A stretch of DNA of 64,000 nt from Onthophagus taurus. Taxonomy: Eukaryota; Arthropoda; Insecta; Coleoptera; Scarabaeidae. Below the pieces are notes generated by a model. That model saw only the letters and a program-made list of their open reading frames with translations, was not told where the DNA came from and did not search any database. Shown in pieces: positions 1 to 64,000 of the stretch (positions are counted from its first letter, which is position 1; the number at the start of each line of letters is the position of its first letter). Where the stretch lies: the NCBI RefSeq assembly GCF_036711975.1, contig NC_091968.1:28877001-28941000 (forward strand), given 5' to 3'. Both the position numbers and the translations under genes were made by a program.

Positions 1-462
1 TATATTTACATTAACATAAAGCCTAAATTCATTAAGGAAACAAAATAACTTTCTGAAGGAATCTAATTTAAACTTAATTTACAATAAATCTTGAGGCGTT
101 TTCGTTTTAAATTACTGATGCAAGATCTTATTAAACCTATATTGTGAATAACACAATATAAAGTTCTCTTTGTTGGATCTTGGAAAGTATTCAATTCAAG
201 TTTTTTTTTCTCTATAATACTTAGTTAAAGTTCTATAATCGTTTATAGACGTAAGGTTGATTTTTAGTGAATTATTTTTGACCATAATTGTAAATTTTGT
301 AGTGGTTAACGCTTTGATGTCATTGATAATTTCTTTATAGTTTGAAGTGTTATGTAGAAAGATAGGAGGAGGTACTTTAGGCCCTTTTTGGGAATTATTT
401 TCCAAAGAGTGGTCATTAATATCATCACTGTGTTGTCTTCACTAGCAAGAACATGGAACCTA
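1..462 (-). pseudogene. LINE (jockey/X-element type) ORF1 fragment
   Basis: Read on the minus strand, the stretch from about 405 to 196 encodes a segment with PPPIF followed by a lysine- and asparagine-rich region ending YYREKK. This is the pattern of the gag-like nucleic-acid-binding ORF1 protein of jockey/X-element non-LTR retrotransposons. A further piece reading NRFHVLASEDN lies upstream near 462-425 in another frame, and homologous-looking sequence continues below 196 after a frameshift. The copy therefore has at least two frameshifts and cannot be functional. It runs off the left edge of the window. The family call rests on motif recognition; the boundary near 462 is where the MITE-F repeat begins. 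Confidence 0.6.
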
Positions 463-467
463 TTTTG

Positions 468-694
468 CTAACTTGACAGTCTAATAATAATTATTTGAAA
501 CGTCAAAATTTCCAAAAACGTCAATTTAATTTAATTTTTTTAGGACTTTCTAAAGGTTTAACATTAAAAAAGCGTAAACAAATTCCTTTTTCGTATGATT
601 TAAGCATAAATTAATTAATTTTCGAAAAAAAAAGATAACGCTTCATAAAATTAATATTTTATGAAATGATTGAATTTTGACAAATTGCTGTGAA
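468..694. mobile_element. MITE-F copy 1, left part
   Basis: This stretch closely matches 15170-15360 and 15950-16165, starting at the shared attatttgaaacgtcaaaat and running through tgacaaattg. It is one copy of a short dispersed element without coding capacity (called MITE-F here). The copy is cut after position 694 by the P-like element and resumes at 5117. The 8 bases GCTGTGAA at 687-694 recur at 5117-5124, as expected for a target site duplication. Confidence 0.75.
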
Positions 695-1025
695 CAGAGA
701 CAAGGAAGGATAGAGATGGCCAACTCTACCTTATTAAATTGTACCTTGCGTACAGCGCCATCCGATGTCACCGCAGAGTACTAATCATAGATTAAAACCA
801 ACTTCCACTAGGATAATGGTGTAAAACTGGGCTAACCAACGATCTGGCAACATTGTTCGCTGCGCATCGATCGTTGGGGCTAACTTTAACCGCAAAATTT
901 AAAAATAACACAATTAATATTGCTTTGAAAAAAGGAAACAAATATATTTTAAATGAAAGATCTAATTTCAACATAATAATTTATTATTCACAAAACTAAT
1001 AAAATTTGGTAACATAAATAGAATA

Positions 1026-1167
1026 TAAGTATGAAGGCTTTCACGGCCGGTGTAATTAAACTAGAACTAATAGTAGCACTATCGAAGACGACTCGAAATC
1101 ACTTCGAAAATTTCTAGTTAGTGTTAGTTCTAGTGATAGTGTTACTATTAGTTCTAGTTTTAGTTCA
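1026..1167. mobile_element. Small hairpin element, copy 1, with 12-bp target duplication
   Basis: A 142-bp insertion is bracketed by direct repeats ATAAATAGAATA (1014-1025 and 1168-1179). It begins with a GGCTTTCACGGCCGG block shared with the copy at 28030. It then carries inverted arms built from tagttctag-type words: attaaactagaactaa near the left and ttagttctagttttagtt at the right. There is no coding capacity. The 12-bp duplication suggests staggered-nick, retroelement-like integration rather than a cut-and-paste transposon of the TA or 8-bp class. Confidence 0.65.
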
Positions 1168-1840
1168 ATAAATAGAATAATGTTACATTTTGTTTACCCT
1201 AACAGTTTTTGTAGCGTCTTCCTGGATGGTAATGAAAAGAAATTTGATAAGAACCGGTATCCTTTACCACTTTGTTTGTAAATGTAAAGAGCACTTCTTT
1301 TTTCTGATTTCGGGACTGGCTGCTAAAGAAATTTCTAGTTTCTTTATTCAAATATTTGAGGTTCACCAATACCTGAGGATTTTTCCTCAATTGTATTAGC
1401 TTTTGCCTTATTATTGTGGCATTTTTCTTAGCGCGACACAACGCTTTCTTTACTCCAGTTAGGTTGCAATTGCTGCAGTTCTTTGTAAAAGGTAATTTCC
1501 TCCGTTTCTTATCTACAAAAATAAAGATAATTTTAAATAAGAATGATTATTCAGTTTTTATGGTATTTACCAATTATTTCTTTTTCATCACTTAGGTGGA
1601 ACCGTTTCCAATTCATTTCTAATGAAATGACAGAATTTTCCTCACAAAATGAGGTTGAAGCAATTTCGCAACCTTGTTGTTTACTACATCCAGGATAGAC
1701 TTGCATAATTGAACTAGTTACACCAGGAAGTTTGTCGGGACATACATATGTGGGGGTATAAATATATATATATATATGGCATGTCGGGGTATAAACATAT
1801 ATAATATAGTATATAATGAATTATATAATTATGAATTATG

Positions 1841-1855
1841 AAACTAAATAATTAA
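1841..1855. repeat. Target site duplication of the Penelope-like element, left
   Basis: AAACTAAATAATTAA here is repeated exactly at 4419-4433. The pair brackets the retroelement and gives its insertion boundaries. Confidence 0.75.
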
Positions 1856-1905
1856 CTAAAGTAGTTTATTGGGATACACGACCAACACGACAAAGGCTAG
1901 ATAAT
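1854..1905. repeat. 52-bp terminal inverted repeat of the PLE, left
   Basis: This is an exact reverse complement of 4339-4390. It overlaps the start codon at 1904. Confidence 0.9.
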
Positions 1906-3831
1906 GCTTTTAGCAGATGTAGAGTCTATAATTAAAGTTTTGCCTAGTAATTTACAAAACATAAAAAGAGCTCAAGTTACAAACATTATGACTAATTTTC
2001 TTAATGGACACCAACACTTGAATAGTACCCAGCTGTTTTTGAAGAGGAGTTTGATCTCTACAAAAAGGTTTTTGAGGCTCGAAAGAGAGGACCCGATTCT
2101 TATATTAAGAGCAGATAAAGGACAGGTTATAGTAGCTATGTTTAAATCAGAATATATATCTAAGTCTTTAGACTTATTTAACGATCAGTCCACTTATTGT
2201 ATTTTGGATAGGGACCCCACTTCAAAGATACAAAACAGAAACAATAAATTTTCAAAAATTTTATTAGAAAGGGAATACATTGATAAGAGATTGTATAACA
2301 GCCTTAGATGTCACAATGGTGTCATTCCCAAATATTATGGGTTGGCGAAGATCCACAAGGTGAACTGCCCTTTGAGACCCATCATATCTTTTGTAGGTTC
2401 CCCCACATACCACTTGTCAGAGTTCCTGTCAGGTATTCTGAAACTTTCTTTTAGTGAGAGAACTTCCTACAATATCAAGGATACTTTCTCTTTTGTAGAG
2501 AAAATTAGGGATATAAAACTCCCCCTAACTTTATGCTTATCTCACTTGATGTGGTGTCTCTCTTCACCAACATACCTCTCAACTTGGTGAGAGATATATT
2601 GTTACAAAATTGGGACCTAGTAAGTTCTGTCACTCCTATTGATATGGATTTGTTTTTACAACTGATAGTGTTCTTGTTTGAGTCTTCGGTATTTACTTTC
2701 AATGATGTTATTTACAGTCAAAAATTTGGCACTCCAATGGGAAGTCCTTTGAGCCCCATCTTGGCCACTATGGTGATGGATCATCTTCTCGATCAATGTA
2801 TTCCTTTGTTGGGTTTTTCTCTTCCTTTTATCTACAAGTATGTGGACGATATAATTTGCGCTGTACCTGTCGACCGTATCGACGATGTTATGGATGTGTT
2901 CAACAACTTTGATAGTCATTTACAGTTCACGGTTGAAACTGAATCTAACTCTAGTGTTCCTTTTCTCGATACTATTGTTATAAGAAATTTAGATCAGACT
3001 ATTAGTTTAAATTGGTATACTAAGCCAACATATTCGGGGAGATATATCAACTTTCATTCAAACCATCCTCTCAATCAGAAATTGAACACTGTGGTTGCTA
3101 TGGTGAACCGTGTCAGATCCATCTCTGATGTCCGCTTTCTTGACTCTAACCTAAAAAAGCTCCGGGATACATTCGTCAACAACGGGTATCCGATAGTTCT
3201 AGTTAATAGAATTCTTTATCACAATGGTACTTACCATCGTAATATTAGTCAACCTTCTGAGGGTGACGACCAGCACGACATATCTAGCCTCCCTGGCCTC
3301 CGGACCCACTTTGTTAAGATTCCCTTCGTCCCCAGGCTGACTGATAAACTTGTTTCAGTTCTGAGGTGTGACTCGGTTAAGTTTGCTAAATGCAATTCCT
3401 TTCCTTTATCCACCTGTTTTTCTAGGACTAAGGATTTGGTTCCTAAAGGTTTACAATCTAATGTTATTTATAGGGTTCCTTGCAATAATTGCGAAAAAAC
3501 CTATATAGGCACTACCAGTCAGTATTTTGATGCTAGGATCAAACAACATAAACGTGATTGTCAATCTAGAGATGAAAACAAGAGTGCGTTGGTTCATCAC
3601 CATGTTCTCAGTGGTCACCATTTTAATTTTGAGAATTCTCAGATTGTTGATAAAGAATCAATTTATTCAAAGAGATTGTTCTTAGAGATGTTTTACATCA
3701 ATAAAGAGGTTAACTCCTTAAACTTCAGAACTGACACCCAAAACCTTAGCTCTATTTACAGTTACCTTGTTATGAAGGACTGGGGTAGAAGGGATCAAAC
3801 ATCAATTGTGGGTGATTCGTTGGTTTTCTAG
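1904..3831 (+). pseudogene. PLE reverse transcriptase with GIY-YIG endonuclease, frameshifted
   Basis: Two overlapping frames (1904-2590, then 2533-3831) together encode about 640 residues. The first has the PLE N-terminal segment RADKGQVIVAM and PKYYGLAKIHK. The second continues the polymerase palm with LISLDVVSLFTNIP, GTPMGSPLSP and the catalytic YVDD. It ends in a GIY-YIG nuclease: VIYRVPCNNCEKTYIG, with an arginine downstream (DARIKQHKRD). The frames are offset at about 2520-2530 by what looks like one lost base in a C run, leaving the rest open. The protein would copy RNA at a nicked target. As read here it is broken, but only by this single lesion. Confidence 0.9.
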
Positions 3832-4338
3832 TTCTTTTTCGGTTTTTGTTTCCTTTTTCATAATTTCAATTTTATTCCCCCTCTCAACGCCACCTAGTGG
3901 TCACTTTTGGTGTATTTGGTGTTTCGCCGTGATGACGGTTGGCCAGCCTTGTTTCTTTTCCAGTTTTTGTGGTATAAAAAACTTACGTGACTTATTGCCT
4001 CTTAACTTTTAACGAAAAATTTTAACGTGTTCTCTTTGTAAGTAATAATTTTTTAATAGTTTCAAAATTAACTTTGTAATGATTTTTAGTATCTTTTGAT
4101 CTTTAATTGCTCACCTTTAGTGAATTATTAGAAGTATAAGATATGTTTAGTGCTCAAAGTTTGCGACCTCATGTTTAGCTTTGGTTCGGTTCCTTTATGC
4201 AATCCATTTTTGTAAGTTGTTCAATTGTTTTGCTTGTTAACTATTGTAACTTTTGTTCTTCAATATTGTAGTTACCTATGAAGAAGGAAAAATAAAATTT
4301 CCGAAAGCTCGGTAAAGATAAAAGGAAGCCTCTTTTCA

Positions 4339-4390
4339 ATTATCTAGCCTTTGTCGTGTTGGTCGTGTATCCCAATAAACTACTTTAGTT
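4339..4390. repeat. 52-bp terminal inverted repeat of the PLE, right
   Basis: This is an exact reverse complement of 1854-1905. Confidence 0.9.
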
Positions 4391-4418
4391 CCTAACAGTA
4401 ACGACCGTTACTACTCCT

Positions 4419-4433
4419 AAACTAAATAATTAA
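4419..4433. repeat. Target site duplication of the Penelope-like element, right
   Basis: This 15-bp sequence is identical to 1841-1855. Confidence 0.75.
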
Positions 4434-5116
4434 TTTCATACCATGCAGCATACCTGAAGTATCTTCTGTTGGTTGATCTTGTGGAGACAAAAAGCAATTA
4501 TTTATAGTTTCTTCTTACAAATCTAAATGATTTAAAAAACATATATAGATTAAAAAACAAACTTTTTATCCAAAATTTCATTTACCTAGTAAGCATAATG
4601 TAGCTAGCTTTTTCAATTTTTTCTCAACATATTTGCACATTGTTGCAAAATGGTTGGGGCAAACACAATAGTTACTTAGACGCTTATTATTAATTAATTC
4701 AAATAATTTTGAATTGTGTATTCCAGAGAGCCAAGCCATTCGAATAATAGGGTCGGTCGGAAAATAATATCTAGAAATACAGAATGAAAGTAATTATGCT
4801 GTATTAATTAATAATTTTTATAATTTACCTTTTAATGTCTATCATCACAAGATGGTACACAGCAAGGATTAATAACCGACATTTTTATCATTTAAAAAAT
4901 TTTAAATGTTTTTTACACTTTTTTACACTTAATTACAAAATTACACTCATAAATTACACTTATTAAAAAAATTAACTGATTTATCAATATCATTTATATT
5001 TGACATCCTTAAAGGTTGTTTAAATTTGAATTTGTGTAGAATTAGTTATCGACGGTGACATCGGATGGCGTTGACGACGGTTACAATTTTCATTCATTTG
5101 AGATCCCCCCCCCATG

Positions 5117-5200
5117 GCTGTGAAGTTGGTTACAGTTGGTAACATTGAATTGGTGTCACATTGACGTTTAAATTTTATTCAAAAATTAATTTAATTTATT
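5117..5200. mobile_element. MITE-F copy 1, right part
   Basis: Sequence from GCTGTGAAGTTGGTTACAG through the cattgacgttt motif matches 15352-15415 and 16157-16215. It is the continuation of the copy interrupted at 694. The remaining ~215 bases to the first exon at 5418 are plain AT-rich intron ending in a usable 3' splice site. Confidence 0.7.
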
Positions 5201-5417
5201 TATTTATTTCTTTCGATGATTTATTATTTTTGTTAGATTAATAATATATGAAATTGTAAGCACGGTTGATTTTGTCAATTGAGACTCACAATACTTGTTT
5301 GGAACTCACTTTGACCGTCTGCATTCAACTAAAAATTTTTTTTTTGATTACATAACTTAAAAAAGAATAAATTTTTGTGTATCCGATTTTTGATTACATT
5401 TTATTAAATGTTTATAG

Positions 5418-8400
5418 GCGTTTTTGTGAAAATCCCGATGCGGAATGTGTCTCAGAAGAACCTCTTATGGAATCAGGTGGACACGATGGTTTAGATGTTC
5501 GCATAGAAACCCTCCTTCGAGATTGGCACCACAGCCCCGATTTATTATTTAGTATACACCCCGTTGATGGTAGCTTTTTAATTTGGGTGGTTGAGTGGCT
5601 TGATGAGTACCATCCCGGATCATTTAGACAAGCTCAAGTTTCGTTTTCAACCCGAATCCCTTCCGCGTTCCCCCTTGGGGATAGTTTGAGCATGTCGACA
5701 ACTGTCAGCCTTTATAGTACAGCTCATTTTATAAAACATGTCGTTAAAAATGCTTTGAGGGATTATTCAGGGTTGAGTATAGTTAGGGAGGAGGATGAAA
5801 CGAATCCTGGCGATGAAACGAGTATTCCAAAACCGGAGGAGGATAGTAAAGAAACGTCCCCCGTGGTTTATTTAGTAACTAAACACGATAATGGGACCTT
5901 GAATTTGTGGCAATTAACTTTTGCCGATAAAAGTAAATACACTCAAGTTTTGAGTATTGGTCATAATAGTAGAGCTTCAGGGCATCGGTTTCGTGTTAAC
6001 GATATTACATGCCACCCTGTACTCCCATTATTATTAACTACGAGTCATCATAACATCGTTGAACAAAATAAAACAACTTCGAAAGGAAATATCGGTTTTT
6101 GTAGTGAGTTGATTTTATGGAAAGTTGATGCTGTGGGGCCTTTATCGAAATCGGGGGGAATTTGTGAGTTGGCTAGGATATCTTCCCCGGAACCTTCAGC
6201 TTTTAGTAACGTTGCATGGATTCCAACTTTACTACCGAGCAGTACTTTAGGAAATTTATCTAATTCGCCCAGCGCTTGTTTTGTGGCTTCCGACGGGCAA
6301 TGTTTAAGAGTTTATCAAGCCGTTATCGACGCAAGGACTTTACTCGCTGATATTTCCTTCAAAGAATCGAGAATGAATAATATTAATGGATCTGAATCAA
6401 CAGAAACTTCATCAACGAACGAAGAAAGTTTGTTAGAAAAAATTAACATCGTTTCTCAACAAAGTACTTCAAGACCGGGGTGCATAATCCAATTGGAAAC
6501 TATTTCACCGGCTATTGAGTGGCAAAACACCACGTTTTTACACGTTTATCAAGAACAATTAATAACGGGGCAAAGAGCAGCTAAAGATATCCCTTCAAAC
6601 GATGCTATGGTTGATTTACAACATAATATCGTGTTTGAGCAACCTTTCTTTATCGTTTTATTAGATTGTACAGATCAAAACACGATCATCCATACTTGGA
6701 AATTAACGATTTCTTCGAACGAACCTGAATTATCCTTAACGGGAAGTCAAATGTACGTTCCAGATTGTAATTTAGTACAAGACGAAAATGATTTATCCCG
6801 CCGAAACAGCATCGAGTCTTTACATCTAAAACAAGCTAAAGTTAGTCCTCATATAAGTATAACAACCAAACGGGAAATAAAACAAGTTTTAAAGCTTCCG
6901 GATGGTGTTGAAATAATTCATGCAGCCCCAGCAGCGGGTCATTTAAGCTCGGCTTCGATTTATCCAGCTTGTTTGGCTCCTTATTGTTTTGCGACTGCTT
7001 GTAGCGATGGAATGATCCGATTTTGGACGGTTTCTGAGGCGGTTAATCAAGTGAGAGAGATGAGGGATTATATGTTGGAGGAGGATGGGGATATTGTTAA
7101 TAACGGGAAAGTTTGGTGCGAATGGAATATGGTTAAAGAATCTGCGATTGATATTGATGGGCAAGTTTTAAATATAAGCGTTGCTTATTCGGGGAGATTA
7201 GCTTGCGCTTATAAATACGGGCGAAGTTTTACACGTCCGAATAAAGATCAAGATCACGATTCGAGATACATTAATTTATGCGTTGCGATTTATGAATGCG
7301 AATCAACCGGGGGAACCGAGTGGATTTTAGAGGATGTTATCCACTTAAAAAACATTCATTTACCAAGGATTAGTATCGATAAACACCTTGATTTGCGCTA
7401 TTTATACGACCACAAAACCTTGCAAAAGAAGCAAAGAATTAACGAGGTTCTACATACATTTTCGAACGATGAGCGCCAAAATTTAGCGACCGAACCCAAC
7501 ATAAAACCCACGTTATTAGCAGTCCCAAGTTTTAGCACGCTCCAATCTTTAAGAAAAAGCATAACGGAAATGGGCAACATTTGCCCGTTAACTCAAAAAC
7601 ACATCGTCCAATTAGATTGGGTCTCGAACGAAGATGGTTCTCATATATTAACGGTTGCTTGTGGAAGCAAAATCATGTTATACACTCCTTTATCGTCCGA
7701 TTTAGCCCAAGCTAACGTAAAAGCAATGAAAGAATCGATAACAACAAATCGTCCCATATTAAGAAAGGCGAGTTCTTTAGCTCAACCCCTTTTTGTGGAC
7801 GATTTTAAATGGATGACGTTACGAAAAATCGAACTTCAAACGGCGGATGGTCTCCCCCCGCTTCCAATGCAAATATCTTGGGTGCGAGATGGAATTTTAG
7901 TCGTTGGAATGGATTCGGAGATGCATGTTTATTCCCAATGGAAACCTCAAAATTCAAATCAACAGATAACCTCGAACGAAACCGAATTGAAGAATGCTAG
8001 AGATGTCGATTTTAGAACGTTAACTCAAGAGAATCAGCGGAAATTAGCCGCGGTTCCAACGTTGGGTCGAATTAGCTCGGTGAATCTTCAATTATTAGAT
8101 CGAAAACGCATCGCTGCTAAAGATAGCACGATTGATTATATGCCCGATTATGGGTTGTTTGAAGCTTCGAGGATAGCATGCCCAGTTTTACCTCAATATC
8201 ACCCAAAACAATTAATGGAGTTATTAAATTCCGGGAAAATCCGATGGGTTAAAGCGATTTTATCTCATTTGGTGAGGTGTATTGGAGGAAATATGGACTC
8301 AGTTGAAGATATTCAAGGATGGGCTAGAACTAGGACTTTATCGGTGAGTTATCCAGCGGGAAGTCCCGAGCATAGGGCGAGTATTGGAGAAATTGTCTTG

Positions 8401-10276
8401 GATTATAAAGAAATCGATAGTATCCCACCCGTTCCTTTATGGACTTTATTAGCCGCCGATAAAGAACAACCATTAACCCAAGAAGAAAAAAAAGATTACA
8501 ACGAATTATTCGACACAACCTTATCAATGGATGAACCTTTAGACATTTCGTTAGAAGACCAAGACACAACGCGTTTGGAAAGACGCCCATCCGAACGTAA
8601 TTTAGGGGTGGGTCATTTCACCCCGCGTCAAGGTCGAATTCTTTCAAGATTATTAACACACACTCACCTCCCAGGGCTTTCAAGTCTCGATCAAATGCAT
8701 CTTTTAGCCCTCGCGGATACAGTTTCAACTTGCAACACAGATTTAGCGGAAAGATTCGCAATAGATGCTGCGAAATCAGCTATGGCGAAAGAAAACATAA
8801 TTGGGCAATCAGAAAATGTGATTACTGATTCATTAGATGATTGCGGTTTAAGATTTTTGCTCGCAATGAAACATTATAATTATCTGTTGAGGTGTTTACC
8901 TTTAGCGCAACGTGCCCAATTTCAAAAACAAGGTGTTGGAACTAATAATTTAGCTTGGGCTTATCACTCCGAGAGTCAAGAGGAGTTGTTGAATTTGATT
9001 CCAAGTTACGCGAAGGGCGAACCAACTTGGCCAATTCTTCGGGAGTTAGGAGTTGGGTGGTGGGTTAGAAATATTAATTTATTAAGACAATGTATGCAAG
9101 TTTTAGCGAAAGCTTCTTACCAAAGTAAACAAGATCCCATGGATGCCGCCTTGTATTATTTAGCTATGAATAAGAAAAGTCTTTTATGGGGGCTTTATCG
9201 CTCAAAGAAAGACCAAAAAATGACGCAGTTTTTCGCGAATAACTTCACGGAGGATCGCTGGAGGAAAGCTGCCTTAAAAAATGCGTATGCTTTGTTAGGG
9301 AAGCAAAGATTTGAGCATGCCGCTGGGTTCTTTTTACTCGCCGGTAGTTTAAAGGATGCCGTTGAAGTCTGTTTATACAAACTCCAAGATATTCAATTAG
9401 CCATAATCATAATTCGCCTCTACGAAAGTGATGGCACCTCATTAAAAAAACTCCTTTACCAAGAAATTTTAGGATGCGACACCGAAGGTAACAACCAAGA
9501 CATGTCAAAAGCCCACCCAGATCCTTTCCTACGCTCAATGGCTTTATGGACCTTAAAAGAACACCAAAACGCTTTAAGCACGCTATTAGTTGGAAACGCG
9601 GGAAATCAACACCCCGCTCACGAAGACGACGAACGCCGAGAATGCAAAGAAACCGACCCAAACGTTTTTAATTTCTACGTTTATTTAAGGACGCACCCCC
9701 TCCTTGTTATGCAACACAAAGCTAAATCTGGACAAAAAAAAGTTTGGTTACCCGGAGGGAAACAAGTTGTGGTTGAAGAAACGATAACCCCGTTAGAAAG
9801 ACAATTATATTTTACAACAGCTCATGGTCATTTTAGAGCTGGATGTCCCGCTTTAGCTCTTGAGGTCCTCTCAAAATTACCTTACGTAGTTACCGATTAC
9901 ACAAAACAAACTCCCGTGACTTCACCAAAAGATAAAACAGATAATGAAATCTCAACTGGAATTTTATCTTGGGATTCTAAACCGCAATTATCTCAAAAAA
10001 CAACCGATTTTGATTGGGGAGGAACCTCCGATTTTGGCACAAAAACCGATGATTTAGTTTTGGAATGGGATGAACCCAATGAAGAGGATTCCGACGATTC
10101 AGACGGAGGAATCAGCATGAACATAGGCAAGAATAAAAACGATGAAGAGGAAGATGATAACGGCGAAGATGGTGATGAACAAATTGATATTATGGCGCAA
10201 CAATTAAAGTTTGTGGCTTGTTTGAAAATTTTAATGGAAGAATTATCTACTTTAGCAACCGGATTCGAAGTCGATG
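5418..10276 (+). CDS. Rbcn-3A: Rbcn-3A exon: WD region and Rav1p-type core
   Basis: One uninterrupted 4.86-kb exon. It begins after tttatag and opens [10 protein letters not shown]. The N-terminal third carries WD-like segments such as [16 protein letters not shown] and [15 protein letters not shown]. The middle holds the Rav1p_C-like stretch including [20 protein letters not shown] and [18 protein letters not shown]. Helical-repeat sequence follows ([39 protein letters not shown]). The 3' part is strongly acidic ([24 protein letters not shown]) and ends [10 protein letters not shown] at a GTGAAT donor after 10276. An apparent stop at 10297-10299 lies in the following 57-bp intron and is not used. 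Confidence 0.93.
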
Positions 10277-13200
10277 GTGAATTTTTTTTTATTAATTAAA
10301 ATTAAATTAATTCAAATTGAATTAAAATTTAAGGTGGTCAACTCCGCTATCAACTTTATATTTGGTTGGAGAAGGAAGTGGAAGCTTTGCGTGAATTGTG
10401 TAATTACGCGCCGACTGAAGTGATCGAAACGACTGATTTGGATCAACTCCCTGAAGTTGATACCGTTGAAACCAAAGAGCGACCTACTTTGCATGAAATT
10501 CTCGTTCAGGAGAAGTTAGATTTTGAGGCGAAAGTTCAACGAGCTGCTAAAAGAAGAAAATGGCTCAAATGTATTTTTATTAATTTATTTTAATTACAGT
10601 AATACCTCGATATAATGGACAAAATATTTTTAAGTCATACTATTAGTATTATCTATTTAATACATCAGTATATTTAAATATCAATATTAGCACTCAAAGA
10701 TAGAATCCAACTCGGGTTATTCCGCAAGTTGCTCTATTTTATTGTCATAGATAAATTCAGGGACGGCAGTTTGGTAGTATATCCCTTGAAGTGGCTAAAC
10801 CCGAATGTTTCTAGTGGTAGTGTTAGTTCTATTTTAGCTTGTTATACAGGGTTGCTGATATACAGGGTGTCTCAGCGAGACCGGTCATTAGACGTTTCTG
10901 GGGTTCTGGCCAAACAAAAAATTTGAGAATGCAGACTTAAGTATTATCAATTACGTTCTCTTCATCTAAAATATTTTCAGATTTCTAGCACTTCCGGTTA
11001 TACCGGAAGTCGCCACCTACTTTATTTTTTTAAATGGAACACCCTGTATATTTTTATATATTTGGATTTGTCTGTTTTGAAGGTTTATAAATAACTTTAC
11101 TTTTTGCAATTTGATTCTTCCGTTCTCGAGTTATTCGATTTTTTCTAGAAAAATCTGCTCCAGCGGACATTTGTTAAAAAAATCATAAAACACTCAATTT
11201 TTTAGATATCAATTTAGGATTCAGAACATGCTTAAACAACATGATGGAGTATGTTTTGGTGCCGAGAACGGCTGTCTAGATCGTTTGGTCACCTTACTGG
11301 CACACTAGGCTAAATATCCATATGATATGTGTGCATTTTTCAAAAAACCCTAATTATCTCCCAAACTATTAATATTAGGTATGGGACATATCGGATATAA
11401 AAGATGTAGAATAAGACACCGAAGACGACTAAGAAATAAAATATGGGGGGTGCCATTTAAAAAAATGAAGTTATGGTACTTCCAAATTTTGAAAAGTTAA
11501 CGTGCCATAGTAAAGTGACTAAACGTTCTAGACAGCAGTTCTCGGCACCAAAACATACTCCATCATGTTGCTTAAGCATGTTCTCAATCCTAAATTGATA
11601 TCCCAAAAATCGAGTGTTCTCTGATTTTTTGAACAAATGTCTGCTGGAGCAGATTTTTCTGGAAAAATTCGAATAACTCGAGAACGGCTGAATCAAATTG
11701 CAAAAAGTAAAGTTATTTATAAACCTTGAAAACATACAAATCCAAATATGTACAAATATACAGGGTGTTCTATTTAAAAAATAAAGTTGGTGGCGACTTG
11801 AAGTGCAAGAAATCTGAAAATATTTTAGACGAAGAGATCGTAATTGATAATACTTAAGTCTGAATTCTCAAATTTTTATTTTCTCCAGAACCCCAGAAAC
11901 GTCTAATGACCGGTCTCGCTGAGACACCCTGTATATGGAACCAGTCGATTATCTCCTAAAGTAAGATAGCTAGCGAAAAATGTTAAGATACAAAAGTTTT
12001 AGTGTTTTTTTAAATCTATTACAATAAAGACAAATTAAATGTACAGGGTCAGTCAAAAAGATAAGACGAAACAAAGTTACGTTTTCTTTAATGGAACACC
12101 TGTATATTATTCCATATTTCGATTCATCTTGAAATTCTAAACAAAATTCATGTAGCTCATTATAAACCTAAACTCAACTGTTTTCGAGATATTGAACTTT
12201 GAAGATCACTCTTTTAAATTATACAAAAATATTTTAGGCGTTTATGTTCACAATTCATCAAGTTACCTTTGAAAGTTTTTCATCTCCATAGCAACGCAGT
12301 GACATAACACAACATCAAAAATATAAAAATAGTTTGAATAATTTGCCCCCAAAAATAAATTACGTCACTAATTAGATAAATTCGTAAATTTTGAAAAGCA
12401 CGATATCTGGAAGACGGTAAAGTTTAGGTCTATGATGTGCTACATGAATTTTGTTATGAACTGAAATATGGAATAATATACAGGGTGTTCATTAAAGAAA
12501 ACGTAACTTTGTTTCGTCATAACTTTTTGACCAATCCTGTGTACAGGGTGGTTCAAATTCGATGCCGAATAGGCTAACTCGAAAACTATAAGAGTTAGAA
12601 GAAAAATAGCTGACATGTCATGATCTCGTTTTTCGAGAAACTGCTAATGCCGAAAACCTCGTACCGCTATCGTCTTTTGTTTTTCCGCTAGAGGCCAAAA
12701 TTGAAAATATCGTAAAACCCGCAAATGTAATTATCTTGGTTATTATTATGAGTGGAGTATTATAACTAAGACATTATATGGACACTTTTTTACAGAGAAT
12801 TTGATGACGTAGTCAAAAAAATTTTGTCGGTTTTAGATTTTGAGATATTATCACAATTTTCGTTTTTTTTAATGGAAACAACCACTGATTATTCGCTTAA
12901 TAAATTCGTTATTTTTTTCTGATTATAAAAATATAGGGTTTGACAGGTCTATTTCTTATTGTTTTAGAATGAAACTAAAAATAAACTTTTCTTTTAGTGT
13001 CGTCGAAAAAATTAAATTTACAGTTTCCTGTAAATTACAGTTCTATAACTAAAAATTAAAAAAACATATTTCTGATATTTGAAACAAATATATTTGTTGA
13101 ACTGTTTAATTTATATATGTTTTACACAAAAGTTGGAATTGATTGCATTATTTCACATTTTTTATTATGATTTAATATTATTTTTAAATGACTTAATAAA

Positions 13201-16200
13201 TTATCGATAGATGGCGCTCATATATATATTTTTTTTAATTCAAATAAACAGCAACATTTGTTTGTATTCAAAAATTTTCTGAAGTGTCACTTTAAAAATC
13301 CTGTTTTTAAGATCAATTACGAAAATTTTGAAAAGTTTGACATGTTAGAATGTTACATATTAAAAAATTATTTGTTTTTAAATACCAGAAGTTATTTTCT
13401 TATTTAATTGTTAACTTTTTAGATTGTACCTATCGCCCCATAACTTACAGGAAACTGTAAATTTAATTTCCTCGACGACACTAAATGGAAATTTTATAAA
13501 AAAAGTTTATTTTTAGCTTTATTCTAAAACAATAAGAAATAGACCTGTCGAACCCTATATTTTTGTAATCAAAAAAGAATAACGAATTTAATAAGCGAAT
13601 AATCAGTGGTTGTTTCCATTTAAAAAAACGAAAATTCTCATGATATCTCAAAATCTAAAACCGAAAATTTTTTTTTGGCTATGTCATGAAATTCTCTGTA
13701 AAAAAGTGTCCATATAATGTCGTAGTTATAATACTCCACCTATAATAATAACCAAGATAATTGCACTTATTGGTTTTACGATATTTTCAATTTTTTCCTC
13801 TAGGGGAAAAACAAAAGACGATAGCGCTATGAGGTTTTCGGCATTAGCAGTTTCTCGAAAAACGAGATCATGACATGTAAGCTACTTTTTTTCTAACTCT
13901 TATAGTTTCCGAGTTAGCGTATTCGGACATCGAATTTGAACCACCCTGTACGTAATTTGTCCTTATTGTAATAGATTTTAAAAAACACTAAAACTTTTGT
14001 ATCTTGATATTTTTTGTTAGCTGTCTTACTGAGAGAGATAACTGACCGTTTCCATACATATCAGCGACCCTGTATATTTCTATTGAACTAACACTAGATC
14101 TAGAACTAGAAAGGTTCTAGATCTAGTGTTAGTTTTAGTGACAATGCTAAGTAGGGCTAGTTAGCACTAGATCGCTATGTTGTATATTTATATTGAACTA
14201 AAACTAGACCTTGGGAGTTTCTGGTTAAGCCATGAATTAATAACAAATACTCATATTAATCCATTATATCGATGTTTTTATAATTTATTTTTATTAATTA
14301 CTTTTTTAATTTAATTTTTTTAGCAAATGAAACTTTATTACGAACTTTATTAAGTTATTGTTCCCTTCATGGAGCAACCGGATGTTTAGCTTCGGTCCGA
14401 ATGGAATTAGTTTTATTATTACAAGAGTTACAACAAGAAAAAACTCACCAACAACTTTTAAGTCCATTACCGTTCCCCACGAGTTTACCATTATTAGCTG
14501 CCAGTGTTGCTAGTAGCAAAACAGTCGTTGCTGATCCAATAAGATATTTACAAAGTTTAACACACGATATGTTACAAACGGTAAATCATTTTAATTTAAA
14601 TAAATCGTTAATTAATTTATTTTTAAATTAATTATTTTAGATGGTAGAATTATCTCAACCAAGTGTAAGCCAAAGTCAACTTTTAGTGCTAAGAGATTTA
14701 GCCATCGCTTTATCAGCGTGTATTTATCAATCATTGTGCGATTCAGACACATTTAAAAATGCAATTCAAGATTCACAGGTGAATATATTTTAATTGTCAA
14801 ATTAATTAATAAAATTATTTCAATTCTTTTAGGAATGCTCCACCCATTTAGTTGGACGACGTAGAAGAATGTCAACGAATGAAATCCAACAAATATCAAA
14901 TCTTCCATCAAAATGGCCGGGCGTAACTTCTTTAAGAGCCCTCCTCGCGCAAGAAAAAGACGAAGACACCCCAAGATTAACCGTTTTATTATGCGAATCT
15001 TTCGTGGCAACCTATCTCGCTTTGTTACTTTATGGATTGGTGACTTGCGATTGCGTAATTTTATTTTATTTGGCTGCACAAAAGTTTGATACTAATGCAT
15101 GGGGGTCGTAAGTATTTAAAATAGATTGTTTTAATTTTTAATCAAAATCACGTTATCAAGTAATCAACTTGATAGACTTGCATAATTATTTGAAACGCCA
15201 AAATTCCAAAAAACGTCAATTTAATTTAATTTTTTAAGGTTTGACTTTAAAAAACGTAAACAAATTCCTTTTTTCGTATGATTTAAGCATAAATTAATAA
15301 ATTTTTATAAAAAACATGACGTTTCATAAAATGACGTTTAATTTTGACAAATTGTTGTGAAGTTAGTTACAGTTGGTAGCAATGAATTTATGTCACATTG
15401 ACGTTTAAACTTTATTAAAAAAAATAAATTTACTTAATTAATTTCAATAGTAGTCGTGGACAAAGTATAGTATTCTACTCATATATAAAGAGCTATTATT
15501 CAGTAAGAAGGGCTTTCGACTCTTCAGGGTACCACGAGAAAAAAAAAGAAAGAAAATTTGGTATAATTTTATCAACAGAACGACATAGTTTTAAATTTCC
15601 CGCTTGAGTTTCGAGCCAAAATGGCGGCAAGCCGCAGTAATATTTGTTTGTATTAAAAAAATTTCTGAAGTGTCAAATTAAAAATCCTATTTTTTAAGAT
15701 GCATTATGAAAATTACAAAACGTTTAACATGTTAGAATGTTTCATATTAGAAAATAAAGTAAATTTTATATAAATTTTTAGTAGGATAATTTTTATAGTA
15801 TCGTAATTTACAGGAAACTGTAAATTTAATTTCTTTGACGACACTAAAAAAAAGTTTATTTTTTTTAACTAAAACCTTATAAATTTAAATTTATAAGTTA
15901 AAACTCATTTACCTTATAAATTGAGATGAATAATCATCATTCACGGGTAATCAACTTGATAGACTTGAATAATTATTTGAAACGTCAAAATTTCAAAGAA
16001 ACTTCAATTTAATTTAATTGATTTAGGACTTTCTAAAGGTTAGATATTAAAAAAACCTAAACAAATTCATTTTTTTCATATGATTTAAGCATAAATTAAT
16101 TAATTTTCGTAAAAAAACGACGTTTTATAAAATTGACATTTAATTTTGACAAATTGTTGTGAAGTTGGTTACAGTTGGTGACATTGAATTTGTGTCACAT

Positions 16201-19200
16201 TGACGTTTAACTTTATTCAAAAAATTATTTTAAAAAGTAATCAATTTCAATATTAGTTGTGGACAAAGTATAGTATTCTACTCAGCTATTAATAATTTAT
16301 TATTTTTTAGCCTCTTCGGTGGAAGTATGAAAAAGTTATTACGAACAGCAACCGCATCGACACCAACCCCAAGAACTTCAACACCAACCGACGACAACAT
16401 AAGTTGGTTAAATAAACACCGATCAAAATGGAACGCGAAAATCTTAGGGCATCAACAATCCGTTATGAAAGAGGATAAACCAACTTATCGCGAACAATTC
16501 GTCCCCCCCGAAATGAGTATAATGGCGTTTTTATTAACAAAACCCGACGTGGGGGCGGAATTCGATATTGACGATGAAGAATCGGAAAGCGAAGATGAAG
16601 AAGTTTTTAATAGCCCAGCCCCTGTTAATAATAACGAGCATTCAGATCCCAATTCGTATTCTTGGTTAGTTTTAAGATTGGCAACGTTAAAAATAGCTTT
16701 AGCAAGAATTAACGACTTTTTAGGAGTAAGTATTTTTTTACCTTACCAAAAATCAACTCAATAATTAAAATAGGTTGCAGGAATTGAATCAAGCGAACTC
16801 CCCGTTGCAAGTCCCTTAATCCACAGTATGCAAAGACGTTTAAATAAATGGCTTGATAATTTACGAGCGGAATTCGATTGTAGACAAACCCCACCTGAAT
16901 ACATTCCGGGTTGTTTCGTCGAAAACACCCCCGGTCCATTAATCCATAAATACCGTCAATTACTCGAACCCCACAATACCCCATTTTGCAATCAAACCGC
17001 TGCGGCGACGGCAAGACGTCTTTGGACTTACCTAGTTCACCAAGAATCCGTACGCGATATTTTTATTCGAGCCGTTTTCGGAAAACGTCGCTCAATGAGC
17101 GCTTTAGACGAGGTTCTTCCGCACCCAGAACCCGCATCAGAAGCGGTCCGAATTATCCATAAAGAACAAGATTCCATCGCTGCCTTCAGTATTAACCAAG
17201 TCAATTCCGGGCAGATCGTAATCGCGACTCCACGCGAACTCCAAGAAATGGATATCTCGTTATTGTTGGAACTCCCCGTTTGGTTGGAGGACGAATGCGA
17301 ATTGGACATTTTAAGTATTTCACGGCAAGATCCCGAAGGGTTTATTACACCGTTTTTGGTTGTTAATACCGCGGGGGATAAAGCGAAAAGTACCCCGGGA
17401 AGTCCACCACCTCAACAAGCTAGCCAAAGTGGGAGGGGAACCACAGTGGTGAGTATATTTAGGATTTATTTTGGATTAGGATGAAAGAAAGATTAAATTG
17501 TGGGGGCTGGGCTTTTTTTATTTTGTGGTGTCTGTTAGATAAAAGGTCTGAACTTTCCGGGATGTCACGATGCTGCGTTCGTTCATCTTGTGCTGCAACG
17601 TTCGGCGCATATGATGCGTTCGGTCTGTCTCTACCTGACTTCATATCTATATTAGATAAATTTAAAACAATTTGCTTGTGAATTCCCCTTATTTATGTTC
17701 GCAGATTTTTAATATTTTTTGATGATATAATTGCATCCTACGATTGTTTTTTTTTTAGATTTATATCATTTTATTCACTTTTACCTGCTTAAACTAGAAC
17801 TGATTTTTGATAATTTGAAACTGGTTTAATAATTTTTATTTTTAATTTAAAAAAATTCTTAAATGTCAAAATGACATTATTAGGTTGGTTAAATAAAAAA
17901 TCACTGTTAGTGTCAAAATAATTGTGGCGGTTTATGTTGGTAACAATTATCTTTTGACGTTTAAAATTGGTTATGTTTTGATTCTATTGTCATTAATCAA
18001 TCAGGAATTCAAAGAGATTTTTACTGTTCACAAACGAAAAGCAGGAAATAATATGCAAGTATTGCAAAGGGCTACTAATATATTTTTGTGTACAGGGTGT
18101 CCCAATTTCGATGTCCGCATAGGCTATCTCCGAAACTAAAAGAGATAGAAAAAAAGTAGCTTGCATGTCATGATCTCGTTTTTCGAGAAAATGCTAATGC
18201 CGAAAACTCCGAACAGCTATCGTCTTTTGTTTTCGCTCTATCGGCAAAAACTGAAAATTTTGCAAAAACGACAATCGCGAATATCTCACTTATTATCAAA
18301 GATGGAGTATTATAAATAAAACATTATATGGGTAATTTTTTACGAAGAATTCAGTGGCGTAGGTAGAATTTTTTTCCCATCTTTTATTTTCGAGATTTTA
18401 GACGTAACTTTATTTTTTTAAATGGAAACCATAGTTGGCTATGACTTAAAATAATTTGTTATTTTCTTCTGATAACTAATATATATAGTTTGTGGGGTAT
18501 ATTTCTTATAGTTATTGAATAATTAACAAAAATTCATTTTGTTCCATCTAAATCTAATGTATGTATTTAAAAGTTAATGTTGCTATGGTGATAACTAAGG
18601 CGCGGAACTTTTGTGACAAAAGAATACGATTTCCCCCCTCCACTCGTTCTCAGTGGCTTCCTAGAAAACTAGCCAATAAGAACAAGTGGAGGGGGGAAAT
18701 CGTATCGTTTTGTTACAAAAGTTTCGTGCCCTAGTGATAACCATACATACTATGATGGAATATAATGTATCAATTTTTTTTGTTCTTTCTAAAACCATTG
18801 TATGTATTTAAAACTTAATGTTGTTATGGTGATAACCATACCATGAGGGAAAGTATTGTTTCCAATTAGGTATTGTCAAAGTTAGTAGCAAGGAGTTTGT
18901 AGTAGTATTTAAAAATTCACTAACAACTCTGGCATTATGTGCTGGTGCTCCGTCATATTGAAAATATATCATTTGAGACATATTTAGTGCCAAATTGTCG
19001 ACCAAAGGCTCAAGTGCTGCCTTAATATATTGAGGTATTTCTCTGAGTTTAAGTTTTTATGTTAGATACTATATGGCAAAATTCTATTATCTAAAAGGGC
19101 ACACCATACATTGAACCCCAAGCTTCTTTGAACACTCAGAGACTTCTTCGGTCCAGATAACATTTTGAACAAACAGCAGACTATTTAATTTTTCTAAATA

Positions 19201-22200
19201 TCATCTACAAAATTCTAATCTTCGATTGACGTCTCCGGCACGTAAATAAGGAGTTAGCCCCGCTTTGTATGGTTTATACTTATTTTTCTTTCATATTCGG
19301 GAGCAACGGCTTTTGGGTCAGACGTCTTGTTGCAATTTCTCTTGCAGGTCATTTTGGTATGTTTTTGTATGTGGTTTATTAAATTTTCTGCTAACCGGCT
19401 GAAGGTTCTTACGTGCGGTTGTCTTCTTTCTGGATATCTTGTGAAATAAAATTCCGCGGCTAACGTCGCATTCTTATCTGATAACATATAGCATTCCATC
19501 ATGCTATATTTTTCATAATTTTCGAAATTCATTGTAAAGTTTTACTCAGTTTTGTTATATTTTGACACTTAACATGCTGATGCATCGTACCAGCACATAA
19601 TGCCAGAGTTGTTATCGAATTTTTAAATACAAACTTTGGCAATTATTTGATACATTATGTTGCATCATAGTATGTATGATTATCACCATAGCAACATTAA
19701 CTTTTAAATACATACATTAGTTTTAGATAGAACAAATTGAATTTTTGTAAATTATTCAATAACTATAAGAAATATACCCCACAAACTATATATATTTATT
19801 ATCAGAAGAAAATAACAAATTATTTTAAGCCATAGCCAACTATGATTTCCATTTAAAAAAATAAAGTTACGTCTAAAATCTTGAAAATAAAAGATGGGAA
19901 AAAAATTCTACCTACGCCACTGAATTCTTCGTAAAAAGTTGCCCATATAATGTTTTATTTATAATACTCCAACTTTGATAATAAGTGAGATATTCGCGAA
20001 TGTCGTTTTCGCAAAATTTTCAGTTTTTGCCGATAGGGCGAAAACAAAAGACGATAGCTGTTCGGAGTTTTCGGCATTAACATTTTCTCAAAAAACGAGA
20101 TCATGACATGTAAGCTACTTTTTTTCTATCTCTTTTAGTTTCGGAGATAGCCTATGCGGACATCGAAATTGGGACACCCTGTACATTCGAAAAACTTCGT
20201 TCCACTTCCACTGAAGTTATAGGTGCAAACTTAAATGCTAGTATTTCACTAACAGTGTATTTATTGTTTTTTATTTCTGTAGATCCTGTACTTAAACATG
20301 TATATAGAAATTTCTTTCAAAATAGAAAAACCATGATTTTTTTAAATACACATATCCATTTTTTTCTTTACTGGCTTAGCAGTTTCACTGTTTATTCCAT
20401 TAATTAAGTCCTGAGCTTTTGTCACTATATCAACCTGTGCAGAAAGCGAAAGCCCAGTTGTTTCCAATGTTTTTATTGACGCACAAAGAAAGCCATAATT
20501 TGATGTAATGAAAATCAAATCTGATTTTATTGTATTGTCATTTAGTAAGGCCTTTGAAATTTTGATTGACGCAGCGTCCTCTTCGTCTAATGCATCAAAC
20601 ACATTCCTAATTATTTCGAAATTAGTTGCTTTGCGAAATTAGTACTTTGCCGCTTCAATCCATGTTCCCCAGCGAGTAGTTACCGGTTGTGGAGGAAGAA
20701 CAACCTAAATACTAGTCGCTATTTCCTTAAAAATTGCTACTCTTGATGGCGCTTTTAAAAATACTTTTTTCACATTGGCGATAAGCCGGTGGATGTTAGT
20801 GTATGTACCTCGAATTTGCTCACAAACACGATGAAGTCCGTGTGCAGCACAAGTCAAGTATGTCACTTTTGGATAAAACGTTTGTATCGCCTAGCATCTG
20901 ATACAAAGAGTAAAATCATATCTCTGTTGAAAGTCTCACCCAAAATCTTAACAGAATCATCGAAATGTCTTGCAATAGTGCTATGATTCGCTTTATCAAG
21001 CACTGCTGTATTTAACAAAAATTTTTGTTTCGCAATCGACTCATCATTATCCAAAATACCAATGATGACATTTGCCACATATCGTCAATTGAGAGCCACA
21101 AGAAGCGACCGTTGATACATTTTCGTGTGTGTTCTATGGGATTTTGGTAAAGTTCCTTAACATACTTTGTGCGAAGAGTAGTTTCAGATGGTACTTTATA
21201 CTCTGTGTATGACTCTAGGAACGATACTAATTTTTTGTTACGCATTTTATATAGAGGTATATCAGCTGAAATTAGTGCGCTACATAGATCTTCTGCAAAT
21301 TGAATATCTTTTGATTTGGATGTGGAACATTCAGCAAAAAAAGGCTGAGTAGTTTTCTTCTCATTATTTTTTTTCTCTAATTCTATGTGTTTTAAACTTG
21401 CTAGATGCTAGTTTTGAATACAGGATATTCACGCACATATTGGGATAACTTTCCTGAACTTTTCGAATGTCGATAATTTAGTATTCTTTAAAGAATTGAA
21501 TAACTTTATGGTAACTTTATATCAAATTGCAAAATAAAATTTTGAAAATATGCATTAAAAATATTCATTTATTTCCAAAAATGTTATATAATTTAAAAAT
21601 ATGCAATGTATGCTCGTATAGATAAAATAAGCAAAAATATGCTCTAACAAATACGGCTCTAAATTCATAGATTGATTTGAAACAAATTTCTATCTAGTCC
21701 ATTTTATTCTGGAGGGTATAAAAAAAAATATACGTTTGCATATTTTTGGTTGCCCTATTAATCAATCAGGAATTCAAAGAGATTTTTACTGTTGCAAAGG
21801 GCAAAGGGCTACTAATATATTTTTGTGTACCTGTTTACCCTATCATAACCTCAAAACCAATTTTTCGCCTTACATTGGTTGTAAACATCAATTTGCGGCC
21901 GCTCGAATGTTGGATTGAAGTTTTCCTTAAAGTAACTATAATAAAAACTATATTTTACTCATTTTTCTCTTATCCTTATCTCAGGATGTTCGGTTTGGAA
22001 CACTTAGTATTGGTTTTTCCTAGAACCAGAATGTGTTTCTCTTAGCTCATGCCATCAATCGTATTTCCACTGCGATTTTTGCCTCTCATATCAACAGGTG
22101 TTGTATTCTGCACTAATAGGATACAAAACCTAGCAACTCTATCTCAAGAAACTCCATGTATTTGTACTGGAGTAAACTCGCCATTGATTTTAATATTGTA

Positions 22201-25200
22201 TAGAAAAGATTTACTTTTTGTCTGTGGGATTCGAGTTGAAAATGAAGCAGTACTACAATCATCATTATCTGAGTTTTTCTTCTTTCTACGTTTTAATTAA
22301 TGTTTACAAATGTAAATCTTGTTGGTTTTTAGTTTGAAAAGAATATAATTTGTTCCAGATCGCACTTTTCGTGTCGTTATCAATAAACAAACTACATTTT
22401 CTAGGGCAGACAAGTTCATTAGGATTAATTTTTCCAGAAACAAGGTTACCTTTGTAGTTTGTGTACTCTTCACCTTTCAGTCTTGCTTTCCTTATGACTT
22501 ATTACGTTTATATTTATTTTCATTTACAACACCTCGTTTTTATAGGAATAATGCTAAAATTCGTTTCAATATATTTTTGTTTAAACTAACTTTTAAAGAT
22601 GCAATTATATTATCAGTTAAATTCATTTAGTTATCATAAAAACAACCTTATTCTCCAGTAGTTAACCCCCGATCTTTACGAAAGCATGTTTAGGTTGCTG
22701 TTAACTTAGATTTCAAATTAAATAAATCTTAAATTATGAGACAAATTTGTTTAACAGACTTTCAAGCATAAAATCGATGGAATCCGAAGGATAACTTCGC
22801 ATCCTACGATGCCCCTTTGTAAGTTCTCCAATTAAGTTAATAAAAATTATACCAAATTAATTTTTTTAATTAAAATTTAGATTTAACTGGTGGTCAAGAT
22901 GGATCTGTTCAATTATGGGAGTGGGGTCATAGTCAAGCTGTCGCGTGCCCAAGAGAATCGGGGACTTACGCTAAAGTTACAAGATTGAGATTTTCCCAAC
23001 AGGGTAATAAGTTTGGGGTTGCCGATTCAGATGGAAATTTAAGCCTTTTCCAATGTGGTTTAAAAGCAAATTCAACCAGACCCTTCTTTGTAAGAATTAT
23101 TTACAGTGAATTTCACTTAAGATGCAATACTAATTTTGTCCCACATAAAATACAACATGTCAATATAATTTGACATTACAGTAAAAGTCGATAAAACGGA
23201 TCAATACGCAGAGTTCGTTATAGCGCAATAAAAATATACAACTATTTAGCGCTGAATAACAAATTATTTCAGATGTCTTTAGATGCACAGCTTAACCTAA
23301 ATGTTTTCAGTTCTAGATAAGTGTTAGTTCTAATTTTAATTGTTGTGCAGCGCTAGATCTAACACTATACCTAGAACTAGAAACATTCGGGTTTAGCCGT
23401 CTTAAGATACGTTTACAAATTGTGAGTTCTAGGCTCATCTTTTGATTATTTTTAAAATTAAAAGCAATGATAATTTATTTTACTATTTAATTCGGTGGTA
23501 TTTTCGAAAATTTCGAACGACTAGCGTTCTTCATCAGGCACGACTATGGGAAATGAACCCAAGGAATGTTTACACACAGGGTGAGTCAGAAAGAATGGGA
23601 ACTCCGAATACCGGAGATACTAGATACCAAAATATGATGATTTAACGTAACATCTCTTATACAAATGTAAGTGGTTTTCGAGGCATAGGGTGTTGAAAGT
23701 TAAATTCTTATTTCGAAATTTCTTCATAATTTTCAAGGTTTTTGTACTATTAACATAAAATTTGGTAGTTTTATGTTTTCGAGCATGAGAAATACGAATT
23801 TGAAACTTGTTTTGTTATTGCTCGTAGAGGGCACTAGATACTAGGGATGCAACATCGCTCATAAAAACATCGATATTAGAACATCGATGTTTTCCAAAAG
23901 TGAAACATCGATGTCGAAAACATCGACTTATTATACCGATACATCGATGTTTAAAAAAAATATTCAGTGGCTGAATTTTTATTATAAGAATTATCACAAT
24001 AATCAATAATATTTGGACAGCGTTCTGCATCACTTGACTAAGCGACAAATAATAATAATAATAACTTTATTATCATAAATTTAATCACTAAAACTAGACA
24101 CAAAATGATGACGATTTGTGTAAAAATTTTTGAAGAAAATAATCTAGAGTTTGATTTTGTACTTTTAAACTGGTTTTTATTTTATATAGAATTTAAGTCT
24201 AACCAGTTTCGGCCCTTGGCCATCTTCAGAGACTCTACAAATAGATTAACATCTCTCATCTTATCCATTTTACAAACAAGTTTCTTAATATTTCTTTTTG
24301 TTTTGTTAAAAAAGATCACATATCAATGTCGAAATCAGATTATTTATTAGTTACTAATTTCCAAAATTAAAGTTTAAAAAGTTGTAAAATGAAACTAAGG
24401 ACGAAGTATTACAAGTTTGCAGATTAAAATTTAAGAACGCTCTTTTTTAACGAAAGAAATATTAAGAAACTTGGGAAAAATTCAAGAATCATCATGTGGC
24501 TTAAAAATCGACGACTTTTTTTAATCAATGTGAAATGTCCCAAAAAACATGTTAAAAATATAAAGAAAGTGCGGAAAAGTGACTAAGTCTAGATTAACTT
24601 CAGTTATAAAACTTCTATTACATGATAATTAACTTCAGGTTTAAAATGTCAACCTCACTTTTGACATATTTGTAATATTCATTAAAAATCCATTAAAATG
24701 AGTGCAAACACAACATATTTATCTTCAATATTAATGAAGTAATGCTCAACTTCCGGTTAAGAATGTCAATTTTGACATATTTGTAATCGTCGTGAAAAAT
24801 TCTTTAAAATAAGTCCAAACATGTTATATTTAATTCCAATATTAATCGAGATATATACTTCCGCTTGGAAATGTCAATGTCATTTTGATAATATATTCAT
24901 AATTTTTATAAAATGTCTTAATATTTGTCACAAAAACAAAAGTATAATAAAAAAAATAAAAAATTAAGGTTGGTATTAATATTTAAAAATTAAATTGCTA
25001 TCTTCATTGTTGCTAACTTAGGGTTTAATGTTTTTTATTCTAACTTTTTTGTTTTTTGAGATAAGTGCGTCATCTTTGGACTCATTTTAAAGGTTTTTTA
25101 ATGAAGATGACAAATATCTCAAAATTGACGTTGACGTATAATAATACACTTATAGGTACTTAAGTACACTTTTAGGTTATACGAAGATGTAAGTTTTGTT

Positions 25201-28200
25201 TCAACATTTTTTTTCTCAATATTTTTCCAATCCAACCCAACAATTATTATACATCATTGTAAAGAAAAAGCTTTGAGCTTTAATTTAGAATAAGTCTCAT
25301 TCCTTAATTTCAATAAATACGGCTCCCAGAAATTTTTAAATTAGCATCTTTTTTGACACATTTAGGATATACGAAAATATAAGCTTTGTTTCAACATTTT
25401 TTTTCTCAATATTTTTCCAATCCAACCCAACAATTATTATACATCATTTTAAAGAGAAAGCTTTGATCTTTAATTTAGAATAAGTCTCATTCCTTAATTT
25501 CAATCAATACGGCTTCCAGGAATTTTTAAATTAGCATCTTTTTTGACACTTTTAGGTTATACGAAAATGTAAGTTTTGTTTCAACATTTTTTTTCTCAAT
25601 ATTTTTCCAATCCAACCCAACAATTATTATACATCATTGTAAAGAGAAAGCTTTGAGTTTTAATTTAGTATAAGTCTCATTCCTTAATTTCAATAAATAC
25701 GGCTCCCAGGAATTTTTAAAGCTTTTTAGCTTAGAATTTATAGCTTTTTTTTGACATTTTTAGGTTATTCGAAAATGTAAGTTTTGTTTCAAAATTTTTT
25801 TTCCTAATATTTTTCCAATCCAACCCAACAATTATTATACACCATTTTAAAGAGAAAACTTTAAGCTTTAATTTAGACAACTCTTATTCCTTAATTTCAA
25901 TAAATCCGTGATTGGCGCTTAGCTTTATCTTTTAAAACAAATAGTATTTTAGGTCTTTCGGTATTCTGCATTTTTTCTAAGATGTACTTACCAGACAGCA
26001 TGAAAATCTCCAAAAACGATAAAATGTCGATTAGTCAAGTGATGTATAACACGGTCCATTTATTATAATATGATAAAACACATAGATAATGTTATTTAAA
26101 TTTATTTTTAAGTATGGCATTCAAAAACCTTAACTTTGACAACTTGGTGCCTAATAAGCGATTCCTTTCCTGATTAATTGTTGCGCCAACTTCTGTGAAT
26201 AATCGTTCGTTAGACACTGAAGTTGCTAACAGTGGCAAATATTTCATTGTTCTTTTATACAAACATGGTAATTATGGTCGATTATTTTATCAAACATCGA
26301 AGATAAAATATCGTTCATAATGAACGATGTATCGATATTTTATGGACTTCAACATCGCTATTAAAACATTGATGTTTATGAACGATACATCGATGTTTTC
26401 GAAAAATCGATGTATCGTTTGCATCCCTACTAGATACACGCTGCTCGTTTCATAAATCGAATCATAAGTTTTTTGGCTCGACAGCTACGACCAATAAGAC
26501 CTGCAAATCACAAAGAGCATTCAATTTTACATAAAAAAGGTACTCTTATTGAAATTGTCTAAGTCTATCGGTTTTCGAATTATTTACTTTTAAATGTTTA
26601 AATGTATTTTTTCTTCTAAAATATTTATTTTTTAACATAAGCAAAGTTGGGTTATTTTTCTGCTTATGTTTCGACAACTGCATGTTAATTGTTAACATTG
26701 ATCTAATTTTCGTGTGCAATAATCATTTTTACCAACAATAAAGTTATTACCAATTTGAAAATGCCACGACATAATGAGTTTTTTAATAGTTAAAAATCCA
26801 GATTTAAGTCCACTGGATTTTTGAAAATGGTCACAATATTCTATTGTTATTATTATCTATTATTATCGTTACTAATTGCTATAGTTAGTATGTTATTGAT
26901 TTTAAATGTTAACCTTAAAATTACTTTGAAACAATTAAAAGGACTTAGACAATGTAAGCAAGAGTACCTTTTTTGTGCAGAATTGTAAACTCCTTCAGAT
27001 TTCTGGTTCTAATTCACCATACCTCAACTGACAAAATAGTTATGACTTGATATTTCAAACGTACAGTGTGTATCTAGCGAGTAATCACAAAACAAATATC
27101 AAACTCGTGTTTCTCATGCTCGAAAATATCTAACTACCAAATTTTATGTAAATAGTACAAAAACCTTCAAAATTATCAAGAAATTTCGAAATAAAAATTT
27201 AACTTTCAACACCCTGTGTATTAAAAACCACCGATATTTTTATAAGACATGGTAGGTTAAATCGTCATATTTTGGTGTCTAGTGTCTCCGGTATTCGGAT
27301 TTCCCATTCTTTTTGACTCACCCTGTATAATAACAAACAGAAATAAAACATAATTACTAGAAAAACGTCTGTTTCCCGTTCTTAAAGTATAATTAGTAAA
27401 AACCGGAAGTGCAAATTTAAAAAATAAAACGAAATAAAATCTCTGAAAAAACTCTCTCCGAATAAATTGAGAAAAATTATTTAAAATTTAAATGGGGTCC
27501 CTCCATTCATGGTTTCTTGTTTTCAAAGTATTATACAGGGTGTGTCAAATGTCTGGAATATAGCCAATAACTTCGCTATTTGTGGTTTTAAAGAAAAATG
27601 TTTCAAATAAAAGTTTCTTTATTAATTGTGGCGCATTTTTTGGCGATATTTGCTTAAACAAGCAATTTACATTATTTGTTGTTTCGTTACTATGGCAACC
27701 AACATTGTTATTTGAAATGGGATACATATGTTTTTTTTTGCATATTTTGATAGAAGATAAATCCCTCCACGCGATGAACATATCAAATCATATGGTTATA
27801 TAAGAAAAAAATCGGGAAAAAATGCGTTTTCTGAAAATATTAAATTACAGCAAATTAAATCAAAGTAGGCGCCGAAATAGCGCCGTTGACTTTAAGCTTT
27901 AAATGTCAAAAAATTGACAATTTAAACAAATATGGCGCAATTAAGCGAACAGCAAAGAATCCAAATATTAATGCTGTATGGGTATGGTGATAGAAAATGC
28001 ACTCAAAGTGTTCAATAATGTTCAATACTAGTACGAAGGCTTTCACGGCCGGTGTGAATTAAACTAAAATTAGAACTAAATACTTCGAACCAGTTTCTGA
28101 AGAAGGTTGCAACATGACATCCGAAACGTCAAACCTTTTATTAAAAGACGCACGGCAAAACCCGAAAGTTTCTAGTGTTAGTTCTAATTTTGGTTTAATG

Positions 28201-31200
28201 TTCAATACTGTTCAATAATATTTACCCGGATACACAATCCACAGTATCCAAAATATTAAAAAAATTCCTTAACACCGAAATTGTTAAAAACCTTCCAAAA
28301 AGTGGACGGCTGAAGACAGCTACCAATGACGAAACTACATTAAATGTGTGTCACCGTACCCATACATTATTAATTATTCATAATTGTTGAAACTGTCATT
28401 TTTTGACATTTAAAGCTGTCAACGGCGTTATTTCGGTGCCTACTTTGATTGTAAATTACCGATTTAATATTTTCAGAAAACGTATTTTTCTCGATTTTTT
28501 CCTTATACAACTATATGATTTGATATGTTCATCGTAAAGAGGGTTTTATCCTTTATTAAAATGTGCAAAAAAAAAACATATGCATCCCATTTAAAATAAC
28601 AATGTTGGTTGCCATAGCAACGAAACAAAAAACAATACAAACAAGTAAATACCGACAAAAAATACGCCACGATTAATAATGATACTTGTATTTGAAACAT
28701 TTTTCTTTAAAACCACAAATGGCGAAGTTATTGGATATATTCCAGACGTTTGACGCAGCCTGTATAAAAATATGTTAAAATTAAAAACAGAAAACAATTC
28801 CAAACCTGTAGAGACAAACAAAATGATTTAATATATGAAATTTAGAAAACGAAAGTTTAAACTTACATTAAAACATAAAATTTAAAACAACTTGAGTCTG
28901 CATAATCAGGCGCAAAAGAGACGTACGGCTAAACCTAAATGTTTCAAATTCTAGGTCTAACGTTAGTTCTAATGACCATGCAGGTGTAAAACTAGAACTG
29001 ACACTATACCTAGAACTAGAATCATTTGGGTTTAGCCGTCTTTAGAGACGTGCTGCTAAACTCAAATGAGCAATAAATAATAGCAATATACAAAACCTAA
29101 TGCTAACTAGCTGTATTTAGCACTGTCAGTAGAACTAACACTAGAACTAGAATCATTCGGATTTAGCCGTCTTAAAAGATGTGCGGCTAAACCCGAAGGT
29201 TTCTAGTTCTAGGTCTAGTGTTAGTTCTACTTTTATACTAGCACTATCACTAGAACTAGCACAAGACCTAGAACTAGAAACATTCGGCTTTCGCCGTCTT
29301 AAAAGATGTGCGGCTAAATCCGAATGTTTCTAGTTCTAGGTCTAGTGTTAGTTCTAGTTTGAGTCTGATAGAAATATATAACAACCTAGAGCTATCAATA
29401 CCAACTAGCACTATGTAGTATTGCTACTAGAACTAATACTAGACCTAGAACTAGAAACATTCGGGTTTAGCCGTCTTGAGAGACTTGCGGCTAAATCCGA
29501 ATGTTTCTAGTTCTAGGTCTAGTGTTAGTTCTAGTTTTGCACTATTACTGGAACTAACACAAGACCTAGAACTAACATAAGACCTGGAACTAACATAAGA
29601 CCTAGAACTAACACAAGACCTAGAACTAGACTCATTCGGCTTTAGTCGTTTTGAGAGACGTGCGGCTAAATCCGAATGTTTCTAGTTCTAGGTCTAGTGT
29701 TAGTTCTAGTTTTGCACTAGCACTATCACTGGAACTAACACAAGAGGTAGAACTAAAACCATTCGGCTTTAGCCGTCTTGAGAGACGTGCGGCTAAATCC
29801 GAATGTTTCTAGTTCTCGGTCTAATGTTAGTTCTAGTGTTACACTGGCACTATCACTAGAACTAACACAAGACCTAGAACTAGAATCATTCGGGTTTAGC
29901 CGTTTTGAAAGACGTGCGGCTAAACCCGAATGTTTCTAGTTCTACTGTTAATTCTAGTTTTACACTACCACTATCACTACAACTAACACAAGACCTAGAA
30001 CTGGAATCATTCGGGTTTAGCTGTCTTGAGAGACGTGCGGCTAAACCTGAATGATTCTAGTTCTAGGTCTTGTGTTAGTTCTAGTTCAATAGAAGTAAAA
30101 ATCAATAAAGCGGTGTCTAATGCTAACTAGTTCTACTTAGCATTATCATTGGAACTAACACTAGTAGTTTTTCAAATTTGTCCAGGAATTAAACTAAACT
30201 CCTAAAGGAATACGCCTAAATGTTGACGAAAGTAGAAATGAATTTTAATTATAAAAAGGAGTTCCTCTGAGATCTGACGGTGAGCTATTTCTTTTGATAT
30301 CTTTTAATCCCTTTGTTTCCCTAAATGTTAGTTTTTGCTCCTTAATTGTTTTTACTCATTAGTTAATTTGTTAAATTAATCTGATAATTTCATGGTAATT
30401 TCAGTCGTGCCTGAAGAAGGAAAGAAATTTCCGAAACATATATTTATATTTATATTTTACTTTATTATATATTTTACGATGAACACCGAATCTACTATAT
30501 CTAAATAACACTAGTAGACCTAGGACTAGAACCAGAAACTTCGTCTCTTAAGACGGAAACTCGGAGTTATCATAAAAACGTCACTTTCTCCAAGCAAAAC
30601 TTTTCCTTTCCAAAACTACCCTATCCCTGTACTATTAAGCTATGTTGCATTTTATGCGGGACAATGCATTCATATATTGCAAGTTATATGAAATTCTCGG
30701 TATAAATCAATCACAAAAAATACATTGATTTATTTTTAGACTCATCAATGTCACAATAAAGGAATCACCGATTTCGTCTTTTTAAATTCATGCAGTTTAT
30801 TAGCAACGGGTAAAAATAAAAAATTGATTTATTTACTTTTTTAATAATTATTTTTGTAGCTGGGCATAGTTCTGAAAGTAAAAACGTTTGTATTTGGGAT
30901 ACGATCCTTCCGAAAGGAAAGTGTTTAACGGTGGCTTTAACCTGTCACGAACAAGGCGCTAGCAGCATGGTTTACGCCCCTCAACACCAAATTTTAATAA
31001 CCGCGGGTAAAAAGGGCGATATCTGCCTCATTGATACGCGTTCAAAAACGATTCATCATCGATTCCAAGCACACGAAACAGCCGTTAAATGCCTCGCGAT
31101 TGATCCGCATGAAGAATTTTTCGCCACCGGGTCTGCCGATGGAGATATTAAGGTTAAATTTTTAATTTTATTTAAATTTTTTAATTTATTTCTTTTGTAT

Positions 31201-31406
31201 TAAAGATTTGGGGTGTTTCCGTGCCAACTCTATTAATGTCCTTCACTGCGGAACATGCCAAAAGTAATTTCTTTAAAAATATCGGGCCTGGAGTTACTCA
31301 ATTACACATTGATGCCCATGCAAGATTATTTTCTTGCGGAGCTGATGGTAGTATGAAAATAAGGCAATTACCTGATCGGGAAACGCTTTCTAATAATCAC
31401 CATTAG
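5418..31406 (+). CDS. Rbcn-3A: Rabconnectin-3 alpha / DmX-like protein, C-terminal 2,561 residues
   Basis: Twelve exons join in phase: 5418-10276, 10334-10570, 14324-14580, 14641-14778, 14833-15104, 16311-16725, 16774-17448, 22758-22818, 22881-23089, 30740-30809, 30860-31152 and 31206-31406. The first exon starts with the last base of a split codon, so the N-terminal part lies left of the window. The product has upstream WD-repeat sequence, a Rav1p C-terminal-type domain (about 7560-9420), a variable acidic region and C-terminal WD repeats (22881-31380). Known relatives form the RAVE/rabconnectin-3 complex, which promotes V-ATPase V1-Vo assembly on endosomes and synaptic vesicles; in Drosophila it affects Notch signalling. 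All splice sites are GT-AG. Introns are swollen to 3.8, 5.3 and 7.7 kb by mobile elements, none of which breaks an exon. Confidence 0.93.
10334..10570 (+). CDS. Rbcn-3A: Rbcn-3A exon
   Basis: It follows a 57-bp intron. The split Gly codon is completed, and the exon reads [20 protein letters not shown] then AKRRKWLK, matching the conserved DmX-like segment after the acidic region. The donor is at 10571 (GTATTT). Confidence 0.92.
10571..10844. other. Intron start, hairpin-repeat trace
   Basis: This is intronic. Around 10790-10840 it contains a decayed half of the tagttctag hairpin family (ggctaaacccgaatgtttctag). Nothing else is recognisable before the nested palindromic elements begin at 10845. 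Confidence 0.5.
10861..11933. mobile_element. Palindromic element E1 (TACAGGGTGTCTC ends)
   Basis: A ~1.07-kb element whose halves are inverted copies. The ends TACAGGGTGTCTCAGCGAG and the complementary CTCGCTGAGACACCCTGTA are perfect, and the arms extend for several hundred bases with scattered differences. An open frame at 11457-11735 (-) is simply part of the arm. No transposase is recognised. Confidence 0.75.
12042..12543. mobile_element. Palindromic element E2
   Basis: About 500 bp. Both halves carry cgaaacaaagttacgttttc then a ccatatttc stretch in opposite orientation, and the ends are TACAGGGTCAGTC and its imperfect complement. It abuts E3 through a shared TA. Non-coding. Confidence 0.65.
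12542..13950. mobile_element. Palindromic element E3 (TACAGGGTGGTTC ends)
   Basis: A ~1.4-kb foldback element. The ends TACAGGGTGGTTCAAATTCG and complement bracket near-complete inverted halves. A second full copy is E7 at 40964-42349, and a partial copy of its interior is at 15640-15860. No protein-coding frame is recognised. Confidence 0.8.
14085..14215. repeat. Hairpin-family repeat, degenerate
   Basis: This contains inverted words ctagatctagaactag and ctagatctagtgttag plus a second half unit. It is a decayed member of the tagttctag palindrome family, lying just before the next exon. Confidence 0.55.
14324..14580 (+). CDS. Rbcn-3A: Rbcn-3A exon
   Basis: It completes a Ser codon and reads [19 protein letters not shown], then [15 protein letters not shown], a highly conserved DmX-like segment. 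It ends in phase 0 before GTAAAT. Confidence 0.92.
14641..14778 (+). CDS. Rbcn-3A: Rbcn-3A exon
   Basis: 46 codons from tattttag to a cag/GTGAAT donor, reading [20 protein letters not shown]. It is in phase with both neighbours. Confidence 0.9.
14833..15104 (+). CDS. Rbcn-3A: Rbcn-3A exon
   Basis: It opens [14 protein letters not shown] and includes the hydrophobic run [19 protein letters not shown]. It ends with a split Ser codon at GTAAGT. The hydrophobic stretch is part of the conserved protein, not a signal peptide. Confidence 0.9.
15160..15475. mobile_element. MITE-F copy 2
   Basis: An uninterrupted copy of the same repeat as 468-694 plus 5117-5200. It includes the site gttgtgaagtt into which the P-like element inserted in copy 1, and ends near gtggacaaagtatagtattc. 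Confidence 0.7.
15640..15860. mobile_element. Fragment of the E3/E7 family
   Basis: Sequence from ttctgaagtgtca to caggaaactgtaaatttaat and cgacactaaa matches the second half of E3 and E7. The element ends are missing. The 160 bases before it are unremarkable. Confidence 0.6.
15945..16285. mobile_element. MITE-F copy 3
   Basis: A third copy, in the same orientation. Its right end (gtggacaaagtatagtattc) lies only about 25 bp from the 3' splice site of the next exon, so the branchpoint region is close to or inside the element. Confidence 0.7.
16311..16725 (+). CDS. Rbcn-3A: Rbcn-3A exon
   Basis: It reads [14 protein letters not shown], a Thr/Pro-rich linker, an acidic patch ([11 protein letters not shown]) and [20 protein letters not shown]. 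The donor GTAAGT follows 16725. Confidence 0.9.
16774..17448 (+). CDS. Rbcn-3A: Rbcn-3A exon
   Basis: It starts [19 protein letters not shown] and ends SGRGTTV at GTGAGT. It includes [13 protein letters not shown] and the conserved [20 protein letters not shown] segment of DmX-like proteins. It is in phase on both sides. Confidence 0.92.
17449..18090. other. Intron segment with GC-richer patch and a repeated 100-bp block
   Basis: 17500-17645 is clearly richer in GC than the intron around it and is open in more than one frame; no homology is recognised. 17991-18090 (from aatcaatcaggaattcaaag to gtgta) recurs at 21762-21832. The rest is AT-rich with nothing identifiable. Confidence 0.4.
18596..18733. 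mobile_element. 138-bp hairpin MITE with 8-bp duplication
   Basis: Inverted ends TAAGGCGCGGAACTTTTGTG and TAGGGCACGAAACTTTTGTA (read inward) with arms running to a central loop; GTGATAAC duplicated at 18588-18595 and 18734-18741. The 8-bp duplication and TA(A/G)GG ends fit a hAT-derived MITE. Confidence 0.75.
18808..19532 (-). pseudogene. Tc1/mariner transposase, degraded
   Basis: The N-terminal part (19532-19254) reads [20 protein letters not shown] and continues through [16 protein letters not shown], an insect mariner-type helix-turn-helix. A downstream piece (about 19105-18808) contains [10 protein letters not shown] and [11 protein letters not shown], the region around the second catalytic Asp of DDE_3 transposases. 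Frameshifts and stops separate the two, and the central and C-terminal catalytic parts are not intact. Dead copy inside E4. Confidence 0.7.
20342..21420 (-). pseudogene. hAT-like transposase (CGGBP1-related insect family), broken
   Basis: Overlapping minus-strand frames at 21245-21012, 21078-20863 and 20602-20342 read [50 protein letters not shown] and a C-terminal helical piece. This matches the dispersed insect transposase-like family with a CGGBP1-type N-terminus, as I recognise it. Several frameshifts and stops are present. No terminal inverted repeats or 8-bp duplication could be assigned. Confidence 0.6.
21762..21832. repeat. Direct copy of the 17991-18090 block
   Basis: The run from aatcaatcaggaattcaaag to gctactaatatatttttgtg matches 17991-18088 in the same orientation, with a shortened middle. 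The two copies bracket E4 and the hAT remnant. Confidence 0.6.
21960..22500 (-). pseudogene. Fragment of a transposon-like protein, unassigned
   Basis: Minus-strand translation gives [18 protein letters not shown] followed by a segment with paired cysteines, and after stops [15 protein letters not shown]. This order ([10 protein letters not shown]... then DMRGK/DQRGK) resembles a multi-copy insect protein family that I associate with mobile elements but cannot name. Several in-frame stops make it non-functional. It lies in a host intron. Confidence 0.35.
22758..22818 (+). CDS. Rbcn-3A: Rbcn-3A small exon
   Basis: A 61-bp exon between aacag and GTAAGT, reading [20 protein letters not shown]. 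It is in phase with the exons at 16774 and 22881 and matches the linker before the C-terminal WD repeats. Confidence 0.88.
22881..23089 (+). CDS. Rbcn-3A: Rbcn-3A exon: C-terminal WD repeat
   Basis: It completes a Tyr codon, then reads [19 protein letters not shown] and [16 protein letters not shown], two WD blades. The donor is GTAAGA at 23090. Confidence 0.92.
23295..23410. repeat. Hairpin-family repeat
   Basis: This contains ctagaactagaaacattcgg and gtttagccgtcttaagatacg with a leftward partner arm. It is a partial member of the tagttctag palindrome family. Confidence 0.5.
23511..23537 (-). ncRNA. Hammerhead-core-like motif (site C)
   Basis: The minus strand reads CTGATGA, then A, a perfect 5-bp stem GAACG/CGTTC with loop CTAGT, then GAAA. 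This is the order of the hammerhead ribozyme core (CUGANGA, stem II, GAAA). Stems I and III and the cleavage site are not clear, so catalytic activity is unproven. Confidence 0.3.
24167..24229 (-). ncRNA. Hammerhead-core-like motif (site D)
   Basis: The minus strand reads CTGAAGA, T, GGCC-AAG-GGCC (stem II), GAAA, then a 6-bp stem CTGGTT...AACCAG closing a 25-nt loop, followed by TTT. Order and pairing fit hammerhead core, stem II, stem III and a UH cleavage position. Stem I is not convincing. This is the best candidate of the set; activity is unproven. Confidence 0.35.
25196..25905. repeat. 190-bp satellite, short array
   Basis: About four units of the satellite also forming the arrays at 47590-51559 and 53109-56804, marked by ttttccaatccaacccaaca and attccttaatttcaataaat. 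It lies inside the hAT element. Confidence 0.85.
26113..26265 (-). pseudogene. hAT transposase C-terminal dimerisation remnant
   Basis: The minus-strand frame reads [20 protein letters not shown] and continues with [17 protein letters not shown], the hATC signature (P/A-S-x-x-SERLFS-like then NRL). Only this segment is left, and no upstream catalytic part was found. Confidence 0.65.
27932..28346 (+). pseudogene. Mariner-type transposase N-terminus, interrupted
   Basis: 27932-28010 reads [20 protein letters not shown]. After the hairpin insertion, 28210-28346 reads [19 protein letters not shown] then [19 protein letters not shown]. This is the helix-turn-helix and linker of insect mariner-like transposases. 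The DDE domain is absent. Confidence 0.7.
28030..28195. mobile_element. Small hairpin element, copy 2, with 14-bp target duplication
   Basis: A 166-bp insertion in the mariner gene is bracketed by TAATGTTCAATACT (28016-28029 and 28196-28209). It shares the GGCTTTCACGGCCGG start with the copy at 1026 and has inverted arms attaaactaaaattagaact and agttctaattttggttta. It also contains CTGAAGA (28097-28103), an imperfect stem GGTTG/CATCC and GAAAC, a hammerhead-core-like order. No coding sequence. Confidence 0.7.
28895..30180. repeat. Array of long hairpins (tagttctag palindrome family)
   Basis: About eight consecutive palindromes. Each has arms built of aacacaagacctagaactag then attcgggtttagccg, a 12-14-nt centre (gtcttgagagacgtg type), and the mirrored arm gcggctaaacccgaatgttt onward. 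Palindromes lie about 120-170 bp apart. The same family occurs at 63350-64000 and as single copies elsewhere. It is transcribed as part of the last large Rbcn-3A intron. No coding sequence. Confidence 0.85.
30411..30436 (+). ncRNA. Hammerhead-core-like motif (site A)
   Basis: CTGAAGA, A, perfect stem GGAAA-GAAA-TTTCC, then GAAA. It is preceded by agtcgtgc, exactly as at site C on the other strand. A convincing stem III or stem I is not seen nearby. Catalysis is unproven. Confidence 0.3.
30740..30809 (+). CDS. Rbcn-3A: Rbcn-3A exon: WD repeat
   Basis: Reads [20 protein letters not shown], between atttttag and a GTAAAA donor. It is phase-compatible on both sides despite the 7.65-kb intron before it. 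Confidence 0.9.
30860..31152 (+). CDS. Rbcn-3A: Rbcn-3A exon: WD repeats
   Basis: Reads [20 protein letters not shown], then [18 protein letters not shown] and [11 protein letters not shown], several WD blades. The donor is GTTAAA. Confidence 0.93.
31206..31406 (+). CDS. Rbcn-3A: Rbcn-3A last exon
   Basis: Opens [13 protein letters not shown] and closes with the last WD blade [15 protein letters not shown] and a short tail before TAG at 31404-31406. Candidate polyadenylation signals AATAAA lie at 31785 and 31799. Confidence 0.93.
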   Translation: MWGVSVPTLLMSFTAEHAKSNFFKNIGPGVTQLHIDAHARLFSCGADGSMKIRQLPDRETLSNNHH

Positions 31407-32086
31407 TAAGAAAAATTAAGCTTCAAAATCTAACCTTCAAATGTTAATCGTTAAAGATTTAATCGTCAAAGTATTTATGATATATCGATAAAGTTGTTTA
31501 AAGTAAGCTAAATGATGTGTAGATTTAGAGATTAAAAAACGTTTAATTAAGTTAAAACTTGCTTATTAGTTATTGTTTTTTGTTGTTGTTAATTTGCTGT
31601 GAATTAATTAAGAATTAAAACAAGATAAACGAAAATTAATCATTTTTTTTAGCAAGAAAGAAAATGTACAACTAAATTTTGGCGGTAAGAAATTTAAAAA
31701 TTGTTCCTTTATGTCATTAAATTCCTTCCTTAACATTAAAACGATTTTAGAACAAATTCATCAATTAAATGAGTATTGAGATAAAATAAATGTTAATTAA
31801 TAAAAAAAAAGACTTTTATTTAATCATTTTAATATATTTTTTGAAGCGTAAATAAAACATGCTAATTTTAAACTTATGTTTATCCAAGATAGAAAGAGAG
31901 CAAAAAATCGTTGATAACTTCACATCAAAAAAGTCGTTTGATTCTTTTCGCTTGGTCGATTTTTTAACTCATTTACAAGAGTTTATCTTAATATTCTTCG
32001 ATTGCATAACTTTTACGTTTATCTAGGTCGTATTTAATACGGTACAACGATGAAAATGTGTTAGTTCGCAAAGAAAACGTGAAACC
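31407..32086. other. Intergenic: Rbcn-3A 3' UTR and sorbitol dehydrogenase 5' flank
   Basis: AT-rich sequence with AATAAA signals at 31785-31790 and 31799-31804 for the upstream gene. The downstream half should include the promoter and 5' UTR of the dehydrogenase. No mobile element is recognised. Confidence 0.5.
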
Positions 32087-35000
32087 ATGGCACCTATTAA
32101 AGAGGATAACCTCACAGCCGTTTTATACGGTATCAACGATATTCGTTTGGTGAGTAACAAAATATTGATACGTTTATTTTGATAAACTATTAAATTGTGT
32201 CTTTGTTTTTTTAATAAATGTTCTCTTTTTGTTGGTTATATTGATTTAAATTTATTGATTTTTAAGTTTTTATTTTTAATGATTTGTTTCGTGTAAACGA
32301 AGTTATAAACTCGTTTAAAAATAGAAAAAGCGATAAAATTATCGTTAACGTTTTAAACTTTTGCAATGTTATAGAATGTTATAAACTTTTATCCTTGAAA
32401 ATGTTTGTTTATAAAAATTAAAATTTTAATAGGAACAACGACCAATTCCAGTACCCGGAGATAATGGTAAGATTATTTAAAATTGTTTAAATAATATTAT
32501 TTAATAATTAATTTTGAAGATGTTTTATTACGGATGGAATCTGTTGGAATTTGCGGTTCGGATGTTCATTATTTAACAAGAGGCGAAATTGGACCGTTTG
32601 TTGTAAAACAACCCATGATAATTGGTAAATTTATTAATTAATAATTCTTAAAATTATCTTAAAGCACTAAAACGTTATCTTCAAAAAAGTTTACGTCATT
32701 AGTATTAGCGCCATCTATTAAAATTTATTCAAACTAAATTTTCTCTTCTACAGAGTAAGTTGTGAAATGTCAAAATTAACCGTCAAAATCAATATTTACT
32801 CATTTTTTTCTATAATACTTTTCAAATTGTTGTAAAGTTGATAAAATTAATAGAGAATCATGTTTTGAAATGAAGTTATGTCTCAATGATATTTAAACTT
32901 TAGATATTCAAAGACATTTTCAAAAAGTTTACATCACTAACGCCATCTATTAAAATTTATTTAAACTAAATTCCTCTTCTACAGAGTAAGTTGTGAAATG
33001 TCAAAATTAACCTTCAAAATCAATATTTACTCATTTTTTTCTATAATACCTTTCAAATTGTTGTAAAGTTGGTAAAATTAATAGAGAATCATGTTTTGAA
33101 ATAAAGTTGTGTTAATGACACTTGAACTTTAGATATTCAAAAACATTTTCAAAAGGTTTACATCATTAACGCCATCTATTAAAATTTATTTAAACTAAAT
33201 TTCTTCTTCTACAGAGTAAGTTGTGAAATGTCAAAATTATCCGTCAAAATCAATATTTACTCATTTTTTTCTATAATACCTTTCAAATTGTTGTAAAGTT
33301 GGTAAAATTAATAGAGAATCATGTTTTGAAATAAAGTTGTGTCAATGACATTTGAACTTTAGATATTCAAAAACATTTTCAAAAGGTTTACATCATTAAC
33401 GCCATCTATTAAAATTTATTTAAACTAAATTTTCTCTTCTACAGAGTAAGTTGTGAAATGTCAAAATTATCCGTCAAAATCAATATTTACTCATTTTTTT
33501 CTATAATACCTTTCAAATTGTTGTAAAGTTGGTAAAATTCATAGAGAATCATGTTTTGAAATAAAGTTGTGTCAATGACATTTGAACTTTAGATATTCAA
33601 AAACATTTTCAAAAGGTTTACATCATTAACGCCATCTATTAAAATTTATTTAAACTAAATTTTCTCTTCTACAGAGTAAGTTGTGAAATGTCAAAATTAA
33701 CCTTCAAAATCAATATTTACTCATTTTTTTCTATAATACCTTTCAAATTGTTGTAAAATTGGTAAAATTAATAGAGAATCATGTTTTGAAATAAAGTTGT
33801 GTCAATGACATTTGAACTTTAGATATTCAAAAACATTTTCAAAAGGTTTACATCATTAACGCCATCTATTAAAATTTATTTAAACTAAATTTTCTCTTCT
33901 ACAGAGTAAGTTGTGAAATGTCAAAATTAACCTCTGAAATCAATATTTACACCTTTTTTCTATAATACCTGTGAAATTGTTGTAAAGTTAGGAAGATTAA
34001 TAGAGAATCATGGTTTGAGATAAAGTTATGTTTCAATGACGTTTGAAGTGTTCAGAAAATCAGATTTTTCCCATTTTTTTCTATAATACCTGTCAAGTTA
34101 TTGTAAAGTTGGTAAGATTAATAGAAAATCATGTTTTGAAATAAAGTTATGTCTCAATGACGTTTGAACTTTAGATTTAGATATTCAAAAAGTTTACATT
34201 ATTAACACCATCTATTAAAATTTATTCAAACTAAATTTCCTCTACAGAGTAAGTTGTGAAATGTTAAAATTAACCACCAAAATCAGATTTTTCCCATTTT
34301 TTTTCTATAATACCAGTCATATTGTTGTAAAGTTGGTAAGATTAATAGAGAATCACAGAATCATGTTTTGAAATAAAGTTATGCCTCAATGACATTTGAA
34401 CTTTAGATATTCAAAAAGACATTTTCAAAAAGTTTACATCACTAACGCCATCTATTAACATTTATTTAAACTAAATTCCTCTTCTACAGAGTAAGTTGTG
34501 AAATGTCAAAATTAACCTCTGAAATCAATATTTACACGTTTTTTTCTATAATACCTGTGAAATTGTTGTAAAGTTAGGAAGATTAATAGAGAATCATGGT
34601 TTGAGATAAAGTTATGTCTCAATGACGTTTGAAGTGTTCAGAAAATCAGATTTTTCCCATTTTTTTCTATAATACCTGTCAAGTTATTGTAAAGTTGGTA
34701 AGATTAATAGAGAATCATGTTTTGAAATAAAGTTATGTCTCAATGACGTTTGAACTTTAGATTTAGATATTCAAAAAGGTTACATTATTAACACCATCTA
34801 TTAAAATTTATTCAAACTAAATTTCCTCTACAGAGTAAGTTGTGAAATGTCAAAATTAACCACCAAAATCAGATTTTTCCCATTTTATTTCTATAATACC
34901 TGTCAAATTGTTGTAAAGTTGGTAAGGTTAATAAAGAATCATGTTTTGAAATAAAATTGTCTCAATGACGTTTGAACTTTAGATATTCAAAAAGACCTTT

Positions 35001-38000
35001 TCAAAAAGTTCACGTCATTAACGCCATCTATTAAAATTTATTTCAACTAAATTTCCTCTTCTACAGAGTAAGTTGTGAAATGTCAAAATTAACCTCCAAA
35101 ATCAATATTTACACATTTTTTTCTTAATACCTTTCAAATTGTTGTAAAGTTGGTAAAATTAATAGAGAATCATGTTTTGAAATAAAGTTATAGTTCATTT
35201 TTTTTCTATAATACCTGTCAAATTGTTGTAAAGTTGGCAAAATTAACAGGGAGTTTTGTTTTATCATGTTTTGAAGTAAATATGTCACATTGACGTTTGA
35301 GCTTTCGTTATTCAAAAAGAAAAGGTGCATAAAAAGTGTTGTGGAGTGTTTATTTGCCATTTACTTACCTAGAAAAGGTATTTTATTCTATTTAATTACT
35401 TTGTAGCATGTTTTTATAACAAATATGTACTTCGTCAAAATCGTATTTATCTAAAAATTTATTAGTATTTTAACCTCAACTAATTAGTTACTGACAATGT
35501 TACTAAAAATCATGAAAACAACATAAATTTTATAAGTGTCCTAGATAATACCAACAGAAACCCTAAATAATTTACATTGACAAGTATTATAGAAAAAAAA
35601 CGAACTATATGTCTCAATGACATTTGAACTTTAGATATTCAAAGACATTTTCAAAAAGTTTACATCACTAACGCCATCTATTAAAATTTAATTTAAACTA
35701 AATTCCTCTTCTACAGAGTAAGTTGTGAAATGTCAAAATTAACCTCTGAAATCAATATTTACACGTTTTTTTCTATAATACCTGTGAAATTGTTGTAAAG
35801 TTAGGAAGATTAATAGAGAATCATGGTTTGAGATAAAGTTATATCTCAATAACGTTTGAAGTTTTCAGAAAATCAGATTTTTCCCATTTTTTTCTATAAT
35901 ACCTGTCAAATTATTGTAAAGTTGGTAAGATTAATAGAGAATCATGTTTTGAAATAAAGTTATGTCTCAATGACGTTTGAACTTTAGATTTAGATATTCA
36001 AAAAGTTTACATTATTAACACCATCTATTAAAATTTATTCAAACTAAATTTCCTCTACAGAGTAAGTTATGAAATGTCAAAATTAACCACCAAAATCAGA
36101 TTTTTCCCATTTTTTTTCTATAATATTTGTCAAATTGTTGTAAAGTTGGTAAGGTTAATAAAGAATCATGTTTTGAAATAAAATTGTCTCAATGACGTTT
36201 GAACTTTAGATATTCAAAAAGACCTTTTCAAAAAGTTCACGTCATTAGCGCCATCTATTAAAATTTATTCAAACTAAATTTCCCCTTTTACAGAGTAAGT
36301 TATGAAATGTCAAAATTAACATCCAAAATCAATATTTACACTTTTTTTTTATAATACCTGTCAAATTGTTGTAAAGTTGGTAAGATTAATAGAGATTAAT
36401 CATGTTTTGAGATACAGTTGTGTTTCACTGACTGTTGAAGTTTAGATATTCAAAAAAGTTTACGTCATTAATGCCATATATTAAAATTTGTTTAAACTAA
36501 ATTTTCGCTTCCGCAGAGTAAGTTGATAAATGTCAAATTTAACCTCCAAACTCACATTTTACACATTTTTTTTTTTTTAATACCTTTCAAATTGTTGTAA
36601 AGTTGGTAAAATTAATAATCATGTTTTGAAATAAAGTTATATCTCAATGACGTTTGAACTTTAGATATTCAAAAAGACAATTTCAAAAAGTTTACATCAT
36701 TAACGCCATCTATTAAAATTTATTTAAACTAAATTTTCCCTTCTACAGAGTAAATTGTGAAGTGTCAAAATTAACCTCCGAAATCAATATTTACACTTTT
36801 TTTTTCTACAATACCTGTCAAATTGTTATAAAGTTAGGAAAATTAATAGAGAATCATGGTTTGAGATAAAGTTATGTCTCAATGACGTTTGAAGTTTAAA
36901 TATTCAAAAAGACATCTTCAAAAAAGTTTACGTCTTTAATATTAACGCCATCTATTAAAATGTGTTTAAACTAAATTTCCTCTTTTACAGACTAATTGTA
37001 AGTTGTGCAATGTCAAAATTAACCGCCAAAATTTGATCTTTCCCATTTTTTTTTTCTATAATACCTGTCAAATTGTTGTAAAGTTGGTAAGATTAATAGA
37101 GAATCATGTTTTTAAATAAAGTTATGTCTCAATGACGTTTGAACTTTAGATATTCAAAAAGTTTACATCATTAACGCCATCTATTAAAATTTATTCAAAT
37201 TAAATTTCCTCTACAGAGTAAGTTGTGAAATGTCAAAATTAACCACCAAAATCAGATTTTTCCCATTTTTTTTTTATAATACCTGTCAAATTGTTGTAAA
37301 GTTGGTAAGATTAATAGAGAATCATGTTTTTAAATAAAGTTATGTCTCAATGACGTTTGAACTTTAGATATTCAAAAAGTTTACATTATTAACGCCATCT
37401 ATTAAAATTTATTTAAACTAAATTTTTCCTTCTACAGAGTAAATTGTGAAATGTCAAAATTAACCTCCGAAATCAATATTTACACATTTTTTTTTCTACA
37501 ATACCTGTCAAATTGTTATAAAGTTAGGAAAAATAATAGAGAATCATGGTTTGAGATAAAGTTGTCTCAATGACGTTTGAAGTTTAGATATTCAAAAAGA
37601 CACCTTCAAAAAAATTTACGTCATTAATATTAACGCCATCTATTAAAATGTGTTTAAACTAAATTTCCTCTTTTACAGCTAAGTTGTGCAATGTCAAAAT
37701 TAACCGCCAAAATTAGATCTTTCCCATTTTTTTTTCTATAATACCTGTCAAATTGTTGTAAAGTTGGTAAGATTAATAGAGAATCATGTTTTAAGATACA
37801 GTTATGTTACGTTTGAAGTTTAGATAGTCAAAGAGACATCTTCAAAAAGTTTACGTCATTAACGCCATCTATTAAAATTTGTTTAAACTAAATTTTCTCT
37901 TCCACAGAGTAAGTTAAAATGTCAAAGTTAACCTCCAAACTCACATTTTACACTTTTTTTTTGTATAATACTTGTCAAATTGGTAAGTTTCAGTCAAATA

Positions 38001-39198
38001 TTTTGAAATCATGTCTCAATGACGTTTGAACTTTCGATATTCAAAAAGACAATTATCTAGTTAACGAAAATGACATAAATTTCCTAGGGACCCTACAAAT
38101 TTGACTTTGACAGGCAATTAATGTCAAATATTTAACAAGTTTTATTATTTATTCTATTAAAACTTGAATAATATACTTAAAAAACCATTTTTACAAACCC
38201 CTATAATAATTGTTTTAATTTTTAGGTCATGAAGCTTCTGGAACAGTTGCTAAAATTGGTAAAAATGTGAAACACTTAAAACCAGGTGATAGAGTTGCTA
38301 TAGAACCGGGAGTTCCTTGCAGAATATGTTCATTTTGTAAAGAAGGTCGCTACAATTTATGCCCAGATGTAATTTTTTGCGCAACACCTCCAGTTCATGG
38401 AAACTTGGGTCGATACTATGTTCACGCAGCCGATTTTTGCTTCAAGTAAAAACACACCCTTTAATTTTTAATTTATTCCCCAAACCCTTTTTTAGACTCC
38501 CAGACAACGTATCTTTAGATGAAGGCGCATTATTAGAACCACTTTCAGTTGGAGTCCACGGTTGTAAAAGAGCTGGCATAACAGTGGGATCAATCGTCTT
38601 AGTATTAGGCGCAGGCCCCATCGGTTTAGTCACGATGATGTGCGCAAAAGCTTTCGGAGCTTCAAAAGTTTTAATCACCGACGTTTTCGATCATCGCTTA
38701 AAACTAGCTAAAGAACTCGGCGCCGATTACACTTTACAAATTAATGTGGACGCATCCACCGATGATTTAGCCAAAAAAGTAATCGAAACTCTCGGTTCCG
38801 AACCGAACGTAAGTATGGATTGTTGCGGGGCCCAACAAATGGTTCAATTGGCAATGAAAGCAACGAAAAGCGGCGGTGTTGCCGTATTAATTGGAATGGG
38901 GCAGAACGAAGTGACTTTACCATTAACGAGTGCGTTAATTCGCGAGGTTGATATCAAAGGAATTTTTAGATACGCAAATGAGTAAATGAAGATTATTAAT
39001 TTAATTAAATAATTCCGATTAATTTTTAGTTATCAAACTGCGTTGGATTTGGTTGCTAGTGGAAAAGTGAATGTAAAACCGTTAGTTACGCATCATTTTA
39101 AAATTGAGGAAACCGTGGATGCTTTTGAAACGGCTGTTAAATCATTGGGGAATCCCGTAAAAATTATGATTCACGCAAATCCCGAATGGAAAGATTAA
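32087..39198 (+). CDS. Sodh: Sorbitol dehydrogenase (L-iditol 2-dehydrogenase)
   Basis: Six exons, 32087-32149, 32433-32466, 32520-32624, 38226-38445, 38496-38981 and 39030-39198, give 358 residues, the usual family length. It is a zinc-dependent medium-chain dehydrogenase that oxidises sorbitol to fructose in the polyol pathway, in the cytosol. Catalytic zinc residues are Cys44 (GICGSDVHY), His69-Glu70 (GHE) and Glu155 (LLEPLSVG). A four-cysteine lobe (99, 102, 105, 113) suggests a structural zinc, which human SORD lacks. The Rossmann motif GAGPIG (179-184) with Asp203 favours NAD+. The start has an excellent context (accATGG). Intron 3 is 5.6 kb, almost all minisatellite. It converges on a sulfotransferase with 35 bp between stops. 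Confidence 0.93.
32680..38045. repeat. ~230-bp minisatellite filling sorbitol dehydrogenase intron 3
   Basis: More than twenty head-to-tail units, spaced 230 bp in the best-conserved part (gccatctatt at 33171, 33401, 33631, 33861). Each runs through acgccatctattaaaattta, ttctctacagagtaagttg-type sequence, a tgtcaaattgttgtaaagtt block and a tcaatgacgtttgaacttta block. Units to the left (32900-33900) are nearly identical; those to the right are more diverged and vary in length. A nonrepetitive piece at about 35330-35580 interrupts it. No coding sequence; the open frame at 35124-35360 is repeat sequence. Confidence 0.95.
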
Positions 39199-39233
39199 AA
39201 TTATGAAGCTGCATTTATTTTTTTATAATTAAA

Positions 39234-40353
39234 TCAGTTTTTATAAAGAAAATCGACTCCTTTAGTTGATTTTTCAATCCAATCGTCTAACTTTTTAATC
39301 ATTTCCTCATCTAATTCCGATTTATAACTATCGGATTTTCCTTTCCTAATAAACTTAACTGATTCATTCTTGACGAAATCGGATTTATTAACCGCTCTGT
39401 TTTCTTTCATTTGATCGAAACTCAAATGTTTCGCAAGCTCTTTAATCGCTTCATCGCTGTAAGATTTGTTCATAAACTTTGAAACTTTATTAATAACTCC
39501 GATTAAGTCGGAACTCATCTCTTCGTAAGTGATTATTAAGAGATTTTCGCGATGTTTTTGTTCTAAATAAGGCAAAACTGTTGTGAAATAATCACCGTAA
39601 AGAACTAGAATTAAAATAATTAATTTTTAATCGATTCAAAATAAATGGTTACCTTCTCCTTTTATATAAGCATCAACGAATTGATTTAAACTTCCTTTAA
39701 ATACGGGAAAGATATTCGTTGCGTGATGATAATAAGAAAGCACAACTTGTTTTGGGTTTCTAATTACGTGGATTATCTAAAATTATTTAATTAAGTTTTT
39801 AGAATCGAAGCTTTAAAAGTTTGATTACTTTAGGTGTTTTAATTCCGTTTACGATTTGCTTTGGTAAAAAATTCCATGGTAAATGGCTCTTAATGTATCG
39901 TACTTTTTCATCATCTTCCAATAATTTTATCGGATTAGGAAACGTTTTATGATCGGAATAATCCGATTTAATGTTGTTATCTTCAATAAATTGGCCAACT
40001 GCTAAAGCTACACTTGAATATCTAAAGAAAGAATTTATTTAATTTGATTTATTATTTTTAATCTCACTCTATAAATGGAAATCGAATTTCTAAATGTTTT
40101 TTAGCCCCCTCGTAATCCATGTTATTACAAACCAACCAAACTAATTCTTGACACCATGTTGTACCTTAAAGTTATACTTTAACAAATTTTAATGATTAAT
40201 AATTTAATTTTTACCGCATTTCGAATAAGATGTCACCCAAACATCGTTTTGCCTCACTTCGAAATCTTCAATTTCTTTTCTAACTTGTTTAAATGATTCC
40301 GGAAGTTTAACTCCATCGAAATCTATACAATTTGCGATTACATAATTCGACAT
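39234..40353 (-). CDS. Cytosolic sulfotransferase 1
   Basis: Five exons on the minus strand, 40353-40215, 40164-40068, 40021-39829, 39776-39653 and 39604-39234, give 307 residues. It transfers sulfonate from PAPS to hydroxyl or amine groups of small molecules. The PAPS loop is TSYSKCGTTW (41-50), where the usual YPKSGTTW Pro and Ser are Ser and Cys. The catalytic His lies in IKSHLPW. The 3'-phosphate site is RNPKQVVLSYYHH (usually RDP or RNP). The C-terminal RKG is kept, but GDW is replaced by SDSY, as in its paralogue at 51981. The last three exons total 688 bp, exactly the size of the paralogue's single last exon. Activity is likely but the loop is unusual. Substrate unknown. Confidence 0.88.
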
Positions 40354-40574
40354 TTTTTGATGTATGGTTAATAACTGAGTGTTTAAATATGATAATGCTA
40401 TATATATAACTTGTTTTCGGATTTTCTAATGTTTATTATTTTATAAACCAATTGATAAGATAAAATATGATTTAAAACTTAATTGATTATATTAAGCCAG
40501 CGTTTCTCAACATGTGGGGCACTATCACTACAACTAACACAAGTTCTAGAACTAGAATTATTCGGGTTAAATGC
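40354..40574. other. 5' flank of sulfotransferase 1 with a hairpin-repeat trace
   Basis: Presumed promoter of the minus-strand sulfotransferase, with atatatataac-type AT runs near 40400. From 40525 a partial tagttctag-family arm (gttctagaactagaattatt, cgggtt, gcggctaaat) begins and abuts the hAT fragment. Confidence 0.4.
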
Positions 40575-40931
40575 GGCTAAATCTATTTTCCAGACATGTT
40601 GGCTGCATTGTCATAGCTCTGTCCGCGAGAGTTTTTAATGTTGAGGTTTATTTGTTCTAATCAACTGTCTTTTGTAAACAATCCGCAGTGTGATTTTCTA
40701 GTTTAATGAATCCTATGAATCATTGTGTTATTTGTGTGTGTGATCACAATGGCTTACGTCTGGTGTTGAATCGACGATAATGCTAAAGTATTTGGCTACT
40801 TTAATTTCACCACTGAATGTACTTAACGTTCTATCTCTAATTATTTCAATAAATTCATCACATATGTAATGAGACAAATAACTAACAGAAGCTCTTCCCT
40901 GATTTCCAAATCGACGTAAATGTTTTGCCAA
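40575..40931 (-). pseudogene. hAT transposase fragment (DUF4371/ZMYM-type)
   Basis: The minus strand reads MAKHLRRFGNQGRASVSYLS, then ICDEFIEIIRD and AKYFSIIVDSTPDVSHCD, the catalytic-domain signature of DUF4371 hAT proteins. A second piece further along (about 40640-40580), in another frame, reads IKNSRGQSYDNAANMSGK, the next conserved block. Frameshifts and stops separate the pieces, and both ends are cut by other repeats. Confidence 0.65.
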
Positions 40932-40963
40932 AAAAATCGGCGAAGTTTATTTATTTATTTATG

Positions 40964-42349
40964 TACAGGGTGGTTCAAATTCGATGTCCGAATAGGCTAA
41001 CTCGGAAACTATAAGAGTTAGAAAAAAAGTAGCTTACATGTCATGATCTCGTTTTTCGAGAAATTGCTAATGCCGAAAACCTCATAGCGCTATCGTCTTT
41101 TGTTTTTCCGCTAGAGGCTAAAATTGAAAATATCGTAAAACCAGCAAGCGCAATTATCTTGGTTATTATTATAGCTGGAGTATTATAACTAAGACATTAT
41201 ATGGACACTTTTTTACAGAGAATTTGATGACGTAGTCAAAAAAATTTTTTTGGTTTTAGATTTTGAGATATTATCACAATGTTCGTTTTTTTAAATGGAA
41301 ACAACCACTGATTATTCGCTTATTAAATTCGTTATTTTTTTCTGATTACAAAAATATAGGGTTCGAAAGGTCTATTTCTTATTGTTTTAGAATAAAGCTA
41401 AAAATTTACTTTTCTTTTAGTGTCTTCCAAAAAATTAAATTTACAGTTTCCTGTAAATTACGGTACTATAATTAAAAATGAAAAAAAAAAACATATTTCT
41501 GATATTTGAAACAAATATATTTGTTGAACTATTTAATTTATATATGTAATTATGCAAAAGTTGAAATAGATTGCATTATTTCACATTTTTTATTAATATT
41601 TAATATTATTCTTAAATGACTTAATAAATTATTGATAGATGGCGCCATATGTTTTTTTTTAATTCAAATAAACAGCAACATTTGTATTCAAAAATTTTCT
41701 GAAGTGTCACTTTAAAAATCCTGTTTTTTTAAGATGGATTACGAAAATTACGAAAAGTTTAACATATTAGAATGTTACATATTAGAAAATAAAGTAAATT
41801 TTATATAAATTTTTAGTAGAATAATTTTTAGTTATAATACCGTAATTTACAGGAAACTGTAAATTTAATTTCGTCGACGACACTAGATGGAAATTTTATA
41901 AAAAAAGTTTATTTTTAGCTTTATTCTAAAACAATCAGAAATAGACCTATCTAACCCCATATTTTTGTAATCAGAAAAAAATAAAGAATTTAATAAACGA
42001 ATAATCAGTGGTTGTTTCCATTTAAAAAAATGAAAATTGTCATATCTCAAAATCTAAAACCGAAAAAATTTTTTTGTCTACATCATCAAATTCTCTGTAA
42101 AAAAGTGTCCATATAATGTCTTAGTTATAATACTCCACCTAGAATAATAACGAAGATAATTGCACTTGCTGATTTTACGATATTTTCAATTTTGGCCTCT
42201 AGCGGAAAAACAAAAGACGATAGCGCTATGAGGTTTTCGGCATTAGCAGTTTCTCGAAAAACGAGATCATGACATGGAAGCTACTTTTTTTCTAACTGTT
42301 ATAGTTTCCGAGTTAGCCTATTCGGACATCGAATTTGAACCACCCTGTA
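40964..42349. mobile_element. Palindromic element E7 (TACAGGGTGGTTC ends)
   Basis: A 1,386-bp foldback element with the same ends and interior as E3 (12542-13950) and near-complete inverted halves. The centre carries gatggcgccatatg-like sequence. No transposase. Confidence 0.8.
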
Positions 42350-42574
42350 CATTGGACACAGCACAGGACGAACCCAATAAAAGCTGTGTCACTAAAAAGA
42401 ATACGAACAAAACAAAATAATAAAGACACAAAATAACATCAGTAGTGAACAGTAGTAAAAAAGTAAAATAATGATCTAATGATATAAATCAATAAATGAT
42501 CAAAAATTCAGATTGAAATTAAGGAAACATTCTATAAACAAGTAAAAAATAACAACAATAAGGAATTGCTGATT

Positions 42575-44235
42575 GTAATGTTAACAATGATGATACGGCA
42601 TGCTCCCAACAGCAGCTAAGGTCGATTTTTTAAACGAGATAATGGATTCATAAGCAAATATATCGATGGACAGACGATCGGCTGATCGAGCGGCACGCAG
42701 CAATGGGGAATGTTGATAAGCATTAGTGCGGGTTGTAGGAGTGAAAAAGAGAAAATCATATCTCAGCGTTCTGGGCGGAACATGCAAATTCACTAGAGAC
42801 GTAAGCGAAGTCGAATTATAGATGTTATGAATTAATTTGTAGAATAGCAATACGTCACTACAAAACGTCGCTGAGTCAGTCGCAGAAACTGAAAGGATTG
42901 GCACGCCGAGTCGTAGTCAACATAGGTGATATGAGACTTCCGACATAAAAATCGACTATACTAACTCTTTTGGACTAGTTCCAATCTTTTCACGTACATG
43001 TCATATTTAGGATTCCAGACGACAGAACAATAATTTAGAACGCTGAATACATACGCAAAATAAAGAGTTTTTATGGAATTGATATCAGTGAAATCAGTCG
43101 CTGATCTCATGACAAATCCAAGAATGCGAGAAGCCTTGTTGACCACCGAGTCGACGTGCTCATTAAATAAAAGTTTACTATCAAAGGTCACCCCCAGATC
43201 TTTTATAGACGTGACTCTCTGCAACAATTCCCCACCAATAAAGTAATCAAAACGTATGGGATTAGCTTTCTTTGTAAATGTGATGGTAACACATTTACTA
43301 AAATTTAGGCTAATAAAATTTGTCAGACAATATTGAGCAAGGTCGAGGAGATCGCAGAACAATCCTTAGGGCCAGATACACGGCAAAAAATTTTTAAATC
43401 GTCTGCATACATTAAACAGTTTGAATGTTTAAAACAATGAAAAATATCATTAATGTAAATATTGAAGAGCAAGGGGCCAAGGATGCTTCCCTAAGGGACA
43501 CCGGACGAGACGGCCACCGCCTGTGAGGAGAAACCTCTAATTCTGACACACTGCGTTCTATCAACCACATAGGAAGCGAGCCACTGTTGTATGTTGCTGG
43601 GCAAACCAACTTGTTCTATTTTATTTAATAATAGCAGATGATCAACCTTATCAAATGCTTTGCTAAAATCAGTGTATACGGAATCAACCTGGCAGTTATC
43701 GTCAAAAGAATGCAAAATGTAATTAGTGTATTCAAGAAGATTAGTCTCTACTGAGCGACCAGCAAAAAAACCATGCTGTCGTTGGTCTAAAACATTCTTA
43801 ACAATGTAAAAAATTGGTTTATAAATTAAGCTCTCGAGAACTTTACCGAATATAGGCAGTAAAGAAATGGGCCTGTAATTTTTGACGGAACTTCTACTGC
43901 CAGATTTGAATATAGGCACAACTGTGGCACGCTTTCATATTTGCGGAAAGACGCACTCTCTTAAAGATCTATTGTACAAAATTGTTAAAGGCTCACTAAG
44001 AGATTCACAGCAGTTTTTTATGAGAACAGGAGGTACACCGTCGCCGCCGGGCCCCCCAGTAGAGTTAACCGCTCCCAGAGCTCTCAAGACCTCAGCCTGT
44101 TCAAACTGTAGGGACTGGTCGCAAAAGCGCGAATTTACAGGGAGAAAACCATTGCTGCCACCCGTAACCCGCGATGAGCGAAATACCGAACCGAAATAAT
44201 TGGAGAACAGATCGCAGATGTGCGTTGGCAAGGTA
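42575..44235 (-). pseudogene. Non-LTR retrotransposon (jockey-like) pol fragment
   Basis: Minus-strand frames at 44231-43935, 43919-43491, 43500-43370 (in the same frame after a stop), 43362-42961 and 42904-42581 cover most of a reverse transcriptase: LGAVNSTGGPGGDGVPPVLI, NYRPISLLPIFGKVLE, QHGFFAGRSVETNL, DFSKAFDKVDH, MYADDLKIF, and a C-terminal region. A TGA stands at a Trp position near 43933 and a TAG at the Gln of SGVPxGS near 43490, and there are later frameshifts. The 5' part (ORF1, endonuclease) is missing, as in typical truncated LINE copies. Confidence 0.8.
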
Positions 44236-45288
44236 AACTCAAATAATAACTCTAATAATTTAATCTGATAATTGAAATAATCAAAGTGATCTGAAATAAT
44301 TGATTTTGATTCGCTCTGGATTACACACGAGGTAAGTGAGTTATTTTTTTAGAAATGGTATATCGAAAATAAAAAAAAAATCTTAACTTCTTTGGTTTTA
44401 CAGATGTTGGTGGAATTGATTGAAATCTTGATTCCTCCCTGATTTGAACTGCTCCTTTTTTCCCCTTGGTGGAATGTGCTGGTACCCCCTTGGTGGCTTT
44501 CAGAAAAAACTATTCCGATGTCTTCTTTCCCAGGTTGGTTATCGTACTCTTCTTAATTAATTTTAGCTTCTTTTCTTCTCCCTCAATTGTGAATTTCTTT
44601 GGTTATGTTTTTTCTTCAGAAATTTATCTTCGTAGGATTTCACGAGCGTTTTCAAATAGATGTTTACTCAATGATGATCAGGAAGCGAATCTTAGCGTCC
44701 TCGTTATTCATTTTTCACCCTTTTTTCGGCAAACTCGACAAAAACTTCTCTTTTTTGTCCGTCACCCTCTTTGATATCACAAGAAAAGTGTAAAAAAATT
44801 TGTATTTCTGAGCGCCATCTCTTATTGACATTTGGTTTTTCTTCCAAATTTTCAAAAATTACTTTTTAAATAAACTATATTTATTGAAATCCTTCAATGT
44901 CTGAATACTCCGAATTATTTCATTCCCTTTTGACACAATTTTTCACATTAATTCTTCTTTAATTCCAAAATTTATATTCCGTTTCTTTCAAAATCTTCAC
45001 ATTTTTAATTTTCAACATTTCGGTTTTAAACTGATTAAAATCACTTGAATCTGATGTAATTCATTATAAGCTTTATGTTTTTAGGTATTTCAAGAAGTTT
45101 TTTGGCTGTAATCACCCATAAATTGAATACTTTAGATTTGGAGGTTATGTTTCGTTTTTTTTTGTGGCCTCTTTTTTTAACTAAATACAAGAATATTTCT
45201 TAATCTACGACGGAAATACCATTATTTCCTCTTTATTGTAATTATTTCTTATAACAAAACTATTGTTTATTAATTAATTAATAAAATT
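44236..45288. other. Gene-poor interval
   Basis: AT-rich, with T-rich tracts and a few chance open frames (44464-44793). No repeat family from elsewhere in the window and no protein similarity is recognised. Confidence 0.4.
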
Positions 45289-45465
45289 ATGAGTGGAACC
45301 CAATATTTTTACAAACATTCCTTGCAAATTATTTCTTCAGACCATTCCGATATTTTCAATATTGTTGCTGAATTAAAAATTGTTATTGAAAATTGGGCCC
45401 CAAATACTGAAAGGTTGAGAAACGCTGTATTAAGCATATTAATAAATAATGTTAGAGGTTATTGA
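45289..45465 (+). CDS. Small open frame, 58 residues, unrecognised
   Basis: A complete ATG-to-TGA frame of 58 codons (MSGTQYFYKHSLQ... ending NNVRGY) with an amphipathic, helix-like composition and no transmembrane segment. It lies tail-to-tail with the HAUS6-like gene. Length and lack of homology leave it at chance level. It could also be an isolated exon. Confidence 0.2.
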   Translation: MSGTQYFYKHSLQIISSDHSDIFNIVAELKIVIENWAPNTERLRNAVLSILINNVRGY

Positions 45466-45558
45466 GTATTTGAGTTAGGATCATTTTTAAGTAAACTTAG
45501 ATTAGATACTTAATATTTATATTTAAATAATAATAATATAATTAAAATAAATAGCAAT

Positions 45559-46698
45559 TTAATCATCATTAAAACTTAGTATTCCTAAACTAGAAGAATC
45601 AGAATTAACAACATTAACAGGGACTTCAGGTTCTTGAAGCGTATTCATGTTTTGAAGAACATATTCCAATTCTGTTAAATTTTGATAGTGTTTTTCTAAC
45701 CCAGAAATGAAAGTTTTCTGCATCTTGTTGATTGTTTGTACTTTTGCTATGTTATGTTCCCAATCTTGATTGACCAATCGATGCATTTCCAAAGATTTTT
45801 CTGTTAACAACTTGTTGACATTTCTTAATAAATCGTTTAATTTTATGTTTTCTTGAGAATTAACACATCCTGGTTTATAATCGAACATAAAATCTTTTGA
45901 TAATAATTTTGCGACAATTTCAACTATTTTATTACTATTTTCCATTGCTTTTTTAATACGATTTAACTCCTTTAAAATTGAAGCTTCATCAAAATCATCA
46001 ATTATATCAGATTTAAGTTGTTTTAATTCTTTTTGCTTCAACGATATGTTTTTTTGATTTAGCTTTATTTGTTCTGAAATCCAATTATCTTCTTTTTGAG
46101 ATTCAACAATTTGTTTTTCCATGTTAATTAGTTCTTGAAGATTATTTGCTTCCATTTCTTTAGCCACTTTTGTGATATTCTCAATGTATTTTTCGATCAA
46201 CTTTTTCTTAAACTTATTTGTTCTTTCCAACTTAAGGTCATTATTTCCATTCTTCATTAAATATGTAAAAACGCACAGTTGAGAAAATCTTAACATAAAC
46301 ACCCCAAACTGGTATCGTTTCGGTGAGATTAAATGAGACATCGTAAGAGCAGGAAGATTAAAGTTCTCATATATGTCTTTAAGTTCGTTAAAATACTTCA
46401 ATAAATCAATTCGGAAATTACCTTCGTCCCTTTTTTCATGAACAGGCCATACGGTTATTTTTTGTTTTAAACTTACAGGATCTAAAGTACTTAATAAGAA
46501 GTAGCTAACGTAGATTACGGCGAGAGCATTGTTTTTAACAAACATGTTTTCTTCAAAAACTTCTTGAAATTTCTCCGGCGTAGGGTGATACCTCGTTAAA
46601 AACAGAATGTTTGAATAAATTTTTTTATACAGCTCTGGATGTATTGTTCCCTTTTGTTGGGACGTAATCGTCATATTTTGAAAATGTGTTTGCTTCAT
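45559..46698 (-). CDS. HAUS6/Dgt6-like augmin subunit, intronless
   Basis: A single 379-codon frame. Residues about 20-155 fit the HAUS6 N-terminal domain: YSNILFLTRYHPTP, the hydrophobic VIYVSYFLLSTLDP, WPVHEKRDEGNFR, LPALTMSHLISPKRYQFGVF and LRFSQLCVFTYLM. The remainder is mainly predicted coiled coil (about 165-345) with a short acidic tail. Augmin recruits gamma-tubulin to spindle microtubules for branching nucleation in mitosis. The protein is shorter than the fly (about 650) and human (about 955) proteins as I recall them, and there is no intron. It could be the authentic gene with a short tail or a retrocopy. The start is the first ATG, after an A-rich context. Confidence 0.6.
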   Translation of the reverse strand: MKQTHFQNMTITSQQKGTIHPELYKKIYSNILFLTRYHPTPEKFQEVFEENMFVKNNALAVIYVSYFLLSTLDPVSLKQKITVWPVHEKRDEGNFRIDLLKYFNELKDIYENFNLPALTMSHLISPKRYQFGVFMLRFSQLCVFTYLMKNGNNDLKLERTNKFKKKLIEKYIENITKVAKEMEANNLQELINMEKQIVESQKEDNWISEQIKLNQKNISLKQKELKQLKSDIIDDFDEASILKELNRIKKAMENSNKIVEIVAKLLSKDFMFDYKPGCVNSQENIKLNDLLRNVNKLLTEKSLEMHRLVNQDWEHNIAKVQTINKMQKTFISGLEKHYQNLTELEYVLQNMNTLQEPEVPVNVVNSDSSSLGILSFNDD

Positions 46699-47589
46699 TT
46701 TAAATGATTTAATATAAACTCAATGAAAAGATTGACAATTTTAACTGGAACTTAACCTCCAAATTTTTAAATGAAGTTGTCACTTGACAGCATAGCGCCA
46801 TCTATTGAGTGTAAAACACTTTTTATGAAAAAATTTAATTATTTAAACTAAATTGTTGTTTTCTTTAAACATTATTATTAATTTATAACGCTATTCAAAT
46901 GAGGATGATGAAAATTATAATTAAAAACTTGAGAATTAAAATTTAAAATATTGTATGACCTTGTAGTACTAAAGAGGTTATGTCACGAATATTGTGTTTA
47001 ATAAAGAGAATTTTAAGAAAAAGTTGTTGATAAGGTGAATCACAAAAAAGATGCTCTATATGCTCGGAACATCATGATATACAAACTCATAGAAAATAGC
47101 TTCGTAGAAATGCAACTTTCTAAACAAAAACTTCGTACTAAAAATTGAATGCATGTGGCGCCATCTGTTGGGGATATTTCGGAATTATACAGCTAAGAAC
47201 CGAACCACTAGAATACAGGTTGGATTGGGTTTATATATAAAACCTCCAACCATAGAATAACTGTTTGGAAAGTGTTTGGAGTCACTATGGGACTCCAATT
47301 AACGTTCCGACTAGTTGGGAATTCCTCAGATGCAATTACCTATGGCAATTACACCTGTCAAATAATGCCGCCACATTTGAATATCACACTGCATCATATT
47401 ATGACATGTGAGATTGCATCTGACGAGCTTCCAACCAATTATAATGTTAGCTGCAACAAAGCTATAATGTTAATTATAATCTAATTATTTAATCATACCA
47501 TTATTACTTTATTATATGTACTCTTACCGAAAAATCACTTTAAAATGACGTTTTCATCTGTCATTCTGAACAACTTTTAAAATTTGAAT
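46699..47589. other. Interval upstream of the HAUS6-like gene
   Basis: It would contain that gene's promoter. It holds two gcgccatctnttg-type sequences (46796, 47159), words common in insect repeats, but no defined element. The frame at 47272-47484 shows no recognisable domain. Confidence 0.4.
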
Positions 47590-50500
47590 TTTTTTCTCAA
47601 TATTTTTCCAATCAAACCCAACAATTATTATACATCATTTTAAAGAGAAAGCTTTGAGCTTTAATTTAGAATAAGTCTCTTTCCTTAATTTCAATCAATA
47701 CGGCTTCCAGCTATTTTTAAATTAGCATCTTTTTTTGATATTTTTAGGTTATTTGAAAATGTAAGTTTTATTTCAATATTTTTTTTCTCTATATTTTTTC
47801 AATCCAACCCATCAATTATTATACATCAATTTAAAGAGAAAGCTTTGAGCTTTAATTTAGAATAAGTCTCATTCCTTAATTTCAATAAACACGGCTTCCA
47901 GGAATTTTTAAATTAGCATCTTTTTTGATATTTTTAGGTTATTCGAAAATGTAAGTTTTATTTCAAAATTCCTTTTCTCTATATTTTTCCAATCTAACCC
48001 ATCATATATTATACATCATTTTAAAGAGAAAGCTTTGAGCTTTAATTTGAAACAAGTTTCATTCCTTAATTTCAATAAACACGGCTTCCAGGAATTTTTA
48101 AATTAGCATCTTTTTTAACACTTTTAGGTTATTCGAAAATGTGAGTTTTATTTCAACATTTTTTTTCTTTATATTTTTCCAATCCAACCCAACAATTATT
48201 ATACATCATTTTAAAGAGAAAGCTTTAAGCTTTAACTTAAAATAAGTTTCATTTCTTAATTTCAATAAATACGGTTTCCAGGAATTTTTAAATTAGCATC
48301 CTTTTTGACACTTTTAGGTTATAGGAAAATGTAAGTTTTATTTCAACAATTTTTTTCTCAATATTTTCCAATCCAACCCAACAATTATTATACATCATTT
48401 TAAAGAGAAAGCTTTGAACTTTAATTTAGAATAAGTTTCATTTCTTAATTTCAATAAATACGGCTTCCAGGAATTTTTAAAGTAGCATCTTTTTTGACAC
48501 TTTTAGGTTATACGAAAATGTAAGTTTTATTTCAACATTCTTTTTCTTATTATTTTTCCAATCCAACCCATCAATTATTATACATCATTTTAAAGAGAAA
48601 ACTTTGAGCTTTAATTTAAAATAAGTTTCATTCCTTAATTTCAATAAATACGGCTTCCAGGAATTTTTAAATTAGCATCTTTTTTGACACTTTTAGGTTA
48701 TACGAAAATGTAAGTTTTGTTTCAACAATTTTTTTCTCAATATTTTTCCAATCCAACCCAACAATTATTATACATCACTTTAAAGAGAAAGCTTTGAGCT
48801 TTAATTTAGAATAAGTCTCATTCCTTAATTTCAATAAATACGGCTTCCAGGAATTTTTAAATTAGCATCTTTTTTGACACTTTTAGGTTATACGAAAATG
48901 TAAGTTTTATTTCAACATTCTTTTTCTCATTATTTTTCCAATCCAACCCATCAATTATTATACATCATTTTAAAGAGAAAGCTTTGAGCTTTAATTTAGA
49001 ATAAGTCTCATTCCTTAATTTCAATAAATACGACTTCCAGAAATTTTTAAATTAGCATCTTTTTTGACACTTTTAGGTTGTACGAAAATGTAAGTGTTGT
49101 TTCAACATTTTTTTTCTCAATAATTTTCCAATCCAACCTAACAATTATTATACATCATTTTAAAGAGAAAGCTTTGAGCTTTAATTTGAAATAAGTTTCA
49201 TTCCTTAATTTCAATAAACACGGCTTCCAGGAATTTTTAAATTAGCATCTTTTTTGACACTTTTAGGTTATTCGAAAATGTAAGTTTTATTTCAACATTT
49301 TTTTTCTCAATATTTTTCCAATCCAACCCAACAATTATTATACATCATTTTAAAGAGAAAGCTTTGAGCTTTAATTTAGAATAAGTCTCATTCCTTAATT
49401 TCAATAAATACGGCTTCCAGGAATTTTTAAATTAGCATCTTTTTTGACACTTTTAGGTTATACGAAAATGTAAGTTTTATTTCAACATTCTTTTTCTCAT
49501 TATTTTTCCAATCCAACCCATCAATTATTATACATCATTTTAAAGAGAAAGCTTTGAGCTTTAATTTAGAATAAGTCTCATTCCTTAATTTCAATAAATA
49601 CGGCTTCCAGGAATTTTTAAATTAGCATCTTTTTTGACACTTTTAGGTTATACGAAAATGTAAGTTTTATTTCAATATTCTTTTTCTCATTATTTTTCCA
49701 ATCCAACCCATCAATTATTATACATCATTTTAAAGAGCAAGCTTTGAGCTTTAATTTAGAATAAGTCTCATTCCTTAATTTCAATAAATACAGCTTCCAG
49801 GAATTTTTAAATTAGCATCTTTTTTGATATTTTTAGGTTATTCGAAAATGTAAGTTTTATTTCAACATTCTTTTTCTCATTATTTTTCCAATCCAACCCA
49901 TCAATTATTATACATCATTTTAAAGAGAAAGCTTTGAGCTTTAATTTAAAATAAGTTTCATTTCTTAATTTCAATAAATACGGTTTCCAGGAATTTTTAA
50001 AATAGCATCTTTTTTGACACTTTTAGGTTATACGAAAATGTAAGTTTTGTTTCAACATTTTTTTTCTCTATATTTTTCCAATCCAACCCAACAATTATTA
50101 TACATCATCTTAAAGAGAAATCTTTAAGCTTTAATTTAGAATAAGTTTCATTCCTTAATTTCAATAAATACGGCTTCCAGGAATTTTTAAATTAGCATCT
50201 TTTTTGACACTTTTAGGTTATTCGAAAATGTAAGTTTTATTTCAACATTTTTTTTCTCAATATTTTTCCAATCCAACCCAACAATTATTATACATCATTT
50301 TAAAGAGAAAGCTTTGAGCTTTAATTTAGAATAAGTCTCATTCCTTAATTTCAATAAATACGGCTTCCAGGAATTTTTAAATTAGCATCTTTTTTGACAC
50401 TTTTAGGTTATACGAAAACGTAAGTTTTATTTCAACATTCTTTTTCTCATTATTTTTCCAATCCAACCCATCAATTATTATACATCATTTTAAAGAGAAA

Positions 50501-51559
50501 GCTTTGAGCTTTAATTTAAAATAAGTTTCATTCCTTAATTTCAATAAATACGGCTTCCAGGAATTTTTAAATTAGCATCTTTTTTGATATTTTTAGGTTA
50601 TTCGAAAATGTAAGTTTTGTTTCAACAATTTTTTTCTCAATATTTTTCCAATCCAACCCATCAATTATTATACATCATTTTAAAGAGAAAGCTTTGAGCT
50701 TTAATTTAAAATAAGTTTCATTTCTTAATTTCAATAAATATGGTTTCCAGGAATTTTTAAAGTATCATCTTTTTTGACACTTTTAGGTTATACGAAAATG
50801 TAAGTTTTATTTCAAAATTTTTTTTCTCATTATTTTTCCAATCCAACCCATCAATTATTATACATCATTTTAAAGAGAAAACTTTGAGCTTTAATTTAAA
50901 ATAAGTTTCATTCCTTAATTTCAATAAATACGGCTTCCAGGAATTTTTAAATTAGCATCTTTTTTGACACTTTTAGGTTATACGAAAATGTAAGTTTTGT
51001 TTCAACATTTTTTTTCTCAATATTTTTCCAATCCAACCCAACAATCATTATACATCATTTTAAAGAGAAAGCTTTAAGCTTTATTTTAGAATAAGTCTCA
51101 TTCCTTACTTTCAATAAATACGGTTTCCAGGAATTTTTAAAGTAGCATCTTTTTTAACACTTTTAGGTTGTACGAAAATGTAAGTTTTGTTTCAACATTT
51201 TTTTTCTCAATATTTTTCCAATCCAACCCAACAATTATTACACATCATTTTAAAGAGAAAGCTTTGAGCTTTAATTTAGAATAAGTTTCATTCCTTAATT
51301 TCAATAAACACGGCTTCCAGGAGTTTTTAAATTAGCATGTTTTTTGACACTTTTAGGTTATACGAAAACGTAAGTTTTGTTTCAATAATTTTTTTCTCAA
51401 TATTTTTCCAATCCAACCCATCAATTATTATACATCATTTTAAAGAGAAAGCTTTAAGCTTTATTTTAGAATAAGTCACATTCCTTAATTTCAATAAATA
51501 CGGCTTCCAGGAATTTTTAAATTAGTATCTTTTTTGACACTTTTAGGTTATACAAAAAT
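47590..51559. repeat. 190-bp satellite, array A
   Basis: About 21 head-to-tail units with a strict 190-bp period over most of the array (gaatttttaaattagcatct at 48661, 48851, 49041 with one change, 49231, 49421). Unit landmarks are ttttccaatccaaccca, attattatacatcatttta, aagagaaagctttgagcttt and tcattccttaatttcaataa. Units differ by a few substitutions (caaccc-aacaa versus caaccc-atcaa classes). It ends 421 bp before the sulfotransferase 2 start codon. No coding capacity. Confidence 0.95.
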
Positions 51560-51980
51560 ATTGTTTGATTGTCTTTTAATGTAGTGAATAATAATAGCTA
51601 CTAGAATAATAATCGGTAATTTAAACCCAATGACTGGCAAATAATGACAAGTTTCCAAATCCCATTGCCAAGCCTTATCATTGTGAAGAAGACGAAGAAA
51701 AAAAGTTGTTAAAATGTTATCTTTAGTTGATTGTAAAAATGGAAAAAATAATAAAGTAAGATACAAAATCGATAAAAATGTTTTACATCAATAAATTGAG
51801 GATTAGTATCTAAAATTAAGCTCGAACGTAATAAATTATCGTGTAGAAACAGTTTTATCTCTAATTTATTAGATAATAGCAGATGAAGTACAAGATAGCA
51901 TTTAATCATTAAATTTGTTATATTTGAGTTGATTCGTTAAAATTACTAAATTTCGATTATTAAAGCAATTTTAAAATAAC
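51560..51980. promoter_or_regulatory. Sulfotransferase 2 upstream flank
   Basis: The only unique sequence between satellite array A and the start codon at 51981, so it should contain the promoter. No TATA box or other defined element stands out. Open frames on the minus strand here appear to be chance. Confidence 0.35.
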
Positions 51981-53010
51981 ATGGGTGAAGTAATGAAAGA
52001 TTTGAAAGATTTCGATGGTTGTATTTTACCGAATGAGTTTTTCTTAACGAAAGAAAAAATCGAACATTTCGAAGTGAAAGATGACGATGTTTGGGTTACA
52101 TCTTATCCAAAAGCTGGTAAATTAATTTTTTACATTTAATATAAATCTATATTTGTAAGCATTAATTATTTAAGGAACAACTTGGACTCAAGAAATGGTT
52201 TGGTTAATCGGAAATGATTTAGATTACGAAGGTGCGAAAGTCAGCGTGGATCAAAGATTCCCATTTATTGAGTAATTTATTATTAATTAGTTTATTTTTA
52301 ATAATGAGAAAAAATTTTTTAGAGTTAACTCTTTAACTAAGGCAATGATGAAATTTGGCAAAAAACGTAATCCCGAAAAATTTTCTAAAGAATTTGTCGT
52401 AACGGATAATATCAAAAAGTTGAATGAAACCGAAGGAAAACGATTCATTAAAAGTCATTTACCTTGGTATCTTTTACCAAGACAAATAACCGATGGATTA
52501 AAAAAACCAAAAATAATCCATGTTATGAGAGATCCAAAACAAGTCTCCGTGTCTTATTATCATCATAATAATCTTGTTATTCCGTTATTCGATGAAAATT
52601 TAAGCAACTTCATCGATATTTACGTACAAGGAAAAGTTTTATACGGAGATTATTTTAACGTGGTTAAAAGTTATTTAAAACAAAGTCATCTACCAAATCT
52701 TTTAATCATAACGTATGAGGATATGATTCGGGACATTAAAAGCGTTATTAAGAAAGTATCGGAATTTTTAAATAAAAATTTTACTGATGAAGACATCGAT
52801 AAACTGGCGGAACATTTGAGTTTTAATCAAATGAAAAATAATCAGGCGGTTAATAGAGAATATATAAGTGGAAATGATGATGAAAAGTTTATGAGGAAAG
52901 GTACCGTCGATAGCTATAAAGAAGAGCTTTCCGATGAGGATATTGATAAATTAAATAAATGGTTTGCGGAGAATATTAAAGGAAGCGGGCTTCCATATGA
53001 AACAAATTAA
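51981..53010 (+). CDS. Cytosolic sulfotransferase 2
   Basis: Three exons, 51981-52116, 52175-52271 and 52323-53010, give 306 residues. The PAPS loop is TSYPKAGTTW (40-49), close to canonical. The catalytic His123 lies in IKSHLPW. The 3'-phosphate site has Arg147 (MRDPKQVSVSYYHH) and Ser155. RKG is at 269-271, followed by TVDSY instead of the common xxGDW. It transfers sulfonate from PAPS to small acceptors in the cytosol; substrate unknown. It is a paralogue of the gene at 39234. Exon 2 is 97 bp in both, and its last exon equals the sum of the three last exons there. It sits as an island between two arrays of the same satellite. Confidence 0.92.
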
Positions 53011-53108
53011 AAAAAATATAAAACAACATTTAATCATAAATTTTAAAATTAATAATTTAAATGATCAAGATAATAAAATTGCGTGTATATAAAGAAATTT
53101 TATTCATT
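53000..53108. repeat. 109-bp direct repeat, copy 1 (sulfotransferase 2 stop and 3' UTR)
   Basis: It begins in the last codons of sulfotransferase 2, includes an AATAAA signal and a gtgtatataaag motif, and differs from 56814-56922 by a single base. The satellite array starts directly after it. Confidence 0.9.
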
Positions 53109-56100
53109 AAAGAGAAAGCTTTGAGCTTTAATTTAAAATAAGTTTCATTCCTTAATTTCAATAAATACGGCTTCCAGGAATTTTTAAATTAGCATCTTTT
53201 TTAATATTTTTAGGTTATACGAAAATGTTAGTTTAATTTCAACATTTTTTTTCTCTATATTTTTCCAATCCAACCCATCAATTATTATACATCATTTTAA
53301 AGAGAAAGCTTTGAGCTTTAATTTAAAATAAGTTTCATTCCTTAATTTCAATAAATACGGCTTCCAGGAATTTTTAAATTAGCATCTTTTTTAATATTTT
53401 TAGGTTATACGAAAATGTTAGTTTTATTTCAACATTTTTTTTCTCTATATTTTTCCAATCCAACCCATCAATTATTATACATCATTTTAAAGAGAAAGCT
53501 TTGAGCTTTAATTTAAAATAAGTTTCATTCCTTAAATTCAATAAATATGGCTTCCAGGAATTTTTAAATTAGCATCTTTTTTGACACTTTTAGGTTATAC
53601 GAAAATGTAAATTTTGTTTCAACATTTTTTTTCTCAATATTTTTCCAATCCAACCCAACAATTATTATACATCATTTTAAAGAGAAAGCTTTGAGCTTCA
53701 ATTTAGAATAAGTCTCATTCCTTAATTTCAATAAATACGGCTTCCAGGAATTTTTAAATTAGCATCTTTTTTAATATTTTTAGGTTATACGAAAATGTTA
53801 GTTTTATTTCAACATTTTTTTTCTCTATATTTTTCCAATCCAACCCATCAATTATTATACATCATTTTAAAGAGAAAGCTTTGAGCTTTAATTTAAAATA
53901 AGTTTCATTCCTTAATTTCAATAAATACGGCTTCCAGGAATTTTTAAATTAGCATCTTTTTTGATATTTTTGGGTTATTCGAAAATGTAAGTTTTATTTC
54001 AACATTTTTTTTCTGTATATTTTTCCAATCCAACCCATCAATTATTATACATCATTTTAAAGAGAAAGCTTTAAGCTTTAATTTAGAATAAGTCTCATTC
54101 CTTAATTTCAATAAATACGGCTTCCAGGAATTTTTAAATTCGCATCTTTTTTGATATTTTTAGGTTATTCGAAAATGTAAGTTTTATTTCAACATTCTTT
54201 TTCTCATTACTTTTCCTATCCAACCCATCAATTATTATACATCATTTTAAAGAGAAAACTTTGAGCTTTAATTTAAAATAAGTTTCATTCCTTAATTTCA
54301 ATAAATACGGCTTCCAGGAATTTTTAAATTAGCATCTTTTTTAATATTTTTAGGTTATACGAAAATGTTAGTTTTATTTCAACATTTTTTTTCTCTGTAT
54401 TTTTCCAATCCAACCCATCAATTATTATACATCATTTTAAAGAGAAAGTTTTAAGCTTTAATTTAAAATAAGTCTCATTCCTTAATTTCAATAAATACGG
54501 CTTCCAGGAATTTTTAAATTAGCATCTTTTTTGATATTTTTGGGTTATTCGAAAATGTAAGTTTTATTTCAACATTTTTTTTCTGTATATTTTTCCAATC
54601 CAACCCATCAATTATTATACATCATTTTAAAGAGAAAGCTTTAAGCTTTAATTTAGAATAAGTCTCATTCCTTAATTTCAATAAATACGGCTTCCAGGAA
54701 TTTTTAAATTAGCATCTTTTTTGATATTTTTGGGTTATTCGAAAATGTAAGTTTTATTTCAACATTTTTTTTCTGTATATTTTTCCAATCCAACCCATCA
54801 ATTATTATACATCATTTTAAAGAGAAAGCTTTAAGCTTTAATTTAGAATAAGTCTCATTCCTTAATTTCAATAAATACGGCTTCCAGGAATTTTTAAATT
54901 CGCATCTTTTTTGATATTTTTAGGTTATTCGAAAATGTAAGTTTTATTTCAACATTCTTTTTCTCATTACTTTTCCTATCCAACCCATCAATTATTATAC
55001 ATCATTTTAAAGAGAAAACTTTGAGCTTTAATTTAAAATAAGTTTCATTCCTTAATTTCAATAAATACGGCTTCCAGGAATTTTTAAATTAGCATCTTTT
55101 TTAATATTTTTAGGTTATACGAAAATGTTAGTTTTATTTCAACATTTTTTTTCTCTGTATTTTTCCAATCCAACCCATCAATTATTATACATCATTTTAA
55201 AGAGAAAGTTTTAAGCTTTAATTTAAAATAAGTCTCATTCCTTAATTTCAATAAATACGGCTTCCAGGAATTTTTAAATTAGCATCTTTTTTGATATTTT
55301 TGGGTTATTCGAAAATGTAAGTTTTATTTCAACATTTTTTTTCTGTATATTTTTCCAATCCAACCCATCAATTATTATACATCATTTTAAAGAGAAAGCT
55401 TTAAGCTTTAATTTAGAATAAGTCTCATTCCTTAATTTCAATAAATACGGCTTCCAGGAATTTTTAAATTCGCATCTTTTTTAATATTTTTAGGTTATAC
55501 GAAAATGTTAGTTTTATTTCAACATTTTTTTTCTCTATATTTTTCCAATCCAACCCATCAATTATTATACATCATTTTAAAGAGAAAGCTTTGAGCTTTA
55601 ATTTAAAATAAGTTTCATTCCTTAATTTCAATAAATACGGCTTCCAGGAATTTTTAAATTAGCATCTTTTTTGACACTTTTAGGTTATACGAAAATGTTA
55701 GTTTTATTTCAACATTTTTTTTCTCTATATTTTTCCAATCCAACCCATCAATTATTATACATCATTTTAAAGAGAAAGCTTTGAGCTTTAATTTAAAATA
55801 AGTTTCATTAATTAATTTCAATAAATACGGCTTCCAGGAATTTTTAAATTAGCATCTTTTTTAATATTTTTAGGTTATACGAAAATGTTAGTTTTATTTC
55901 AACATTTTTTTTCTCTATATTTTTCCAATCCAACCCATCAATTATTATACATCATTTTAAAGAGAAAGCTTTGAGCTTTAATTTAAAATAAGTTTCATTC
56001 CTTAATTTCAATAAATACGGCTTCCAGGAATTTTTAAAGTAGCATCTTTTTTGACACTTTTAGGTTATTCGAAAATGTAAGTTTTATTTCAACATTTTCT

Positions 56101-56804
56101 TTCTCTATATTTTTCCAATCCAACCCATCAATTATTATACATTATTTTAAAGAGAAAGCTTTGAGCTTTAATTTGAAATAAGTTTCATTCCTTAATTTCA
56201 ATAAATACGGCTTCCAGGAATTTTTAAATTAGCATCTTTTTTGACACTTTTAGGTTATACGAAAATGTAAGTTTTATTTCAAAATTTTTTTTCTCTATAT
56301 TTTTCCAATCCAACCCATCAATTATTATACATTATTTTAAAGAGAAAGCTTTGAGCTTTAATTTGAAATAAGTTTCATTCCTTAATTTCAATAAATACGG
56401 CTTCCAGGAATTTTTAAATTAGCATCTTTTTTGACACTTTTAGGTTATACGAAAATGTAAGTTTTGTTTCAACATTTTTTTTCTCAATATTTTTCCAATC
56501 CAACCCAACAATTATTATACATCATTTTAAAGAGAAAGCTTTGAGCTTTAATTTAGAATAAGTCTCATTCCGTAATTTCAATAAATACGGCTTCCAGGAA
56601 TTTTTAAATTAACATCTTTTTTGATATTTTTAGGTTATTCGAAAATGTAAGTTTTATTTCAACATTTTTTTTCTCTATATTTTTCCAATCCAACCCATCA
56701 ATTATTATACATCATTTTAAAGAGAAAGCTTTGAGCTTTAATTTGAAATAAGTTTCATTTCTTAATTTCAATAAACACGGCTTCCGGAAATTTTTGAGTT
56801 AGCT
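53109..56804. repeat. 190-bp satellite, array B
   Basis: About 19 units of the same family as array A, bounded on both sides by the 109-bp direct repeat. Rare variants recur at exactly 760 bp (ttctcattacttttcctatc at 54201 and 54961; ttctctgtat at 54391 and 55151), showing a recent tandem duplication of a four-unit block. Confidence 0.95.
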
Positions 56805-56813
56805 AAAAAAACT

Positions 56814-56922
56814 AAACAAATTAAAAAAAATATAAAACAACATTTAATCATAAATTTTAAAATTAATAATTTAAACGATCAAGATAATAAAATTGCGTGT
56901 ATATAAAGAAATTTTATTCATT
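56814..56922. repeat. 109-bp direct repeat, copy 2
   Basis: A copy of the sulfotransferase 2 3' flank ending 23 bp before the gustatory receptor start codon. Its gtgtatataaag motif could serve as a TATA box for the receptor gene, which is inference only. Confidence 0.9.
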
Positions 56923-56945
56923 TTCCATGATAAATAAATGAAAAA

Positions 56946-59900
56946 ATGTTTAAAGAAAACATCCAACGTAGAAAAATACTTTTTAACATTTTATTTTTCG
57001 CCCGTTTTTTAACATTATCACCTTCTTATAATCGTTTAAGAAAGAAGTTAACTCACCTTTACAAATGGAAGTTTTATCATTTAGTTTTCACCGCGCTTAT
57101 GTTTTATTTATATTATTTAGCTTTCAAAATTCCAAGTCTACCAAAAAAACCATATCTCGATTACTTTTTAGACGTAACTAGCACCTTTATAATTCGTTTA
57201 ATGAATTTGATAACAATGTTGGGTTTGATTTTTACCGCGACGAGAAACTGGGAAGAAATGTTAACGTACATCGTTGAAATTGAAGAGGATTTGATGGATT
57301 ATTCAAAGTTTTTGGGTAAAACTTTAACGAAACGAACTATTTTTTGGTATTATTTTAAAAAGGTGGTTTTATGCGTTCTTATTTTCATTGGAGAAGCGGT
57401 TATTGCCAGGGAAAATTACGCTCGATGGTTTCTTTTAAGAGGAATTGCTTTATTTGAGGCCAATCTTTTAATGATTATAATCGATGATGTTGCTATGATT
57501 ATTAAGGCCGATTTTGATTTGTTAAATCAAGTTTTAATTCATGATTACATCAAAAATAATAAAATCGAAAATAAAGAAAATAATTTTCCAATTGAGATTA
57601 ATAAAGTAGCAAAAATTTATATTAAGTTATATAAAACGATGGACATTTTTAACGAGTTATTCGGTTGGGAGGTTGTTTTATTATACATTTTAACAGTTAT
57701 GAGTTCTTTACCTGCTTTAGAAAAAATTATTGGTTTTGAATTTGGTGTAAAAGTAATTGGGGATATGATTTTAGCTTTTTGGAGGATTGTAAGTATTACT
57801 TTACGTTTTTTATTATCCCAATCACCTCTCTCATCCATCTTTTTCCCTCAACTCACTACATCTTCTCAACACATGTTCTAGCCTCTCTCACCTCCTCAAT
57901 TGGACCGCGTTATACATCAATTCAGGATCTAACAACGGGATCTCTCTAAATATAGAATAGAGAGGCTCGAACTATTGAAAATTGTTTGGTGCCTATCAAT
58001 TTTTATCACAGAACACTGATGACAGCCATCACAAGCACAGAATCCGTTTGGTCAGTCGTTTTACGATTACACAGGGTGTTTCTGTAAGTCGTGGTATAAA
58101 TTTAATCACAAATACCAGAGTCAAAATGATGTTTCGTGTAAACATTTTTTAAGAAAATTATTGATTTTGTACTTTTCAACTTTTAATCAATGTGAAATGA
58201 CCCAAAAAACACGTTAAAAATAAAAAGAAAGTGCTGAAAAGTGACGAACACTAGATTAACTTCAGTTATAAAACTTCTATTATACTATAACTAACTTCAG
58301 ATTTAAAATGTCAACCTCAATTTTGACATATTTGTAATCTTCATTAAAAATCCTTTAAAATAAGTACAAACACGACATATTTATCTTCAATATTAATGAA
58401 GTTATGGTCAACTTCCGGTTTGGAATGTCAACGTCAATTTTGACATATTTGTAATCGTCGTGAAAAATCCTTTAAAATGAGTCCAAACATGATACGTTTA
58501 ATTCCAATATTTCTCGAGATATAAGCAACTTCCGATTTGAAATGTCAATGTCATTTTGACATATTCTTAATTTTTATAAAATGTTTTAATATTTGTCACA
58601 AAAACAAAAATATAATAAAAAGAAAACAAAAATTAAGGTTGGTATTAATATTTAAAAATTAAATTGCTATCTTCATTGTTGCTAACTTCCGGTTTAATGT
58701 TTTTTATTCAAATTTTTTTATTTTTTGAGATAAGTGCGTCATCTTCGAACTTATTTTAAAGGTTTTCTTAATAAAGAATACATCATGAAAGATCACCATG
58801 AAGTTGTCCATTTGTCTATTATATGATAACTAACTTCAGGTTTAAAATGTCAACCTCAATTTTGACATATTTGTAATCTGCATTAAAAATCTTTTAAAAT
58901 AAGTACAAACACGACATATTTATCTTCAATATTAATGAAGTTATGGTCAACTTCCGGTTTGGAATGTCAACGTCAATTTTGACATATTTGTAATCGTCGT
59001 GAAAAATCCTTTAAAATGAGTCCAAACATGATACGTTTAATTCCAATATTTCTCGAGATATAAGCAACTTCCGATTTGAAATGTCAATGTCATTTTGACA
59101 TATTCTTAATTTTTATAAAATGTTTTAATATTTGTCACAAAACTAAAAATATAATAAAAAGAAAACAAAAATTAAGGTTGGTATTAATATTTAAAAATTA
59201 AATTGCTATCTTCATTGTTGCTAACTTCGGGTTTAATGTTTTTTATTATAACTTTTTTATTTTTTGAGATAAGTGCGTCATCTTTGAACTCATTTTAAAG
59301 GTTTTCTTAATAAAGAATACATTATGAAAGAACACCATGAAGTTGTCCATTTGTTTATTATATGATAACTAACCTCAGCTTTCAAATGTCAACCTCAATT
59401 TTGACATATTTGTAATCTTCATTAAAAATCCTTTAAAATGAGTACAAACACGACATACTTATCTTCAATATTAATGAAGTTATGGTCAACTTCAGGTATG
59501 GAATGTCAACGTCAATTTTGACATATTTGTAATCGTTGTGAAAAATCCTTTAAAATGAGTCCAAACATGATACGTTTAATTCCAATATTACTCGAGATAT
59601 AAGCAACTTCCGATTTGAAATGTCAATGTCATTTTGACATATTCTTAATTTTTATAAAATGTCTTAATATTTGTCACAAAAACAAAAATATAATTAAAAA
59701 AAAATCAAAAATTAAGGTTGGTATTAATATTTAAAAATTAAATTGCTATCTTCATTGTTGCTAACTTCGGGTTTAATGTTTTTTATTCAAACTTTTTTAT
59801 TTTTTGAGATAAGTGCGTCATGTTTGGACTCATTTTAAAGGGTTTTTAATGAAGATGACAAATATGTCAAAATTGACGTTGACGTTTCAAACCGGAAGTG

Positions 59901-60691
59901 ATTGTATTTCCATTAATATTAAAGTTAAATATGTCGTGTTTGGACTCATTTTAAAGGATTTTTTATGAAGTTGACAAATATGACAAAATTAAAAGTTGAA
60001 AGTTCGAACTTTTTGGTTTTGTGAGATAAATGCGTCAAGTTTGGACTCACTTTAAAGATTATTTTATGAATATTACGAATATAATAATAAAATTAAAGCA
60101 GATATTGACAACTGAAAGTTTTTTTCACGACTAAACCTGAATGTTTCTAGTTCTCGTTCTAGTTTTAGTTCAATAAAAAAATACAATATAGTAATACCTT
60201 ATGCTAACTAGTGAGTTAAAACAAATAAATTTTAGGTCTTTCGGTATTCAGCATTTTTTCTAAGATAAGTTTTACACCTTTACCTACCAAACAGCATGAA
60301 AATCTCTAAAAGCGTTAAAATTTCGCTTAGTCAAGTGATGTATAACGCGATCCAATTGATTGTAAATATTAATAAAAATTTATTACAATTTATTTTTGTT
60401 TCTTTTTAGACAAATTGTATGTTTGTAACAAAAACGGGTCATCACATAATGAAAAAAGGTGAAAGATTTGGCACATTAATCTTTACAATATCAAATAAAC
60501 TATCGAGATCATCAGAATACGAATTAATTAGGAAAGATGTACGGTTTTTAAGGGAAATGTACAGCGAATTTAAACCGGAATTATCAGCGGCCGCCGTTTT
60601 TTCAATTGATTATTCGGTTTATTACGCTTTATTCACGTTGATTATGTCTTATTTGGCAATTTTAATGCAATTTAAATATCCGAATAATTAA
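56946..60691 (+). CDS. Gustatory receptor (7tm_7 family)
   Basis: Two exons, 56946-57788 and 60410-60691, join in phase 0 for 374 residues. The protein has several long hydrophobic segments (LVFTALMFYLYYLAF, VVLCVLIFIGEAV, VVLLYILTVMSSLPAL, YALFTLIMSYLAILM). It ends with SYLAILMQF (361-369), a variant of the TYhhhhhQF signature of insect gustatory receptors in TM7. These are ligand-gated cation channels of taste neurons with an intracellular N-terminus. Ligand unknown. The intron of 2.6 kb is largely a composite repeat. An alternative reading through the donor (to 57881) would lack TM7. The upstream flank is a duplicated piece of the neighbouring sulfotransferase 3' UTR. Confidence 0.85.
58095..60355. 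repeat. Composite repeat in the receptor intron, with ~539-bp tandem units
   Basis: Three tandem units (tcaacctcaattttgacata at 58311, 58850, 59389), each with several gtcaattttgacatatttgt blocks, then a decayed part unit. A tagttctag hairpin fragment near 60130-60215 follows, then an end block (gtctttcggtattc to agtgatgtataac) shared with 26000-26057. The ends match the repeat inside the hAT element at 24075-26057. Confidence 0.75.
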
Positions 60692-61634
60692 TTTTTGTTG
60701 GAATAAAACAAATTGGAGATTCCAAAGATCATTTTATTATCATTATTGCATATTGCGCGTAGACAGAAAAAAGTTGTCAAATTAGTTACAAAGAAACGAT
60801 CGTTTAAGACACGTAGTTATTTAAACAATGATCGTTTTCTTTTTATATTTGTTCGTTATCGTTATTATTATTATAAAAAATACACAAGGTTCGACATACA
60901 AGTCTCCCGCAATCACATATACAAGTAAATATACAAAAACATGCTTAGGAGACAATCACATACTTTTGGTAACTTTTCGACACAGTGATATGTACTCAAA
61001 AAATTTATAAATTAATTTTTATTTATTTTAATTTACATAATTAATTATACACTTTTTTTTTTAATTCCCCCGTTTCAATTTAATTTTTTTACACAATATC
61101 AAATTCGTTTGGTTTTTTTTTTTTAATAATAATAATAATCTACTATTTACAATTATCTCGTTTATTGTATCAATTTTTTATTCATATAAAAAACAAATTC
61201 GTAATAAAATAGATGTTTTTTTTATTCAGCATCTTATTTTTTTAATTTTTCGTCTTCAAAAATCTTTTTTTATATTTCAATTCACAATAAAGTTTTAAAA
61301 CGTGATAATCTTTATTTTGCTCTTAAATGAAAAATAGTTTTATATTAAAAATAAAAATCGACGATCTACAAGGTACAAGATAAAAATTTAAGGCTTCGCA
61401 TCCTCTCGGTATCACCGGATTCTTGTTATTACATTAATGTATATCATATTTTTTAATTCAAATACCTGTTTCTTTTTTTTTTTTTTGTTTAACCGACTTG
61501 AAAAACAATTACCTACAGCTTTACAATTATGTATAAATGTATATACACACGTTGTTGTTGTTTTTGTTGTTGCTACATCATTTTTATCTTTGTATTTTTT
61601 TATTTTTCTTAAATATCCTTAATTATTTTTCCCC
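60692..61634. other. Intergenic, probably 3' UTRs of two convergent genes
   Basis: AT-rich with long T runs. It lies between the receptor stop and the minus-strand membrane-protein stop. Several short frames with low-complexity translation are not considered genes. Confidence 0.4.
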
Positions 61635-62046
61635 CTAACAATCAGATTTATTATTTGGTGGCTTCGTTTTTCTCCTCTCAACCTCCCCGCTATCTGTATC
61701 AGAAGATTCATCGGCATCGCTCGCAGGTAAAATATTGTAGTTACAAGTCACCTTTGGTTTTTTTATTGAAATCCTGCTATATTCATTCGAAGGTACATTA
61801 TCATTTCCTCTCTACAAAAAAAAAACAACTTAATAATCGTTAAAAACAATCTTAATAACCCCACCTGTAAAACCAACATAACTACAATCAAAACTATACA
61901 CAAACAAATAAATATCGTCGTCCCAATAATAAAGACAAACGGATGTATCACTTGAAGCGTCGAAGACACGGGCTCCGACGACACTAAATACGCCTCAACG
62001 CTCACCGCATCATCACTTTTACGACTCGCCATTTGAACATTACAAC
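61635..62046 (-). CDS. Single-pass membrane protein, last two exons, unidentified
   Basis: Two minus-strand exons, 62046-61865 and 61811-61635, are separated by a 53-bp intron with good GT/AG sites. They join in phase to give about 120 C-terminal residues. A short extracellular stretch (CNVQMASRKSDD...) precedes a strong transmembrane helix (FVFIIGTTIFICLCIVLIVV, roughly residues 39-61). A polar, acidic-then-basic cytoplasmic tail follows (ASDADESSDTDSGE, RRKTKPPNNKSDC). The rest of the gene must lie beyond 62046, upstream on this strand. I do not recognise the family. Exon structure and composition argue for a real gene. Confidence 0.6.
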
Positions 62047-62089
62047 CTACAAAATTTGGCATTATTAAAAATTAATTATAAAAATTTGA

Positions 62090-63275
62090 GGAAAAATTCA
62101 AGAATCATCATGCTTGGCTTAAAAATCGACCATTTCAATTTGATAAACTTAAAAGTAATGTTATTTTCACTAAACTATATCTCGTGTAATTATCATTTGT
62201 ATGCCGACGACCTGCAGATATATATACTACTACTGTTGCTGAATTTCCGGCAGCTATTGTGCGACTTAATAACGATCTATCTAACGTCTTGAACTGGTCT
62301 CGGAGATACGGACTTAAGTTGAACTCAGTTAAAACGCAAGCTATTGTGTTTGGAACTCGTCAATTACTTGGTAAGATTAATCCATCTGCCTGCAGTGATC
62401 TGATGCTGGATGGTAATGTCATACGGTTTTCTAACACAGTTAAAAATCTTGGAGTCCTTCCACTGTCTTGGAAACCGCAAATTCAACATGTTTGCAGAAA
62501 AGTCTATGCTTGCTTCCACTCTTTAAAAAGACTTCGCTGCTCTCTTCCTCCTGTGGTGCGTCGTAATCTTTGTTACTCTCTTATATTTCCTCACTTCGAC
62601 TCTTCTGAGTAAATTGCAGCGGCTACAAAATAATTGTATCCGGTTCATATTTGACCTAAATAGATTTGAGCATGTAATCGCAATTACATTCAGATGTTAA
62701 CCTGTGAGAGACGTAGATCCTTTCGTTTATTAACCATTTTATTTAAAATCCTTCATAACTGCACCCCAAAGTACTTATCAGATAGGTTCCAGCAATTATC
62801 AACTCATGAGCTTGCTACTCGTTCACGTTCTGATACCATTCTTACATTTCCCGTTCATAAAGAGCCACTTGCTTGCCCTTTAACTGGCTGTTTCCTGATT
62901 CTTTGTTCTTTGTCTCTCTCTTTTTTTCCTCTCTTCAACTGCTCTCACTTGTTGGCAACTGATATCCGGCAGATTCTTTTAGTTTCTTTTAGTCGCTCTC
63001 TATCTCTCTTTTTGTGTCTTTTCTTTATTTTTCTCTTTGTTTTTCTTTTCTTGCTTAATCTTATTTGGTGATGTTAATAATATCTAATTATCACTACTTG
63101 CCATATTCAGCAAATACTATTTTTATTTTTGTTTGTTCAGTTGGGTCATTTGGCAGAGATCGCTTGTGCGATAAAATGATCCATTTGCTGATACTGTTTA
63201 AGTTAAGTGTATCTTATGTAATTTTGTATTTTTGTCTGTGGCAATAAATGATAAATAAAAATAAATAAATAAACT
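62090..63275 (+). pseudogene. 5'-truncated non-LTR retrotransposon with A-rich tail
   Basis: Plus-strand frames read YHLYADDLQIY (catalytic YADD), LSNVLNWSRRYGLKLNSVKT, the thumb region PVVRRNLCYSLIFPHFDS, and a C-terminal piece LTILFKILHNCTPKYLSDRF. A frameshift lies near 62240 and more breaks near 62610. The copy ends in a TAAATAAA-rich tail at 63246-63276, typical of LINE 3' ends. It starts within the polymerase domain. It lies in or beside the intron of the minus-strand membrane-protein gene. Confidence 0.75.
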
Positions 63276-63349
63276 AAGTGAGATTACAACGTATATTTTC
63301 GGATGAAATATCTTTGATTTTCTTAGACTTTCGATGCATAACGACTCTA

Positions 63350-64000
63350 TGTTAATACTAGAACTAACACAAGACCGAAAACTAGAATCATTCGGGTTTA
63401 GCCGCACGTCTCTCAAGACGGCTAAACCCGAATGATTCTAGTTTTAGGTCTTGTGTTAGTTCTAGTGATAGTGCTAAGTAGCGCTAGTTGGCGTTAGATA
63501 TCACTATGTTGCATATTTTTATTGAATTAAAACTAGAACTAACACTAGACCTAGAACTAGAATCGTTCGAAACTTGCACTGTCATTAGAATTAACACAAG
63601 ACCTAGAACTAGAAATATTCGGGTTTAGCCGTCTTGAGAGAGGTGCGGCTAAACCCGAATGATTCTAGTTGTAGGTCTAGTATTAATTCTAATATTGCAC
63701 TAAAACTATCATTAGAACTAACACAAGACCTAGAACTAGAATCATTCGAGTTTAGCCGTCTTAAGAGACGTGCGGCTAAATCCGAATGATTCTAGTTCTA
63801 GGTCTAGTGTTAGTTCTAGTTTTGCACTAACACTATCACTAGTACTAACACAAGACCTAAAGACATTCGGATTTAGCCGTCTTGAGAGACGTGTGGCTAA
63901 ACCCGAATGTTTCTAGTTCTAGGTCTAGTGTTAGTTCTAGCTTTGCACTAGCACTATCATTAGAACTTTACTAACACAAGACCTAGAACTAGAATCATTC
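63350..64000. repeat. Hairpin array, second large cluster
   Basis: At least four palindromes of the same family as 28895-30180. The first (about 63357-63470) has arms of ~50 bp with the loop in the opposite sense (gcacgtctctcaagacggc), so units occur in both orientations. It continues past the right edge of the window. Confidence 0.85.

Follow-up and report, generated by a model that had tools for sequence, protein, structure and literature searches.

Short foldback insertions in Onthophagus taurus as probable dual-primed products of a Penelope/Poseidon-type PLE

Two foldback elements and a separate PLE in the window

The window, a 64-kb stretch of Onthophagus taurus DNA, contains two short elements that begin with a common block, GGCTTTCACGGCCGG, located on the plus strand at 1036-1050 and 28038-28052; the block has no third site in the window with up to one mismatch allowed. 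Each element is flanked by a perfect duplication, ATAAATAGAATA (12 bp) for copy 1 and TAATGTTCAATACT (14 bp) for copy 2, both of which occur only twice on the plus strand of the window and define element lengths of 142 and 166 bp (Table 1). The initial annotation had described two elements with a common start and exact duplications, and its coordinates agree with ours to the base. Among 20,000 random pairs of 16-bp windows taken 140-260 bp apart in the same DNA, 133 share at least 12 bp, a rate which is raised because the window contains satellites.

Copy 2 includes a CTGAAGA...GAAAC order (28097-28127) which, as annotated initially, is present in one element only and is absent from copy 1. 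The PLE start codon lies in the loop of this hammerhead-like core, as ATGACATCC in copy 2 and as ATGGCATCC in most fetched leaders. The PLE sense strand at the copy 2 tail is the minus strand, and the end of the long arm is tail-less.

Table 1. Coordinates of the two elements and their parts within the window
Feature	Position	Strand	Remark
Left 12-bp TSD of copy 1, ATAAATAGAATA	1014..1025	.	exact repeat
Copy 1, foldback assigned to a more diverged PLE subfamily; tail left, tail-less arm right	1026..1167	-	
Right 12-bp TSD of copy 1	1168..1179	.	exact repeat
Left 14-bp TSD of copy 2, TAATGTTCAATACT	28016..28029	.	exact repeat at 28196
PLE tail of copy 2, includes the GGCTTTCACGGCCGG block	28030..28058	-	same block terminates other PLE copies
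Short arm of copy 2, PLE leader immediately upstream of the tail, truncated at ~+108	28059..28080	-	arm coordinates
Unassigned junction base between short and long arm of copy 2	28081		
Long inverted arm of copy 2, extending between the putative RNA start (ACTTCGAACCAG, +1) and the tail site's inner edge	28082..28195	+	arm end +1
Hammerhead-like core, CTGAAGA...GAAACGTC, within the long arm of copy 2	28097..28130	+	core letters by eye
Right 14-bp TSD of copy 2	28196..28209	.	exact repeat

The window also carries a near-intact PLE (1856-4418) between 15-bp duplications (AAACTAAATAATTAA, at 1841 and 4419), as initially annotated. It matches RVT_1 and GIY-YIG, each just below the gathering score, and its plan is the same: a tail-less arm on the left and an arm with a 30-nt hairpin tail on the right. 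It was considered as the parent of the small elements and rejected as a separate PLE family, since identity in the RT stretch that was compared is 29% and its tail differs. The link which had been drawn between the small elements and a PLE holds; this copy is not their parent.

The start block is the tail of a PLE

In reverse complement, the start block corresponds to a PLE tail of about 31 nt. Exact matches to the 15-mer GGCTTTCACGGCCGG number 589 in the 291-Mb genome, against none for its reversed control, so that the shared start is not due to chance. The tail falls within the first part of the PLE ORF: tail and ATG are in the same frame in 62 of the 68 leaders holding both, and the frame is open in 53. 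The coding sequence extends beyond the tail in four loci (L004, L023, L039 and L049), three of which have stops or a shift. The parent family is present elsewhere in the genome (for example at L001, L004, L006, L011 and L014). A long relative of the same family, the L006 fragment, has an RT domain (RVT_1, E 2.8e-12); the one fragment tested for GIY-YIG (L006:1715-2263, minus strand) gave no Pfam match at 1e-3, and only a CGKVYVGQTGR stretch can be recognized by eye. The tail block, in four 15-mer spellings, was not found in the literature texts searched and the tail 21-mer occurs in no IMG/VR contig.

These sequence features lead us to consider it likely that a Penelope/Poseidon-type PLE gave rise to both elements as truncated foldback insertions, dual-primed from the leader of its own mRNA. 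They were apparently copied from the first ~150 letters of that mRNA.

Each foldback carries a single tail

Ends and duplications could be defined for part of the gathered start-block copies. The 137 tail copies comprise 95 in C1 loci, 2 in the window and 40 in C2/C3 loci; 42 of them are flanked by an exact duplication of at least 11 bp within 700 bp, counts which include duplicated loci sharing a flank or junction (L051/L095/L101, L063/L064, L002/L036 and L005/L009/L028/L062/L083). The other 95 have no such duplication within 700 bp, many having been fetched at 451-771 bp. Some of the tail copies lacking a duplication are longer or old, or have internal tails.

The 42 duplication-flanked copies measure 54-673 bp (median 203), with duplications of 12 (20 copies), 13 (18), 14 (3) and 17 bp (1). 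Thirty-six are foldbacks, in which the tail's outer edge marks one end and its inner edge the other, inverted end, and none of the 42 has a second tail. A clear inverted arm is missing in six (L054, L068, L076, L078, L104 and L123), two of which, L068 and L078, retain 5-6 nt of arm. In the C2/C3 subset, picked from exact 30-mer matches and fetched after the C1 pattern had been noted, 8 of 10 duplication-flanked copies have the inner-edge inverted arm. Exactly one exact tail is also found in all 20 neighbouring plus/minus arm pairs within 5 kb in C1, which were not chosen by tail; only 36 of the 95 C1 arms carry the exact tail.

Forty-six duplication-flanked rows were mapped; alignment to the references was poor for arms of the older subfamily. 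No two rows agree in both arm ends and in the letters at the junction, as expected of independent insertions from ordinary PLE RNA. Joins without extra letters are found in only 4 of the 36 rows of the first mapped set, and the filler reaches 49 nt in L129.

Frequent arm ends at an initiator

The arms frequently end at an initiator that follows a TATA box by ~30 nt. By a motif test, 26 of the 36 foldbacks have an initiator-stopping arm and 10 do not; by coordinates, this is the case for 17 of 36 rows in the first mapped set and 6 of 10 in the second. Genome-wide, the sequence immediately preceding the initiator departs from read-through in 150 places, compared with 7, 5, 3, 14 and 4 in five other windows, these 3-nt counts mixing point mutations with true ends. 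At least two of the three bases differ in 59 of the 100 initiator places listed (out of 150; 12 of the 100 lie in one C4 stretch), compared with 4, 2, 1, 4 and 0 places in the other windows. We infer that arm ends at the initiator mark a preferred 5′ end of the template.

A possible insertion mechanism

In the reading we favour, the PLE protein would cut the two strands of the target with an offset of 12-14 nt, and both 3′ ends would prime reverse transcription on the mRNA of the PLE itself. Two internal start sites would be used, the outer for one cDNA and the inner for the other. The template would be the 5′ leader, with the initiator, TCACTTCG, as the putative 5′ end of the transcript. The start sites would then lie ~118-130 and 149-161 nt from the RNA 5′ end (there are two repeat-length classes), so that the cDNA made on each strand from a monomeric transcript could not exceed ~160 nt. 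The two products would meet and join, often one complete and one truncated. A full-length copy would require a template starting in an upstream tandem copy. For the initiator, the priming and the joining, we infer these steps from DNA.

A broader proposal, to which we give even chances, is that two-sidedness and asymmetry are the rule in PLE insertion: a paired RNP would use one outer and one inner start at every event, a monomeric PLE would by default give a short foldback stub, since both start sites lie within ~160 nt of the transcript 5′ end, and full copies would arise only from tandem read-through RNA. If true, this last point would explain the persistence of PLEs as tandems. Our literature search found no paper joining Penelope tandem read-through reverse transcription with the hammerhead and truncated copies.

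Alternative explanations

The small elements had initially been interpreted as a non-autonomous retrozyme-like family, in which a hammerhead-bounded unit RNA is circularised and moved in trans by PLE enzymes. Their retro-type character, foldback arms, target duplications and connection with PLEs are all retained here, but a separate family of this kind is very unlikely. It draws on the CTGAAGA/GAAAC core, with a stem I (GUUU/AAAC) directly flanking GUC, on seven arms ending at +47..+51, and on the 14 differing places in the predicted cut window (48-50), the highest value outside the initiator. However, the units are bounded preferentially by the initiator, with its more than tenfold larger number of places, and by the edges of the PLE tail rather than by the cleavage site; the mapped junctions are all distinct and copy 1 has no motif. 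Moreover, 5 of the 14 places (ATC) may be CpG transitions, 5 (TTC) are single-base differences, and in 4 at least two bases differ, against 4, 2, 1 and 0 places in the other four windows. The arm ends had suggested a hammerhead-cut peak at +50, which shrank to an excess of ambiguous meaning when windows were counted genome-wide. Rfam models, hammerheads included, gave nothing at gathering score over the whole window, and no hammerhead up to E 10 in 27990-28230 of the window or in L010:4500-5100, where the permissive matches are to weak snoRNA, sRNA and U6, far below gathering scores. The same slight excess at +47..+51 and at 48-50 leaves a modest chance to a mixture, in which dual-primed insertions start from several RNA 5′ ends, some of them hammerhead-cut; against this, the excess in the cut window rests on single-base cases and among anole RNA reads none begins or ends at the presumptive cut (PMC11167929).

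Self-priming on antisense PLE RNA, as proposed in 2013 for Adineta PLEs (PMC3846280), would also build inverted structures. Inverted, head-to-head pLTRs are indeed common and a few copies are near-symmetrical (the second copy of L010, L125 and L129), but these three have both arms reaching the RNA start, an outcome also predicted by dual priming. Many foldbacks show strong asymmetry between their arms (for example +1/+108 in copy 2 of the window and 0/+102 in L069), and self-priming gives no reason for the single tail in every one of the 20 arm pairs; we consider it quite unlikely. Inverted arms, small size and target duplications could evoke a MITE or another foldback DNA transposon. Such an origin is extremely improbable: the ends are unlike, with no copy having a tail at both, so that the same TIR is not found at the two ends; the duplications are mostly 12-14 bp and not of fixed length; arm lengths and junctions vary; and the tail is PLE coding sequence.

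Relation to known systems

Dual priming from a PLE leader has close parallels. In vitro, PAc, the Poseidon of Anolis carolinensis, cuts and extends both target strands and has two adjacent internal start sites, the tail being the segment between them (PMC11167929); the insertion ends described here match this published pattern. Reverse transcription by PAc starts 111-118 nt into the ORF, compared with an outer tail edge at ~116 or 128 nt here, and the PAc ORF starts within the hammerhead, much as the start codon here lies in the hammerhead-like loop (PMC11167929). In contrast, PAc in vitro showed no strand difference in start site (PMC11167929), whereas each insertion here has one outer and one inner end.

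Among the Penelope families of Adineta vaga, Pen2a_Av and its relatives share direct and inverted pLTRs and a target duplication with the present elements (PMC3846280). They also have an optional 31-bp tail on one inverted pLTR, a pLTR reaching into the first codons, and TATATATA followed by an initiator-like TCACT. The pLTRs of these families mostly surround a long ORF and the duplications described are 8-10 bp (PMC3846280), whereas the Onthophagus inserts are short, without the rest of the ORF, and their duplications are mostly 12-13 bp. Inverted pLTRs, the optional tail and the two start sites are thus already published; the one-tail count and the stop at the initiator are added here. Foldback stubs preserve both ends of single PLE insertion events, and the one-tail rule and the preferred template 5′ end can be tested against purified PLE enzyme.

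PLE stubs may also pass for MITEs or retrozymes. Metazoan non-LTR retrozymes are short, with a hammerhead-like motif and duplications of more than 4 bp, as here (PMC7229834). As tandem repeats of small size, carrying type I hammerheads and expressed as circular RNAs, they differ from the elements described here, which are foldbacks bounded by an initiator and a tail.

Identity of the start block

The two short foldback elements of the window (copies 1 and 2) and their flanking duplications lie exactly where the initial annotation had placed them. They share a 15-nt start block, found within the window only at these two sites but in 589 exact copies genome-wide (291 Mb, 33 contigs), while its reversed control has no exact copy in the same genome.

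Features of the window discussed in this part
Feature	Position	Associated feature
Foldback, copy 1	1026-1167	duplication ATAAATAGAATA at 1014 and 1168
Foldback, copy 2	28030-28195	duplication TAATGTTCAATACT at 28016 and 28196
Near-intact PLE of a different family	1841-4433	15-bp duplication AAACTAAATAATTAA at 1841 and 4419
Palindromic tandem satellite	28916-30086 and 63353-64000	127-bp period
~190-bp satellite, two arrays ~94% alike	47589-51570 and 53107-56803	flanking a sulfotransferase ORF

The context of the block was read in the first eight fetched loci and then in 20 longer ones, where it reads in the opposite orientation, as CCGGCCGTGAAAGCC, and forms the end of retroelement sequence. 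Several block-bearing loci include RT-like ORFs (e.g. L004 and L006; an L006 fragment matches RVT_1, E 2.8e-12), and a CGKVYVGQTGR stretch was seen by eye in block-bearing retroelement loci. The start codon context CAACATGGCATCC and the block occur together in 68 leaders; the two share a reading frame in 62 of these, and in 53 of the 68 the frame is open. Coding sequence extends beyond the block in four copies (L004, L023, L039 and L049), three of them containing stops or a shift. Taken at the level of sequence, the in-frame position, the open frame and the coding past the block identify it as the tail of a Penelope-like element (PLE), which bears out the suspected link to such elements.

The tail, a hairpin of the form TTCAC-ACCGGCC-GTGAA, is the optional 31-bp extension described for Adineta PLEs (PMC3846280). 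For an Anolis PLE, the tail was explained as what lies between two internal start sites of reverse transcription, the main one lying 111-118 nt into the ORF (PMC11167929). Measured from the start of the ORF, the inner tail edge falls here at ~85 or 97 nt, the outer edge at ~116 or 128 nt, as derived from ATG-to-tail classes of 91 nt (21/68 leaders) and 103 nt (35/68). Each edge has two values because leaders differ in how many in-frame 12-nt serine repeats precede the tail (e.g. L014, L058, L049).

Foldbacks carry a single tail

Our tail sample included 137 copies (loci L001-L129 and the window, in sets of 97 and 40). Of these, 42 have an exact duplication of at least 11 bp within 700 bp, of 12 bp (20 copies), 13 bp (18), 14 bp (3) or 17 bp (1). 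An inverted arm, a copy of the PLE 5' leader, starts at the inner tail edge in 36 of these 42, the others being L054, L068, L076, L078, L104 and L123, and none of the 42 has a second tail. The 40 copies from contigs C2 and C3, picked by exact 30-mer matches and fetched after the pattern had been noted on C1, show the inner-edge arm in 8 of the 10 that are duplication-flanked. One foldback is very small (L016, 74 bp), a ~45-nt inverted arm being joined to little beyond the tail.

Since the 137 copies had been tail-selected, arms were also paired regardless of tail. The arm pattern AAACTAARATTAGAACTAA has 644 exact places and the same pattern with the tail junction 245. On C1, the only contig with places listed in full for both patterns, 36 of 95 arms match the tail junction exactly; when +/- neighbours lying within 5 kb of each other are paired, each of the 20 pairs has one such junction and no more. 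A further 20 arms, chosen by leader core away from any listed exact tail, ended by eye at the inner edge (11), a mutated tail (5), a tail fragment (1) or neither (3). PLE ends adjoin caccctg|TATA in the flanks of L049, L090, L144 and L145, a sequence that may recur as a target within another repeat.

Arms often stop at a putative initiator

With the C of CACTTCGAACCAG as zero, 49 of 185 anchor hits form a cluster of arm ends at -3..+3. The remaining 136 comprise 34 that either span the full length or run off the edge of the locus, 44 lying no nearer than +60 (many in hairpin satellite rather than PLE) and 58 that are scattered, seven of these at +47..+51. Places deviating genome-wide from the read-through sequence, point mutations included, were counted in 3-nt windows: there are 150 at the initiator and 7, 5, 3, 14 and 4 at 28-30, 34-36, 45-47, 48-50 and 51-53. 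Deviation affecting at least two of the three bases is found in 59 of the first 100 initiator places listed and in 4, 2, 1, 4 and 0 places in the other windows. Twelve of the 100 fall within one C4 stretch (G000:C4:1985000-2545000, in the genome holding the window); these stubs are spaced ~25-85 kb apart, share one trinucleotide before the initiator and may represent a single amplified locus.

The stop falls within an initiator-like TCACTT ~30 nt downstream of TATATATA (L014), an arrangement much like that reported for an Adineta pLTR (PMC3846280). By motif, an arm stops there in 26 of 36 foldbacks; by coordinates, in 17 of 36 rows of the first mapped set and 6 of 10 in the C2/C3 set. Often one arm is complete and its partner cut (+1 and +108 in copy 2). 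No two mapped rows (36 + 10) share arm ends and junction letters, and for this reason each foldback appears to have been inserted independently rather than copied from a single short master.

Possible origins of the foldbacks

The initial annotation had proposed a retrozyme-like family. The letters of a hammerhead core can be recognised by eye (stem I GUUU/AAAC, CUGAAGA, GAAAC, GUC), as a hammerhead-like core without stem III loop; stems I and II and loop II are named for the anole PLE hammerhead (PMC11167929). No Rfam hammerhead match was returned by the window search at gathering score or for two stretches searched permissively. The predicted cut coincides with the seven arm ends at +47..+51 and the 14 deviating places at 48-50, but five of these places may be CpG transitions, five are other single-base cases and four are firm, against 4, 2, 1 and 0 firm places in the other non-initiator windows. 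The excess is ambiguous and the retrozyme reading unsupported. Self-priming on antisense RNA, proposed in 2013 for inverted structures, leaves both the single tail and the arm asymmetry unexplained.

The foldback ends and their rule are read directly from the copies; the cutting, priming and joining we infer. Both target strands would be cut 12-14 nt apart and each would serve as primer for reverse transcription of a PLE RNA, one cDNA beginning at the outer site and the other at the inner. Because templates would often start at the initiator, cDNAs would reach at most ~120-160 nt; the two would meet, often once one is truncated, and be joined, usually with filler. Full PLE copies would need tandem read-through RNA, in which case arms passing the initiator are expected to read on into an upstream ORF copy from its 3' end, and do so in, for example, L001, L006, L010 and L014.

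Earlier publications describe inverted pLTRs, an optional tail on one side and internal start sites (PMC3846280, PMC11167929). In the literature searched, including PMC11167929, PMC3846280, PMC7229834 and PMC12910113 as far as accessible, we came across neither a tally of the one-tail rule nor a survey of initiator stops, nor any statement linking short stubs to the closeness of the start site to the RNA 5' end; because many subscription papers lie outside this coverage, the claim to novelty for the tally, the survey and the stub-length explanation is weak.

Other elements of the window

The near-intact PLE shares 29% identity with the foldbacks' PLE family over the compared RT stretch. It has two overlapping ORFs in different frames, with RVT_1 and GIY-YIG matches both just under gathering scores, and 52-bp inverted ends. 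Its plan is that of the foldbacks: the left arm is tail-less and the right consists of an arm and a 30-nt hairpin tail. Both orientations of the PLE leader are recognisable in the halves of the 127-bp satellite (56/66 and 40/47 identical to the L027 leader), whose origin may have been a PLE foldback.

Two further CTGAAGA-stem-GAAAC sequences occur at 30411-30437 (+) and 24206-24229 (-), the former being similar, as judged by eye, to GAAGAAGG...TTTCCGAAAG, which lies around 4280-4307 in the near-intact PLE. The window also includes, as would suit an insect, a 7tm_7 chemosensory receptor ORF.
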